Of a stretch of DNA of 64,000 bases, positions 1-64,000 are shown one piece after another (the stretch's first letter is position 1; every line of letters starts with the position of its first letter). This DNA comes from Thermococcus peptonophilus (GTDB lineage: Archaea > Methanobacteriota_B > Thermococci > Thermococcales > Thermococcaceae). The stretch spans positions 744,001 to 808,000 of the forward strand of contig NZ_CP014750.1 of assembly GCF_001592435.1 (NCBI RefSeq), in the 5' to 3' direction. The position numbers and the translations under genes were made by a program. The notes under the pieces are model-generated. The model saw only the letters and a list, made by a program, of their open reading frames with translations. It had not been told where the DNA came from and made no database searches.

Positions 1-994
1 GAGCGACCACGTATATTCTAGGGATTTCATCGAGCGGGCGGTGAACGGGGAAGGCCTCATAGCGGACAGGGAGCCGAGATGGGTCGATACTGAGGAGGCA
101 ACGAAAGTCCAAGTAAAGGACGGAAAAGTCTGGAAAATCGGGAAAGGACTCAAGGAATGGGACGCCGTTGATACCGGGTTCTTCATCCTCGATGGGAGGA
201 TCTTCGAGGTTACAGAAGCCCTCGAAAAAGAGAAGAACGGCGACTACTCCCTGAGCGAGGTGATGGAACGGGCAAAGGTTCCAGTGACCTTCGTTGACGG
301 CCTCGGCTGGACGGACGTTGACACCCCTGAGGAGATTAATAGGGCAAGGAGAATGCTCGTCAGAACCGCAGTGAAGGGAACGGGAGACGGGTTCATCAGC
401 AGACACCTGAACAGGAGAATTTCAACAAGGGTCAGCGAACTGCTGGTAGAGAAAGTTACACCGAACCAGATGACAGTCCTAACGTTCTTACTCGGTATCC
501 TCTCGGCGCTGGCGACACTGGTGAGCCTTCCGTTGGCAGGAATACTCTACCAGCTAAGCTCCATCCTCGACGGCGTTGATGGAGAGCTGGCAAGGGCACA
601 GTTGAGGTCAAGTAAGCTCGGCGGCTACGTTGATTCAATCCTCGACCGCTACGTTGACGGGAGCTTCCTGGCAGTGCTGGCCTATGCGATACTCAACGAG
701 CCAATCTGGTATCTGGTTGCCCTCCTGGCCCTCCTCGGCTCGGTGATGGTCAGCTACTCAACGGAGAGGTTCAGGGGAGCTTTCTGCAGGGACGCCTACA
801 AAGAGGTACCAGCCCTCAGAAAACTGCCCGGAAAAAGGGATGAGAGAGTCTTCCTGACGATGCTTTTCCTTCTGTATCCGGCGACACTATCGGTCAAGGC
901 ACTCTTCCTGACCCTTGCCGTACTGACAAACTTCAGGGTTGCACTAGCCATATATTTCGTCGTCAAAAAAGTTTCACGTCCGAAAACTATTTAA
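1..994 (+). CDS. bifunctional IPCT/DIPPS (CTP:inositol-1-phosphate cytidylyltransferase / di-myo-inositol-phosphate phosphate synthase), 5' truncated
   Basis: The reading frame is open from base 2, so this is the 3' part of a gene that begins before the window. The first visible residues (SDHVYS, then a DGRIFEVTEAL stretch) fit the end of a nucleotidyltransferase domain. From about base 440 a membrane CDP-alcohol phosphotransferase domain follows, with the motif D-G-x2-A-R-x8-G-x3-D-x3-D coded at about 569-650 and several hydrophobic segments after it. The family makes CDP-inositol and condenses it with inositol-1-phosphate to give phosphorylated di-myo-inositol phosphate, a heat-stress solute of hyperthermophiles. 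The next gene makes the inositol-1-phosphate substrate, which supports the call. Confidence 0.9.
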   Translation, partial: SDHVYSRDFIERAVNGEGLIADREPRWVDTEEATKVQVKDGKVWKIGKGLKEWDAVDTGFFILDGRIFEVTEALEKEKNGDYSLSEVMERAKVPVTFVDGLGWTDVDTPEEINRARRMLVRTAVKGTGDGFISRHLNRRISTRVSELLVEKVTPNQMTVLTFLLGILSALATLVSLPLAGILYQLSSILDGVDGELARAQLRSSKLGGYVDSILDRYVDGSFLAVLAYAILNEPIWYLVALLALLGSVMVSYSTERFRGAFCRDAYKEVPALRKLPGKRDERVFLTMLFLLYPATLSVKALFLTLAVLTNFRVALAIYFVVKKVSRPKTI

Positions 995-996
995 CT

Positions 997-1006
997 GATA
1001 TAAAAT
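997..1006 (+). promoter_or_regulatory. possible TATA box for inositol-1-phosphate synthase
   Basis: GATATAAAAT lies in the 45-bp gap after the IPCT/DIPPS stop, about 35 bp before the next start. It could give the downstream gene its own transcript in addition to readthrough. This is inferred from sequence resemblance only. Confidence 0.4.
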
Positions 1007-1039
1007 ATTTCAAGAATAACGGAAAGGAGGTGAAGGAAG

Positions 1040-2188
1040 ATGGTGAGGGTCGTTATACTCGGACAGGGATACGTTGCCAGCATCTTCGCGAGCGGGCTTG
1101 AGAAGATAAAGGCAGGAAAGATGGAGCCCTACGGGGTCCCGCTGGCAGATGAGCTCCCGATTAAGATAAAAGACATCGAGATCGTTGGTTCCTACGACGT
1201 TGACTCCAACAAGGTCGGAAAGGACCTCTATGAGGTCGTCAAGGGCTACGACCCGGAGGCCCCCGAGAGCCTTAGGGGAATGACCATAAGGAAAGGAGTC
1301 CATCTCGGAAGCCTCAGGAACCTGCCGCTTACCCCCACAGGTCTCGACGACGAGATGACACTTAAAGAGGCCGTTGAGCACCTCGTTAACGAGTGGAAGG
1401 AGCTCAAGCCGGACGTCTTCGTGAACGTCTGCACAACCGAGGCCTTCGTCCCGTTCGAGAGCAGGGAGGAGCTTGAGAAGGCCATCAAAGAAAACAACAA
1501 GGAGAGGCTCACAGCGACACAGTTCTATGTGTATGCTGCCGCCAAGTACGCCAAGGAGGTCGGCGGAGCGGCCTTCGTTAATGCAATTCCGACCCTCATC
1601 GCCAACGACCCGGTCTTCGTCGAGCTAGCGAAGGAGAGCAACCTCGTCATCTTCGGTGACGACGGTGCCACAGGCGCGACACCGCTTACCGCAGACATAC
1701 TCAGCCACCTCGCTCAGAGGAACCGCTACGTCCTCGACATAGCCCAGTTCAATATCGGCGGCAACCAGGACTTCCTGGCTTTGACTGACAAGGAGAGAAA
1801 CAGAAGCAAAGAGTTCACCAAGAGCTCGGTCGTTGAGGATCTGCTCGGCTACGACGCTCCTCACTACATCAAGCCGACCGGATTCCTCGAACCGCTCGGC
1901 GACAAGAAGTTCATAGCCATGCATATCGAATATGTCAGCTTCAACGGCGCCCACGACGAGCTTGTCATTACCGGCAGGATAAACGACAGTCCTGCCCTCG
2001 CTGGCCTCCTCGTCGACCTCGTCAGGCTCGGAAAGATAGCCGTTGACAGGAAGGAGTTCGGAACTGTCTACGAGGTCAACGCCTTCTATATGAAGAACCC
2101 CGGACCAAAGGAAGCTAAGAACATACCGAGGATAATCGCCCACGAGAAGATGAGGATGTGGGCTGGACTGAAGCCCAGGTGGTTCTGA
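1040..2188 (+). CDS. myo-inositol-1-phosphate synthase
   Basis: This 382-residue protein converts glucose-6-phosphate to L-myo-inositol-1-phosphate with bound NAD. The N-terminus has the Rossmann signature G-Q-G-Y-V-A-S (about residues 8-14). The middle carries the conserved stretches FVNAIPT, GDDGATGATPLT and FNIGGNQDF of the archaeal/short MIPS family. The ATG start is preceded by a strong GGAGGTG SD site at 1026-1032. It follows IPCT/DIPPS by 45 bp on the same strand, so the pair forms the di-myo-inositol-phosphate pathway; its product also feeds archaeal inositol phospholipids. Confidence 0.93.
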   Translation: MVRVVILGQGYVASIFASGLEKIKAGKMEPYGVPLADELPIKIKDIEIVGSYDVDSNKVGKDLYEVVKGYDPEAPESLRGMTIRKGVHLGSLRNLPLTPTGLDDEMTLKEAVEHLVNEWKELKPDVFVNVCTTEAFVPFESREELEKAIKENNKERLTATQFYVYAAAKYAKEVGGAAFVNAIPTLIANDPVFVELAKESNLVIFGDDGATGATPLTADILSHLAQRNRYVLDIAQFNIGGNQDFLALTDKERNRSKEFTKSSVVEDLLGYDAPHYIKPTGFLEPLGDKKFIAMHIEYVSFNGAHDELVITGRINDSPALAGLLVDLVRLGKIAVDRKEFGTVYEVNAFYMKNPGPKEAKNIPRIIAHEKMRMWAGLKPRWF

Positions 2189-2252
2189 GGGCTTTTCTCC
2201 CCTCCGGCAACTTTTTTAATAACTTCTCCCCACTTCTTCTGGAGGGGAACCA

Positions 2253-2855
2253 ATGAGCTGGAAGAGGGGAGCTTATCCCGAGTTTACGCTTGAAGACGTT
2301 ATAGCCACGCTGTTTCTTCTAAAAGAACCCATCGGCAGGAAGGCCATCGCCGAAACACTCGACCTCGGCGAAGGTAGCGTCAGGACACTTCTTAAAAAGC
2401 TCAACTGGATTGATGTCATAGATTCGGCCCAGCGTGGGCACTTTCTAAGCAAAACAGGGAAAAAACTCCTTGAGAGGCTTAAGGGGATATTCTCGGAGGC
2501 ACACTTCGTTGGGAAAGTCGATGGAATGCCCGCCTATGCTATCGTCGTTAAAAACCCGCCCCAATTCAAGAGCATTGAGCTCAGGGACGAGGCCATAAGG
2601 TTCTTCGCAAAGGGGGCAATGATACTGATCGTTAAAAACGGCGAGCCAGTCTTCCCGGAGGACGAGAGGCCGCTGAGGGACACAATGGAAGAACTAGCAA
2701 TGAACATTGAAGAAGTCCTGAACTTCTCAGATGGAGATCTGATAGTCGTAACCTGGGCAGAAAACCCGTCGGACGCCATGAAAAGCGCCTACCATGTCGC
2801 AGTGGCATTAAAAAGTGATGAAATCCCGGAGGAGCTCAAGTCCCTCGTGAGGTGA
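2253..2855 (+). CDS. winged-helix protein, DUF4443-like
   Basis: The protein has 200 residues. The N-terminal ~80 residues look like a winged helix-turn-helix: helices around LEDVIATLFLLKEP and GRKAIAETLDLGEGSVRTLLKKL, then a basic wing. The rest is an alpha/beta domain (MPAYAIVVKNPP, GAMILIVKNGEP, DLIVVTWAEN) as in archaeal DUF4443 proteins of unknown role. A T-rich TATA-like sequence (2211-2222) and GGAGGGG SD precede the ATG. It is 4 bp upstream of pyrF and probably cotranscribed with it. It may sense a small ligand, but nothing in the sequence shows which. Confidence 0.6.
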   Translation: MSWKRGAYPEFTLEDVIATLFLLKEPIGRKAIAETLDLGEGSVRTLLKKLNWIDVIDSAQRGHFLSKTGKKLLERLKGIFSEAHFVGKVDGMPAYAIVVKNPPQFKSIELRDEAIRFFAKGAMILIVKNGEPVFPEDERPLRDTMEELAMNIEEVLNFSDGDLIVVTWAENPSDAMKSAYHVAVALKSDEIPEELKSLVR

Positions 2856-2859
2856 GGAG

Positions 2860-3501
2860 ATGAGAGAGAGCAGGCTTATCTTGGCGCTCGACGTTTACGA
2901 TAGGGAGAAAGCCCTCGAGATAGCGGAGCGCACAGCAGACTATTTATGGGCAATCAAGGTAAACTGGCCGCTCATAACAGGCTCGGGATTGAAGATAATC
3001 ACCGAGCTCAAGCAGGTCACAGGTCTTCCAATAATAGCCGACCTCAAGCTGGCGGACATACCGAACACGAACAGGATGATAGCGAGTAAGGTCTTCGAAG
3101 CCGGAGCGGACTACATCATCGTCCACGGTTTCGTCGGCAGGGACAGCGTCGAGGCCGTTATGGGGCTTGGAAAAACGATTATAGTTGTCGAGATGAGCCA
3201 CCCCGGAGCTAAAGAGTTCATTCAGCCCGTCGTCGATAAGCTGATCGAGCTTGCGAACGAGCTGAAGCCTTTCGGGGTAATAGCTCCCGCGACCAGACCT
3301 GAGCGCGTCTCGTACATACGCTCAAAGCTCCAGGAGGGGATAAAGATTCTTACTCCAGGTGTGGGTGCACAGGGCGGAAAGGCAAAGAACGCTGTTAAGG
3401 CCGGGGCCGACTACGTGATAGTCGGGCGCTTTATCTACGGTAGTGACACCCCACGCGAGGCCGCGAGGGGGCTCTACGAGGAGATTTCGGAGGTGGTCTG
3501 A
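2860..3501 (+). CDS. pyrF: orotidine 5'-phosphate decarboxylase
   Basis: This 213-residue TIM-barrel enzyme performs the last step of UMP synthesis, decarboxylating OMP to UMP. The catalytic D-x-K-x-x-D motif is present as D61-L-K-L-A-D66. The phosphate-binding end is seen in LTPGVGAQGG and ADYVIVGRFIY. Length matches archaeal OMP decarboxylases. The ATG follows a GAGGTGAGG SD. The stop overlaps the next start by one base, suggesting translational coupling to the PUA gene. pyrD of the same pathway is also in this window, at 13.6 kb. Confidence 0.95.
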   Translation: MRESRLILALDVYDREKALEIAERTADYLWAIKVNWPLITGSGLKIITELKQVTGLPIIADLKLADIPNTNRMIASKVFEAGADYIIVHGFVGRDSVEAVMGLGKTIIVVEMSHPGAKEFIQPVVDKLIELANELKPFGVIAPATRPERVSYIRSKLQEGIKILTPGVGAQGGKAKNAVKAGADYVIVGRFIYGSDTPREAARGLYEEISEVV

Positions 3502-4019
3502 TGGAGCTGAAGGTCAAGCACCCCCTCAGCAAGAAGGAGATAAAGGAGATAATCCGCGAGATGAGTGAGATCTTCGGCGAGGAGATAGCGAGGAAGATGC
3601 TGAACAAGAAGGACAGGGTGGAGGTGGCTGAGTTCGACAAGACCACCGAAATCCTCCTTGTGAACGGGAAGCCCTTCTTCATACGGAGAAAGGAGCTTGT
3701 TTTTCCCCTCGTCATAGCGCTCTACGAGCTCTCCAACGAAGAAGACCTGAGGAAGTGGCCGAGGAGGGTAGTCGTGGATGAGGGAGCAGTACCATACATC
3801 CTGAACGGAGCCGACGTCATGGCGGCTGGTATAGTTGACGCAGACGAGAACATCAAGGAAGGCGACTTCGTCTTCGTCGTCGAGGAGAACTACGGAAGGC
3901 CCCTCGCGATAGGGATAGCACTCATGGACGGCAGGAAGATGAAGGAGAAGCCGAAAGGCAAGGCCGTGAAGAACATCCACCACGCCAAGGATAAAATCTG
4001 GCAGGTCACGGTGGGATGA
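3501..4019 (+). CDS. PUA-domain RNA-binding protein (MCT-1/Tma20-like, DUF1947 N-terminus)
   Basis: This 172-residue protein has an N-terminal pre-PUA domain (about 1-75) and a C-terminal PUA domain (about 78-160). PUA features include [21 protein letters not shown] and the later hydrophobic strand [11 protein letters not shown]. The layout is that of archaeal relatives of eukaryotic MCT-1/Tma20, which bind the small ribosomal subunit or tRNA. A role in RNA modification or ribosome recycling is inferred from the fold. The start overlaps the pyrF stop by one base, and the FAD synthase gene begins one base after its stop. Confidence 0.8.
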
Positions 4020-4020
4020 G

Positions 4021-4470
4021 ATGGAAGAGAAACGGAAGAAGATCAGGGTCCTGGTTGGAGGAGTCTTTGATATCCTCCACGTCGGCCACATCCACTTTTT
4101 AAAGCAGGCTAAGGAGCTCGGCGATGAGCTGGTCGTCATAGTCGCACACGACGAGACCGTGAGGATGCAGAAGAGACGAGACCCCATAAACCCCGCGGAG
4201 GACAGAGCCGAACTCCTGAGGGCTATAAGGTACGTGGACGAGGTTTACATAGGAACGCCCGGGACGATAGACATAGAGCTAGTGAAGAGGATAGACCCGG
4301 ACGTGATAGCAATCGGCCCGGATCAGTTCTTCAACTGCGAGAAGCTGAAAGAGGAACTGAGAAAACACGGGATAAACGCCGAAGTCATACGGATACCCTA
4401 CCTATACAAAAGCGACAGAGCAAAGACGAGCAAAATAATCCAGAGGATAGTGGAGACGTTCTGCGAGTAA
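4021..4470 (+). CDS. ribL: archaeal FAD synthase (RibL type)
   Basis: This 149-residue nucleotidyltransferase probably adenylates FMN to FAD. It has the H-x-G-H signature as H20-V-G-H23 inside [15 protein letters not shown], and a C-terminal KTSKII motif that stands in for the family's S-x-T-x-R loop. Cysteines lie in the body (FNCEKL) and two residues from the end; RibL of Methanocaldococcus is known to be redox-sensitive through C-terminal cysteines. Older annotations call such proteins glycerol-3-phosphate cytidylyltransferases. It ends a tight four-gene run and is convergent with the gene at 4533. Confidence 0.75.
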
Positions 4471-4532
4471 AGGATTCGACCATCTGATTTCAACCACACC
4501 ATGATTTTAGGGCATCGATTAGAGCTTTTTGA

Positions 4533-4859
4533 CTAAAGCTTAAACCTGCTCAGATAATCGCGAAGGAACTCTGGATCTTCCCTTTTGACGGCGCTCATTA
4601 GCTCCTCGAACTTCTTCTCGCCGAGGGCCTGCTTGAGGTAGTAGTACAGGTTTACCGCATCCTCGACTATTATGCTCTGTCTCCTCCCCTCTTCACCGTA
4701 GAGCTCGATGAGCTTTCTGTTCATATCTTTGGTGATATAAAGGGTCTTCTGCATTTTATCCTTCTTTAAATCGGCGGTTTTCTCTTTCTTGGACTTAGAA
4801 GGGCGGGTTAATTCGTTTATTGAGCCGTCAAAAAGCCTCGGGAGTTTATCCTTCGACAA
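4533..4859 (-). CDS. ribbon-helix-helix-like partner of ParA (SegB/ParG-like candidate)
   Basis: Predicted 108 residues from a TTG start at 4859, which has a good SD (GAGGTG, 7 bp spacing) inside the end of parA and overlaps it by 14 bp. The only ATG after the parA stop is at 4754 and has a weak SD. The N-terminal ~35 residues are basic and probably disordered (Lys/Arg/Ser-rich). The C-terminal half (MQKTLYITKDMNRKLIELY, then SIIVEDAVNLYYYLKQAL) looks like a beta-strand plus two helices, as in ribbon-helix-helix proteins. Small basic RHH proteins directly after ParA ATPases are typically centromere-binding partners (ParG, SegB). That role is inference. Confidence 0.6.
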   Translation of the reverse strand: MSKDKLPRLFDGSINELTRPSKSKKEKTADLKKDKMQKTLYITKDMNRKLIELYGEEGRRQSIIVEDAVNLYYYLKQALGEKKFEELMSAVKREDPEFLRDYLSRFKL

Positions 4860-5616
4860 TTTCAACCACCTCTTTGGCAAGCTTTTGGAAGGCTTTAGAT
4901 GCCCTACCGTTCGGCTCAAACTCAAATATGCTCTTACCCTCACTCTGGGCTTTCTCAAGGGCTATGGCCTTCGGTATCGTGGTCAGTATCGGAGCGTCTG
5001 GATAAGCCTCCTTCAGCTCCTTGAGGCGCATCTTCGGAACTTTCGTTTGCTTGGTGAACTTGTTGGGAACGAGGCCTAGTAGCTTTAGGTTCTCGTTGGT
5101 CTCCTCCCTGATCATCCTCATCAGGTTGAACATGAGCTGCATGCCGATTACTCCGAAGTAGCTAAGCTCAAGCGGTATCAGCACATAATCAGATGCCGTT
5201 AGGGAGTTCACAAGGAATATGCCCATGCTGGGCGGGTTATCAATGAGGACGTAGTCGTAGTCTGGGAGTACCGGAATAAGGGCCTTTTCGAGTCGTCTCT
5301 CACGGTTGTAGGCGTTTATTATCTCGATCTCCTTGGCCGATAGATTCAAATGGCTTGGAATAAGATCAAGGTTCTCCTTGACGGAGACAATAGTCTCCTC
5401 AATCTCACTCTCCCTAGTCATCAGCGTCCCAACGTTCCTGTTGGAGTGCTCAAGAACCTTCATCCCGATTAGACCGAATGTTAAGTTGAACTGGGGATCA
5501 ACGTCAACCAGGAGAACCTGCTTGCCCATTTCAGAGAGGGCAAAGCCGAGGTTCATCGTGAGCGTTGTCTTGCCCACTCCCCCCTTCTGATTGGCAACGC
5601 TGATTACGACTGCCAT
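4846..5616 (-). CDS. ParA/Soj-family chromosome partitioning ATPase
   Basis: A 256-residue deviant Walker ATPase. The P-loop KGGVGKTT is at residues 11-18, with the signature lysine before GVGKT. DVDPQFNLT forms the switch region and YVLIDNPPSMG the Walker B. The ATG at 5616 is chosen over a GTG at 5625 because AGGGTGA sits 5 bp before it. The length is that of small ParA/Soj/SegA proteins lacking an N-terminal DNA-binding domain. It sits between an RHH-like gene and ftsZ on the same strand, which suggests a role in chromosome segregation or positioning of the division site. Confidence 0.88.
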   Translation of the reverse strand: MAVVISVANQKGGVGKTTLTMNLGFALSEMGKQVLLVDVDPQFNLTFGLIGMKVLEHSNRNVGTLMTRESEIEETIVSVKENLDLIPSHLNLSAKEIEIINAYNRERRLEKALIPVLPDYDYVLIDNPPSMGIFLVNSLTASDYVLIPLELSYFGVIGMQLMFNLMRMIREETNENLKLLGLVPNKFTKQTKVPKMRLKELKEAYPDAPILTTIPKAIALEKAQSEGKSIFEFEPNGRASKAFQKLAKEVVEIVEG

Positions 5617-5642
5617 CTGTTTCACCCTAAAAGGAATAAAAG

Positions 5643-6884
5643 TCAGCTGAGGTCGTCGAAATCGGCCAGGAGCTTGTTTATATATCCTCTCATGTCACTT
5701 CCTGGCCTTGCGTCGGACTTGCGAGATATTACCTTGTATATCTTGTCTTCAAAGGAGTTGAATCCTGCTTTTGGCTCAGCGGGGAGCAGAGAATCCTTTA
5801 CTGGAAGCTGAAGGGCAGTCTCTCCACCAATGATGTGCGGGCTCTTGACGCCGGTCATTATCACCATCGCGCGAACCATCTTGCCCATGTCCTCATCTAT
5901 TCTGGCACCCCACTTGATTTCGCTCTTTTCGCCAAGCTTCTCATAGACGATGTTCATTGCCTCGTTGATCTCGCCGAGACTGACGTCGGGACCAACTGTA
6001 AAGTGGACGAGTGCTTTCTCGCCGCTTCCGTATTCCACGTCGAGGAGCTTGTTCTGGAGGGCGTTCTTAACGGCGTCAACGGCCCTGTTGCTTGAGTCGC
6101 TCTCTCCGATACCTATGAGGGCAGCACCGCCGTTGTGCATTATGCTGTAAACATCTGCGAAGTCAATGTTCACCATAGACGGGAGCTTTATAGTCTCGGT
6201 TATGCCCTTGACCATCCTGGCTATAATCTCATCCGCAAAGCGGAAGGCCGCGTTGATCGGGAGCTTGGGTACGAGCTGGAGGAGCTTGTCGTTCTCGATT
6301 ATTATGACGGTGTCCGAATAGTACAGAAGGGCCTTTATTCCAGCCTTTGCCTTCTCCTCCCTGATCTTACCCTCATTCTTGAACGGATACGTGACAACGC
6401 TTATGACGAGTGGCTCCCTGAAGCGGCCGTTGTGGCGAGCGCGCTCCTTTATGACCCTGGCAACGACGGGAGCTGCGCCGGTACCCGTTCCGTTGCCCAT
6501 TCCAGCGGTTATGAAAACCAAATCGGCGTCTCCAATTGTTTCAGCTATCTCGTGCGCACTCGCCTCTGCTGCGCGGTAACCAATCTCAGGGTCGCCGCCA
6601 GAACCCTTTCCCTGGGTCAGATCCTTCCCAAGAAGGAGCTTCTTGTGAGCCTTGGCATGCTTGAGGGCCTGAGCATCAGTGTTCATGGCAATAAGCTCGG
6701 CACCCTGAACACCGAGGTCATAAAGCCTTGTTATGGTGTTGTTTCCAGAGCCACCAACACCAACTATGACTATTCTTATTTCGTTCTCATCATCGTCATC
6801 GAACTGTGGCGCTGTTTGAACTTTTTTCGACTCATCGTCCAGGTCTATTTTTATCCCCGCCTGCTCAAGCAGTTTGAACACCAT
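5643..6884 (-). CDS. ftsZ: cell division GTPase FtsZ
   Basis: 413 residues from the ATG at 6884, which is preceded by GAGGGGG. The tubulin signature reads GMGNGTGTG (about residues 128-136), and the T7 loop is NIDFADV (about 239-245), which completes the GTPase site of the next subunit. An acidic N-terminal extension of about 35 residues precedes the Rossmann start ([13 protein letters not shown]). The C-terminal tail after ~375 is short. Euryarchaea usually carry two FtsZ paralogues; the other is not in this window. It lies 26 bp before parA and 59 bp after the CdrS-like gene. Confidence 0.95.
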
Positions 6885-6928
6885 TTTCCAACCCCCTCTC
6901 ATAATCAGAGATTGCAACATTATTTTAC

Positions 6929-6942
6929 CGCTAATTTTAGCG
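6929..6942. repeat. short palindrome between cdrS-like gene and ftsZ
   Basis: CGCTAA-TT-TTAGCG is a perfect 6-bp inverted repeat with a 2-bp centre. It lies immediately after the CdrS-like stop codon and 45 bp before the ftsZ start. It could be an operator for an RHH dimer or a small transcript hairpin. No other copy was noticed nearby. Confidence 0.5.
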
Positions 6943-6943
6943 C

Positions 6944-7135
6944 TTATTTAATGATGTATTCCGGCGTTGAGCGTTCTTCAGTCTCCAGGCGGTACAGCTC
7001 CTTTTTCAGAAGCTCACGGATCGCCTCGCGAATGACCTCACTCCTGTTGGGATAAACACCTTTTTTAACGAGTTGATCCATGGCGTTGATAAGACCCTGC
7101 GGAAGCTGAACGCTGATAATTCTCATTCTGCTCAT
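6944..7135 (-). CDS. CdrS-like ribbon-helix-helix regulator
   Basis: A 63-residue protein with a clear RHH/CopG fold: strand [10 protein letters not shown], helix [12 protein letters not shown], the P-N-R-S turn, helix [16 protein letters not shown]. Its place directly upstream of ftsZ on the same strand matches CdrS, a small RHH regulator conserved in Euryarchaeota and shown in haloarchaea to control ftsZ and other division genes. A GGTGG-type SD precedes the ATG. A second ATG three codons later is possible. Autoregulation is plausible because TTAA-rich repeats lie in the upstream gap. Function here is inferred from family and position. Confidence 0.75.
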
Positions 7136-7227
7136 CCCTGCACCACCCAGTTCACCAAGCCGCTGAATTAGTTAATGATTTAAGTAGTTAAATACTTTAT
7201 GCTTCTGTTTTAATATTTTGATATTAT

Positions 7228-7253
7228 GATTTTCAAAAATTTTTTGAAAAATC
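7228..7253. repeat. A/T-rich inverted repeat in the cdrS-cgi121 divergent gap
   Basis: GATTTTCAAAAA faces TTTTTTGAAAAATC, a nearly perfect inverted repeat with only one or two slipped A/T positions. It sits just upstream of the TATA-like CCTTTTAAGGCC (7253-7264) that probably serves the Cgi121 gene. The divergent 160-bp gap also holds related TTAAT/TTAAA direct repeats at about 7170-7195, on the side of the RHH gene. Confidence 0.5.
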
Positions 7254-7295
7254 CTTTTAAGGCCAATCTCTAAACGGTAAGACAGGTGATTGAGA

Positions 7296-7703
7296 GTGAT
7301 TTCTGTAACTAAAAGCATACATATAACTAGAGTTGATGTACACAATGTTGATGATGTACTCGGTTACTTAGGTTCGAATGTGCAACTGGTCAGTGTCGAG
7401 TGCTGGAGGGCAGTAGCTTTCGCGGCAGTCCTGGCAGATAGGGCAGTAAAAAGGGGTACTGCCCACGCAAAAACTCTTGGGGGTGAGCTACTTCTCCGCT
7501 TGGCTGGAACCCACCAGATAAGAGAAGCAATAAGAGAGGTAGGAGCAAAAAACGGCCTCAACTACCTTGTGATATTCGGCGATAGATCCAAGGCAGAAGA
7601 GACCCTGAGAAATCTTGGTCTTACAGAGGTTGAACTCAAAGACTGCTCCGACGACGAATTGAAAAGATTCTTTGAAAAAAGTGCCCTAGTCGAAGTTTTG
7701 TAG
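7296..7703 (+). CDS. KEOPS complex subunit Cgi121
   Basis: 135 residues from a GTG at 7296 (SD GGTGA, 6 bp away); a TTG at 7290 has no usable SD spacing. The central GELLLRLAGTHQIREAI is characteristic of Cgi121/TPRKB. This subunit of the Kae1-Bud32-Cgi121-Pcc1 complex binds tRNA and supports synthesis of the threonylcarbamoyl group at A37 of ANN-decoding tRNAs. A TATA-like box lies at 7253-7264. The other KEOPS genes are not in this window, which is usual for archaea. Confidence 0.85.
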   Translation: MISVTKSIHITRVDVHNVDDVLGYLGSNVQLVSVECWRAVAFAAVLADRAVKRGTAHAKTLGGELLLRLAGTHQIREAIREVGAKNGLNYLVIFGDRSKAEETLRNLGLTEVELKDCSDDELKRFFEKSALVEVL

Positions 7704-7740
7704 GGTTTTTCAAAACATTTTTGACGATTCTATTGGATAG

Positions 7741-7750
7741 GTTTATATAA
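7741..7750 (+). promoter_or_regulatory. TATA box for the aminotransferase operon
   Basis: GTTTATATAA sits about 45 bp before the 7790 start, giving an estimated short leader of about 20 bases that contains a GGGGGG SD. It is likely the promoter for 7790-10767. Confidence 0.6.
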
Positions 7751-7789
7751 CTGGCTTTATCATTCCCGACCTGCCCGGGGGGAACATCG

Positions 7790-8968
7790 ATGAGGTATAA
7801 GAAGAGGAAGTACTTCATGGCCGGCAGGATAAACATCCTCCAGAGGTCAAAGATAAGGGAGCTTTTTGAGAAGGCCTCCAAGATGGAAAACGTCATCTCA
7901 CTCGGTATTGGAGAGCCGGATTTTGACACTCCCGAGATCATAAAGGAAGCCGCCAAGAGGGCGATTGATGAAGGCTACACTCATTACACTCCCAACGCAG
8001 GTATCCCTGAGTTTAGGGAGGCCATCGCCGAGTACTACAAGGAGTTCTACAACGTTGATGTTGACATGGACAACATAATAGTCACCGCAGGTGCGTACGA
8101 GGCCACTTACCTCGCCTTCGAGAGCATACTCGAACAGGGCGACGACGTGATAATCCCTGATCCGGCCTTTGTCTGCTACGTCGAAGATGCCAAGATAGCC
8201 GAGGCCGGGATAATCCGCATCCCGCTCAGGGAAGAGAACAAGTTCCGCATCGATCCCGACGAGCTCCTTGAGGCAATAACAAAGAGGACAAGAATGATAG
8301 TCATGAACTACCCCAACAACCCGACGGGAGCAATAATGAAGAAGGATGTTGCAAAGGCTATAGCTGACATAGCCCAGGACTACAACATCTACATCCTCAG
8401 CGATGAGCCCTATGAACACTTCCTCTACGAGGGAGCCAAACACCACCCGATGATAAAGTACGCCCCGGACAACACGATACTCGCCAACAGCTTCTCCAAG
8501 ACCTTCGCCATGACAGGCTGGCGCCTCGGCTTCGCCATAGCACCTGAGCAGGTCATCCGCGATATGATAAAGCTCCACGCCTATGTTATTGGCAACGTTA
8601 CATCCTTCATCCAGATAGCGGGTATAACAGCCCTGCGCGACAAGAGGAGCTGGGAAGCCGTCGAGAGGATGAGGCAGGTGTACGACGAGAGGAGAAAGCT
8701 CGTCCTTAAGTACCTCAACGATATGCCGCACATAACACCATTCAGACCGAAGGGAGCGTTCTACATCTGGGCCAAGATTGATCCGGAGCTCGACATGAGC
8801 AGTGAAGACTTTGCCGAGTGGCTCCTTGAGAACGCCGGAGTTGTCGTTATCCCTGGAACCGCCTTCGGAAGGCAGGGTGAGGGCTGGATAAGAATAAGCT
8901 ACGCAACCGAAAAGGAGAAGCTCATTGAAGCCATGGAGAGAATGAAGGAGGCCCTCTCGAAGCTGTGA
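7790..8968 (+). CDS. PLP-dependent aminotransferase, class I/II (aspartate/aromatic type)
   Basis: 392 residues of fold-type I. The Schiff-base lysine is K237 in NSFSKTFAMTGWRLG. Other markers are ISLGIGEPDFDTP, NYPNNPTGA and the C-terminal arginine in WIRISYAT, which binds the substrate carboxylate. The closest relatives I recognise are Pyrococcus/Thermococcus aspartate and aromatic aminotransferases; the amino donor cannot be fixed from sequence. The ATG at 7790 fits the TATA position, but the ATG at 7817 (MAGRIN) also has a GAGGAAG SD. It heads a likely operon with three membrane-protein genes (gaps 9 and 12 bp, then a 4-bp overlap). Confidence 0.88.
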   Translation: MRYKKRKYFMAGRINILQRSKIRELFEKASKMENVISLGIGEPDFDTPEIIKEAAKRAIDEGYTHYTPNAGIPEFREAIAEYYKEFYNVDVDMDNIIVTAGAYEATYLAFESILEQGDDVIIPDPAFVCYVEDAKIAEAGIIRIPLREENKFRIDPDELLEAITKRTRMIVMNYPNNPTGAIMKKDVAKAIADIAQDYNIYILSDEPYEHFLYEGAKHHPMIKYAPDNTILANSFSKTFAMTGWRLGFAIAPEQVIRDMIKLHAYVIGNVTSFIQIAGITALRDKRSWEAVERMRQVYDERRKLVLKYLNDMPHITPFRPKGAFYIWAKIDPELDMSSEDFAEWLLENAGVVVIPGTAFGRQGEGWIRISYATEKEKLIEAMERMKEALSKL

Positions 8969-8977
8969 GGTGGTTCC

Positions 8978-9241
8978 ATGGAAAACCTGCTTGCCGTCTT
9001 TGTTTCCATTTTTCTGGCAGAGCTCGGAGATAAGACCCAGCTCACGACGATAGCATTCGCCTCAAAATACGGGTGGAAAACTGCCTTTCTGGGGGCTATC
9101 CTCGGATTAGCTGCCGTCAACTTGATAGGTGCCCTCATTGGGGATAAGATTGGAGACGTTCTTCCGATTGAAGTTATCCACAAAGGCGCTGGCGTTCTAT
9201 TCATAGTCTTTGGCATCCTGATGCTACTTGGAAAAATGTGA
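8978..9241 (+). CDS. TMEM165/GDT1-family membrane protein, single-repeat form
   Basis: An 87-residue protein with three predicted membrane segments and one copy of the family motif E-x-G-D-K-T (in AELGDKTQLTTIAFA). GDT1 proteins are cation/proton exchangers for Ca2+ or Mn2+. Most have two such repeats in one chain of about 190 residues or more. This one has a single repeat and would have to dimerise. GAGGTGG precedes the ATG. The substrate is unknown. Confidence 0.8.
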   Translation: MENLLAVFVSIFLAELGDKTQLTTIAFASKYGWKTAFLGAILGLAAVNLIGALIGDKIGDVLPIEVIHKGAGVLFIVFGILMLLGKM

Positions 9242-9253
9242 GGAGGGATAAAA

Positions 9254-10456
9254 TTGGCCGATAAGAGGTGGACAACCGTCCTCATGAACACTCTAGTTGT
9301 GGCAACGGGTTTTGGGACAATGCACATGCTGGAGAAGTTCAAGAGTGTTGTCGTATCCCACTACGGGATAACCGAAGCCGCTATGGGCTACCAGCAGACC
9401 GCCTACGTCGTTGGTCTCTTTGTGGCGTTCCTTCTGGGTGGGACGAGTCTCTTCAAAGGCTCATTCAAGCGGAGCGTGACGATGATAGTCAGCTTCGCGG
9501 CGATACCCCAGTTCCTCATACCCTTCGTTGGGAACTGGTGGGGCGTTGTCGCCCTCAGGTTCTTCCAGGGATTCATCGTGGCGCTTATAGCGGTCTTCAG
9601 CAACCAGATCGGCAGACTCTTCCTTGCGGAGAGACCCTTTGCAAAGGGTATAATCCTCTCCGGAATCTTCTGGGGTGGGATCTACGGCATAAACCTTGCC
9701 AAGTGGGCCTCCCACACCTACGAGGGCTGGGAAGCGGTTAAAATCGCGTTCCTGATCTCGGCGGTCGTGATGTATGCCATGCTCGCCCTCTGGTGGCTCT
9801 TTGTTGAAGACTTCGAGATACCCAAAGAGAAGCACTCCTCTAGGAGGACAAACGTCTGGAAGATGCCCTTCACATGGGTTTTTGGATTCACGTTCTTCCC
9901 GGCGCTCTGGATAATATTCACTCTGGGCTCATTTACCCTCCACCATGCCGAGTTCACGGACTCACAGACGGCCAACCTCGTCATGGCCCTTGAAATCTCG
10001 ATGGGCCTCTGGTCAATCATAATGGGATACCTCGGCTACCGCCTATCCCTCAGGAACACATCCAACAGGGGCCTGTTCAAGGCGATAGTCAGCGTCATGG
10101 TCATCTCCTACGCGGTAACTCTACTCGGCCTCGTCTTTGTCTGGAAGGGAATAAGCGCCAGCGACTACACCTTTGCCCTGCTCGGGTTTGCGGTAGCCGG
10201 GATTGTTCAGGGGACGGGGCCAGCATTCTGGACGACTGCACCAGCGGCGTATCCCAAGGAGATCTATCCCGAGGCGAGCTTTGCCCTCGGTCTTATCTCA
10301 AACAGCGCCAACGCGGTTGCACCGAACGTGATGTTCGTTCTCGTAAGCAGTGTTGCAGTTGGAATGGGAATATACATGGCAATGCCCATAATCGGAATAC
10401 TGCTCCTCCTTACGGCATCCAGAATGAAACTCCCGGTGGAGGAGCTAGGAGAATGA
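9254..10456 (+). CDS. major facilitator superfamily transporter
   Basis: A 400-residue hydrophobic protein with about 12 membrane segments. It starts with TTG at 9254, supported by a GAGGAGG SD just upstream. A long soluble loop (FVEDFEIPKEKHSSRRTN) near the middle separates the two six-helix halves, as in MFS carriers. It contains conserved small-residue helices (GFIVALIAVFSNQIGRLFLAERPFAKG). Substrate cannot be predicted. It lies 12 bp after the GDT1-like gene and overlaps the next small membrane gene by 4 bp. Confidence 0.8.
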   Translation: MADKRWTTVLMNTLVVATGFGTMHMLEKFKSVVVSHYGITEAAMGYQQTAYVVGLFVAFLLGGTSLFKGSFKRSVTMIVSFAAIPQFLIPFVGNWWGVVALRFFQGFIVALIAVFSNQIGRLFLAERPFAKGIILSGIFWGGIYGINLAKWASHTYEGWEAVKIAFLISAVVMYAMLALWWLFVEDFEIPKEKHSSRRTNVWKMPFTWVFGFTFFPALWIIFTLGSFTLHHAEFTDSQTANLVMALEISMGLWSIIMGYLGYRLSLRNTSNRGLFKAIVSVMVISYAVTLLGLVFVWKGISASDYTFALLGFAVAGIVQGTGPAFWTTAPAAYPKEIYPEASFALGLISNSANAVAPNVMFVLVSSVAVGMGIYMAMPIIGILLLLTASRMKLPVEELGE

Positions 10457-10767
10457 AGACCAGAACAACTCTCTTCCTTGCTTTTCTTTTAATTACAATT
10501 TTCTTCGGCGGATTAGCCCTCTTAAGAGGCCCGGACTGGATGCTACTTCTCATTGGACTGATCCATGGTGTTCTCGCAGTGGGGATCCTAAGGGGAGTAA
10601 AGAACCTGATAAGAATCTCCGTTTACATAGCCCTGCTTGACTTTGTCTTTGGGATTATCTGGACGATTGGGATGCCCTCAGCCTCATCTATTACCCTGTC
10701 TCTTCTCGCGGGCCTAATCCTAGCGGTTCTCCTCGATGAAGAGGTAAGGGATGAACTTGAGAGATAA
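10453..10767 (+). CDS. small integral membrane protein of unknown function
   Basis: 104 residues with about four hydrophobic helices and a short acidic C-terminus (DEEVRDELER). No family recognised. The ATGA overlap with the MFS gene suggests coupled translation, so it may be an accessory subunit of that carrier; this is inference from spacing only. Confidence 0.65.
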   Translation: MKTRTTLFLAFLLITIFFGGLALLRGPDWMLLLIGLIHGVLAVGILRGVKNLIRISVYIALLDFVFGIIWTIGMPSASSITLSLLAGLILAVLLDEEVRDELER

Positions 10768-10795
10768 GAGAGGTCATGAACCAAGTAGCTGACTA

Positions 10796-12442
10796 CTACC
10801 TCCTAGCGAGATTTATAACGATCTTCACGGAATTCCCTTCCACAATGCTCCCCTTTATCCAAACGTATTGATAAGACTCTAAATCCTCTTTTAGTTCCGG
10901 GCTGTCAATTATATGACCATACAGATAATCCACGAACTCTTTATGGAACGTAGGGTTATAATACTCTCCGAAATGCGGAAATTCCATGTGCCAGGTACTG
11001 CCATCAGAGTAGCCGGGAGGTAAGTACCTAGAGCTGTCCAGATTTGCAATTTGCGTATTTAGGTGGAGGTTAGGATAATTCTCCAAGAGTACTTGCTTCA
11101 AATCGGACACTATGTGCTGAATATCCGCCTGTGTGAAAACATAGTCATCCTGTTTAAAATCCTCAGCGGTAAGAGTCCCAACAGAGTTTACAGTTATTCC
11201 CTGTGATGTCTTTTTGATCTCATACACAGCAGCCTTAGAGATAATGAGGTTTTTCTCAAGACCATTTGAATTTTGGTTCCTCCAGTATGCCCAATCCTTC
11301 CAATAAGTGCCCAAATCCATAACTGGAGGGTGCTGATCAAGCATGAAGTACTTGTCATTCACCTTAATAGCGGTGACAACATGACCAATGGGATCATTTG
11401 AGAAATCAATGTCAAACACATAGACAGGGGAATACCCCATCTTAACCAACAGTGCCGCCGTGAGAAGGGCATAATCAACACAAACTCCCTTTCCACGTTC
11501 AATCGTTTCAAGAGGCGTTTGAATAGCCGTAGAAGGAGCCAAAGTCTTTGAGTAATCATAGGATATACGCTTATCTTCCCATTCAAGCACGTTCCAAGCA
11601 CTCTCCTCAAGAGTGTCCTTTTTCAGTTGAGTAGCAAGAGGTTGGAGGCCCTCCATTATTTTTGGGTCGTTGAGGTAGCACTTGAGAGCTTTTTCCAGAG
11701 ATGACGAAGCCCCACTACAAGAGAGCGGATTGGACTTCACCAAAGAATCCAGCGAACTTGAGTTAGCCTTAAGAACTGGCGCGTTTGATGGGAGCAAATT
11801 GCCCTTAAACACAGCCACTACGGCCAAGAGTATAATCACGATCGCGAGGGCAGATACGGCTTTCCAAGGGAATTTTTTCTCATCAGGTGGTGAGGATAGA
11901 GTCTTCCATGAATGTGTTGAACGCGAAGGAGCCGAAGCCTGCAGGGGTTCTATCTGCGAAGATTTATTTTCACGACGACGGCGCCCACTCTCAAGGAGTT
12001 TCCTACGAAGGCGTTCATCTTCTGCCCTCACTTTAGCTACTTCAGCTTTGACCTCACTTTTCTTCTCTTTGATGTACTCGCTAAGGCTAAGATACTGACC
12101 CATTTTCTCAGCGAGTTCCCACAATGCCTCAATAATTCTCCTGTTATCAGGATGATCTGGGAGTCTAGCCTCCACATCGACCATAATCTTGAAAAACTCG
12201 TCCAGAATAACCTTTCCGTTTCTAGGGAACTCCCGCTTGTACTCATACCAAAGATCGTCCCTCCACTGTTCTAGCCTGCTAGCTAGAGTATCTCCTATCG
12301 AGAAGTCAGTCCACTTTATTCCGGTGTATCCGTCACGACCATAGAGGGCCTTGCGAGTAGAACGTAGGGATGCAATAATCCAATTCAGGTCGGGATTGAT
12401 AATCCGGGTAATGAAATAATGTATATCCTTTTCGTCTGGCAT
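10796..12442 (-). CDS. membrane-anchored transglutaminase-like cysteine protease-fold protein
   Basis: 548 residues from the ATG at 12442 (SD GGTGG); an in-frame ATG at 12454 is less likely. An N-terminal cytoplasmic region of about 190 residues includes a charged helical part (about 120-165). One membrane helix spans about 193-212. The external part has a transglutaminase core with a Cys-His-Asp triad: C321 in GKGVCVDYALL, H354 in PIGHVVTAI, D369 in FMLDQHPP. Role unknown; such domains act as proteases or transferases on surface proteins. The gene is AT-rich compared with its neighbours (a 60-base sample at 11041 is 38% GC against 55% at 9961) and lies beside two tRNA genes, which suggests transfer. 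Confidence 0.7.
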   Translation of the reverse strand: MPDEKDIHYFITRIINPDLNWIIASLRSTRKALYGRDGYTGIKWTDFSIGDTLASRLEQWRDDLWYEYKREFPRNGKVILDEFFKIMVDVEARLPDHPDNRRIIEALWELAEKMGQYLSLSEYIKEKKSEVKAEVAKVRAEDERLRRKLLESGRRRRENKSSQIEPLQASAPSRSTHSWKTLSSPPDEKKFPWKAVSALAIVIILLAVVAVFKGNLLPSNAPVLKANSSSLDSLVKSNPLSCSGASSSLEKALKCYLNDPKIMEGLQPLATQLKKDTLEESAWNVLEWEDKRISYDYSKTLAPSTAIQTPLETIERGKGVCVDYALLTAALLVKMGYSPVYVFDIDFSNDPIGHVVTAIKVNDKYFMLDQHPPVMDLGTYWKDWAYWRNQNSNGLEKNLIISKAAVYEIKKTSQGITVNSVGTLTAEDFKQDDYVFTQADIQHIVSDLKQVLLENYPNLHLNTQIANLDSSRYLPPGYSDGSTWHMEFPHFGEYYNPTFHKEFVDYLYGHIIDSPELKEDLESYQYVWIKGSIVEGNSVKIVINLARR

Positions 12443-12604
12443 GATTACCACCATATATTGATTTCAAAAACATCATTACGCCAACATATAAGAACATTTC
12501 GCCACAGTGAACCGATAAAGCATGGCGATGAATATTCATGAGAAATCATTCAACAATAGGGCTTTTTGGGTGAAGAGATTCCAGAAATCGCCGTGAGGTT
12601 AGAA

Positions 12605-12682
12605 TGGTGCGGTGGCCGGGATTTGAACCCGGGTCACCGGCTTGGAAGGCCGGTGTCCTAGACCAGGCTAGACTACCACCGC
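12605..12682 (-). tRNA. tRNA-Gly (TCC)
   Basis: A full cloverleaf can be drawn on the minus strand: acceptor GCGGTGG/CCACCGC, anticodon stem CCGGC/GCCGG around the loop CTTCCAA (anticodon TCC), and a TTCAAAT T-loop. The discriminator is A and a CCA end is encoded. It is 12 bp downstream of tRNA-Phe on the same strand and is probably cotranscribed with it. Confidence 0.95.
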
Positions 12683-12694
12683 ACTGCGAGAAAG

Positions 12695-12771
12695 TGGTGG
12701 GGCGAGGGGGATTTGAACCCCCGACACCCGGATCTTCAGTCCGGCGCTCTCCCAGGCTGAGCTACCGCCCC
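12695..12771 (-). tRNA. tRNA-Phe (GAA)
   Basis: Minus-strand cloverleaf with acceptor GGGGCGG/TCGCCCC, anticodon stem CCGGA/TCCGG around CTGAAGA (anticodon GAA), T-arm GGGGG-TTCAAAT-CCCCC, discriminator A and encoded CCA. A palindromic TATA-like sequence lies about 30 bp upstream. Confidence 0.95.
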
Positions 12772-12799
12772 ACGCTCCAGAAATAGGGAGACAAAGGGG

Positions 12800-12810
12800 A
12801 TTTATAAATC
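12800..12810 (-). promoter_or_regulatory. TATA box for the tRNA-Phe/tRNA-Gly pair
   Basis: ATTTATAAATC lies about 30 bp upstream of the tRNA-Phe 5' end on the minus strand, the usual spacing for archaeal tRNA promoters. Confidence 0.6.
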
Positions 12811-12823
12811 TTGCGGTGATGAC

Positions 12824-13543
12824 TCAGATCTTGGGCTCCACAGCATAGACCGTCTTATCCTCCCCAATACCCTCGATCAGGCCCCTGTGTCTCCGCACGC
12901 AGCTCTCGCACTCGCCGCAGTGGATCGGCTTCCCGTCCTCGGTGAAGCCCTTTGGCATATAGCAGGAGTTGGAGTACTCGTACTTAGCGTTTAGCTCCTT
13001 CAAGAGCCTTGCTATTCCCTTTTTGTCTAGATTTATTAGTGGTGCAACGACTTTAACCTCAGCCATTGTCCCATACCTGAGCATCTCGTTCATCTTCTCA
13101 ACGAACTCTGGTGTGTTGTCCGGAAACGTTGCTCCTTCCTCGGCGTTGAAGCCGACCACTATATCCCCGCCGCCGAGGGCATCGAGGAGAGAAGCGGCAA
13201 CTGCTATCAGAACGACGTTCCTAGCGGGAACCCACACGCTCTTGGCGGTCTCCTGAGCAACCCTTATATCCTCAAGCTCTTCTCCGGTAACCTTCGGCGT
13301 CTCTCCTCCGACTAGCGTCGTCCCGCGGAGCTTTGAGAACTCCTCCAGAAAGTCGAGCCTTACTATTTTGAGCGGGACGTCCAGCTCCTTCGAAAAGAAC
13401 TCTGCCACCCTGTTAGTGACCTTCTCTTCATTGCTGCCGTAGTTAGCTGTGAGCATTATGACCTCATCGTAGTTCCTCTTCGCCCAGTAAAGGCAGGCGG
13501 TGCTGTCAAGTCCGCCGCTGAAGAGAACGACCGCACGTCTCAT
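12824..13543 (-). CDS. queC: 7-cyano-7-deazaguanine (preQ0) synthase
   Basis: 239 residues. The N-terminal PP-loop [10 protein letters not shown] binds ATP. The C-terminal zinc site uses the cysteines of NSCYMPKG and [11 protein letters not shown]. QueC turns 7-carboxy-7-deazaguanine into preQ0, which archaea insert into tRNA at position 15 to make archaeosine. The ATG is at 13543. The gene follows pyrD by about 80 bp on the same strand. Other archaeosine genes are not in the window. Confidence 0.93.
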
Positions 13544-13626
13544 TTTTTTCCACCCGACCTATATCAAATTTTGATTGCTTAAAATCCTTTGGAATCTCAA
13601 CATCACTTGTAACTTTTCATCCCCTC

Positions 13627-14529
13627 TTACTCCAGCGCCAGCCCGACTATCTCCTCCACGCTCGAAAACCCTTCCTCTTCAAGGTAGCGCTTGATACCCT
13701 CATTTATCTCCCTGAACACATTCCAGCCGCGGATGTAAACTGCGGTTCCTATCTGAAGTGCCGATGCTCCAGCCAGAAGGAACTCCACGGCGTCCTGCCA
13801 TGTAGTTATTCCTCCAATACCAATCACAGGAATGTCAAGAGTTCTCGCGAGGTCATAGACAGCTCTCAGGGCAACGGGCTTGACGCCCGGTCCAGAGTAG
13901 CCGCCGACCCTATTGCTCAGTATGGGCCTTCTGGCGTAGATGTCTATCGCGATTGCCTTCAGTGTGTTTATCGCCGAGACAGCATCGGCGCCCGCCTTCT
14001 CCGCCACGAGTCCGAGCTTTGTTATATCATCAATGTTCGGTGTAAGCTTGGCTATAACAGGCTTGTCAGTGGCATCTTTAACCGCCCTGACGACCTCATA
14101 GACGTTCTCAGGTTTCTGGCCAAGTTCCATACCGTATCCCTTAGCGTGAGGACAGGAGAGGTTGAGCTCGAATGCGTCGGCAACGTCGCTCAGCTTCTCC
14201 GCTAGAAAGGCGAACTCCTCCGGTGTTCCACCGAAAATGGACACTATAAGGGGAAAATCAAACGTGTAGCCTTCAGCCATCTCAAGGAAGCCCTTCCAGC
14301 CAGGGTTTGGGAGGCCCATAGCGTTTATCAGCCCGTAGGGAAGCTCCACTATCGTTGGGTTGTCGTAGCCCTTTCTCGGCTCGATGCCTATTGATTTTGT
14401 AACCACACCACCGGCACCTTCTTCGTGCGCCCTTATCCACTGCTCCGGGACCTTATCGTTTATACCTGAAGCAAGAATGAGAGGATTCTCGAACTCTATG
14501 CCTAGGAGATTGATTGAGAGCTTTGTCAC
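13627..14529 (-). CDS. pyrD: dihydroorotate dehydrogenase (class 1B-like)
   Basis: 300 residues from a GTG at 14529 with GGTGA 5 bp before it; TTG and GTG codons further upstream lack such a site. A flavin TIM barrel that oxidises dihydroorotate to orotate. Markers are PLILASGI, GLINAMGLPNPG, the catalytic-loop cysteine in ELNLSCPHAKG, and the FMN-phosphate loops IPVIGIGGI and ALQIGTAVY. Cysteine as the base is typical of class 1B, which pairs with a PyrK electron-transfer subunit; no pyrK is seen here. Confidence 0.92.
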   Translation of the reverse strand: MTKLSINLLGIEFENPLILASGINDKVPEQWIRAHEEGAGGVVTKSIGIEPRKGYDNPTIVELPYGLINAMGLPNPGWKGFLEMAEGYTFDFPLIVSIFGGTPEEFAFLAEKLSDVADAFELNLSCPHAKGYGMELGQKPENVYEVVRAVKDATDKPVIAKLTPNIDDITKLGLVAEKAGADAVSAINTLKAIAIDIYARRPILSNRVGGYSGPGVKPVALRAVYDLARTLDIPVIGIGGITTWQDAVEFLLAGASALQIGTAVYIRGWNVFREINEGIKRYLEEEGFSSVEEIVGLALE

Positions 14530-14593
14530 TTCAATCACCAACTCTGCTTAGCAGGAGACCGGTATAAAACCTTGACCCCCAGCAGGGGCAAAG

Positions 14594-14603
14594 CTTATAA
14601 AAG
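14594..14603 (+). promoter_or_regulatory. TATA box for tRNA-Lys
   Basis: CTTATAAAAG lies about 30 bp before the tRNA-Lys 5' end, in the gap divergent from pyrD. Confidence 0.6.
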
Positions 14604-14629
14604 CTTTATCAGGTTAAAGATTCGGGCAC

Positions 14630-14707
14630 GGGCCGGTAGCTCAGCCTGGTTAGAGCGCGGGGCTTTTAACCCCGTGGCCGCGGGTTCGAATCCCGCCCGG
14701 CCCGCCA
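14630..14707 (+). tRNA. tRNA-Lys (TTT)
   Basis: Cloverleaf with acceptor GGGCCGG/CCGGCCC, anticodon stem CGGGG/CCCCG around CTTTTAA (anticodon TTT), T-arm GCGGG-TTCGAAT-CCCGC, discriminator G and encoded CCA. A hairpin-rich gene-free stretch begins just 8 bp after the CCA. Confidence 0.95.
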
Positions 14708-15060
14708 GCAATACAAACTTCGCCTGCGCGAAGTTTGATCAAGGCTCATGGTTCCTCCCAAAATTGCTTTTCTATGGGGATTTCCACAACACACAAGATA
14801 GCATCAGTGAATTTCCTAAGTTTCAGCCTGCTGAAAAGGAGTTTCTAACACCCCGACGCCCTACGGGCGTCCATTACAAAGCAAACTCGCCTAAAACTAG
14901 CCTGTCAAAATTGAAATTCACAACCCAAGACAGCATTCAAAGGAAATCCTCTCAAAACAGCCTTTAATCGAGAACCACTAACCTTGATGAAACTTTGCCC
15001 AGCAAAGTTTCTTTGGGCAAGCTTTTTCCAAAAGCTTGCTAGAAAAGTTTTTATCGTATT
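14708..15060. repeat. gene-free AT-rich element with five perfect hairpins, flanked by inverted repeats
   Basis: No credible gene lies between tRNA-Lys and the BlaI-like gene. Five perfect inverted repeats occur in a row: 14715-14736 (9-bp arms AAACTTCGC), 14821-14836 (TTTCAG/CTGAAA), 14856-14870 (ACGCCC/GGGCGT), 14990-15010 (AAACTTTGC arms) and 15017-15039 (GCAAGCTTTT arms, 3-base loop). The outer units are related: the reverse complement of 14715-14744 nearly equals 14982-15010 (both begin CCTTGAT, then AAACTT). So about 290 bp is bounded by long imperfect inverted repeats. It could be a non-autonomous mobile element, a degenerate integration scar at a tRNA, or a structured RNA. A 60-base sample at 14761 is 37% GC. 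Confidence 0.6.
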
Positions 15061-15093
15061 CTTTACTATTCCCCAATAGGAGGAGGGATCGTC

Positions 15094-15459
15094 ATGGAAC
15101 CCCACGAATTCAAGCTCACCGAAGAGGGCATAAAGGCTGTTCTCCCACCCATGGAAGCGGAGATAATGGAACTCATGTGGCGTTTCAAAGTCGCGACCGC
15201 TGGACAGATATATGAAGAGCTGAAGAAGAAATACCCTGAAATCAGAAGATCAACCGTCAGCATACTGATGAACAGGCTCTGCGAGAAAGGGCTGCTGAAG
15301 AGAACAGTGGAGCGTGGAAGGGGTGGAATGAGATACGTGTACTCAATAACAACGACCAGGGAGGAGTTCGAGCAGAAAGTAGTCAAGAGCATACTGGACG
15401 CCCTAATGAACAACTTCAGAGAGGCAACCTACGCATACCTTTCAAAGATGAAAAAGTGA
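15094..15459 (+). CDS. BlaI/MecI-family winged-helix repressor
   Basis: 121 residues. The wHTH spans about 15-80: PPMEAEIMELMW, ATAGQIYEELK, RSTVSILMNRLCEKGLLKR and a Gly-rich wing before YVYS, all typical of BlaI/MecI/CopY repressors. A dimerising helical tail follows. A strong AGGAGGAGGG SD and a TATA-like TTTTTATC at about 15047 precede it. In bacteria BlaI is cleaved by a paired membrane metalloprotease; here an M48 membrane protease starts 6 bp later, which suggests a similar signalling pair. Confidence 0.85.
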   Translation: MEPHEFKLTEEGIKAVLPPMEAEIMELMWRFKVATAGQIYEELKKKYPEIRRSTVSILMNRLCEKGLLKRTVERGRGGMRYVYSITTTREEFEQKVVKSILDALMNNFREATYAYLSKMKK

Positions 15460-15465
15460 TGATAT

Positions 15466-16245
15466 ATGATACCGCTCATCGTAGCCCTCGAGGTGCTGTT
15501 GCTGTACATATCTTTGGGAACGGTGGGAATAGCCGCTACTATTCTCGCTACGTTAACCCTTATGAGTATGTATCTAATGGCAACCAGGTATGGGGCTAAT
15601 AACGGGCTTATCCCCCTCGATAAAAAGGAAATGAAGTGGCTCCATGAGGGTATAGAGAAGATGTCAAAAAAAGCTGGAATGAGAGTTCCAGTAGTGTACC
15701 TTCAGGATGACTACATCCCCAATGCATACTCTTTCGGTAGAAATATCGTCCTCTCACTGGGGCTTTTTGAGGTTCTGGATGATGATGAAATCCTGGCAGT
15801 TGCCGCACATGAGCTCGGCCACATAAAGAACGGGGACACAAAGCTGTTTCCAATGGTTACATACGGCCGGTATCTAATGCTCATAACAACCGTCCTGCTG
15901 ATACTCGGCGGAAACCTAGCCGTCAGGATAGTTGCTCCCTTCCTGTACATTTCCTACGAGGCTTCGAGAATAAGCCTCATGAAGAAGAGAGAGTTCATGG
16001 CCGACGACACTGCACTGAGGCTGCTACCTACCCCAATGAGTCTCAAAAGGGCGCTTGAGGAGCTGAAATACTACGAAGACCTGAGGACGAGTGTAAAGAT
16101 CAACGCCCTGCCGAGCATTGAACCCAGTATAGAGAGGGACCCGGGAACCAAACGGGTATCCTTTGTCGAGACCCATCCTTCCTACGAAGAAAGAATAATG
16201 AGGATCACTATGTACATCACAAACCTCAACAAACGCATCCAGTGA
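15466..16245 (+). CDS. M48-family (HtpX/BlaR1-like) membrane zinc metalloprotease
   Basis: 259 residues. Two membrane helices come first (VALEVLLLYISLGTVGIAAT and following). The zinc site is HELGH in AAHELGHIKNGDT, with the third ligand probably E in KKREFMADDTA. Further hydrophobic segments lie around the active site. It follows the BlaI-like gene by 6 bp, the arrangement of bacterial repressor-protease systems, but it lacks a penicillin-binding sensor domain. Its stop overlaps the start of the deaminase gene. Confidence 0.85.
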   Translation: MIPLIVALEVLLLYISLGTVGIAATILATLTLMSMYLMATRYGANNGLIPLDKKEMKWLHEGIEKMSKKAGMRVPVVYLQDDYIPNAYSFGRNIVLSLGLFEVLDDDEILAVAAHELGHIKNGDTKLFPMVTYGRYLMLITTVLLILGGNLAVRIVAPFLYISYEASRISLMKKREFMADDTALRLLPTPMSLKRALEELKYYEDLRTSVKINALPSIEPSIERDPGTKRVSFVETHPSYEERIMRITMYITNLNKRIQ

Positions 16246-16787
16246 TGGTTATGTCAAAGATAGAGATAAAGCTCGATCATGAAAAGGCCGAGAGGATAAA
16301 GAAAATCAGACCGACCAAGGACGAGTACTTCATGCTGATAGCAAAGCTCGTCTCCCTCCGGGCAACCTGCCCACGGCTCAGAGTTGGAGCGGTAGCAGTG
16401 AAAGACGGCTACATCCTAGCAACGGGATACAACGGTGCACCTAGGGGTATGAATCACTGTATTGACGTGGGCTGTCTTATTGTGGATGGACACTGTCACA
16501 GGGCAGTCCACGCCGAGCAGAACGTCATAGCGATGGCGGCAAGGAAGGGCATAAGTCTTGAAGGGGCGACGCTTTACGTCACCCACTTCCCTTGCGACAC
16601 CTGCTTCAAGCTCCTGATAAACGCGGGCATCCGTGAGATAGTCTATGAAGAAATGTATCCCAACGAGGCCACCGAGATACTCCTGAGGGAAGCGCAAGAA
16701 AAGGGAATAGTGAAGATCAGACAGTTCAAGCTCAAAAAGGAGAGGGTTAGGCTGTTCCTGGAGGAGCTGTTTGGAGAGGACTTTTAG
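16245..16787 (+). CDS. deoxycytidylate (dCMP) deaminase family protein
   Basis: About 180 residues. The zinc-dependent deaminase motifs are present: HAEQNVIAMAA (His ligand and catalytic Glu) and FPCDTCFKLL (two Cys ligands). An insertion with CIDVGCLIVDGHCH before the HAE motif matches the extra zinc-binding or allosteric segment of dCMP deaminases. It would supply dUMP for thymidylate. The start is uncertain: a GTG at 16242, an ATG at 16245 overlapping the upstream stop, or an ATG at 16251. Confidence 0.85.
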   Translation: MVMSKIEIKLDHEKAERIKKIRPTKDEYFMLIAKLVSLRATCPRLRVGAVAVKDGYILATGYNGAPRGMNHCIDVGCLIVDGHCHRAVHAEQNVIAMAARKGISLEGATLYVTHFPCDTCFKLLINAGIREIVYEEMYPNEATEILLREAQEKGIVKIRQFKLKKERVRLFLEELFGEDF

Positions 16788-17167
16788 TGCCTTTCCTCAA
16801 CTTTAACCTTTTCTTCCAGCGCCTTGAGCCGCTCGTTGATTTCTTCGAGCTCTATGGCAACTTTCCTCGTTAATTCGGTTATCTCCCTTTCAGTCCTGTC
16901 GATTTTCAGGTAAAGGTCAAAGACGATAAAGAACAAGAGACCGATAGACACCACAAAAAGAGCATCCAGCCCCCTTCCAAGACCCAGCAGATCCTTTACC
17001 GCTTGAGATACCTGAATTGGGAAGATTGCAACAACGACAAACACAAGTATAAGTATGGCCCACGATATTCCGCTCTGCCAGTCCAGTCTCCCTCCGGAGT
17101 AGTCGCGGTATAGTCTAAGGAGGAGGTACGCGAGAACTAACAGTGCTATGGCCTGAGCCGCGTACAT
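16784..17167 (-). CDS. DUF2304 small membrane protein
   Basis: 127 residues with three membrane helices (YAAQAIALLVLAYLLLRLY; GISWAILILVFVVVAIFP; LDALFVVSIGLLFFIVFDLYL) and a C-terminal coiled coil rich in Glu/Lys. DUF2304 proteins regularly sit beside GT2 glycosyltransferases of the dolichol-phosphate-mannose-synthase type, as here (6 bp after one), and may anchor or regulate them. The last 4 bases overlap the end of the convergent deaminase gene. Confidence 0.8.
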   Translation of the reverse strand: MYAAQAIALLVLAYLLLRLYRDYSGGRLDWQSGISWAILILVFVVVAIFPIQVSQAVKDLLGLGRGLDALFVVSIGLLFFIVFDLYLKIDRTEREITELTRKVAIELEEINERLKALEEKVKVEERH

Positions 17168-17173
17168 AATACC

Positions 17174-18496
17174 TCACCTCAGTTTATCAAACAGCAGGTT
17201 GAGGGCTATTTTAATACCCTCAAGGACGTTTGTCCCCTTTCTCATCGAATACTCCGTATAGACAGCCTTTATCGGAACCTCCACAATTCTGCAACCGTTT
17301 TTAACGGCTTCAATTATAATCTCACTTGAAACCGCATACCTGTCGCAGGTAATCCTGATCTTTGCGGCACACTCACCGCTGAAGCACCTGAGCCCGCTCT
17401 GGCTGTCGCTGACGTACTTACGTGCAAACAGCGCAGTTATGAAATCGAGGACTAAGTTTCCAAACTTTTTGACAAGGGGCATCTGACTGGTGTCTCCTTT
17501 AAGGCGGGAGCCGACCGCAAAGTCCGCTTTTCCCTCCGCAACGGGCTTCATGACATTCAGTGCGTCGCTTATCAGATGCTGGCCATCGGCGTCGAAGGTA
17601 AGAACTATTTTAGCGCCCTTTCTTACTGCGTAAGCGAGCCCCGTACCGAGCGCCCCACCGAGGCCTCTGTTTACGAGATGGGTGAGAACGTGGACACCAA
17701 AAGACCTCGCTATCTCTTCAGTTCTGTCCTTTGAACCATCGTTGACAACGACTATTTCTTCACGCCTAAAATAACGCAGGAGGTCGGTCAGAACCGAGCC
17801 TATTGTCTTCTCCTCGTTATAAGCAGGAACAACGACGTAGCTCGACAGCAACCGCTCCATTAACGGAATGAAATCCTCCATAGTGGAAATTTCGAAGTTG
17901 GGGAATGCCTCGACCGAGAAGCTCATCCTTCCGGCTTCATGGGACGTCACCAAGAGACTGAGTGCACCGGCGTTCTTTGCAGCTATGACATCGTAGCCGT
18001 GATCCCCTATAACCAAAGTCTTCTCGGGGAGGATTCCAAGGGCATCCAGAACCCGCTTTATCTGTCCCCCATTTGGCTTCAACTGGTCTGGGGGAACATC
18101 TTCTCTCGCCACAATGATGTCAAAGTAGTCAGCAATGCCAGTTTTCTGAAGGGAGAAGAGGGCGGCATCCCTTGAACTCCTGGTTACAACTGCCATCCTG
18201 ATTCCCTTCTCTCTCAAGAACTCGAGGGACTCATGAACTCCTTTGAACAGGAAGGCGTCTTTCATCCTGTCGGTCTCAAGCTCGACCTGTATCGAATGGA
18301 GTTCGTCAAAGGGAATGCCCGTTTTCTCGGAGATTTTAATCAAGGTCTCGTACATGGGTGTTAGGTCTCCAATAAGCTCTTCGCTTATGCCCATCTCCCG
18401 GAGTCTTTTTCTAAGCTCCTCCTTGACTTCAGAGAACGCCTTTGGGGCACCGACCAGCGTGCCGTCGAGGTCGAAGACCACCAGTCTGATGTCCAT
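17174..18496 (-). CDS. HAD hydrolase fused to a GT2 (DPM1-like) glycosyltransferase
   Basis: 440 residues in two parts. Residues 1-~205 are a HAD phosphatase: D9-L-D11-G-T-L nucleophile motif, AVVTRSS motif II and VIGDHGYDVIAAKNAG motif IV. From about residue 215 a GT-A domain begins with YVVVPAYNEEKTIGSVL, followed by VNDGSKDRTEEIA, metal-binding FDADGQH and SDSQSGLRCFS, as in dolichol-phosphate mannose/glucose synthases. It probably makes a lipid-linked sugar, while the HAD part may hydrolyse a phosphorylated sugar or lipid. The downstream DUF2304 membrane protein and the divergent MraY-like gene point to protein or lipid glycosylation. Confidence 0.85.
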   Translation of the reverse strand: MDIRLVVFDLDGTLVGAPKAFSEVKEELRKRLREMGISEELIGDLTPMYETLIKISEKTGIPFDELHSIQVELETDRMKDAFLFKGVHESLEFLREKGIRMAVVTRSSRDAALFSLQKTGIADYFDIIVAREDVPPDQLKPNGGQIKRVLDALGILPEKTLVIGDHGYDVIAAKNAGALSLLVTSHEAGRMSFSVEAFPNFEISTMEDFIPLMERLLSSYVVVPAYNEEKTIGSVLTDLLRYFRREEIVVVNDGSKDRTEEIARSFGVHVLTHLVNRGLGGALGTGLAYAVRKGAKIVLTFDADGQHLISDALNVMKPVAEGKADFAVGSRLKGDTSQMPLVKKFGNLVLDFITALFARKYVSDSQSGLRCFSGECAAKIRITCDRYAVSSEIIIEAVKNGCRIVEVPIKAVYTEYSMRKGTNVLEGIKIALNLLFDKLR

Positions 18497-18540
18497 ACTA
18501 CCACCGAAGGGTTTATTTTCTGCAGTTCCAAAGGAATGCG

Positions 18541-19446
18541 GTGTCAGTAATGGAAGCGGCGGCTCCCCTTATAGCCTTAACTCTCTCGGCGGTACTAACC
18601 CCCTATCTCGCTGGACTCATGAAAAGGGCTGGAATAGTTGGAAAGGACATACACAAGTTGACCAAGCCCGAAGTCCCCGAAATGGGTGGGTTATCACTGC
18701 TCATCTCTATCGGAACTGTGTCATCTCTAATCGAACCAAGGATTGGTCTCGTTTTTCTCTTGTTTGGGATAGTGGGAATCGTTGACGACTTAACGGCCCT
18801 AAAGCAGTCCCACAAGGTTGCTCTGTCCTTGATAGTCGCTTCACCGGTGATGTTTTTTGACGTTCCCCGATATGTGGACGTATTCGGATTCCCCCTTAAT
18901 CTCAGAGTTATCTACCCTCTGGTAGCCCTTCTGTATGTAGTGGGCTCGGCAAACCTAGTGAACATGCTGGCAGGTTTTAACGGACTGGAGGTCGGGACGA
19001 GCGCTATCGCGCTGGCTTTTCTGGGGCTACTCACAGAGGGAACAGCCAGAGAGCTGGCCTTTACCGGTGCAGCGGCAGCCCTAGGCTTTCTCTGGTGGAA
19101 CAGATATCCAGCCAAGATATTTCCCGGCGATACTGGAACCCTGAGCCTTGGGGCACTTATTGGACTCGTTGTAGTTGTTGGGAAGGTTGAAGCCTACGGG
19201 GCAATTCTTCTAATACCCCACTTCCTGGACTTTACCATAAAGGCCGCTGGAGTCAGATTCGGGGTCAGAAAGCATGGAAGAACCGAGATCCTGCCCGACG
19301 GGACGCTAAAGGCACCACCTTATCCAAGCTTTCTGGGAATGATAATGAGAAAAGTACGCGTGAACGAACCGAAGCTGGTCGCAATAGTGTGGGCCATAGA
19401 GTTCATTCTTGGCCTTCTCGCCCTTGCTCTGAGTCGATTACTTTGA
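18541..19446 (+). CDS. MraY/Alg7-family polyprenyl-phosphate GlcNAc-1-phosphate transferase
   Basis: About 300 residues with ten or so membrane helices. Active-site motifs are IVGIVDDL (Asp pair), NLVNMLAGFNGLEVG, IFPGDTGTLSLG and the His-containing loop RKHGRTEILPDG. The family moves a sugar-1-phosphate from a UDP-sugar onto dolichyl phosphate, the first step of archaeal N-glycosylation. It may start at the GTG at 18541 or the ATG at 18550. It is divergent from the HAD-GT2 fusion (44 bp apart) and overlaps the convergent Cas6-like gene by about 44 bp. Confidence 0.85.
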   Translation: MSVMEAAAPLIALTLSAVLTPYLAGLMKRAGIVGKDIHKLTKPEVPEMGGLSLLISIGTVSSLIEPRIGLVFLLFGIVGIVDDLTALKQSHKVALSLIVASPVMFFDVPRYVDVFGFPLNLRVIYPLVALLYVVGSANLVNMLAGFNGLEVGTSAIALAFLGLLTEGTARELAFTGAAAALGFLWWNRYPAKIFPGDTGTLSLGALIGLVVVVGKVEAYGAILLIPHFLDFTIKAAGVRFGVRKHGRTEILPDGTLKAPPYPSFLGMIMRKVRVNEPKLVAIVWAIEFILGLLALALSRLL

Positions 19447-20152
19447 CCATACCAAAACCGTAGCGGGTCTTCTCGCCAAAACCAGCCTCATAGCCTAGTC
19501 GCGCCAGTTCCGGTGAACCCGAGTACTTGAAAACCATGAGGGAACTCCTATAATAGGTATCCTTGACGAGGATTCTCACGGGCTTAAACTTCAGAACATC
19601 AATTTTAAACTCCTTGTCCTCTGGCATTTCACCGTAGATGCTCGAATACCTCATGAGCATTATTTTCCGGAGCTTGTCGAAGAACATCTCATCATCTGGA
19701 TAGAGGTCCCACACTTTCATTCTGCCGTTGACAAACTTAACCGTTCGCACGAGGATTGGACTGAGAGTTGAGAAGAGAACTGGGCCTTTAAGCTCAGGCT
19801 CCTTCAGGACCTTAACATCGTCCGCGATAAAAACAGCATCCTTAATCTTTAGGAGGGGATCATCGAGAAAGCCCTCAGCAATGGCATGAATAACATCGGT
19901 GGAATGGGACGACACATAGAGAGAAACGTCATCGGAGAGAACCCTAATGCCCGCCTCTGGAATAAGCTCCCTCTTCCTGACCATTATCCTGGAGAACGTA
20001 AAGTAATCAACACCGCTGGATTCGACTTCTTTGCCGAGCTCTGGGGAGACCAAATAAATCTTCTCCAGTAACTGAGAAAAGACCTCATAATTGTAGTTAA
20101 ACGGGAGAATAGTACCCACTTCAGCGGGCCTGAGCTTTATTTCAATCCTCAT
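19403..20152 (-). CDS. Cas6-family RAMP protein, probably a non-catalytic paralogue
   Basis: 249 residues from the ATG at 20152 (SD GGAGGG). Two ferredoxin-like halves are suggested, and the C-terminal glycine-rich loop GYEAGFGEKTRYGFGMVKV is the Cas6 hallmark. The N-terminal MRIEIKLRP and central TLSPILVRT also fit. Compared from memory with the P. furiosus enzyme (Tyr31/His46/Lys52), the His-Lys segment here reads KEVESSGVDYFTFS: the His position appears as Lys and the Lys position as Asp. Cas6 paralogues lacking these residues are known in Pyrococcus. There is no CRISPR array or other cas gene nearby. Confidence 0.8.
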   Translation of the reverse strand: MRIEIKLRPAEVGTILPFNYNYEVFSQLLEKIYLVSPELGKEVESSGVDYFTFSRIMVRKRELIPEAGIRVLSDDVSLYVSSHSTDVIHAIAEGFLDDPLLKIKDAVFIADDVKVLKEPELKGPVLFSTLSPILVRTVKFVNGRMKVWDLYPDDEMFFDKLRKIMLMRYSSIYGEMPEDKEFKIDVLKFKPVRILVKDTYYRSSLMVFKYSGSPELARLGYEAGFGEKTRYGFGMVKVIDSEQGREGQE

Positions 20153-20368
20153 TATTGATCCCTCCAATATAGTGCCAATGTATTTAAACGTTAAAAAGGT
20201 TAATAAGTGTTTCGAAGTCGGATTTGAAGACTATTGTGAATCAGTGGGTTATAAACTACCCTCGGCTAAAAGTTGTCACACTCTGAACTTGGTATCGGCT
20301 GATATGGATAGAGTTAAAAAGAGTCCCAACTAGGTATACATCAGGAGAGAAGTCAGAGGTGAGAATGC

Positions 20369-21562
20369 ATGAGTATTGAGAACACTGACGTTCACCCGGA
20401 GGGTTACGATGATTACGTCACTTTCCTCAAAAGGAGAATCAGGCAGCTGGAGTTACAGGTGAGAACACTTGAGGCAGACAAGGAGAGACTTGAGAGGGAG
20501 CTTTCAAGGCTGAGAATGGAGATGTCAAGACTCAGACAGCCGCCGGCCTTTGCAGGGAACGTCATAGAGGTGCTCGACGACGAGAGGGCTATCGTTCAGA
20601 ACTACAACGGGCCGCGCTTCGTCGTCAGGATAGCACCGTGGATAGAGAGGGACAAGCTCAAGCCAGGAGCCAGGGTGGCGCTCGACCAGAGGACGATGGC
20701 GATAGTGGAGCTCCTGCCGAGCGAGAAAGACCCGAGCGTCCTCGGTTTCGAAGTCATTGAAAGGCCCAAGGTCACTTACAACGACATAGGCGGACTTGAG
20801 AAGCAGCTCCAGGAACTCAGGGAAGCAATAGAGCTCCCGCTCAAGCACCCGGAGCTGTTTGAACAGGTCGGCATCGAGCCGCCGAAAGGAGTTCTCCTCT
20901 ACGGTCCGCCGGGCTGTGGAAAAACTCTGATGGCAAAGGCAGTTGCCAACCACGTCAACGCCACTTTCATCCGCGTCGTCGGTAGTGAACTGGTCAGGAA
21001 GTTCATCGGAGAGGGTGCCAGACTGGTCCACGAACTCTTTGAGCTTGCCAAGGAGAAGGCACCCACGATAATCTTCATAGACGAAATAGACGCCATAGGC
21101 GCAAAGAGAATGGACGAAACCACCGGCGGCGAGAGGGAAGTCAACAGGACTCTTATGCAGCTCCTCGCTGAGATGGACGGCTTCGACCCGAGGGGCAACG
21201 TGAAAGTCATAGCGGCAACTAACAGGCCGGACATACTTGATCCAGCTCTGCTCAGACCCGGAAGGTTCGATAGGCTAATAGAGGTTCCACTCCCGGACTA
21301 TCACGGCAGGCTGGAAATACTCAAGGTCCACACGAGGAAGATGAACCTCAGGGGGGTTGACCTGCACGTTATAGCCGAGATAACCGAGGGAGCAAGTGGA
21401 GCCGACCTCAAGGCCATAGCTACCGAGGCAGGCATGTTCGCCATCAGGGACAGAAGGACGTACGTTACGCAGGACGACTTCCTCAAGGCCGTGGAGAAAG
21501 TCCTCGGCTCTGAGAAGAGACTGGCCCAGCAGATAGCGATGCACGAGGTAATGTACGGCTGA
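20369..21562 (+). CDS. pan: proteasome-activating nucleotidase
   Basis: A 397-residue AAA+ unfoldase that feeds proteins into the 20S proteasome. Domains in order: N-terminal coiled coil (about 20-65), OB domain (about 70-150), AAA module with Walker A GPPGCGKT, Walker [10 protein letters not shown] and arginine fingers in LLRPGRFDR. The last three residues M-Y-G form the HbYX motif that docks into the proteasome alpha ring. GAGGTGA SD lies 6 bp before the ATG. A T-rich stretch (CTCCTTTTTTATT) just after the stop may end transcription. Confidence 0.96.
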
Positions 21563-21630
21563 AGCCCCTCCTTTTTTATTCCTGATTTTAAAGCGAGCAT
21601 TTACAATAGTACAGTCTTTCTGGGCTTGTT

Positions 21631-22743
21631 TCAAGGTTTTTTCCTTTTCAGAAAGCTCTCAATCCACAGTATCACCCACGCGAGCAGATACATTACGGGA
21701 ATAGATAAGAAAGCATGCCTGTAGCCAAAGATATCTATAAGCAGGCCTAAGAGATAAGGCCCAACCGTCGCGCCGAAAAACCCAACCATATTAACGAAGC
21801 CCATGACTGAACCCAGGTTTTCTGGACTTGCTTTCTCTGAGGTGTAAGCAGTAACTATTGGGCCCACTGAGTAGAACGTAAGCCCGAGGGGGATTATAAT
21901 CCAGGGAGATGCTGTTACTGCAAGGAGGAACGTCAGCAGTGCATTTAACACGAATACCAGCGGGACGCTTCTCCTTCCCGTTCTATCGTAGATCATGCCA
22001 CCGAGGAAAGAGCCGGCCACCCCCACAACCGAGAGTAAAGAGAAAAGACCCGAGGCAATTTCGAGGGAGACTCCCGAGTGTACCAGGAATGACACCAGAA
22101 ACGTTAGAAGGCCAAAGAATGCCGCGAGCGCAAGGAAATTCGCAGCGCTTAGGGGGAGAACGTTCATCGGAATCGAGAGTGAGGCATTATACGGCTTCGA
22201 GACTTCTCCCTTGACAGCGAAGGTAAGGGCAACTCCAACAAGGAGGCTCATGGAAGAGAGTACCGCAAAGGCGTACCTCCACTGGAGGGAGAGCGCTATG
22301 GGTACGACTATCAGGGGAGCGATCCCACTCCCTACTGGCGGCCCGACCATGAAGATGCCCATAGCTGAGCCCTTCCTCTCCCGGTAGACCTCGCTTATGA
22401 GGGCTGTCGCTGGGGCATAGTAAAGGCCCGAGAAAACTCCATAGAGAGCCCTAACCGCCAGAAGCTCCCAGTACTGGCGCGCGAAGACTATGAGCGCAGA
22501 AGAGAGGGAGTACCCTATAATGCTCACCACTAAGAGGCGCTTCCTTCCGAGCCTGTCTCCAAGATAGCCCGCGGGTACCTGGATGAGTGCATAGGGAAGT
22601 AGCAATGCAGTCATCAGCAGGCCGGCCTTGGCGTTGGCTATACCCAGCTCAGCTTTTATAATGGGGATGAGGGGAGGTATTGCCATCCTGTGGGCGTAGT
22701 TGAATATCCAGCCGAGGGAGAGCAGCAACAGGAGTTTCTTCCG
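21631..22743 (-). CDS. MFS transporter (12-helix)
   Basis: About 370 residues from the ATG at 22743, chosen because the TATA-like ACTTTTAAACG lies about 25 bp upstream, so the transcript would be leaderless; an in-frame ATG at 22791 lies before that box. Twelve membrane helices; the loop 2-3 motif appears as GYLGDRLGRKRLLV and its repeat in the second half as GGMIYDRTGRRSV. It resembles drug or organic-anion permeases, but no substrate can be named. Divergent from the RIO2 operon. Confidence 0.8.
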   Translation of the reverse strand, partial: RKKLLLLLSLGWIFNYAHRMAIPPLIPIIKAELGIANAKAGLLMTALLLPYALIQVPAGYLGDRLGRKRLLVVSIIGYSLSSALIVFARQYWELLAVRALYGVFSGLYYAPATALISEVYRERKGSAMGIFMVGPPVGSGIAPLIVVPIALSLQWRYAFAVLSSMSLLVGVALTFAVKGEVSKPYNASLSIPMNVLPLSAANFLALAAFFGLLTFLVSFLVHSGVSLEIASGLFSLLSVVGVAGSFLGGMIYDRTGRRSVPLVFVLNALLTFLLAVTASPWIIIPLGLTFYSVGPIVTAYTSEKASPENLGSVMGFVNMVGFFGATVGPYLLGLLIDIFGYRHAFLSIPVMYLLAWVILWIESFLKRKKP

Positions 22744-22797
22744 CATGGGTTCGACAAAAGATGAAACGTTTAAAAGTTTGTTGGACAACAAAGTAAG

Positions 22798-22807
22798 TTT
22801 ATAAAAG
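22798..22807 (+). promoter_or_regulatory. TATA box for the rio2 operon
   Basis: TTTATAAAAG lies about 33 bp before the RIO2 start. It overlaps the upstream region of the divergent MFS gene. Confidence 0.6.
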
Positions 22808-22835
22808 GCGCGGGCAACCAGTTACGGGAGAGGGC

Positions 22836-23771
22836 ATGGTCAGCAAACTGCTCGCACTTGAGGCTTATCCATCACTCAGGGATCTGGACTTCAGGATACT
22901 GAGGGGAGTAGAGCTCAACATGCGTCACCACAGGTGGGTTCCCCTAGAGGACATAGCCCGCTTTGCCAGGGTGGACGTTGAGACAGCATCCTTCAGACTT
23001 GGAAAGCTCGACGACTGGGGGCTTGTTGTCAGGAGGAGCGACATCGGCTACATAGGCTACCAGCTCACGATACACGGCTATGACGCATTGGCAATCAGGG
23101 CTCTCGCCAAGAAGGGAGTTATAGAGGCTATAAGCACGACTCAGATAGGTGTTGGCAAGGACGCTGATGTTTACGTTGGAGTAACTCCGTCTGGAGAAAA
23201 GGTAGCGGTTAAGTTCAACAGGATAGGGGGGAGAACGGCCTCAAGAAGGGCCGGCTACCACAGTCACGTCTTCCAAGACAAGCACCACACCAGCTGGCTC
23301 TACGTTTCGAGGCTGATTGCCAAGAAGGAGCACGAGGCCCTTGTCCTGCTCAGCCCAATAGCGAGAGTTCCGCGACCGATAGCATGGAATCGGCACGTCG
23401 TCGTAATGGAGTTTGTGGAAGGAACAGAACTGGCTGAACTCAGGGACACTGATTTGAGCAGAGAGGAAGCAGAGAGGATACTCGATAGAGTCCTTGAAGA
23501 GTACCTCAAAATAGTGCACTTTGGCATAGTTCACTCGGACATGAGCGAGTTTAACATAGTCCTGACTAAAGACGGGGACATCCTGATAATAGACTGGGCG
23601 CAGTACATCACCACGGCCCATCCGGAGAGCTACGAACTGCTGAAGAGAGACATAATAGTCCTTTTGAATGCCTTCAGGAGAAGGTGGAGAGTAAAAAAGG
23701 AGTTTGAAAAGGTCTGGCCGGAGTTTGAATCAGCCTGGAAGGTAAGCAGGGGGGAGGGAAATGGTAATTAA
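22836..23771 (+). CDS. rio2: RIO2-family serine/threonine kinase
   Basis: 311 residues. An N-terminal winged helix (about 1-90) is followed by the RIO kinase domain: the glycine-rich stretch IGVGKDADVYVG, lysine in VAVKF, the flexible loop after RAGYHSHVF, catalytic HSDMSEFNIV and metal-binding IDWAQY. Archaeal and eukaryotic Rio2 act in maturation of the small ribosomal subunit. SD GGGAGAGGG before the ATG. Its end overlaps the next gene by 11 bp. Confidence 0.93.
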   Translation: MVSKLLALEAYPSLRDLDFRILRGVELNMRHHRWVPLEDIARFARVDVETASFRLGKLDDWGLVVRRSDIGYIGYQLTIHGYDALAIRALAKKGVIEAISTTQIGVGKDADVYVGVTPSGEKVAVKFNRIGGRTASRRAGYHSHVFQDKHHTSWLYVSRLIAKKEHEALVLLSPIARVPRPIAWNRHVVVMEFVEGTELAELRDTDLSREEAERILDRVLEEYLKIVHFGIVHSDMSEFNIVLTKDGDILIIDWAQYITTAHPESYELLKRDIIVLLNAFRRRWRVKKEFEKVWPEFESAWKVSRGEGNGN

Positions 23772-24252
23772 GTACGAGCCCCTCAACAGGAAGGAGAGGA
23801 TAGCAAGGCTCTTCAGGGAGGCCATAGAGGCCGAAAACCAGAAAGACCTTGAAACTGCCAAGAAAAAGCTCGACGAGATACTCCACGAGAGCATGGAGGA
23901 AGAGCCCGAGCTGTACTTTGAGGCCTGCTTCCGCCTCGCTGATATCTTCCTCCAGGAGGACAACTATAGGGGAGCGGTTAAGTGCGCGCTTAGGGCTATT
24001 TATAACGCACCGAACGATGATCTGTTTCGCCTTGGGTTCAAGAGATTGGCGGATATTCTCACGATAATCAAAGACGCTGGAAGAGAACTGGAGCTCACAG
24101 AGAACATGGATTCACTCAGAGTTCTCCTCAAAGAGGACGAACTCCTCAGCTCGTTCCTTGAAGCCCTAATGAAAGCAACAAAAGGAGAAGAAGTCAGCGT
24201 GGAGTTTCCTGTCAAGGAGATGAACGAGGCACTGGAAGCGCTCAAAGGATGA
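23761..24252 (+). CDS. TPR-like helical protein
   Basis: 163 residues, mostly amphipathic helices. The stretch ELYFEACFRLADIFLQEDNY followed by AVKCALRAIYNAP resembles two tetratricopeptide units. It overlaps rio2 by 11 bp with its own GGGGGAGGG SD, so coupled expression with the ribosome-assembly kinase is likely. A scaffold role is only an inference. It is convergent with the radical SAM gene (11-bp overlap). Confidence 0.65.
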   Translation: MVIKYEPLNRKERIARLFREAIEAENQKDLETAKKKLDEILHESMEEEPELYFEACFRLADIFLQEDNYRGAVKCALRAIYNAPNDDLFRLGFKRLADILTIIKDAGRELELTENMDSLRVLLKEDELLSSFLEALMKATKGEEVSVEFPVKEMNEALEALKG

Positions 24253-25180
24253 AACTCATGACCCTCTCTAGGTCTTCCCTTTTTGGTGCGAACGGGTAGT
24301 TGTAGGGTTCCTTTCCAGGTCTCTCGTTGTAGTAGGGCCTGTTACAGCCTGGACAACCATGGGTCATGAAAACCGTCGAAGGGATTTTCTTAACTTCGTC
24401 CTCGGAGAGTGCAAAGCCCTTGATGGAGTCTCCATCGAAGACTATGGCATCTTCTTTCCCGATGCTCACGAGGTATTTAGCAAGCTGGATCTTTCTGTAG
24501 CGTTCAAGGCTCGGGGGCTTCAGCTTCTCAAGGCGCGTTCTCTTTACCGGTGTGAAGGCGAATATGGAAACATCAGCGCCGATTTCCCTCGCGCGTATGA
24601 AAGTTTCCACAAGCTCTCTATCAGTCTCTCCCATGCCAACAATGACATGAATTAAAGCACTCCCGTTGCCAAAGACCCTGATCACTCTGCCCGCAAAGTC
24701 CCACACTTCCTCCCATGACAGGTCTGGTTTTATCTCCTTAAAGAGCCTCTCGCTGGCAACGTCAAGGCCGACACCTATGTAGTCCACGCCGAGCTCCTTG
24801 AAGCGTTCAAGTGTCTCCGAATCAACAGGTGTTATCGAGACCGAAATCGGGAGATTAAGGTCGGAGAAGGCCCCAAGGAGGTCAAAAACATCCTCAACCA
24901 TTCCTGGATAATCAATGGTCTGGAGGCAGATTCTCGCAAAGTTTCCCCTCTTCAAACCTTCGAGTACATCCTCCAGCCCGAAAGCGGGCCACACAACCCT
25001 CGACAGCTTCTCAAGGTCTGCCCGACTTGAACGGGCCTGGACGCAGAAGGCGCAGTCGTTGGAGCATCTTCCCGGCCAGTAGGTCATGAGGTAAGCAGTA
25101 GTTGGTCTGGCAAGGAGTTTCGCCCTGATTAGGCCCATAACTATTGCGGTTCCATAGGAGACCCTCACCATTTCAGGCAT
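24242..25180 (-). CDS. radical SAM protein of the biotin synthase-like group, probable LipS2 lipoyl synthase component
   Basis: 312 residues. The 4Fe-4S site is C39-x3-C43-x2-C46 (GRCSNDCAFC). Near the C-terminus C-P-G-C (about residues 275-278) is followed by NRPYYNERPG, which could bind a second cluster. T. kodakarensis uses two such radical SAM proteins together as a lipoyl synthase (LipS1/LipS2), and from memory one of them lies at this place in the gene order, four genes after PAN. The start at 25180 has AGGGTGA 5 bp upstream and overlaps the MFS stop by 8 bp. The exact sulfur-insertion step is not resolvable from sequence. Confidence 0.6.
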   Translation of the reverse strand: MPEMVRVSYGTAIVMGLIRAKLLARPTTAYLMTYWPGRCSNDCAFCVQARSSRADLEKLSRVVWPAFGLEDVLEGLKRGNFARICLQTIDYPGMVEDVFDLLGAFSDLNLPISVSITPVDSETLERFKELGVDYIGVGLDVASERLFKEIKPDLSWEEVWDFAGRVIRVFGNGSALIHVIVGMGETDRELVETFIRAREIGADVSIFAFTPVKRTRLEKLKPPSLERYRKIQLAKYLVSIGKEDAIVFDGDSIKGFALSEDEVKKIPSTVFMTHGCPGCNRPYYNERPGKEPYNYPFAPKREDLERVMSFIL

Positions 25181-26348
25181 CTACGTCACCCTTAATCTTC
25201 GGGATTAGGATGTTTATAAGTGCCACTCCAGCTATGAGTGGAAGCAACGGGAAAACCGCGCCGTATCCATTAAGGTCCGCAACGTAGCCAAGGGCGACTT
25301 GGCCACCCAGTGTGCCAAGGTCGAAGAACATCGTGTATATGCTTGAACCCATTGCGCGGATTTTTCCCGGAAGGGGAGCGAGGGCCATCATCTGCATCGC
25401 GGGAACGGCCAGACCAAAGCCCGCACCGATGAGAACGGCACTTATGTAGGACTCTGGCGGCAGAATCCTGTAGTTGAGAAAGACGTAGCCCGTTATAACG
25501 ACCAGAATTCCACCAAAGGAAACGGGAACCGGACCAATCTTGTCCGCGGTCTTACCCCCAATTAACCTGGTTGCGAAGCTTGAGGCACCAACCACCATCA
25601 TATAAAGGCCGAAAGCCCTCTGTGGGAAGCCGAGGTATTTATAGAAGGCCGGGAGGTATGTTGTTATGCCCGAATAAGAGGCCGAGAAAAAGAGGAGTGC
25701 CAGTGAAGTAAAAACGAACGAGACTTTAAGAAGTGCCCTATAACTGACGCTCTCTCTGGAGGATTCTTCGTCGCCAGTTATTCTTCCTACCTCTCTCCAC
25801 ACGGGGATTATAAAGCCCGCGCCGATGAGAGAGAACAGAGACACGAAAGAAAATGCTCCAACAAAACCAAGGTAGTCGGAGAGATAACCACCCAGAGCAG
25901 GACCAACGATGTTACCGAGCGAGAACATCATGCCGCGCCATCCGAGGGTCTCACCCACTCTGCCGGGGGGAGCCAGATCAACGGCAGTGGAGAGGCTTGA
26001 AGGGAAGAATATCCCCATTGAAAAGCCGTGGAGTGCTCTGGTGAACGCGAAGAGTACGAGGTTGGATGTATAAGCAGAAGCGACGTAGAGCAGGCCGCTG
26101 AGGAGGGACAGCACGTTTCCGACTATCATCATCTCAAGACGGTAGCCCCTATCCCCGATGAGGCCGCCAACCGGCTTTGAGACGAGTGACACAAAAGATG
26201 TAACACCCGCGACGAGGCCGACAACGAATGGATTTGCACCGAGTGTTATTGCGAAGGGGGAAACTATAGGGTTGGTTAAGCTAATCCCGAGGAAGAAGAA
26301 AAACGTCGAAAGGTTGAGGAGCCAGATGTTTCTGAGCGTTTTTTCCAC
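25173..26348 (-). CDS. MFS transporter
   Basis: 391 residues with twelve predicted helices. The motif GGLIGDRGYRLEMM between helices 2 and 3 and its copy GGKTADKIGPVPVS in the second half are typical of MFS carriers. It sits between the asparaginase gene (sharing one base with its stop) and the radical SAM gene (8-bp overlap), so the three appear to form one operon. Substrate unknown. Confidence 0.8.
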   Translation of the reverse strand: MEKTLRNIWLLNLSTFFFFLGISLTNPIVSPFAITLGANPFVVGLVAGVTSFVSLVSKPVGGLIGDRGYRLEMMIVGNVLSLLSGLLYVASAYTSNLVLFAFTRALHGFSMGIFFPSSLSTAVDLAPPGRVGETLGWRGMMFSLGNIVGPALGGYLSDYLGFVGAFSFVSLFSLIGAGFIIPVWREVGRITGDEESSRESVSYRALLKVSFVFTSLALLFFSASYSGITTYLPAFYKYLGFPQRAFGLYMMVVGASSFATRLIGGKTADKIGPVPVSFGGILVVITGYVFLNYRILPPESYISAVLIGAGFGLAVPAMQMMALAPLPGKIRAMGSSIYTMFFDLGTLGGQVALGYVADLNGYGAVFPLLPLIAGVALINILIPKIKGDVDA

Positions 26349-27268
26349 TAAACACCAGCCTCCGGCTCGTCCATTCCGTCCTTCATGAAGGCGTAGCTCA
26401 TGTGCTTGGTGTTCTTGGCGAAGCCGACGTTGCCCTTTGCATCGACCATGATTATACCCATCGTATCCGGACCAAAGTACTTCGTGGCGAGCCCTATGGC
26501 GGCTTCGCTCGCCGTCTGAGCGTCCATACCGAGCCTGACGAAGTCGGTAGCACTCTTTGCCAGTGCGAGCTTTATTGCCACTTCGCCGAGGCCGGTGCAG
26601 GAAGCTCCGGCAACTTCGTTTGCGTACGTTCCGCCGCCGATGATTGGAGTGTCCCCCACCCTGCCGAACATCTTGAGGAAAACTCCACCAGTTGAAGTTC
26701 CGGCAACGACCTCTTCGCCGTCAAAGGCCACAGCGCCAACCGTGCTCCTCAGGACTTCCGGATACTCCTTGATCAGCTCGTTGAGCTTCTTCCAGTGCCT
26801 CGTTTCGCCCTTCTCTATGAGCTTCTTCCTGAGCTCTTCCCACTGCTTGAGTCTCTCCTCTGTTATCGGATCGTACTCCTCAAAGCCGAGCAGTCTGGCA
26901 AACTTAACTGCCCCTTCACCTATCAGGAGAACGTGGTCGGTCTTTTCCATAACCTTCCTTGCTACGCTTATCGGGTTCCTGACGCCCCATATTCCGGCGA
27001 CTGCACCAGCGTCAAGCGTCTTGCCGCGCATTATGGCAGCGTCCATCTCAACCTTTCCGTCGAGGGTCAGAACGCTCCCCGTCCCTGCATTGAAAATAGG
27101 GTTGTCCTCAAGGGCTTTAACTGCCTCCTCAACTGCATCCAGCGCGGAACCCCTCTTCAGCTCTCTCCAGCCGGCGAGAGCAGCCTCCCTAACACCCTCA
27201 ATGACCTTGGGTATTCTCTCCTCCTTCCTTATTGTCCCAGCCCCACCGTGGACTATGATGGCAGCCAT
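26348..27268 (-). CDS. plant-type L-asparaginase / isoaspartyl aminopeptidase
   Basis: 306 residues from the ATG at 27268 (SD GGTGA). An N-terminal nucleophile hydrolase: the precursor should cleave itself before T176 in RSTVGAVAFDG, giving alpha and beta chains. Supporting motifs are IVHGGAGT, NAGTGSVLTLDG, GTSTGG, IGGGTYA and SCTGLGE. It hydrolyses L-asparagine and beta-aspartyl peptides, which accumulate in proteins at high temperature. A 306-residue T. kodakarensis homologue has been characterised. Confidence 0.92.
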   Translation of the reverse strand: MAAIIVHGGAGTIRKEERIPKVIEGVREAALAGWRELKRGSALDAVEEAVKALEDNPIFNAGTGSVLTLDGKVEMDAAIMRGKTLDAGAVAGIWGVRNPISVARKVMEKTDHVLLIGEGAVKFARLLGFEEYDPITEERLKQWEELRKKLIEKGETRHWKKLNELIKEYPEVLRSTVGAVAFDGEEVVAGTSTGGVFLKMFGRVGDTPIIGGGTYANEVAGASCTGLGEVAIKLALAKSATDFVRLGMDAQTASEAAIGLATKYFGPDTMGIIMVDAKGNVGFAKNTKHMSYAFMKDGMDEPEAGV

Positions 27269-27320
27269 GAGAATCACCGAGAAGAGTTTCCTCGAAAGGT
27301 TAAAAGAATTATGGAAACGA

Positions 27321-28235
27321 CTAGCTGAGAGCCATGTTTATTATGGTCTCGCCGATGTTCTCAAGGTACTCGAGGATTCTGCGGTAGCTCTCCATAGCTA
27401 TTGACCTGTGGTAGTCTATGGACTTTATCTCATCCTTAAGCTCCAGCATTAGCTTGTCCACTTTCATAAGGTCCCGCTCCTCAATCTGGTCAAGCATCTG
27501 GCTGAACTTCTCCTTGAGATAGGGAACGTTTATCCTGTCGGGATTCTCCGCGATTCTTATGAGGTGGTCTCCAATCCTCTCAATGTTGCGCACTATGAAG
27601 AGTATGCCGATTAGGTCGAAGGTTCTCCTTATTATGCCGCTCTCCTCGGTGATACCGCGTTTTGTCAGGAGCCTGCTGACAGTCCGGATTATCAGGAAGT
27701 AAAACCTGTCGAGCTCGCTTTCAAGGTCGTTAATGTCCCTCAGGATTTCCTCGTTTCCAGGGGATTGTATCAGGAGCTCAATATCACCGAGCATTGAGAG
27801 TATTAGGGAGCGTATCCTGTTCAGGAGTTCCGCTAGGTTCACCTCATCCTCATCGAGAAGGCTCTTGGCGACTATCCTGGTCGGCTCGTCCAGTATTATC
27901 TCAACTCCCGGGAGGCTCTGAAGGGTTTTCCTCAGCTTGACCTTGTATATAGGCATCTCCTCTGTGAGGTTTATCTCAAGAACGTCGTAGCCCTGAATGT
28001 AAGCAGAGATGACGAGCCTTATCGCCATATCCGGGGAATATTTCTTTGAAATTGTCAAAATCTTCTTTTCACTTACCTCTTTGACCTCCTTTGGGAAGAT
28101 CGTTATGCTGCCATCGGGGTTCACAACGAGAGGAACGGCATCACCCTGCTTGAGGTTGTTCATCTTGACCCATTTTTTTGGGAGGGAGATTATGTAGGAA
28201 CTCCTCCCCGTAAACTGAATCTTTCTAAACTCCAT
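27321..28235 (-). CDS. PhoU-like regulator with N-terminal AbrB/SpoVT domain
   Basis: 304 residues. The first ~50 (FRKIQFTGRSSYIISLPKKW, then VNPDGSITIFP) form a swapped-hairpin AbrB-type DNA-binding domain. The rest consists of PhoU-type helical repeats (for example IVRNIERIGDHLIRIAEN with its metal-binding E/D pattern). Archaeal proteins of this layout are thought to regulate phosphate uptake genes. GGTGAG SD lies 5 bp before the ATG. No pst genes are adjacent. Confidence 0.85.
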   Translation of the reverse strand: MEFRKIQFTGRSSYIISLPKKWVKMNNLKQGDAVPLVVNPDGSITIFPKEVKEVSEKKILTISKKYSPDMAIRLVISAYIQGYDVLEINLTEEMPIYKVKLRKTLQSLPGVEIILDEPTRIVAKSLLDEDEVNLAELLNRIRSLILSMLGDIELLIQSPGNEEILRDINDLESELDRFYFLIIRTVSRLLTKRGITEESGIIRRTFDLIGILFIVRNIERIGDHLIRIAENPDRINVPYLKEKFSQMLDQIEERDLMKVDKLMLELKDEIKSIDYHRSIAMESYRRILEYLENIGETIINMALS

Positions 28236-28311
28236 ATTAACTCACCCCATCTATATAGCAACTACAAGAAGAAGGGAGAAGATATAAAGGTTGTGGAGAA
28301 CATTGAGACGT

Positions 28312-28896
28312 TCATTCTTTCGACAGCTCAACACCCCTCTCAAAGGCCCTGAAGTTCATCTCCCAGAGCTTCTCCCTGAGGGTCAGCTTGATGCCCTCAA
28401 GGATGCTCTCCTTCCTGAGCGGAATCAGTTCCTTCCCATAGGCGTACCCAAGCATGAGGACTCCAAGGGTTCTCGGGTTTATTTTGTCCGCTTCCCTCTG
28501 GAAGTTCATCATATCTACCGGACAGATTCGTCCTATAGCCTCTCTTATCTCGTCCAGCTCGGGATAGCGCTCCTTGCCAACGAGGGTCGTAGCGGTGTGT
28601 ATTGGATAGGCGTTGATTATAGCGTGGCTCTTTTTGCTCAGAAAGCGAGCGTTCCTCAAAGCCTCGGCCGGTTCAAGGGCGAGCATCAGATCCGCTTCCC
28701 CTTCCCCAATGAGGGGAGAATACACTTCCTCACCGAAGCGGAGGTAGCTCAAAACGCTCCCATAACGCTGGCTCATCCCAAGGGTCTCACCGATTCTGAC
28801 GTTGTAACCTTCTACCATGGCCGCGTTCCCGACTATTCTGGAGAGGGTCAAACCGCCCTGACCGCCGACACCGGTTATGATGAGGTTGAACTCCAT
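28312..28896 (-). CDS. indolepyruvate ferredoxin oxidoreductase beta-subunit-like protein (solitary)
   Basis: 194 residues from the ATG at 28896; GGTGG is close upstream. The N-terminus NLIITGVGGQGGLTLSRIVG is the gamma-type domain of 2-oxoacid oxidoreductases, and the body (ETLGMSQRYGSVLSYLRFG) matches IorB. Normally it works with a large thiamine- and cluster-binding IorA subunit to oxidise aryl pyruvates from aromatic amino acids. No IorA lies next to it, so it is either a paralogue with a distant partner or has another role. Confidence 0.8.
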   Translation of the reverse strand: MEFNLIITGVGGQGGLTLSRIVGNAAMVEGYNVRIGETLGMSQRYGSVLSYLRFGEEVYSPLIGEGEADLMLALEPAEALRNARFLSKKSHAIINAYPIHTATTLVGKERYPELDEIREAIGRICPVDMMNFQREADKINPRTLGVLMLGYAYGKELIPLRKESILEGIKLTLREKLWEMNFRAFERGVELSKE

Positions 28897-28955
28897 TTCC
28901 ACCACCGGGAAAAGTTTGAGAAGAAACATAAAAACCTAAGCTCAAAAAGGTTCGG

Positions 28956-30107
28956 TCAAACTATCAGTTTCTCGAATATCCTGAGCTTTTCCCTCTCCTT
29001 TAGCTTAATCCAGTCAAAGATCGAGCCCGAACTTTCTCTAAGCCTGAGCGTCTCAACGAGCTCCCGGTATTTTCCGCCGGCAATGCCGTTCGCTATTATC
29101 GCGCTCCCCTCAGCTGCCTCCTTCGCCCTTGCCCTGCTCTCGAGCTTAAGCACCTTCACTGAGAAGCCGTAGGCTTCAAAGGCGTTTTCAAGCGCCTCCT
29201 TAACGTCCCTGAAGAACTCTGGAATCCTCGAGAAACGGCCGCTCAGGTATATTGAGTCTGGTTTTACAGAGGGTAACAGGGCAAAGACGTCCTTGACTAT
29301 GGCCTCTATCATCGCTTCGTAGCCTTTCCTCACTTCCTCGTCTTTCTTTGCCAGCCTAACGAACTCCTCGGGGGAGACGCTGAATGGGTCTATTCCAGCC
29401 ACGTAGGCCGCCCCACCCTGGAAAAGCACCATCTTCCCGAAGTCCTCCAGGGCATTCGCCAGGGCATAGGCCAGCTCGCCGTCCATGAACCCCATCCCAA
29501 GGTAACCGGGGAATCCAGCGGTGCCCGCCATGCCGTCAACGATCTGGCCGTTCTTAACTGCCATGGCAGAAGTGTAGGCGAAGCCTATCTCGACCGCTAT
29601 GAGGTTGGTCTCAGAATAGGGGACTCCCCTCCTCTCGGCCTCCCTAACTATGGCAAGGGCCGCTGTGAAGACCTTGTCAGCCGTTCCGAGGTCGATCCTG
29701 TTGGCCTTCCTCCACTCCGGAACCGTTGGGAGGTGAATGACTCCCGGAGTGAAGTAGATGTTTAGGTCTTCAGCTTCTCGCATCATGAGCATCAGTTCCC
29801 TGAGGCCAACTATCTTGAGCCTCCTCCTCACGTCGGCCTCCGTTATGAAAGTCGCCAGAGCTATCTCGGCATCGGTGGCTTCCCTGGCAGGTTTTAAGGG
29901 AATTCCATAGCCGCAGGGGCCAACTATGGCATCTATCTTTCCGTACTCATCCTGAACCTCCCTGAGAAGTTCGATTATTATTCCCGGATTCTCTGTAACG
30001 CGGTTCCTGTCCACGGAAGCGTCTATTATGATTTCTCCAGTCTCGTCGTCGAAGCCGAAGATGTCCATGCTCTTCGTCCCGGAGTCAATCCCAACCGCCT
30101 TAACCAT
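28956..30107 (-). CDS. DUF1464 ASKHA-fold protein (predicted butyrate kinase family)
   Basis: 383 residues from the ATG at 30107, which overlaps the end of the upstream GHMP gene by 8 bp. The N-terminus AVGIDSGTKSMDIFGFD and later VGPCGYG, VEIGFAYTSAMAV and YLSGRFSRIPEF follow the phosphate-binding pattern of acetate kinase/Hsp70-fold kinases. The family (COG2441) is described only as a predicted carboxylate kinase. Coupling with the RFAP-synthase-like gene suggests a shared pathway. Confidence 0.75.
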   Translation of the reverse strand: MVKAVGIDSGTKSMDIFGFDDETGEIIIDASVDRNRVTENPGIIIELLREVQDEYGKIDAIVGPCGYGIPLKPAREATDAEIALATFITEADVRRRLKIVGLRELMLMMREAEDLNIYFTPGVIHLPTVPEWRKANRIDLGTADKVFTAALAIVREAERRGVPYSETNLIAVEIGFAYTSAMAVKNGQIVDGMAGTAGFPGYLGMGFMDGELAYALANALEDFGKMVLFQGGAAYVAGIDPFSVSPEEFVRLAKKDEEVRKGYEAMIEAIVKDVFALLPSVKPDSIYLSGRFSRIPEFFRDVKEALENAFEAYGFSVKVLKLESRARAKEAAEGSAIIANGIAGGKYRELVETLRLRESSGSIFDWIKLKEREKLRIFEKLIV

Positions 30108-31056
30108 CCAGCACCACCATTCCCCTGTTGTCGGCCTTCGTAATGAAAACCTCACCACCGTCGCCGTTCTCCCGCAGGAAGGCTTCAACCTCTGCCCTGA
30201 GCCTTTCAGCATGTTCAATACCATCAACAAGACCGTAGAAAGTCGGCCCCCAGCTCGTCTGGCAGGCGCAGTAGGCCCTTTCGAGCATCAGCTTGATTCC
30301 CTCGTTCACTATGTCGCAGCAGTAGACGTTCTCCTGGTAGTCACTCCAGAACTCGCCGAGGAGATGGTTGAACTGGTACAGACCTTCTCCGAAGGTTTTG
30401 ATGTCCCGCTCAACGAAAGCGGGAAGGATCTTCATGAGGACTATCCGTGAAAGCCTGTCGGCCAGCTCCGGCGGCATCTTCTTCAGGTTTCCGAGTATCT
30501 CGTCCTCCCTCTTCCTGACCTCTGCCAGGGCTTTTCTCGGCGTCTCTGGGATGGCAACCACGAAGAGCCAGTTATCGGGCATCTCTCCCCTGAATATCAG
30601 TGGGGGAACTACTTTTTCCCGCTTATCAACCGGGAAGCCGCCCTCGTATATGAAGCCTCCAACCTTAACGGCGTAGAAGCCCAGGGCCGTTATAAGGCCT
30701 CTACGCATGGCCAAAGCAACATCCTCAAGAGACAAGCCGAGACCGTAGAGTTTGGATATGGCCGCCCCCATGGTTAGCGCAAGGGTCGTGTGAAAACCAA
30801 TCCCAACCCATTTAGGAATGTACCTGTGGACAGTAATCTCAACCGGCGGAAAGTCGTAGGACTCCCTGAACCGCTTTAAAAACCTGAGGACATCAGGATC
30901 ATTTGAGATGTCCCTATCGGATTTCCTGACCTCTATCTCCAGCGAAGGAATCTCGATGGCAAAACCAACTGTCCCGTAGAGCCTGCCCATGTCACCGCTG
31001 AGGTCGGGGTTCCCAGTGTGAAGATGAGCCGGCGCTTTGATTCTGATCAAATTCAC
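30100..31056 (-). CDS. beta-ribofuranosylaminobenzene 5'-phosphate synthase-like GHMP-family protein
   Basis: About 318 residues from a GTG at 31056 (SD GGGGTG, 6 bp); GTG/ATG codons at 31065 and 31062 are alternatives. N-terminal IRIKAPAHLHTGNPDLSG and the later GIGFHTTLALTMGAAISKLYG form the GHMP phosphate-binding region. In methanogens the family condenses p-hydroxybenzoate (or an aminobenzoate) with PRPP for methanopterin. Thermococcales are not methanogens, so a related pterin or another PRPP-dependent product is possible. Prs, the PRPP source, is in this window but unlinked. Confidence 0.75.
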   Translation of the reverse strand: MNLIRIKAPAHLHTGNPDLSGDMGRLYGTVGFAIEIPSLEIEVRKSDRDISNDPDVLRFLKRFRESYDFPPVEITVHRYIPKWVGIGFHTTLALTMGAAISKLYGLGLSLEDVALAMRRGLITALGFYAVKVGGFIYEGGFPVDKREKVVPPLIFRGEMPDNWLFVVAIPETPRKALAEVRKREDEILGNLKKMPPELADRLSRIVLMKILPAFVERDIKTFGEGLYQFNHLLGEFWSDYQENVYCCDIVNEGIKLMLERAYCACQTSWGPTFYGLVDGIEHAERLRAEVEAFLRENGDGGEVFITKADNRGMVVLDG

Positions 31057-31113
31057 CAACATCACCCCAACGGGGTTTCAATGGAGGTCATTAAAAATCT
31101 AGCCCGCGGGTTA

Positions 31114-31122
31114 GGTATATAA
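31114..31122 (+). promoter_or_regulatory. TATA box for the methyltransferase gene
   Basis: GGTATATAA lies about 28 bp before the ATG at 31146, so the mRNA is probably leaderless or nearly so. Confidence 0.6.
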
Positions 31123-31145
31123 GGTCTCAAAACAAACATGCTAAC

Positions 31146-31832
31146 ATGGGGTTCGTCGAGTACTACTCAGCATTTAAAGCCTACAGCGACATAAACTCCG
31201 ATGAGTACAGAAAGAGGATAGAGAACCTGGAGCCGCTACTCATGAAGTTCATGAAAACGAGAGGTAGGGTTCTCGACCTTGCCTGCGGTGTTGGAGGCTT
31301 TTCGTTCCTTCTGGAGGATCTCGGATTTAACGTAGTTGGGCTCGATAACAGCAAGTTCATGTTGGAGAAAGCAAGAGAGTTTGCGAAAGAGAAGGAGTCA
31401 CGCGTAGAGTTCATAGAAGGTGACGCGAGGGAGCTCCCATTCGAAAACAACAGCTTTGACTACGTGCTCTTTATAGACAGCCTCGTCCACTTTGAGCCCC
31501 AGGACTTGGCCAAGGTTTTCAGAGAAACTGCGAGAGTGCTGAAGCCCGGAGGGAAGTTCATACTTCAGTTCACAGACCTAAGAGCGCTCCTGCCAGTTCT
31601 CGTGAACGGTCAAGTTGTCGGCGCTGAATACTGGGTAAACAAGGTTCTGCCAGACCCAGAAGAAAAGACCGTCGTCATAGAGTTCCAGAGCGAAAAGGAC
31701 TCGTTCAGAGTAAGGTTCAACGTCTGGGGCAAAGTGGCCGTCGAACTGCTTGCAAAGCTCTACTTCAGGAAAATAGGGGAAGAAAGGCTTAACGAGCACT
31801 CATACTTCCAGGTCTATGAACCAAAGAAATAG
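31146..31832 (+). CDS. class I SAM-dependent methyltransferase
   Basis: 228 residues. Motif I is VLDLACGVGGFSFLL, followed by VVGLDNS (acidic ribose-binding position) and the post-motif LPFENNSFDYVLFIDSLVHF, then ARVLKPGGKFIL. These place it among small-molecule or lipid methyltransferases (UbiE/type-11 like). The substrate cannot be told. It is a single gene, convergent with LysRS (5 bp apart). Confidence 0.8.
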   Translation: MGFVEYYSAFKAYSDINSDEYRKRIENLEPLLMKFMKTRGRVLDLACGVGGFSFLLEDLGFNVVGLDNSKFMLEKAREFAKEKESRVEFIEGDARELPFENNSFDYVLFIDSLVHFEPQDLAKVFRETARVLKPGGKFILQFTDLRALLPVLVNGQVVGAEYWVNKVLPDPEEKTVVIEFQSEKDSFRVRFNVWGKVAVELLAKLYFRKIGEERLNEHSYFQVYEPKK

Positions 31833-31837
31833 AGGGA

Positions 31838-33418
31838 TTAAGCCTCCAATTTCAGCCTTTTAATGACGAACTCCCTGTCCAGGGAAGCCAAGAACGGAGC
31901 CAGTCTCGGCCCTCTGCCCTTGCCAATGAAGAGGTTGTAGAGTGCCTTGAACCACTCCTTGCTGGGAATCCCGCGCTTCTTTGCTGTATCGAAGATGACG
32001 TTGTTCAGCTCATCGACGCTGAACTTCTCGTGCTCCTCAAGCCACTTTGCAACTTCAAGCATTGCTTCCCTAATCTCCTGCCTGAGCTCGATCTCAGGCG
32101 GCTTTTCGAGGAGCGAGAACTTAACATCATCAGGCGCGTACTTCTCGACCCAGTTTTTGGCAAGCCTTATGCGGAGCTTTATCCTTTCGATGTCCTCCTC
32201 AGTCAAGTTCTCCGGAACGTGCCCTTGCTCCTGGAGAACCCTTATTATTCCGTCCTCGTCGAGGTGGGGCATCTGGACGAGCGTCACCAGGAAGCGGAAG
32301 GGTGCCTGCGCGACCAGCCTCTCCGGGAGCTTCGGCATTGAAAGCTCGTAAGTCCTCTTCAGCTCTTCCTCTTCCTCGGGATTCTTTGCATGCTCAAGGC
32401 CGAAGTAGATGCGCTCAACCTTGTCGAACTCGTCGTAGAGGTTGAGCAGGCCGAGGCCAAGGTCTATCCTCAGCTCCTTGTTCGGCCTTGCCTTTGCGTA
32501 GATGAAGCGGATTATTCCAGGCTCAAGAACCTCGTAGAGGTCGCTGAGCAGAATGACGTTGCCCTTGCTTCCAGACATCTTGCCCTTCTGGCCCTTTATG
32601 CCGACGAACTCATACATGAGCGTGAGGGGCGCCTTCCAGCCAAAAACCTTTTCAACTATCTCCTTCCCGGTGTCATAGGAGCTTCCCGCGGCTAGGTGAT
32701 CCTTACCAGCCGGCTCGAAGTCAACCTTAAAGTGAGCCCACCTCATCGGCCAGTCGACGCGCCAGCGGAGCTTCACGTTGCCTTCCCTTATGTCGGTCTC
32801 TCCTTCTCTGCCGCAGTGGGGGCACTTATAAGACACCTTCCACTCGCCGTCCCAGGATACGAACTCAGCCTCCCTCCTGCAGTACGGGCAGTAGATCATG
32901 ACAGGCTGCCAAGAGTCTTCGAGGGGCGGCTGCTTTGCCCTCTCGCGGTACTTGTCAAGGATTGCCTTTATCTCGTCCCTCTTCTCAAGGGCGAGCCTTA
33001 TTTCCTCGGCATACTCACCGCTCTGGTACAGCTCGCTCGCGTGGAGGAAGTCAACCTCGATGCCGAGCTTTGAGACTTCTTCCTCGAAGAGGCTCATGAA
33101 GTGGTCTGCATAGCTCTCGTGACAGCCCCAGGGGTCTGGGACCTCGCGGACTGGCTTAGTGAGGTGCTCCTTCCACTCAGGCGGAACGTTCTTTGGGACT
33201 TTCCTAAAGCGGTCGTAGTCGTCCCACATGTGGATGTGCCTAACCGTCTTGCCCCTGTCTCTTAAGGCGTGTCCAACGATGTAAGCGGTAAAAAACTCGC
33301 GAAAGTTCCCTATGTGAACGTAACCGCTCGGCGTTATTCCGCTCTCTACCACGTACTCCTCCTTGTCGCCCCTTTCCCTGATTATCTTCTCAGCCATGTA
33401 GTCTGCCCAGTGAACCAT
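31838..33418 (-). CDS. lysS: class I lysyl-tRNA synthetase
   Basis: 526 residues. The class I signatures are H35-I-G-N38 and KMSGS (about residue 279). A zinc ribbon between them uses IYCPYCRRE and YKCPHCGRE. The C-terminal alpha-helical domain recognises the anticodon. Class I LysRS is the usual form in Euryarchaea. A GGTGGG SD lies before the ATG. It would charge the tRNA-Lys(TTT) found at 14.6 kb. Confidence 0.95.
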
Positions 33419-33551
33419 TCTTACCCACCGCGCTTAGCTAGTGGAATGTCCTTTTAAGGTTACGGCCCTTCCAGAATTACTTTACCCTGGGCAAAAGTTA
33501 TAAAGTTTAGTAGTAAGCATTAAACGACACAAAAACAAAAAGGTGATCAAA

Positions 33552-34424
33552 GTGGAAGTTGAACTGTTGAGGAGTCAGGTCTTCTTCCCAGCGTCGCTGG
33601 AGATACAGGAAGAGCTCCTGAAGGCTGGCTTTAAAGTTCCATACGACAGAGAGAGCGGGAGGAAAACATCCGTCCCAGTGGTCGTTAGCTCAAGAGAACC
33701 GAGAAAAATTAGGGAATCGAGGCTGCTGAAGGCCAGAGAATACGAGAGCGACGGGAAGCTCGCCCTTCTCCCAGAAGAGCAGGCGGTGATCGAACTTGAC
33801 ATAACTGAGAAAGGCTTCCTCGTGCTGAAGCCGAAGCTCATGGAGTACCACCTTGAGGAGATGGGATTTCTTTCCGTACCCCCGAGGTTCTGGGGGACGT
33901 GGGCAAGCTTTTCGCTTCCATTTTCAGGGTATGAGAGCATCGTTGAAGAGTTCAGCGACTTCAGAGATGAAGAAGCCAGGGGCATCCAGCTTGCCTCCAA
34001 GGGTTCTGGGAGCAGAATAGAGGTTTACGCTTACAAGGGGAGAAGCAGAAAAGACCTCGGAATACCAGTTTTCGGTTACGCCCTCGGACTTCACGGATTG
34101 ACCCTAGCGGATGAATACCTTAGAGATAAAGCAGGGGAGAACGAAGTTCCAGAGGAGAGGCTCCGCTACCTAAAGCTCGGGCTGAAGAAGAGAAAGGAGA
34201 CAAAAGCAGGCTTGAAAGTCGGCGTAGTCTGGGAAAATGGTAAGCCGACCGAGATAACCTTGAAGCTCACGACCACAGAGCCAAGGGTAAGGATACAGGG
34301 CCTCTATGGAGAGTTGATTGGGAAGTCGAGGGGAGAACTGACGAAAACAGGGGAGTGGTACGTTGTCATACACGCTGGGGACTTCATAAACGCCCTTGAG
34401 AGCGTGTGCAGGGCTTTCGGATGA
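33552..34424 (+). CDS. conserved hypothetical protein
   Basis: About 290 residues from a GTG at 33552, with AGGTGA 5 bp upstream; an in-frame GTG at 33543 overlaps that SD. A TATA box (AAAGTTATAAAG, about 33495-33506) is present. No recognised family. It is mixed alpha/beta with an acidic-basic middle (KGRSRKDLGIPVF) and a C-terminal half rich in beta strands (EITLKLTTTEPRVRI). No signal peptide or membrane segment. It is followed, about 50 bp later, by a polyprenol-kinase-like gene with its own TATA box. Confidence 0.6.
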   Translation: MEVELLRSQVFFPASLEIQEELLKAGFKVPYDRESGRKTSVPVVVSSREPRKIRESRLLKAREYESDGKLALLPEEQAVIELDITEKGFLVLKPKLMEYHLEEMGFLSVPPRFWGTWASFSLPFSGYESIVEEFSDFRDEEARGIQLASKGSGSRIEVYAYKGRSRKDLGIPVFGYALGLHGLTLADEYLRDKAGENEVPEERLRYLKLGLKKRKETKAGLKVGVVWENGKPTEITLKLTTTEPRVRIQGLYGELIGKSRGELTKTGEWYVVIHAGDFINALESVCRAFG

Positions 34425-34428
34425 GCAA

Positions 34429-34439
34429 GGTATATAACC
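34429..34439 (+). promoter_or_regulatory. TATA box for the polyprenol-kinase-like gene
   Basis: GGTATATAACC lies about 40 bp before the GTG start at 34474. Confidence 0.6.
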
Positions 34440-34473
34440 TTCCCAACGCTTTTTCATCTTTGGTGAATATAGA

Positions 34474-35085
34474 GTGGACTTTAGCTGGGTTCCCTACGCA
34501 CTAATTGGGGCCTCTATCATAGTTGAGACCATCTGGCTTACAAAGTACCTCGGGCAGGAATGGGCCTGGGTGAACAGGAAGCTCATACACTTCAGCATTG
34601 TGCCCGCGATCTTGATGTTTTACTATGGACTCATTCCAAAGGAGATATTCGCACCAGCTGCTTTTGCCTTCGGTCTCGCACAGCTGTGGCCCCACCTAAA
34701 GCGGAGCGAATTCTCGTGGTATCAGCTCCAGAACAACTACGGCGAAGTATTCTTCGCCTTCTCCGCCGCCGGAATAAGCTATTTCATGCCAGTGGACTAT
34801 GCAACTGCCCTTCTTTTAGCTATGGCGATAAGCGACGGGATTACCGGGATAATCAGGCACTACTACTTCAAGAGAGACGGCTTCAATGTGAAGCTCAAGA
34901 AGCACTGGACAGGGAGCTTGGGCTATTTAATAACGGCAGTTATAATCGCGATGGCTCTTCTCCAGGGGGGCACAATAGGAAAAATAGGGTGGGCATTCGC
35001 ACTCATGCTCGCGGAGTACCAGCCGTGGATAGACGACAACCTCGCAGTTCCACTCGTTGGATCGGTTCTCTATCTCCTCTACTGA
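34474..35085 (+). CDS. diacylglycerol/polyprenol kinase-family membrane protein
   Basis: 203 residues with about six membrane helices. The start is a GTG with GGTGA 7 bp upstream. The conserved motifs of the CTP-dependent lipid-kinase family (dolichol kinase, VTE5, DGK1) can be seen: NRKLIHFSIVP near the N-terminus and AISDGITGIIRHYYFKRDG followed by KHWTGSLGYL. It may phosphorylate dolichol or geranylgeraniol for lipid or glycan synthesis. It overlaps the convergent DUF366 gene by 7 bp. Confidence 0.75.
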   Translation: MDFSWVPYALIGASIIVETIWLTKYLGQEWAWVNRKLIHFSIVPAILMFYYGLIPKEIFAPAAFAFGLAQLWPHLKRSEFSWYQLQNNYGEVFFAFSAAGISYFMPVDYATALLLAMAISDGITGIIRHYYFKRDGFNVKLKKHWTGSLGYLITAVIIAMALLQGGTIGKIGWAFALMLAEYQPWIDDNLAVPLVGSVLYLLY

Positions 35086-35645
35086 GCCCATCTGACCTTG
35101 AGGCTGTCCTTCTTTACCTTGTTGAACTCCTCAACGAGAGCCTTACCGGTTCTCTCCATGAATTCGTCGACATTAGTTATGCCGAGCTCCTTCAAGCCTA
35201 TAGCCTCAACGCCCTCTGGAATTCCCCTAGCCTCAACATTTATACCGATGTGTATTTTCACGCTGACGGGGGAAACGGTGGCTATCGAGATGCTTAGCTT
35301 CTTTCCGTCCACGTAGATGTCGTCGCCCTTCCTTTCCGTCTTTACTCCGTATTCAGACAGAACCTCACACAGCTTCGCTATGAAGAGCTTCTGGAGGGTC
35401 GAGGCAAAGAGGGTGTTTACGAGGTCAAAGACCTCGATAATGTAGTGCACCATGTCGTCGCTCTTTATTTCCTTGCTCTGGCGGAGGTCTTCGATGTCTA
35501 TCATCTCATCCACTTTGACGTCGCACTTCCCTCGGAAGACTACAACCGAGTTGCCGAGGATTCCAAAGTTTCTGTAGGCCCAGTGGCTTTGAATTGCTGA
35601 GCCGTCATAATCTATCCGTCTGCCCCTAACGATAAGAAGTTCCAT
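35079..35645 (-). CDS. DUF366 protein
   Basis: 188 residues from the ATG at 35645 (SD GAGGTGA). It matches my recollection of archaeal DUF366: MELLIVRGRRIDYDGSAI at the start, WAYRNFGILGNSVVVFRG and a later strand-rich segment SISIATVSPVSVKIHIGIN. The function is not established. It lies 5 bp after the HAD phosphatase gene, likely in the same transcript. Confidence 0.7.
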   Translation of the reverse strand: MELLIVRGRRIDYDGSAIQSHWAYRNFGILGNSVVVFRGKCDVKVDEMIDIEDLRQSKEIKSDDMVHYIIEVFDLVNTLFASTLQKLFIAKLCEVLSEYGVKTERKGDDIYVDGKKLSISIATVSPVSVKIHIGINVEARGIPEGVEAIGLKELGITNVDEFMERTGKALVEEFNKVKKDSLKVRWAQ

Positions 35646-35650
35646 CCCAA

Positions 35651-36133
35651 TCACCTCAGTCCAGCTTTTTGAGGAGTTGTTGTAAGCTCCTCAAAAGACT
35701 TTACGTCAACCCACATGTGAATGAAGTCCACCTCTGGAAGTTCCATCTTGATCTTGTCCATGTGAATTGCCCTATCATCGACATAAATGACGTCGTCGAT
35801 GGTGTAGCCGATCGATTCGAGCTCCTCGATGGTTCTCCGTATCATATCGGCCTTGTCAGGGTGGCCCTCGATTTTCGGAAAGAGGAAGTAGCCCCAGAGG
35901 CCGAAACCCTCCAGAATAGGTCTGACCTTCTCCTCAATATTCCAGCTGGCTATCGAGAGGAGAAAGCGCTCGCTAGCCCACTCAAGGAACTCGCGGACGC
36001 CTGGGAACAAATGCAGCTCCTCACCGTAGGGATCAACGAGGTAGTCGCTATGAAACTCATAGGGTGGGATAAGTCGAGAAGCGTCTTCGTGATCCCAGAG
36101 AGTTCCATCAAGGTCAAGAATCAATAGCCTCAT
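35651..36133 (-). CDS. HAD-superfamily phosphatase (MDP-1/class III like)
   Basis: 160 residues from the ATG at 36133. Motif I is LLILDLDGTLWD, motif II is SIASWN, and motif III/IV is DVIYVDDRAIHMDKI. The W after DGTL and the compact size resemble magnesium-dependent phosphatase-1. It could hydrolyse a phosphosugar or act in protein repair. A TATA-like CTGTTAAATTG lies about 30 bp upstream. Confidence 0.8.
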   Translation of the reverse strand: MRLLILDLDGTLWDHEDASRLIPPYEFHSDYLVDPYGEELHLFPGVREFLEWASERFLLSIASWNIEEKVRPILEGFGLWGYFLFPKIEGHPDKADMIRRTIEELESIGYTIDDVIYVDDRAIHMDKIKMELPEVDFIHMWVDVKSFEELTTTPQKAGLR

Positions 36134-36236
36134 GCAAACCACAAAAAGATCTCAATGAGTGACAATTTAACAGTTACTATTCAGAATAAACAGGAATGTA
36201 ACCAATACTTATCATTGCAGTCAATCACAATGATCA

Positions 36237-36255
36237 TGAAAAATCAGGATTTTCA
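36237..36255 (-). terminator. possible 3' hairpin/terminator of the rRNA operon
   Basis: On the minus strand TGAAAATC and GATTTTTCA form an 8-bp stem with one bulged base and a T5 run, about 20 bp after the 23S processing stem. It could mark the transcript end. Archaeal terminators are mainly T-tracts, so this is tentative. Confidence 0.35.
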
Positions 36256-36273
36256 GAAGAGTTATTAGGGCTT

Positions 36274-36299
36274 GAGGGCCGTGCATAGGCGAGCTGGTC
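36274..36299. repeat. pre-23S processing stem, 3' arm
   Basis: These 26 bases (GAGGGCCGTGCATAGGCGAG...) are the exact reverse complement of 39355-39380 on the other side of 23S. After a short unpaired stretch the pairing resumes with ACGTCCCGCCCGGT against ACCGGGCGGGACGT, forming a bulge-helix-bulge-like structure that the archaeal splicing endonuclease is known to cut. Confidence 0.9.
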
Positions 36300-36311
36300 T
36301 CTCAGACGTCC

Positions 36312-39345
<3,034 letters not shown>

Positions 39346-39354
39346 CGTTTCCTG

Positions 39355-39380
39355 GACCAGCTCGCCTATGCACGGCCCTC
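39355..39380. repeat. pre-23S processing stem, 5' arm
   Basis: Exact reverse complement of 36274-36299 over 26 bases. It lies between tRNA-Ala and the 23S 5' end in the transcript. Confidence 0.9.
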
Positions 39381-39448
39381 ATCGTGACCCCTGTTCGGGG
39401 TCTCAGGCCCTTCCACCCCAAGCGGAGCTTGGGATGTGCACCTCTTCG

Positions 39449-39525
39449 TGGTGGACCGGCCGGGATTCGAACCCGGGGCCTTCGGCTTGCAAAGCCGACG
39501 CTCTCCCAGGCTGAGCTACCGGCCC
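39449..39525 (-). tRNA. tRNA-Ala (TGC) in the 16S-23S spacer
   Basis: Minus-strand cloverleaf with acceptor GGGCCGG/CCGGTCC, anticodon stem TCGGC/GCCGA around TTTGCAA (anticodon TGC), T-arm CCGGG-TTCGAAT-CCCGG, discriminator A and encoded CCA. A spacer tRNA-Ala is standard for Euryarchaea. Confidence 0.97.
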
Positions 39526-39531
39526 ACAGAT

Positions 39532-39548
39532 GGCAGGCCCGACATCCC
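39532..39548. repeat. pre-16S processing stem, 3' arm
   Basis: GGCAGGCCCGACATCCC is the exact reverse complement of 41138-41154. Pairing resumes further in (CCCCGGACGGGA at about 39556-39567 with its complement near 41119-41130), separated by unmatched bases, giving an interrupted stem that encloses 16S. Confidence 0.85.
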
Positions 39549-39576
39549 TTAAACCCCCCGGACGGGATTTCCGGCG

Positions 39577-41067
<1,491 letters not shown>

Positions 41068-41466
41068 TGAGCAAGGAGTACGGCCGGTGGGACTTCCCTT
41101 GGCGGGAAGTACCATAATTCCCGTCCGGGGTTTGGTCGGGATGTCGGGCCTGCCTTACCCCCGAGGGATCCGCCTTTCGGCGTTTCCTCGGGAGCGCACC
41201 TTTTTGTGACCCGGGCTGGAGGGCGGGGTTCATAGGGGGTGCTTTGCACCCGTTCCCCCCGACGCCGCCGTCATGGCGCCCGGGTTTCGTCGCGCCCTGT
41301 TCGGGCGCTCCACCCTATAGGGATGAACCCTTGCAGTGAAAAATTTTTGCAAAACCTTTGAGAGACCGTATTTTTGAAAATAAAGCTGTCAAAACTGAGC
41401 TTCAAAATTCGAGAAAATTAGCATAAAAACGTCAAAACACAGCCAGGACAGAACCAATTGCAAAGG
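41068..41466 (-). promoter_or_regulatory. rRNA operon leader and upstream region
   Basis: This stretch of about 400 bp has no gene. 41068-41330 is GC-rich leader that holds the 5' arm of the 16S stem (41138-41154) and hairpins such as CCCGAGGGA...TCCTCGGG around 41159-41190. 41338-41450 is abruptly AT-rich and should carry the rRNA promoter; AAAATTTTTC at about 41340-41350 is a TATA candidate, but I cannot fix it. The Prs gene ends at 41467. Confidence 0.55.
41138..41154. repeat. pre-16S processing stem, 5' arm
   Basis: GGGATGTCGGGCCTGCC pairs exactly with 39532-39548 across the 16S gene. Confidence 0.85.
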
Positions 41467-42309
41467 TCAACCAAGTTTCACCAACTCAGGCACTATGCTT
41501 ATCCTCGATACCGGAGTCGGTATGGTGTTGGTGACGGCGAGCTCATCAACGGCACTGCTTACCCTCTCTATTGCCCCCTCGGCAAAGACACCGTGCGTTG
41601 CAGAAACGTAAATTTTCTTAGCCCCAAGCTTCCTCAACAGTTCAGCGGCCCTCACCATGGTGCCGCCCGTGCTGATTATGTCATCCACTATCAGGACGTT
41701 TTTGCCCTTCACATCAACATCAACTGGACGCATCTCAACTTCTGTTGGTGATATCCTGCGCTTCTCAAAGTGGCTGTACTCGAGGCCAAGGACTCCCGCA
41801 ACAGCTCTGGCTCTCTCAAGTGCCCCCCTGTCGGGTGCGAGCACAAGGCCGTCCCCCAGCTTCTCACGGAAGTACTCCCCAATAACTCTGGCTGGCGAAA
41901 CATTGACTGCCTTTCCAGGGAAGAACTTGAGGGTTTCCGGGTTGTGGATGTCGAAGACGTAAAGCTCCTCGTAGTAGATGCCGAGCGTCCTCATGACCGC
42001 CCTGACGCTTATCGGCTCTCCATCCTTGGTCACCCTGTCCTGCCTGCTGTAGGCGAAGTAGGGAACGACCAGCTTTAGCTTCCCAAAGCCTTTCTCCCTC
42101 AGAGCGTCCCCGAGAAGGAGCAGTTCGACTATCTTCTCGTCCTGTGGATAGAAGGTTGAGCTTACGACTGTTGCCTCTTCCCCGTTGCCCATAACCCTCA
42201 CGTACTTCTCGCCGTCAGGGAAGCGTTTTATCTCGACGTCAATAATCTCAGCACCAGCATTCCTGAGCTCATCCTCGAAGTGCTTTCCGCCGCTACCCAG
42301 AAGGAACAT
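41467..42309 (-). CDS. prs: ribose-phosphate pyrophosphokinase (PRPP synthetase)
   Basis: 280 residues. Makes PRPP from ribose-5-phosphate and ATP for nucleotide, His and Trp synthesis. Motifs: YFAYSRQDR (ATP), [12 protein letters not shown], the flexible loop [13 protein letters not shown] and the PRPP loop [13 protein letters not shown]. Its length, shorter than bacterial Prs, is normal for archaea. GGGGGTGG SD before the ATG. It starts 54 bp after the DUF1614 gene. Confidence 0.95.
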
Positions 42310-42363
42310 CCAACCACCCCCTTTGCCGGATTCCTGTCGAATTTACTCCTTATAAACCCACCG

Positions 42364-43083
42364 TCATACCAGGAGGACGGCAATAACCCCCGCCAAGAAC
42401 ACACCATCGAAAGTGCCCGCTCCACCTATGCTAACCATTGGAGCACCGAGGTACTTCAGCTTCCCCCAGTTCATTATGTCCGCTCCAAGGAGGGCACCAA
42501 GGGTTCCGCTGACGTAGGCAACCAGGGTTGGGTTTCCATCCCCAAGCAGCCACCCGAGGAGGACTGCAACGAGAGGTGGTACAATTGAAGGCATTGCTAT
42601 GCCTACACCCCTAACTGGTACAGAGACCGCGTTGCATATGAGCGCCGCTATCAGGACTGCAAGGGTGGTGTTGAAGAGTAGGTCGTACTGTCCCAGCATT
42701 GCAATTCGAATAAGCTCGTAGAGGACTATGCTCAGCGGAACCAGCGCACCGCCGACGTTTATCGAGATTATCATTCTCCGCTCTTCCATCTCAAAGTACG
42801 GAATTGGGTAAAGGAATCCAAAGAAGCTGACTTCTCTCAATTTGATAACGGGTTCATAAGCTCTCTCCTCTGCTATCGGGATGTTTATGAAGCTCCCAAT
42901 GAGGGCAAAGATGAACATCGTAAGGGCCACTCCTAGCGGGAGTCCCAGCCTCTGGAACGCAACGAGAACTGCCCCAGAGAAGAAAGCAAACACAACTACC
43001 AGAAAGAGGCCGAGGAGCAGGAGAACAGGCCAGCGGAGGGCTGGGAAAAAGAGGGCTAATCTTTGAGGACCACGTTTGCCCAT
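42364..43083 (-). CDS. DUF1614 integral membrane protein
   Basis: 239 residues with seven or so membrane helices and a small loop containing AEERAYEPVIKLREV. Matches archaeal DUF1614, whose function is unknown. Its N-terminus overlaps the end of the ASCH gene by 28 bp; GGGGGT SD lies in that overlap. C-terminal helices are Gly/Ala-rich (SIGGAGTFDGVFLAGVIAVLL), as in transporters, but there is no clear carrier signature. Confidence 0.7.
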   Translation of the reverse strand: MGKRGPQRLALFFPALRWPVLLLLGLFLVVVFAFFSGAVLVAFQRLGLPLGVALTMFIFALIGSFINIPIAEERAYEPVIKLREVSFFGFLYPIPYFEMEERRMIISINVGGALVPLSIVLYELIRIAMLGQYDLLFNTTLAVLIAALICNAVSVPVRGVGIAMPSIVPPLVAVLLGWLLGDGNPTLVAYVSGTLGALLGADIMNWGKLKYLGAPMVSIGGAGTFDGVFLAGVIAVLLV

Positions 43084-43421
43084 ATCTGGACCCCCTTGGC
43101 CATCTCAACTTCCTTCGGCTTCTCAAACTTCTCAGCGTTCTTAAAGACCCACGCGTAGAGCGGTTTTCCATTGGAATATTCCTTCAAGAATTCAGGCTTG
43201 GCTCGGTGCTTATCAAAGTACTCTGCAAGCTCCTCTGGAGAAAAAGGCCCCAGAACGTCTACGAGCTCTGCCTTTCCTATGGCCTTCCCATTGCTTATGA
43301 TGAGCACCTCTCCTCTTATCTTCGTCCTAGACTTTCGTATCTCCCACACCTTCTCGCCCTCAACGATGAGGGTCGCGTATGGCTCCCTAACTATCAGTCC
43401 TTTCTTCTTCTCAGTCATCAT
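43056..43421 (-). CDS. ASCH-domain protein
   Basis: 121 residues covering one ASCH domain: the hallmark GLIVREPYATLIVEGEKVWEIRKSRTK motif region at the N-terminus, then GEVLIISNGKAIGKAEL and the C-terminal strand. ASCH is related to PUA and is thought to bind RNA or modified nucleotides. The ATG at 43421 is followed by a second ATG. Overlap with DUF1614 suggests cotranscription. Confidence 0.8.
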   Translation of the reverse strand: MMTEKKKGLIVREPYATLIVEGEKVWEIRKSRTKIRGEVLIISNGKAIGKAELVDVLGPFSPEELAEYFDKHRAKPEFLKEYSNGKPLYAWVFKNAEKFEKPKEVEMAKGVQIWANVVLKD

Positions 43422-43507
43422 GCTGAACTACCCGTAACCCTTAATAAAGCCAACGCCAAGTAAACTTTAAGTTCATCCTATCGAAACTTCCCGAGGAGGT
43501 CATGCCG

Positions 43508-44143
43508 ATGAAGACCATATGGTACGGTCATTCCTGCTTCTGGATAGAGACGAAGGGAGTGAAGTTCCTCATAGACCCGTATCCGGAGGTTGACGACGAC
43601 AGGATAGGTGACGTGGACTACATCCTGATAACCCACGAGCACACGGACCATTATGGAAAAGTCGAACTGCTCTCAAGGCTCAGGGATGCAACTGTCATAG
43701 GGCCGAAGCAGGTGTACCTTATGGCGGTAGCCGAGGGCGTCACCAAGGCGAGGGAGATTGACTCCGGGCAGACAATAGAGCTCGAAAACGGCGTCAAGGT
43801 TACTGCAATCTACGTTGAGCATCCTTCAAGCCAATACCCTCTCGGTTACATAATTGAGGGCGACAAAACGGTTTTTCACCCGGGTGACACGTACTCAACG
43901 CCCGCCTTCCAGAGGCTGAGGGGGAAGATTGACGTCCTCCTAGTGCCGATCAGCGGCCGTTCCACAGCAAACGAGAGAGAAGCAGCGCAGATAATCGAGG
44001 ACATCAGGCCCAGAATAGTCATACCAATGCACTACGGAGTTTACAACGATGAAGATCCGTCGAAGCTTGAGAGCGAGCTGAGAAAGAGAAGGATATGGGT
44101 TCGCTTTATAGAGCCAGAGCTGTACAAGGAAATCGAGGTTTGA
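43508..44143 (+). CDS. metallo-beta-lactamase-fold hydrolase (UPF0173 like)
   Basis: 211 residues from the ATG at 43508, preferred over the ATG at 43502 because GAGGAGG lies at the right distance. Metal motif THEHTDHYG, further ligands in HPGDTYS and PMHYGVY. UPF0173 proteins are generic metal-dependent hydrolases near UlaG; the substrate is unknown. It is followed 9 bp later by radB. Confidence 0.8.
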   Translation: MKTIWYGHSCFWIETKGVKFLIDPYPEVDDDRIGDVDYILITHEHTDHYGKVELLSRLRDATVIGPKQVYLMAVAEGVTKAREIDSGQTIELENGVKVTAIYVEHPSSQYPLGYIIEGDKTVFHPGDTYSTPAFQRLRGKIDVLLVPISGRSTANEREAAQIIEDIRPRIVIPMHYGVYNDEDPSKLESELRKRRIWVRFIEPELYKEIEV

Positions 44144-44152
44144 GGGAACTCC

Positions 44153-44815
44153 ATGCTCTCAACGGGCACCAAGAGCCTGGACAGTCTTCTCGGGGGCGGG
44201 TTCGCTCCCGGGGTCTTAACCCAGGTTTATGGACCTTATGCGAGCGGTAAGACGACCCTGGCCCTGCAGACCGGCCTGCTTAGTGGAAAAAAAGTAGCAT
44301 ATGTCGATACTGAGGGCGGTTTTTCTCCCGAAAGACTTGCCCAGATGGCCGAGATAAGAGGGTTAAACCCCGAAGAGGCCCTCTCAAGGTTCATTCTGTT
44401 CACCCCTTCAGATTTCAAGGAGCAGAGGCGCGTCATAGGTTCTCTGAAAAAGACCGTGGACAGCAACTTTGCACTTGTCGTCGTTGATTCAATAACCGCT
44501 CACTATAGAGCAGAGGAAAACAGAAGCGGTCTGATAGCGGAGCTGAGCAGACAGCTTCAGGTTCTCCTGTGGATAGCCCGGAAGCACAACATACCGGTAA
44601 TAGTCATTAACCAGGTTCACTTCGACAGCAGAACCGAGATGACAAAGCCCGTCGCCGAGCAGACCCTTGGCTACCGCTGTAAGGACATCCTCCGCCTCGA
44701 TAGACTGCCAAAGCCAGGACTAAGGGTGGCAGTTCTTGAGAGGCACCGCTTCAGACCCGAAGAGCTTATGGCATATTTCAGGATAACGGAGAAGGGGATA
44801 GAGGACGTTGAGTGA
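44153..44815 (+). CDS. radB: DNA repair and recombination protein RadB
   Basis: 220 residues, a short RecA/RadA-like ATPase without the N-terminal helix-hairpin-helix domain. Walker A GPYASGKTT (about 27-35), Walker B FALVVVDSITAHYRAE, loop NQVHFDSRTEM. RadB is an archaeal paralogue of RadA that modulates recombination with Hjc and the replication machinery. GAGGG SD before the ATG. RFC and HerA operon genes lie further along. Confidence 0.93.
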   Translation: MLSTGTKSLDSLLGGGFAPGVLTQVYGPYASGKTTLALQTGLLSGKKVAYVDTEGGFSPERLAQMAEIRGLNPEEALSRFILFTPSDFKEQRRVIGSLKKTVDSNFALVVVDSITAHYRAEENRSGLIAELSRQLQVLLWIARKHNIPVIVINQVHFDSRTEMTKPVAEQTLGYRCKDILRLDRLPKPGLRVAVLERHRFRPEELMAYFRITEKGIEDVE

Positions 44816-44848
44816 AAATGTCCCTGCGCCCTGTTCCATAGCAAGGAA

Positions 44849-44881
44849 TTACTGATTTTTTGTAATGTTCAAAATCAGTAA
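44849..44881. terminator. hairpin between convergent radB and fau-1
   Basis: TTACTGATTTT and AAAATCAGTAA form a perfect 11-bp inverted repeat with an 11-base loop, midway in the 143-bp gap between convergent genes. Oligo-T (or A on the other strand) flanks the loop. A two-way terminator is the simplest reading. Confidence 0.5.
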
Positions 44882-44958
44882 GGAAAACTTCAAGAGGCTA
44901 ACAACGTAAGATAAAAGGCTGAAAAAAAGGCGCAAAAGCTGGAAATCAAGACTCTGCC

Positions 44959-46374
44959 CTAAATCCTCTCAAATACCTCCTGCGTTATCCTGAGCACGGC
45001 CCTGTAGAGCTTCTCACTGATGATGCCCTCTTCGTAGTGCTCCTTGAGCTCCTCCTGGTCGATTATCTCCTTCTTGCCGTCTGGCCACTTAACTATATCA
45101 ACTTCGAGGTCAACGTAGCGAGCCCCGTCAGGATATATCTCAACGGGCGTGTTTATGTTGTAGTACTCACCCTTCAGGTTGCCGTTCTTGTCGTAATACC
45201 TGTGCACGAACCACCACTTTCCAGCTTCGAGCTCGGTTATGGCATAATCTCCAAACTCAATCGGAAGCTCAAGGCCGTCGTAGAACTTGCCCGGCTTGAG
45301 GTGTCTCTTTATTGTGACCCTGAGCGGGTTGTGGGAGACCTCCAAGACCTCTCCAGGCCCTATCCTGATCCTCTGCCCATCGGGCTTGACGTGCTCAAGG
45401 GTGAAGAGCCAGCCCTTCTTAGGCCCCTTGTTCTCCACGAGCGCCTCCCAGAAGCCCTGGTTCACCTTGACTCTCTGACCGGGAACCTTTGAGAGTATTC
45501 CCTCGGCTATCTCAACGGCAAAGCCAAGCTCCGGGTCTTTGGCCTTGAGCTGGTGGTGGCCCTCAACAGTTGGAACGACCTTGTTCCTTATCTCGTCGAG
45601 CTTTCTCTTCGCCCCGCCGCCGAACTCCACTTCATAGATGTTCCTGCCCTCAATTATCAGTGATGGGGCGAAGTATGTGTCAGCCTTTGCTAGCCTGTCA
45701 GCGAGCTTAGAGAGCCTCACAATCTCGTCCCTGAGAAGGTTCCAGTCCTTATAGGCGGCTGCAGTCCTCCAGAGAACTCCCCACCTGCCGAGGTCTATGC
45801 TGAGGCCCAGAATCCTGAGCCTCTCACGCTCCTGGTTGTCCCTTATCTTCCTCGATATCTTGACGTGTCTCTGTGCCCCTATGGGCTTCGGTATGAGGAC
45901 GGCATAGTCACCCGGTATGGTGAGAGTAGTGCTCAGGTGTGGCAGAAAGTTGTGCTTCTTGACCTGAACGAGTATTTCATCTCCCTCAACTGCATTCGGA
46001 AGTTCCTTCCTTGAGAGGGTTCCTATCGCACTCCCAAGGTCAACATAAACGTACTTCCCATCGACTTTCACAACAAGCCCCTTGTAGATGCCGTAGAGCT
46101 GGTACGGGAGTCTTCTAAAAAAGACGTCAATGAGCTCTTCTTCAAGAACCTTCTTGGCCTCTTCAACGGCATCCCCCACGAGCACAACCCCGTGTCTGTC
46201 CTTCTTATCGTAGATGTCAACGTCGAAGTCATCGTAGGTCTTCTCGAGGCCGAAGCGCTCGACGATCTTGTTGCTCGGCTGGCTGATGCCGAAGCCCCTG
46301 TCGAGGAAGAGCTTCGTCAGGGCAGTGCTGTATATCCCCCTAATCCTGACTGTAGGCCTTGTGTCTGTAGACAC
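44959..46374 (-). CDS. FAU-1-like RNA-binding protein / RNase E/G-type N-terminus
   Basis: 471 residues from a GTG at 46374 (AGGGGTG SD, 6 bp); a GTG at 46383 is alternative. An S1-like part is seen around [23 protein letters not shown], and the C-terminal DUF402-type domain includes [21 protein letters not shown]. The P. furiosus homologue FAU-1 binds AU-rich RNA and has been linked to 5S rRNA maturation. Its start overlaps the coiled-coil gene by 35 bp, so the two are probably coexpressed. Confidence 0.85.
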
Positions 46375-47071
46375 TTTCACCACCCCTATCCTTTTTCTCG
46401 ATTACCCCAATGAGCGCGAGTCCCTCAAGTATCTCGCCGGCCTCTCTCACTCCGCTGGCCTTCTCAACGTTTCTCGCCTCGACCCAGAGCAGGCCTTTTG
46501 CGTGCCACTCCCTCAAGGCCTGCTCGACCCTGTGAACGTCCGAGGAGTGAACATAAAGTCTGTAAAGGAACCTCTTAAGGGTCTCAAGCTGACTCCCAAT
46601 TGCCTTGGTTTTCCGGAGCTCCTCAAGTATGCTGACTGGAACCTTTTTTTGGTTTTCGCCCAGGATCGTCAGACTTTCAACCTCGGCAGAAAGCTCACTC
46701 AGGGCCTTCCGGATGGCATAATCATAGAGCCTGTGGAACTGAACCAGCCTGTCTAAAGCGGCCTTAAGCCTCGCTCTGCCTTCATAGTCGTCCCGCCCCA
46801 GAAGAGACATCACTTCTTCAAGGCGAAACTTCATCTGGTGCTCGTTCTTGTAAAGTTCCTTCGCGAGCTCTTCGACCCTTCCCCCGATCGCGGAAAGCTC
46901 CTTGTAGATGTGAGAAGCCAGTTCAAGCTTTTTGGACGAGAGCGAGTGAAGCTCCCTCACAACCTCTGCAAGCTCCTCTTCCGGTTCATATAGCCTTGAG
47001 AAGGCATCCTCGAAGGATGAATGAATCCCCTCAAAATCGCCGAGCCTAGCCTTCAGTTCCTCAACGTCCAT
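46340..47071 (-). CDS. coiled-coil protein with possible C-terminal winged helix
   Basis: 243 residues from the ATG at 47071 (GGGGGTG SD). Residues ~5-165 are almost wholly helical with heptad-like Leu/Glu/Lys patterns. The C-terminus ([37 protein letters not shown]) resembles a winged-helix domain. No named family. The 35-bp overlap with the FAU-1 gene suggests a linked role in RNA metabolism; this is inference. Confidence 0.6.
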
Positions 47072-47204
47072 CGGCACCCCCTAACTCTAAGTTGCAACTA
47101 CCACTACTTTTACTTTTCCATCGGAAAGACACAAGTCTGGGAAACATAATCGCTTAACCGAAACCCTTTTTTAAGCTCATCCATAATACAGATGGGTGAA
47201 TGGA

Positions 47205-48128
47205 GTGCTCTACGACCGCTTCGGCAGGCCAGTAACGAACCTCAGGATTTCGCTCACGCAGGAGTGCAACTACCGCTGCTTCTTCTGCCACCGGGAAGGC
47301 CAGAGGTTTCTGGCGAAAAACGAGCTTACTCCCGAGGAAATAGAGCGCCTCGTCAGGATCGCTTCAAGGCTCGGAATACGAAAGGTCAAACTGACAGGCG
47401 GCGAGCCAACGGTAAGGGAAGATATAATTGAAATCGTGAGGAGAATAAAGCCCTACGTCATCGACCTCAGCATGACGACCAATGGGAGCAGGCTGAAGGA
47501 ACTGGCGAAGCCTCTAGCCAAGGCTGGCCTCGACAGGGTAAACGTATCCCTCCACAGCCTAAAGCCAGAAGTTTACAAGAGGATAACCGGCGTTGGTGGG
47601 CTTGAGGTCGTTCTTGAGGGCATTGAGGAGGCCGTGAAGTACCTCTCTCCCGTGAAGCTTAACATGACAGTCATGAAGGGCCTGAACGATGGCGAAATCT
47701 GGGACATGGTAAACTTCGCGGCGAAGACTGGAACGATTCTTCAGTTAATAGAGCTTGAGGCTCCAAGGGAGATGACTGAGACGCCCTTTTTTAGGAAGTA
47801 CTTCTACCCTCTCAAGCCCGTTGAAGAGAAGCTGGAAAAGCTCGCAGTTGAAACAAGGGAAAGGCGGATGCACAGGAGGAAGAAATATTTCATTCCAACT
47901 GAGTACGGCATAGCCGAGGTGGAAGTTGTTCGCGCAATGCACAACACTGTCTTCTGCGCCAACTGTACGAGACTGAGAGTAACTTCAAACGGCAAGTTCA
48001 AGACCTGCCTGCTGAGGAACAATGACCTCATAGACTTTGTTTCCACCATGAGAAAGGGGGCTAGCGACAATGAAATAGTAGAGATTTTCAAAAAGGCCGT
48101 TCTCATGAGGGAGCCGTACTGGAAATGA
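47205..48128 (+). CDS. moaA: GTP 3',8-cyclase MoaA
   Basis: 307 residues from a GTG at 47205 with GGGTGA 5 bp before it. N-terminal radical SAM cluster C21-x3-C25-x2-C28 (ECNYRCFFC), [10 protein letters not shown], and the C-terminal second cluster C-x2-C-x13-C ([10 protein letters not shown]...KTC). It makes the first intermediate of molybdopterin/tungstopterin, needed for the tungsten enzymes of Thermococcales. A TTTTTTAAG element about 30 bp upstream is the likely promoter. Confidence 0.93.
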
Positions 48129-48219
48129 TGCCCCCACTAGAACTCTTTATAGAGAACAAAAAGTCAAGGTTGGACAAGGTTTTTAGGGAGGACGTAGATA
48201 ACAAAATTGGAGGCTAACA

Positions 48220-49242
48220 ATGCTCAACCCGATTGATTTTAAGGGCTTCATAGCGGGATGGTTGCTACTTCTCGGAGCACTCATTAGCATATACTGGGCG
48301 TTGTACTACTACAAAAAAGTCCCAGGACCGTGGAAGAGCCTCGCCAGAAGAACTCTCATCTCGCTTCTGCTCTTTGGCTTGGGCTCCGTGAGTGCAATTA
48401 TAGACTCACTAACCCCAAGGCCCCTCTGGTTTTTGATGGTAATATTCTACACCCTTTCATATATTGCTATTTTATCCACAATATTCCTGAGTTTAAGAGC
48501 AGCAGCAACTAGTATTGAGAAACCGGGAGGGGTTAAAGAACGAAGCACAGCTTCAAAAACTCCAGAAAGAAATGAGACCAGAGAAAAAGAGCTTCCCCTA
48601 CATAGTGGATACTCAATTCGCAAAGAACCATCTCCCCAGTTATTCTACCTGCTCAAGAAAGTCTCCAAGGGGCTGATAGTCGTCAGCAGAAAATCCCGCG
48701 AAGAGTGGATCGAGAAGTTTGGAGTTCACCCTGACGAGTTCCTATGGTTATCAAGGGCAGACGTTGAGAACTCCATTGACCCCTCAAAACTCCACGTTAT
48801 CCAGGGGAAGGTTCTCCAGTTCATGGAGCAGCGTGGATCAGTCGTTGTGTACTTTGATGGACTGGAGTATCTAACCCTCTACAACGACTTCCCCTCAGTG
48901 GCCAAGTTTCTCTTCGCAGTCAAGGACATGGTAATGATTAAAAACTCACTCATGCTCATCCACATTCCAGAGGGCATCTTCGACAAAAAACAGGAGATTA
49001 TACTGCTCAGGGAGTTTGAAGAGATAGAAGAAGATGAACTCATAAAAAAGCTCAGTCAGGTTTTACCCCCTGACAAAACCGACGAACTGGCATTGTTTGG
49101 CGTCATTTCCCCAACAACAAAGGAACGGGAGGCCGAAGATGCTGGCGATAAAAGTCCCGAAGAGGGAAGCCGAGTCAATAAAGAGGAAGCTCAAAAAGCT
49201 CAAACTCTACGACGGGAAGAGACGACCGAAGAGGGAAAATGA
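48220..49242 (+). CDS. DUF835 membrane protein
   Basis: 340 residues. Three N-terminal membrane helices (about 8-100), a low-complexity charged linker (about 100-135), then a cytoplasmic DUF835 domain with VVVYFDGLEYLTLYNDFPSVAKFL. A Lys/Glu-rich tail of ~50 residues ends the protein and overlaps the next gene by 104 bp in another frame. AT-rich relative to neighbours (42% GC in a sample at 48481). A paralogue lies at 54532. The function of DUF835 is unknown; a signalling role is often guessed. Confidence 0.75.
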   Translation: MLNPIDFKGFIAGWLLLLGALISIYWALYYYKKVPGPWKSLARRTLISLLLFGLGSVSAIIDSLTPRPLWFLMVIFYTLSYIAILSTIFLSLRAAATSIEKPGGVKERSTASKTPERNETREKELPLHSGYSIRKEPSPQLFYLLKKVSKGLIVVSRKSREEWIEKFGVHPDEFLWLSRADVENSIDPSKLHVIQGKVLQFMEQRGSVVVYFDGLEYLTLYNDFPSVAKFLFAVKDMVMIKNSLMLIHIPEGIFDKKQEIILLREFEEIEEDELIKKLSQVLPPDKTDELALFGVISPTTKEREAEDAGDKSPEEGSRVNKEEAQKAQTLRREETTEEGK

Positions 49243-50158
49243 TTTCATTCTACTTCCGGTCATAGATGATCCGCGTGCTTACGAGTTGGGATACGATGTT
49301 CTGCCCGTAGAACTTCCCCTGAGACCTGAGAGACAGATATACAAAAACCTTGAGAGCGTTCTAGCGGAGAGGCTAACGACTGAGGAGCTGAAGTACCTGA
49401 GGCGCTATGATGTTATCGGGGATATAGCAGTCATCCAAATCCCTCCCGAGCTTGAGCACAGGGCAGATGACATCGTCTGGGGGCTGAGGAAAGTCCACCC
49501 GTTCATCAGAGTCGTTGCAAAAAAGGGCTTCCACGAGGGGGCGTTCAGAATAAGAGACTACTCTATAATCTGGGGCGAGAAGAGACTGACAACTGCCCAC
49601 AAAGAGAACGGCGTAGAGATAAAGGTAGATCTGAGCAGGGCCTTCTTCAACCCGAGGATGAAGGGCGAGCGGTACAGGTTAGCTCAACTCGTAAAAGACG
49701 GCGAACGGGTTCTGATACCCTTCGCTGGAGTCCTGCCATATGCCCTCGTGATAGCCCACTATAGGAAAGTCAAAATCACGGCCGTTGAGCTGAACGAAGA
49801 GGCCTACCGGCTGGGGCTGGAGAACATCGAGCTGAACAGGAAGAGACTAAAGGGAGAGATAGAGTTCATACACGGCGATGCCTTCGAGGTTCTTCCAAAG
49901 TTACCTACATTTGACAGAGTGATAAGCCCAACACCAAGGGGCGTTGATGCCCTAGCCCTAACCCTCAGCAAAGCAGAAAGGTGGCTCCACTACTACGACT
50001 TTGTCCATGAGGAGAAAATACCGGAGTTCAGGGAGAGAATCGTCGATGAGTGCAGAAAACAGGGAAAAGAGTGCAGGGTCAGGATAAAGAAGGTCAGCGA
50101 CTTCAAGCCGCATGTGTTCAAGGTTTGTGCCGATATTGAATTAAAAGGTGAGGAGTAG
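49139..50158 (+). CDS. Trm5-family tRNA (guanine-N1)-methyltransferase-like protein
   Basis: 339 residues from the ATG at 49139 (GGAGGC SD). It shows the Trm5 layout: D1-like N-terminus (LAIKVPKREAESIKRKL), a middle domain, then a class I SAM fold with FFNPRMKGERYRLAQLV, VLIPFAGVLPYALVIA and ITAVELNEEAYRLG. Trm5 makes m1G37 in tRNA. The usual N-L-P/N-P-P catalytic loop reads ISPTPRG here, so activity may differ from canonical Trm5. The start lies 104 bp inside the upstream DUF835 gene. Confidence 0.72.
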   Translation: MLAIKVPKREAESIKRKLKKLKLYDGKRRPKRENDFILLPVIDDPRAYELGYDVLPVELPLRPERQIYKNLESVLAERLTTEELKYLRRYDVIGDIAVIQIPPELEHRADDIVWGLRKVHPFIRVVAKKGFHEGAFRIRDYSIIWGEKRLTTAHKENGVEIKVDLSRAFFNPRMKGERYRLAQLVKDGERVLIPFAGVLPYALVIAHYRKVKITAVELNEEAYRLGLENIELNRKRLKGEIEFIHGDAFEVLPKLPTFDRVISPTPRGVDALALTLSKAERWLHYYDFVHEEKIPEFRERIVDECRKQGKECRVRIKKVSDFKPHVFKVCADIELKGEE

Positions 50159-50166
50159 AGAGGTTT

Positions 50167-51663
50167 TCACTTCTTCAGGAAGTCGAACAGTGTTGCCTGC
50201 TTGCCCTTTTTGGGCTTCTCCTTCTCGGACTTTTCTCCCTTTCCCACGGCCTCTACTTCTTCCTCGGCCTCCTCAAGATCCTCCTCGGTTAGCTCCTCTT
50301 CCTTGACTTCTTCAAGTTCTTCTTCAGCTTCTTCGGCTTCTATGGCTTCCTCCTTGGCCTCTTCCACCTTTCTTTCGGCTTCCCTCGCCCTCGCCTCAAG
50401 CTCGCCCTCCTTCTTCAGCTTCTTCTCGATATTCATACTCTTAGCCCATATCGTCTTCGCCTTCTCCTTGTCCCCGGTTATGAACTCAACTTCTTTCTCG
50501 CTGAGGTCGAGGAAGACGACGAAGTGGGCCGCCAAATCCGGGTTGTTCTCGAAGATAACCCTGAGGTAGCGGAGGGTTTCTATTGCCTCGGGCTTTGCCA
50601 TGTGCATCTCGCTCATTATCTTCTTGATTATTGAATCTCTTAGCGAGCGCTCCTCCTTGCTCTCAGTGAGGAGCTTTATCGTCTTAGGCGGATAGATTTT
50701 AACGAAGCCCTTCTTCTTGACGCCGGCAACGGCAACCCCAGCCGTCATCATGTCGGTTGCGTACTTCCAGAGGCCGTAGTTCCCAGTCCTCTGAGCTCTG
50801 CCAAGGTATATATCAGCTCTGCTGATGGCTTCATACGCTCTGGCTATGTCCTCGGGCTTGTAGTAGACGTAGGGCACGTTCTCATCTATCCACTGGAGGA
50901 GTTCGTTTGGAAACATATCCACGCCAAGCACCGCCATCTTTGCCCTCTTGGCGTTGTCCGTTGCGAACAGCTGGGCCAGCGCCTGGAAAACACTTTTCTC
51001 AGTATCGCGGTAAGCCAGGACTTCAACGGCGTCCTCGACTCCACCAGTAACGACGGTCTGGAGGTCGTTTATTGCCGCCCTCAGATCGCCGTTCGCCCTC
51101 TTGGCTATCTCGTATAAGACTTCCTTTGGGACGTTCTTCCCTTCGCGCTTGAGTATTCTCACGAGGGCCTTTATTATGTCCCTCTGCGTCAGCCTCTTGT
51201 ACTCGACTATCTGCGCCCTGTTGCGTATCTCTCTGGGGACTTCCCAGTAGTGGTTGGCGCTCATTATTATCGGGTTTCTTGCCTTGTCGATGAGCTTCGC
51301 TATCTCCCGTGCCCCAGAGGGCTCAATGTTGTCGGCCTCATCAAGGAATATCAGCTTCCTCCTCTTTCCGAGGATGTCCATGGTATATGCGGCCTGAACG
51401 TAGCGCTCTATCTTCTCATACGTCCTCTCGTCACTCGCGTTGAGCTCGATGACCTCGAAGCCGTACTCATGGGCTAAAGCATAGACAGTCGTCGTTTTGC
51501 CCGTTCCCGGCGGTCCCGCAAGGATCAGCGCTTTCTTCTTCGGCGGGTTTCCATGGAGCCAGGCTTCAACCCACGCCCTAACCTGCTCTATGGCCTTGTT
51601 CTGGTTCACTATCTCGCTGAGCTTCCTCGGCCGGTATTTTTCAATCCACGGGACTTCCGTCAT
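50167..51663 (-). CDS. rfcL: replication factor C large subunit
   Basis: 498 residues from the ATG at 51663. AAA+ clamp-loader: [14 protein letters not shown], Walker [11 protein letters not shown], Walker B FLDEADNI and sensor 1 [10 protein letters not shown]. After the collar domain comes a long acidic Glu-rich region (about 415-480) and a C-terminal PCNA-binding PIP box, [11 protein letters not shown]. It loads PCNA together with RfcS, encoded 5 bp upstream in the same transcript. Confidence 0.95.
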
Positions 51664-51668
51664 AGGGA

Positions 51669-52649
51669 TCACTTACCCATAATCGTGAACTGGGCAAGGA
51701 GAGCCTCGAGCTGTATCATCTCGTTGGCCCCCTCAACAAGGCGGAAGTTGTACTCTCCTATCTTGTCGGCCAGAGCAACCTTCTTGTCCTCCGGAATAGG
51801 GAGGTTGAATACCTCCTTGTGCATCTGGATGAGGACATCTTCACCGCTGAGGCCCTGCCTTAACAGGATATCCCTGAGCTTCTCTCTCGCCTTCAGGAAG
51901 TTGCCCTCCAGAGCTAAGGTCATCATCTCGCGCACATCCTCAGGCCTCGCCCTGCTGGCAACGAGGAAGACGTTCTCGTCGGTTATCCTTGTGTCGAGGG
52001 CGGCAGCAGCCTGAAGAACGTTGATTGCCCTCCTAAGGTCTCCCTCAGCGACGTAGAGTATCGCCTGTAGGCCTTCCTCGGTGAGCTCGAGACCCTCGTT
52101 TTCAGCTATGTACTTGATGCGCTTCGCTATGTCCTCGTCGCGGAGCGGCCTGAAGCGGAAGATGGCGCACCTCGACTGTATGGGTTCGATGATCTTTGAG
52201 GAGTAGTTACAGCTCAGAATAAAGCGGACGTTGTTCGAGAACATCTCCATCGTCCTTCTGAGGGCCTGCTGAGCGTCCTGTGTGAGGGCATCTGCCTCGT
52301 CAAGGAATATTATCTTGAAGCTCGCGCCGCCTATCGGCTTCGTTCTCGCGAACTCCTTCACCTTCTCCCTGATGACGTTTATGCCACGCTCATCCGACGC
52401 ATTCAGCTCTAGGAAGTTGTGCCTCCAGTTCTCGCCAAAGAGCTCTCTGGCTAACGCCAGAGCGGCCGTAGTCTTCCCGACACCAGGGGGGCCTGCGAAT
52501 AGAAGGTGCGGCATCGAGCCGGTTTTAACGTAGTGCTTCAACCTCTTGACTATGTGATCCTGACCGACTATATCGTCGAGCCTTTGCGGCCTATACTCCT
52601 CAACCCACGGCTTTTCAAGAATCTTAACTTCTTTCACTTCCTCTGGCAT
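51669..52649 (-). CDS. rfcS: replication factor C small subunit (intein-free)
   Basis: 326 residues from the ATG at 52649 (AGGTGG SD, 5-6 bp); a GTG at 52658 overlaps that SD. Motifs: [17 protein letters not shown], Walker [11 protein letters not shown], Walker B FLDEADAL, the SRC motif QSRCAIFRF with its arginine finger. Some Thermococcales carry an intein in this gene at the P-loop; none is present here. It precedes rfcL by 5 bp. Confidence 0.96.
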
Positions 52650-52697
52650 GGATTCCACCTAAACGTTTATGAGCACTCGGAGTTTAAGGCTTTTGCC

Positions 52698-53159
52698 ATG
52701 GATCCTCTTGAACACGCTTCCATACCGACGCTTCTGTACCTTGCCCTGTCTCCGACTCCGGATATAGTTGGGATAGTTATTCTTGTAGCTGGAGCCGTCT
52801 TTCCAGATCTCGACGCCCTATCAAGGGAGCATCGATCCTATCTTCACTCCCTTTTGGCTTTTTTGCCTGCCTTCCTAACTGGCTGGTACTTCGGTGGTTA
52901 CCCTTACCTATTTGTCCTCGGCTGGCTTTCGCATCTCTTTCTTGACCTCTTCACTGGAGTTCTCCCTTTCTTCTATCCGATCTCGAGAAAAGGCTACGGA
53001 ATTTCGGTTAGGGCAGTTTTGGGACTTCACGTGCCTAAACTTTCCATCGGAATACTCTCAGCGTATCCAACTCCAAGAAGGGATTACGAACTCAATCTGG
53101 GTGGGAGTTTGGCGCTTCTCCTGCTGACGCTTCTCGTCATTATACTTAGACTGCACTAA
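52698..53159 (+). CDS. DUF457/YdjM-like membrane-bound metal-dependent hydrolase
   Basis: 153 residues from the ATG at 52698. Conserved polar residues fit the YdjM family: [28 protein letters not shown] and [21 protein letters not shown], embedded in about four membrane helices. ACGTTTATGAG about 28 bp upstream could be a TATA box for a leaderless mRNA. It is divergent from rfcS by 48 bp. Confidence 0.75.
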
Positions 53160-53172
53160 CCTGCCCACTGCA

Positions 53173-53185
53173 AAACTTTTATACT
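53173..53185 (+). promoter_or_regulatory. TATA box for kbl
   Basis: AAACTTTTATACT lies about 35 bp before the ATG at 53215, leaving room for the GGTGA SD. Confidence 0.6.
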
Positions 53186-53214
53186 TTGATGACCAAGAAC
53201 TACCGGTGATTCTC

Positions 53215-54402
53215 ATGGGAAAGCTTGACTGGATTAGAGAAGAACTTCAGGAGCTTAAGGAGAAGGGTCTCTACGTAACCATAAGAAAGCTTGAGAGCGC
53301 CCAGGGCCCGTGGGTTGTTGTTGACGGAAAGAAGGTTCTCAACATGTGCTCGAACAACTACCTTGGTCTAGCCGCCCATCCCGAGATCCGCTATGCTGCC
53401 ATAAGGGCTATCCTCGACTACGGTGTCGGTGCCGGTGCCGTCAGAACTATTGCGGGAACAATGGAACTCCACGTCGAGCTTGAGGAAAAGCTGGCCAAGT
53501 TCAAGAAGAGGGAAGCGGCCATACTCTTCCAGAGCGGCTACAACGCCAATCTTGGAGCGATAAGCGCGCTCCTTAAGAAAGGAGAAGACGGTGTGTTCAT
53601 CAGCGAGGAGCTCAACCACGCGAGTATCATAGACGGAATGCGCCTCAGCGGGGCGCCGAAGGTCATCTACAAGCACATAGACATGGATGACCTCAAGAAG
53701 CGCCTCGAAGAGAACAAGGACAAGAAGAAGAAAATCATCGTCAGCGACGGTGTCTTCTCGATGGACGGTGATCTCGCTCCACTTCCGGAGATGGCGGAGT
53801 TAGCTGAGCAGTACGATGCCATCCTCTACATTGACGACGCCCACGGTGAGGGTGTCCTCGGTGACAGCGGAAGAGGTATCGTCGACCACTTCAAGCTCCA
53901 CGACAAGGTCGACTTCGAGATGGGAACGCTGAGCAAGGCCTTCGGCGTTATAGGGGGCTACGTCGCCGGCCCGGAAGAGGCCATTGAATACCTCCGCCAG
54001 AGGGCGAGGCCGTTCCTCTTCTCGAGCGCCCCGAACCCACCTGATGTTGCAGCGGCTATAGCGGCTGTCGAGATACTCCAGAGGAGCGATGAGCTGGTCA
54101 AGAAGCTCTGGGACAACACCCACTTCCTCCAGAAGGGCCTCAGAGACCTCGGCTACGACCTCGGCAACACTAAGCACCCGATAACCCCGGTGATGCTCTA
54201 CGACGAGAAGCTCGCCCAGGAGTTCTCGAGAAGGCTGTACGACGAGTACAACATCTTTGCGCAGGCGATCGTCTATCCGACCGTGCCGCTCGGAACCGCG
54301 AGGATAAGGCTAGAGCCCTCAGCGGCCCACAGCAAGGAGGACCTCCAGTACGTGCTAGATGCCTTCGAGGACCTCGGAAAGAAGACTGGGTTCTTGAAGT
54401 GA
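53215..54402 (+). CDS. kbl: 2-amino-3-ketobutyrate CoA ligase / glycine C-acetyltransferase
   Basis: 395 residues from the ATG at 53215 (GGTGA, 5 bp). A PLP-dependent alpha-oxoamine synthase: [51 protein letters not shown] and the PLP lysine in [13 protein letters not shown]. With threonine dehydrogenase it splits threonine-derived aminoketobutyrate into glycine and acetyl-CoA. Relatives such as 8-amino-7-oxononanoate synthase share these motifs, but overall similarity favours KBL. Confidence 0.9.
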
Positions 54403-54418
54403 AGTTCTAACTTTGAAC

Positions 54419-54446
54419 ATTTTTTCGCCTTTTGTTCTGTTTTTAC
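54419..54446 (+). terminator. T-rich terminator after kbl
   Basis: Three T-runs (ATTTTTT, CTTTT, GTTTTT) follow the kbl stop within 45 bp. Archaeal RNA polymerase stops at such oligo-T tracts. Confidence 0.5.
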
Positions 54447-54531
54447 AACCCTTAGTCAAGGTCTAAATTATGAAGTCAGCATGAAATGTCTTATAAAGTT
54501 CTGTCACATATTACTTATTTGGGTGTAAGAC

Positions 54532-55359
54532 GTGGTAGTCAACATTACACACATTGTTCTTGCAGGGATTGTCCTCATAACGCTACTCACTGTAACCCTC
54601 CTCAGCTTGTACTACAGACACCAATTTATATCCCATTACCCGCAGTTCTCCCGCTCGTACGATTTAATGCTCCTCGGCCTTTTTCTCGCTGTCCTGACGA
54701 AGACGCTGTTTCTTCCCCTCGATCTCAACAACGCTGGGTTCATTCACTTAGAACAGAATGAGAAGAACCTTGTTGGCACCATCGGTAACTTCTTCCTGCT
54801 CATAGGTTTATCTCTCATGATTTTTGGATGGATAAGTATGATATCGTCCATAACAAAAAAATACGAGCTCGTTCCAGTTGTGGAGATAGAAGGCGAGCTC
54901 GAAGAGATGTCCCCCGGAGTGTATATTATTCCCCCAAGTTCAGGCCTCACACTCCTGTCAAAGCTTATTACAGGTCGTGCCCCCTTAATTATAACCCGCA
55001 CAATGCCAGAGAACGTGAGAAAGATCCTTAACCTTGAAGAGGTTCCGGTTTTGTGGCTTACAACGGCCGAGTGCGGCGACGGCTGTGTTAATCCCCGCAG
55101 GCTTGAGTACCTGCTCCACACCCTAGTCACTTTCATGAAGAGAAAAGAGACTCTCAAGCTGATATATCTCGATGGCCTTGAATACTTAATCCTCGAAAAC
55201 GGATTTATCCCAGTCTACAAGTTCCTTTCAACCTTAAAGGACTACGCCCTCATAAACAACACCGTGATCCTAGTACCCGTAGAGAAGGCTTCCCTCAATG
55301 AGAGGGAGTGGAACCTATTCAGGAGGGAGTTTGAATTCCTTCAAGAAAAAGCCGAATGA
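54532..55359 (+). CDS. DUF835 membrane protein (second copy)
   Basis: 275 residues from a GTG with GGGTG SD. Three N-terminal membrane helices (HIVLAGIVLITLLTVTLLSL; YDLMLLGLFLAVLTKTLFL; IGNFFLLIGLSLMIFGWI), then a soluble DUF835 domain with GVYIIPP and LIYLDGLEYLILENGFIPVYKFL. Same architecture as the protein at 48220, without the charged tail. A TTATAAAG element is about 40 bp upstream. Function unknown. Confidence 0.72.
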   Translation: MVVNITHIVLAGIVLITLLTVTLLSLYYRHQFISHYPQFSRSYDLMLLGLFLAVLTKTLFLPLDLNNAGFIHLEQNEKNLVGTIGNFFLLIGLSLMIFGWISMISSITKKYELVPVVEIEGELEEMSPGVYIIPPSSGLTLLSKLITGRAPLIITRTMPENVRKILNLEEVPVLWLTTAECGDGCVNPRRLEYLLHTLVTFMKRKETLKLIYLDGLEYLILENGFIPVYKFLSTLKDYALINNTVILVPVEKASLNEREWNLFRREFEFLQEKAE

Positions 55360-55361
55360 GT

Positions 55362-55868
55362 CTAGAACTTCACCCACTCGACCTTGTAGTAGGTCACGTC
55401 AGCGTCCTCGTCAACTATCGCCATTATCATGTTCTTCCTCACGCCGTGAGCCACCCTGACGCGAGCGGTTATGTCGTTTGGACTTAACCTGGAGTTCTCG
55501 GGGACAACCCAGACGAGCCACTCGGAGTGCTCCTCCATTCCCCTCCGATAAACTCGGAAATGGGAGCCGAACTTCAGGCCCGACTTCACGGTGTAGCCCC
55601 TGTCCCTCAGGTCTTTGTAGACAAGGTACTTAGCGTCAAAAAGCTCATCCCTTGCCCTGCCAAGGTTCATTATCTCCTCAAGCGAGAGCTTCCTCTTGCC
55701 GTCCCTGACCTCAATCTTGCCGCGCTCGACGAGGTACGCCGCCTCAAGGAGCGACAGGAACAGCTTACCCTCCACGACCTTTCCAAAGTATCGCTTGTTG
55801 TAGAGCCCGTTTATCGCGTTCTGATCGGTTGAGAAGACCCTATCGCCGCTCAGGTAGAAGATTATCAT
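55362..55868 (-). CDS. endA: tRNA-splicing endonuclease EndA
   Basis: 168 residues from the ATG at 55868 (GGAGGGG SD). The catalytic triad is visible: Tyr in HFRVYRRG, His in VAHGVRK and Lys in TYYKVEW. The length is that of the homodimeric/tetrameric alpha4 or alpha2 archaeal type without an extra repeat. It cuts bulge-helix-bulge structures in pre-tRNA and pre-rRNA; a substrate-like stem surrounds 23S in this window. The start shares one base with the rimI stop. Confidence 0.95.
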   Translation of the reverse strand: MIIFYLSGDRVFSTDQNAINGLYNKRYFGKVVEGKLFLSLLEAAYLVERGKIEVRDGKRKLSLEEIMNLGRARDELFDAKYLVYKDLRDRGYTVKSGLKFGSHFRVYRRGMEEHSEWLVWVVPENSRLSPNDITARVRVAHGVRKNMIMAIVDEDADVTYYKVEWVKF

Positions 55869-56368
55869 CAGCTTCCCCTCCATTCCTCCGCTGGGAGTAG
55901 CATGTAGTAGGCATCCTCACCGTCGGAGTAGTAGCCTATAATCCTCTTAACCTTCCTGAAGCCGAAGCGTTCGTAGAGCCTTATCGCGTTTTCGTTGCTC
56001 ACCCTAACTTCCAGGCCGATGTAGCGGGCGCCCCTCTTTATGAGCCTCTCGATGACCTCGGTCAGAAGGGCAGAACCTATCCCGTTGCCTCGGTACTCTT
56101 TATCAACGGCTATGCTCATTATGTGCCCTTCAAGGTCCGGGCGAAGATAGCCCATCACGTAGCCAACAACCTTCCCGTTGTACTCCGCCACGAGAAAGGT
56201 ATCCGGGTTGTTCTCCAGGAACATGAGGAAAAGTCCCCTCGGGTAAGCCTCGCGGAAAGATTCGCGCTCTATCCTCATAACCTCAGGGATGTCGAAGAGC
56301 TTCGCCGGCCTTATCACGACCATCGCGAGGGGAATCCTTCTGCTGGCCTCTCTGGCTGATGTGCTCAT
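55868..56368 (-). CDS. rimI: N-terminal protein acetyltransferase (RimI/Ard1 family)
   Basis: 166 residues from the ATG at 56368, with GGAGGGA about 9 bp upstream and a TTTTAAGG element further up. A GNAT fold: VIRPAKLFDIPEVMRIERESF, GHIMSIAVDKEYRGNGIGSALL (acetyl-CoA loop) and LEVRVSNENAIRLYERFGF. In archaea this family acetylates N-termini of many proteins. Coupled to endA by a one-base overlap. Confidence 0.9.
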   Translation of the reverse strand: MSTSAREASRRIPLAMVVIRPAKLFDIPEVMRIERESFREAYPRGLFLMFLENNPDTFLVAEYNGKVVGYVMGYLRPDLEGHIMSIAVDKEYRGNGIGSALLTEVIERLIKRGARYIGLEVRVSNENAIRLYERFGFRKVKRIIGYYSDGEDAYYMLLPAEEWRGS

Positions 56369-56521
56369 ATTACAAACTCCCTCCAAAGCCTTAAAAGGAT
56401 TGAGGAGAGCCCTTGATGGGTGGCCACCCAAGGTGATGAGCACTCTCGAACCTGACGGGCAGGATGATGACCGGATTCCTGGCTGATTTTTCTCCTTTTG
56501 TGGTAAGAATAGGCAAGCAGC

Positions 56522-56534
56522 AAAGTTTAAAACT
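56522..56534 (+). promoter_or_regulatory. TATA-like element for the herA operon
   Basis: AAAGTTTAAAACT lies about 35-40 bp before the herA start, followed by AGGTGG SD. It probably drives herA-mre11-rad50-nurA as one transcript. Confidence 0.55.
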
Positions 56535-56558
56535 CTGGAACTGGAAGTTACTCGATAG

Positions 56559-58346
<1,788 letters not shown>

Positions 58347-58357
58347 GGTGTGATGGA

Positions 58358-59740
58358 ATGAAGTTCGCACACATAGCGGATGTCCACCTGGGCTTCGAGC
58401 AGTACCGCCTGCCGTATAGAGCTGATGAGTTCGCGGAGGCATTCAGGCGGGCGATTGAGATAGCCGTCGAGAAGAAGGTGGACTTCATACTCATAGCTGG
58501 GGATCTCTTCCACTCCAGCAGGCCAAGCCCCGAAACGCTGAAGCAGGCGATGGAAATGCTCTCCCTGCCGAAGGAGAAGGGCATACCTGTTTTTGGAATC
58601 GAGGGCAACCACGACAGGACGCAGAGGAGAGTTTCAGCTTACCATCTCCTCGAAAAGCTCGGCCTGCTCTACCTCATCGGCCTCAGAGAGGAGAAAGTTG
58701 AGAGCGAGCACCAGACGAGCGAGAAGACCGAGAGGGGCTGGCTCGTTAAAGGAGTTTTTGAGAAGGGCAACAAAAGCGTCGAAATACACGGAATGAAGTA
58801 CATGAGCGCGGCGTGGCTCGAAAAGAACCCGCCGAAGGAGATATTCAGACCCGAGGGGGACTCCATACTCATGCTCCACCAGGGAGTTAGGGAACTCGTC
58901 GAGGAGATGATGGGCAAACTGCCCGAGAGCCAGCGCGACTACTACGAGCTCAGGCTCGGCGACCTGCCGAAGGGCTACCTCTACTACGCCCTCGGCCACA
59001 TCCACCGGGCATTCCTCACGAGCTATGACATAGGGAAGCTCGCCTATCCCGGCTCGCTCCAGAGGTGGGACTTCGGAGATTACGAGCTACGCTACCGCTG
59101 GGACGGGAATACCTTCAAGCCGACCGCTGGGAACCCTAAGGGCTTCTACATCGTCGAGGACTGGGAGCCAAGGTTTATCGAGCTAAAAGTCAGGCCCTTC
59201 ATAGATATCAACATCAAGGCCGACGAAGAAACCGCAAAGAGAGAGCTGAAGCGCCTCTCCACCAAGATTCCAGAGGAAGCCTTTGTGAGGCTCGATATCC
59301 GCTGGGAGAAGCCCTACGACGTTTCAAAGCTCACCGAGCTGATAAAGGCCCGCTACGTCTATGTGAGAACGAGGTTCGAGAGGAAGCTGACCGGAAGAAC
59401 TCCAACAGGGGAAGTTCCAAAGCCAGAGGAGTACTTCATTCCCGTCGAGCTGAAGGCGATAAACCTCACGGGCGAAAAGGCCATCGAGTCCATTGAAGAA
59501 GTCGTTGAGCTCTTCCTCGGTGAGGGATGGGACGAGAAGCTTCCTAAGAAGTCTGAAGAGCCCGAAAGGAAAGAGGATGCCCCCGCTAAGAAAGAAGGAA
59601 GCCCTGGGAAAGAAAAGGGACCCAAAACCCAAGGGAAAGAACAGAGGGAGAAGAAAGAGCGCAAGGACTCTGAAAAGAAGGTCATTAAAAGGCCCTCCAA
59701 AGGTTCAAATCTCCTCGACTGGCTCGGTGGTGGGAGATGA
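58358..59740 (+). CDS. mre11: DNA double-strand break repair nuclease Mre11
   Basis: 460 residues from the ATG at 58358 (GAGGTG SD, 7 bp). Phosphoesterase motifs in order: DVHLG, AGDLFHSSRPS, GNHDR, MLHQG and GHIHRA. The C-terminal ~80 residues form a Lys/Glu-rich linker ending in a hydrophobic patch ([11 protein letters not shown]), likely the Rad50 contact. The start is 11 bp after herA; the end overlaps rad50 by 4 bp (ATGA). Confidence 0.96.
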   Translation: MKFAHIADVHLGFEQYRLPYRADEFAEAFRRAIEIAVEKKVDFILIAGDLFHSSRPSPETLKQAMEMLSLPKEKGIPVFGIEGNHDRTQRRVSAYHLLEKLGLLYLIGLREEKVESEHQTSEKTERGWLVKGVFEKGNKSVEIHGMKYMSAAWLEKNPPKEIFRPEGDSILMLHQGVRELVEEMMGKLPESQRDYYELRLGDLPKGYLYYALGHIHRAFLTSYDIGKLAYPGSLQRWDFGDYELRYRWDGNTFKPTAGNPKGFYIVEDWEPRFIELKVRPFIDINIKADEETAKRELKRLSTKIPEEAFVRLDIRWEKPYDVSKLTELIKARYVYVRTRFERKLTGRTPTGEVPKPEEYFIPVELKAINLTGEKAIESIEEVVELFLGEGWDEKLPKKSEEPERKEDAPAKKEGSPGKEKGPKTQGKEQREKKERKDSEKKVIKRPSKGSNLLDWLGGGR

Positions 59741-62388
59741 AGATTGAAAAGCTGCTCATTAAAGACTTCCGCTCTCACGCCCTAACAAAGGTGAACTTCT
59801 CGAGCGGGATAAACCTGATAATCGGTCAGAACGGGAGCGGAAAGAGCTCTCTTCTCGATGCCCTCCTCGTGGGGCTCTACTGGCCGTCAAAGCCGAAGGA
59901 TCTGAAAAAGGACGACTTCGAGAGGATAAACGGGAGCGGGACGGAAATTACCGTGTTCTTCGAGAAGGGGAACGTGAAGTACCAGATACACAGGAACATC
60001 GGCAGGGGACTGGCCTTCGTGAAGTACCACGACGGAAGCTCCTGGAAGACGCTTGAGACTGGTCAGAAGCCCGTGAGGGAGTGGATGGAGAAGCTGGTTC
60101 CCTACGATGTCTTCCTCAACGCAATATACATCCGACAGGGCGAGATAGACGCGATCCTTGAGAGCGACGAGAGCAGGGAAAAGGTAGTCAGGCAGGTTCT
60201 CGGCCTCGACCGATACGAAAACTCCTACAAGAACCTTCTGGATGTGAGAAAGGAAATTGATGCAAGGATAAAGGCCGTCGAAGACTACCTGAAGAGCACC
60301 GAGAACATGGATGAACTGATAGGAAACCTCGAAAAGGAGCTCACTTCCGTCCTCAGGGAAATAAACGAAATCTCGCCGAAACTCCCGGAGCTGAGAGGAA
60401 AGCTTGAGGGGCTTGAGAAGAAGCTGAAGGAACTTGAAAAAACTGCCGAGGAACTCGCAAAGGCAAGGGTCGAGCTGAAAAGCGAGGAAGGAAACCTGAG
60501 GGAGCTGGAGGCCAAGAAGAGCGGAATCCAGAGCATGATCAGGGAAACCGAGAAGAGGGTTGAAGAACTGAAGGAGAAGGTAAAGGAGCTTGAGAGCCTG
60601 GAGGAAAAGGCGGGGGAGTACGAGGAGCTCTCCGGGTTCTACAGGAGCTTTACAGAGGGCATGAACAGAATAGAAAAGCTCCTCGCCACTTACTCCCAAC
60701 AGGCAGAGAGCCTGAGGGAGCGCATTGAGGAGCTGGACAAGAAAGAGGCCAAGGTCAAGGATCTTATGGGGGAAAAGGAGAAACTCCAGAGAGAGCTGGG
60801 AGCCCTCGAAGAGGACCTCAAAGCATACCAGAGGGCTAAGGAGCTGATAGCCAACCTTGAGAGGCTGAAGAAGAGGCTCACGATGAGCGAAGAGGAGATA
60901 GAGAAGCTCGAAGAGGAAATCAAGAAGGCCAGGGAGAGGAAGGAGGAAATCAACAGGGAGCTTGAGGAAATAGGCTCAAGGAGGGGCGAGCTGAGGAGCA
61001 TTGCAGGAGAGAGGAACAAGGCGATGATGGAGCTCAAGAAGGCGAAGGGTAGATGCCCAGTCTGTGGCGCGAGGCTCACGGAAGAGCACAGAAAGGAGCT
61101 CCTTGGGAGGTACACGGTCGAGCTAAAGGAGATATCTGCGGAGATGAAAGAGCTCGAAAAGAGGGAGAAGAAGCTCAGGGCCGAGCTCGTGGAGGTAGAG
61201 AAGACGCTGAAGAAGGAGAGGGAGCTGTTCGCCCTCAAAGAAGTCCTTGAGCAGATAAGAGAGACAGAGGAGAAGCTTAAGGAGTACGACATTGAAAAGC
61301 TCGAAGAGACCAACGAGAAAGCTGAGGAGCTGAAGAAAAAGTTAGCTGGAATAGAGGGCGAGATAAAAAGCCTGGAAGCGGAAATCGAGAAAGGGGAGCT
61401 CCTCAGGAAGAAGCTCGCCCTTGTGGAAAAGAAGCTGAGAGAGCTTGAGGAGGAGAAGGCTTCACTGCTCGACGAGCTAAAAAAACTCGGATTTGGGGAC
61501 GTTGCAGAGCTTGAGGAGAGACTGAAAGAGCTCGAGCCTGCTTACAAGCGCTACATCGAGCTTAGGCCCGCGAGAGATGAGCTCAAGCGGGAGGAAGACC
61601 TTCTGAAGAGCCTCGAGCTTGATCTCAAGGCCATCCTTAAGAAAATCGAAAAGACATCAAAGAGGATCGATGAGCTGAGGAAGACAGTCGAAGAGCTCGA
61701 AAAGTCCTACGATAAGGAAAAACATGAAGAGCTGAAGGAAAAGACAAGGGAGCTTTCAAAGGAGCTTGCTGGCCTTGAGGCCCGCCTGAAGTCGCTCGAA
61801 GAGCGCAGGGACGAGGTAAAGGCCAACCTTGAGACGCTGAGGGAGGAAAAGAAAACCAGAAAGGAAAAGGCGAAGGAGCTTGAGAAACTCAGAAAAGCGA
61901 GAGAGCGCGTGCAGAGGCTCAGGGAGAAGGTTAAGGCCTACAAGAACCTGCTCAAGGAAGGGGCCTTGGCCAAGGTCGGCGAGATGGCGAGCGAGATATT
62001 TGAGGAGCTCACCGAGGAAAAGTACTCCGAGGTAACCGTGAAGGCCGAGGAGAACAAGGTGAGGCTCGGAGTTGTCTACAACGGGAAGGAATACGGACTC
62101 GGCTTCCTCAGCGGCGGCGAGAGAATTGCCCTCGGCCTTGCTTTCAGGCTTGCCCTGTCCCTCTACCTTGCCGGAGAGATAAGCCTGCTCATCCTCGACG
62201 AACCGACTCCTTATCTCGACGAAGAGAGGCGGAGAAGATTAGTGGACATAATGCAACGCTACCTCAGGAAGATACCGCAGGTCATAGTGGTCTCCCACGA
62301 CGAGGAGCTGAAGGACGCGGCCGACAGGGTGATAAAGATAAGCCTTGAGAACGGCGTTTCAGTCGTCAGAGAAGCGGAGGTGGGCTGA
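59737..62388 (+). CDS. rad50: DNA double-strand break repair ATPase Rad50
   Basis: 883 residues. Walker [16 protein letters not shown] at the N-terminus and signature [18 protein letters not shown] with Walker [17 protein letters not shown] at the C-terminus come together as an ABC-type ATPase. Between them lies a long antiparallel coiled coil with the zinc-hook C-P-V-C (RCPVCGARL, about residue 443) at its apex. Works with Mre11 to process DNA ends. Confidence 0.97.
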
Positions 62389-63722
62389 TGTACAGGCTCA
62401 TCGACAGGAAGAGCGTGGACAGGATAAAGGCGCTCCTGGAGAGGGGCTACCGCGAGGCGGAGAGCAAGCTGGCCGAGATAGAGTGGAGGTCTCTGCCGAA
62501 GGAAAGGAAGCAGACGAGGGTCTACGCCGTTGACGGAAGCCAGGGGAAGCAGAGGCTGAGCGGTACGATCTTCTACGCCGTCTCAAGCTACGCCTTCGGC
62601 AACGGGCCAGCTTATCGGCTTGTCTACACTAACGCTATGCTCTACAACCAGGGTATCTCCGATCAAATAATCCGCCTCCAGATGGAAACCCTTGAGAATA
62701 AGCTGGGCTACCTGTCGGCGAAGCTCGGGGACGTTGACTACGTCATGATGGATGGAACCCTGACGGGCTCCCTGACGAGGCCGCCCGTCTATCCTGAGAG
62801 CGTGAGAGGAATAAATGCCCTTGAAGCCCTATTAAAAGATAAATTCAGCGATTTGATTACTGAGTTTCTTGATGAGCTTGATCGCAATTACGAAAACTTG
62901 ATGAATGCCCTTGAAGAGTCTCAAAAAGCGTATTCAGGAGTTATCCTTGCCGATGAGCTACTCAACAAGTTCGTTAAGAAATACGCATCCTCAAGGCTTC
63001 TGGGATACGCTAGAAAGATAAGGATCTCGTCCTGCGAAACACTTCCCGAGAAAATCCCAATACCACTTGAATACTTGGAGGAAAACTCAGATAAAACCGT
63101 CCAGGAGATACTCAACGAAATCAAGAAAAAGTACTGCAAGAAAATAATCATCGAAGACATTCGAGATGCAATCCACGTTGTCTTGAGCTACCTCGAATAC
63201 CTGTACTCTCTAGATAAACTTCTCTCGGATGATATGGCCCTTATCTACCTCGCGAAAAGTTTTTACAATAAATCACTGGCCAAGCAGGTCAAGCTGGATA
63301 TCGTAGACGTTGCATACTTAGATGCATTCCTTAAAAAAAGATATGGAGGCGAACTCCCAGGTTATTACAGGTTCCCAAAACGAACAAAGGTTGAGCATTC
63401 GATTCCAGATGTCCTCTCAGGAGTTTTTAAGAATGTCGAGGAGATGATAACAAAAGGAGTACCAAGCGCATACATAAGGACTATGAAGGGCGGGGTAATC
63501 TACCTGCTCCAGAGCAACCGCGACATAGACGATGAGCTTTTGAGCGGCATCCTGTGGCACGAGAGCAGCGGCTACTTCAGGCCGCTTCAAAGGGCTCATG
63601 AGGGCGTCAAGATCGAAAAGAAGGCCTTTGAGGCCGAGCTTAAAGCTCTGCTCAACATAATAAAGGCCGAGAGCCCAGAACTAAGGGTGTTCCTGAAGTA
63701 CGGAAGGAGCCCACTGGAGTAG
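62388..63722 (+). CDS. nurA: 5'-3' nuclease NurA
   Basis: 444 residues, overlapping rad50 by one base. The N-terminal catalytic Asp is in [11 protein letters not shown], and a second acidic motif is [13 protein letters not shown]; a C-terminal His/Asp region follows ([17 protein letters not shown]). It degrades the 5' strand with HerA. The middle third (about 62820-63480) is clearly more AT-rich with different codon choice (42% GC at 63301 versus 58% at 62461) than both ends, suggesting a recombinant segment. Confidence 0.93.
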
Positions 63723-63725
63723 CGA

Positions 63726-63736
63726 AAGGTTTAAAC
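63726..63736 (+). promoter_or_regulatory. TATA-like element for the permease gene
   Basis: AAGGTTTAAAC lies about 28 bp before the ATG at 63759, which would give a leaderless mRNA separate from the nurA operon. Confidence 0.5.
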
Positions 63737-63758
63737 ACCTGGACAAAAAGTCCAGCAC

Positions 63759-64000
63759 ATGCGGAAGATTATCCCGGCGCTCATCGTGCTCTCGCTCATT
63801 TCAATCTTCCTTGGCGTCTATATCGGGCCGGTTGACCTGACCCCCTCTGACGTGACTAAAGGGATAACCTACGGGGTTAAGCTGACCCTCTCCCGCTTCT
63901 TCTCGCTGAGTCTCGATGAGCCACCGAAGTACTTTTCCATAATATGGAAAATCCGCCTTCCTGAGGTTCTCCTTGCCTATCTTGTGGGCATATCTCTCGC
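63759..64000 (+). CDS. FecCD-family iron/cobalamin ABC transporter permease, 3' truncated
   Basis: The frame is open to the end of the window (80 codons). The N-terminus has a membrane helix (IIPALIVLSLISIFLGVYIG), then the conserved stretch IIWKIRLPEVLLAYLVGISLA that in FecCD/BtuC permeases reads W-x-x-R-L-P-R-x-L-x-A-x-L-V-G. It would import iron-siderophore, heme or cobalamin with partner subunits beyond the window. Confidence 0.85.
   Translation, partial: MRKIIPALIVLSLISIFLGVYIGPVDLTPSDVTKGITYGVKLTLSRFFSLSLDEPPKYFSIIWKIRLPEVLLAYLVGISL

Follow-up and report, generated by a model that had tools for sequence, protein, structure and literature searches.

ERIC of enterobacteria is a long imperfect palindrome of constrained length with no known transposase. 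In Thermococcus, chromosome inversions break at pairs of tRNA genes in opposite orientation, and the pTN3 integrase is described as capable of low-specificity recombination (PMC5495485). This 2017 study also reported that the integrase failed in vitro on unlike tRNAs (tRNA-Leu with tRNA-Thr), and its main text makes no mention of palindromes. The hairpins that follow a tRNA-Lys(TTT) gene of Thermococcus peptonophilus are one copy of a widespread, non-coding, palindrome-ended repeat family at Thermococcus tRNA 3' ends. The family is apparently undescribed so far; the open-licence literature yielded no description of the units, and an earlier one is possible, for example within a genome paper.

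The gene that anchors the array occupies positions 14630-14707 on the plus strand (ARAGORN; Rfam RF00005, 74.3 bits) of the window, the 64-kb stretch of DNA that was analysed. The initial annotation had listed five perfect hairpins behind it, and all are present within 14714-15039, some lying 1-2 bases from where they had been placed: 14714-14737 (10-bp arms), 14821-14836 (7), 14855-14871 (7), 14989-15011 (10) and 15017-15039 (10). In 2000 dinucleotide shuffles of 14708-15060, such hairpins average 0.14 and never exceed 3, against the five seen here; elsewhere in the window, no 353-bp tile contains at least three. The stretch folds with z = -6.2 to -6.5 (DNA and RNA folds; the RNA fold on both strands). 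The annotation had also paired the outermost two hairpins as inverted partners enclosing one bounded unit. A bounded unit does exist, a class A unit of 298 bp at 14714-15011 (plus strand) across which same-genome paralogs align, but its limits are the first and fourth hairpins, which are the inverted-repeat partners (arms 14724-14754 and 14972-15002); the fifth belongs to a different class.

The first palindrome follows the CCA of the tRNA after a spacing of 6 bp. This left end palindrome, CAAACTTCGCCTGCGCGAAGTTTG (14714-14737; hairpin search), recurs behind the genome's own tRNA-Leu, -Gln, -Arg(CCG) and -Met genes, and leads into the left inverted-repeat core ATCAAGGCTCATGGTTC (14738-14754, plus strand), which was located by pattern search and is conserved in the class A alignment. 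Alignment and hairpin search define a left arm of drifting sequence (14755-14854), which includes the small hairpin at 14821-14836. The central, or apex, hairpin GACGCCC-TAC-GGGCGTC (14855-14871; hairpin search) has a 7-bp stem and is conserved in relatives both in position and as a hairpin. The right arm (14872-14971) also drifts and has weak complementarity to the left arm (self-complementarity comparison and alignment). It is followed by the right core ATCAAGGTTAGTGGTTC, read on the minus strand (14972-14988; pattern search), and the right end palindrome GAAACTTTGCCCAGCAAAGTTTC (14989-15011; hairpin search). Beyond it, a 39-bp remnant of the next unit of the chain (15012-15050) consists of the end palindrome GCAAGCTTTTTCCAAAAGCTTGC (15017-15039) and a half palindrome, and matches unit junctions elsewhere in the genome (L013, L014, L018) at 95%; the same kind of ending is found at most other arrays. 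To judge from this match, a second, neighbouring unit has been lost almost entirely, and the fifth hairpin is its end palindrome. No tRNA fragment was found at the far end (15011-15060), and an integration scar as the annotation had proposed does not fit a unit that is not bounded by one. The tRNA-Lys(TTT) gene (14585-14707 with its upstream sequence) neighbours pyrD in a minority of relatives only; in most relatives its position is different and about 45 bp of the upstream sequence are conserved along with it, which looks as though a small block had moved.

A similarity search for dispersed copies and empty sites, as the annotation had advised, found both: 27 matches in about 15 places of the same genome (about nine of full length, 69-81% identity), matches in 74 of 94 Thermococcaceae genomes (repeated with a shorter query), and an empty tRNA-Lys in one relative (G069). 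The copies examined were those in stretches around tRNAs and around matches. They share one plan of an end palindrome, an inverted-repeat core, two arms of about 115 bp flanking a central hairpin, and a second end palindrome; further classes in the same genome follow this plan with other arms and apex hairpins and are joined into head-to-tail chains. Scored by eye, chains lie directly 3' of 18 of the 46 tRNA genes of T. peptonophilus (Lys, Met, Leu, Arg, Gln, Val, Ile, Ala, Pro, Trp and others). The chains are oriented, consist of abutting units and begin 2-9 bases past the tRNA, with the same end towards the tRNA in 43 of 50 copies. A strict automatic rule required a perfect hairpin with arms of at least 8, at most 45 nt from the end of the tRNA; it overlooks one class of chain start. 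By this rule 11/41 tRNAs qualify here and 13/38, 15/39, 16/26 and 8/27 in four relatives, whereas G034, which has no units, gives 0/26, and randomly chosen places in the window give 0.75%. Beyond what had been noticed at first, the units form tandem chains, lie almost always behind tRNA genes and have a fixed size.

At 24 of the 29 best-hit loci from other genomes, the unit is found on the 3' side of a tRNA, no more than 1 kb away. At L029 and L044 it follows a truncated tRNA that has kept its 3' part but not its 5' part, and at L046 it follows an intron-bearing tRNA-Met; two loci (L030, L055) have no assignment. No relative of the window unit was found in any of the nine genomes of genus g3, or in G034, G072 and G045, which belong to the genus of T. 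peptonophilus. Palindromes arising by chance in decaying intergenic sequence would have interior arms that drift quickly, as these do, and the annotation had expected such palindromes to have no similar sequence anywhere; the shuffles, the roughly 80% identical paralogs in the same genome and the relatives in 74 genomes refute this explanation. Within T. peptonophilus itself, a unit at L058 is also located behind a tRNA fragment. The fragments, probably tRNA-Val 3' ends lying far from any full tRNA with a unit directly behind (L058:3220-3276, L044:1180-1235, L029 near 2030-2100), look like attachment-site remnants of integrated plasmids. Copies of the unit on plasmids or phages were sought in PLSDB and INPHARED, which gave no match, and a pattern scan of IMG/VR gave only 22 hits, resembling chance matches in unrelated sequence; a virus or plasmid origin of the units was rejected on these grounds.

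Occupancy of the same tRNA changes between species. The tRNA-Lys beside pyrD, an arrangement found in some relatives only, carries class A here, other classes in G024, the closest relative found, and in G068, G066 and G051, and none in G069; tRNA-Lys genes at other positions have various units or none on their 3' side. G014 and G036 are sister genomes with about 90% identity. Their Asp-Lys intervals are set apart by a whole additional unit and by an insert of about 40 bp with two hairpins within an end palindrome. The tRNA blocks Met-Asn-Thr and Arg(TCG) are inverted between these sisters (L208/L228, L218/L238) while the flanking genes are collinear, and the breakpoints fall in or adjoin the 3'-flanking units. 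A tree of 50 copies intermixes genomes and tRNA loci, with a few orthologous or recently copied pairs, so that strict inheritance by tRNA locus was rejected; to judge by the tree, some copies are inherited in place and others have moved. The insert of about 40 bp recurs as two small hairpins, ACGGGACGACAGTCCCGT and GTTGAAGCGAAGCTTCAAC, inside some end palindromes (L211:1190-1290; L227 and L247 at tRNA-Leu(CAA); L008 in the genome of T. peptonophilus) and may be a second, smaller mobile repeat. A G+C-rich hairpin module (CTGTACTCTCAA..CCCC..GTGGGGCTTCGCCCCAC..GGGGGCTAACGCCCCC) occurs at array ends in several genomes (L058:3808-3900, L200 behind tRNA-Lys, L017:1450-1490). About 1.9 kb with an apparent membrane-protein coding sequence lies directly after tRNA-Glu(TTC) in G036 (L243:410-2365) and is absent from G014.

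Copying between tRNA loci can be followed in pairs within one genome. In G041, the flanks of tRNA-Lys and tRNA-Arg(CCG) are near-identical from the common tRNA 3' half to the right-end palindrome and unrelated beyond, and for two tRNA-Leu genes of G014, near-identity begins at the tRNA variable arm and runs up to where the next unit starts. Identity in both copy tracts sets in within the tRNA 3' half and breaks off in, or slightly past, the right-end palindromes. Only two such tracts are clear, and because donor and target tRNAs share sequence anyway in both, tRNA likeness may be part of the reason why identity begins inside the tRNA. In T. peptonophilus, the flanks of tRNA-Lys and tRNA-Arg(CCG) (L012) have 35 bp in common at 97%, and the Arg(CCG) side is reduced to a solitary palindrome. 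On the strength of these pairs, DNA-level exchange from tRNA 3' halves to palindromes is favoured. We give a probability of roughly 0.55 to the reading that the units are non-coding DNA repeats which owe their spread to recombination with its anchor at tRNA 3' ends. Copies would pass as DNA from locus to locus through gene conversion or crossover, and the units would have no enzyme of their own; one side of the exchange would be anchored on identical tRNA 3' halves, and the end palindromes would be where it is resolved. The joining could be performed by host recombination or by a pTN3-type integrase, and crossovers between inverted tRNAs would flip the intervening DNA. This recombination model leaves the first arrival of a unit at a tRNA with a different 3' half unexplained.

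A classical MITE would here be a non-autonomous DNA transposon, mobilised in trans by a transposase directed to the DNA immediately behind tRNA genes. It would account for inverted-repeat ends, a non-coding interior, many copies, a fixed size, and filled and empty sites; the terminal cores at 14738-14754 and 14972-14988 have counterparts at an inverted spacing of 232-239 bp in four genomes. The MITE-like element that the annotation had suggested thus stands in part, as a dispersed non-coding inverted-repeat unit at tRNA 3' ends that are empty or differently filled in relatives; the target duplication and the coding relative were not seen. By eye, no target duplication was recognised at array ends, where filled and empty pairs are too distant for certainty, and the loci read contain no coding relative with the same ends. 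Two enzyme families were surveyed. The Y1 transposase (PF01797) is absent from T. peptonophilus and from most unit-rich genomes and present in 25 of 94, and the reverse transcriptase (PF00078) occurs in one of 94, which is not T. peptonophilus; a retroelement was rejected for this reason. Taken together, transposition as a MITE is possible but doubtful. The missing Y1 enzyme also speaks against a REPIN or IS200/IS605-like element moved by a hairpin-recognising Y1 transposase, which would explain hairpins at both ends in inverted orientation and appears very improbable.

The annotation had further raised a structured non-coding RNA, which would here be a product of the tRNA 3' trailer. The same-strand position directly behind tRNAs and the strong fold are in its favour, and tRNA-linked snoRNAs of T. 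kodakarensis provide a precedent (PMC4247193). In an alignment of 24 class A units, the ends and the apex are conserved and the arms drift. Arm self-complementarity is weak but retained in most copies (median z 1.7, n = 63). Across 12 independent pairs, paired interior sites changed at 8.9% and unpaired ones at 11.6% (p = 0.12), so the paired arm sites are not significantly conserved. Only one of 33 changed interior pairs was compensated, with 11 changed to GT, 9 to AC and 12 otherwise, which shows no GU bias. An apparent strand bias in GT/AC mismatches among related copies of the genome (one-sided; 2 vs 15 for the window copy) was rejected, as it is gone in the independent pairs (11 vs 9). 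The RNAalifold consensus comprises essentially the ends and the apex, both strands fold equally well, Rfam gives no match in the stretch at gathering threshold apart from the tRNA, and the main text of the T. kodakarensis primary transcriptome paper names no such RNA (PMC4247193). Because interior pairing of the long arms is unprotected, a structured RNA is improbable.

Length and centre are held more tightly than sequence. Of 44 units found by end motif, 39 measure 257-272 bp and 38 measure 257-269 bp, with a central apex wherever it is called as a GC-rich 7-bp hairpin; this holds across subfamilies with arms too different to align. The variance of net indels amounts to 0.27 of that expected under random signs, a reduction exaggerated by false paired gaps in diverged alignments. 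The apex stems vary by subfamily and are nearly always perfect (GACGCCC/GGGCGTC, GCGCTCC/GGAGCGC, GGCACCC/GGGTGCC, GGCGTCC/GGACGCC), and therefore a hairpin at this position is selected or regenerated. The recombination model does not call for a constraint on length or on the central hairpin, yet the conservation of both suggests one; why the length should stay fixed while the sequence drifts is unexplained and open to testing. Such conservation of length, centre and apex hairpin, together with the oriented placement, would suit an element of DNA architecture, that is, a block kept at tRNA genes that is prone to form cruciforms or binds a protein and would serve chromosome folding, insulation or the stalling of SMC. 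Many tRNAs, some Thermococcus species and all nine g3 genomes lack units, however, and units are gained and lost at the same tRNA between species, making such a role distinctly unlikely.

The units may help to explain chromosome rearrangement at Thermococcus tRNAs. A large proportion of tRNA 3' ends carries them across this genus, which includes genetically tractable species, and at the very sites where its inversions break they offer common sequence in both orientations. We hypothesise that the arrays promote inversions. In a comparison of G026 with G033 by eye, the upstream neighbour was kept and the downstream one lost at 6 of 19 unit-bearing tRNAs and 1 of 10 without units, which is a trend only and not significant; a link of units to synteny breakpoints was not accepted on this basis. 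A more far-reaching scheme is speculative and rather unlikely: the units would form a gene-free cassette system of fixed-size palindromic elements, a recombinase would swap them from one tRNA 3' end to another by linking tRNA 3' halves with palindromic junctions, and crossovers of opposed arrays would be a main cause of inversions in the genus.

Compared with known systems, the units resemble MITEs in being short, non-coding and present in many copies with inverted-repeat ends and filled and empty sites, and differ from them in their nearly exclusive post-tRNA placement, oriented tandem chains, palindromes at both ends and a central hairpin at fixed distance, with no target duplication or autonomous partner found in the loci read. 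REPINs and BIMEs with a RAYT transposase likewise have two inverted palindromic ends that form a long hairpin; the units are about 300 bp rather than about 100, are bound to tRNAs and occur here in a genome without a Y1/RAYT enzyme. The units share with ERIC the form of a long imperfect palindrome of constrained length, whereas ERIC is dispersed in transcribed intergenic DNA without a tie to tRNAs, and no relation in sequence is claimed. Integron cassette arrays offer a resemblance only, namely an oriented chain from one anchor with palindromic junctions; the anchors here are many tRNA genes, and no integrase or cassette genes were seen in the loci read. Unlike tRNA-targeting integrative elements, the units have neither an integrase nor a tRNA fragment at the far end, but they share with these elements and with the inversions driven by IntpTN3 (PMC5495485) the use of the tRNA as the exchange point and of opposed tRNAs as the inversion ends.
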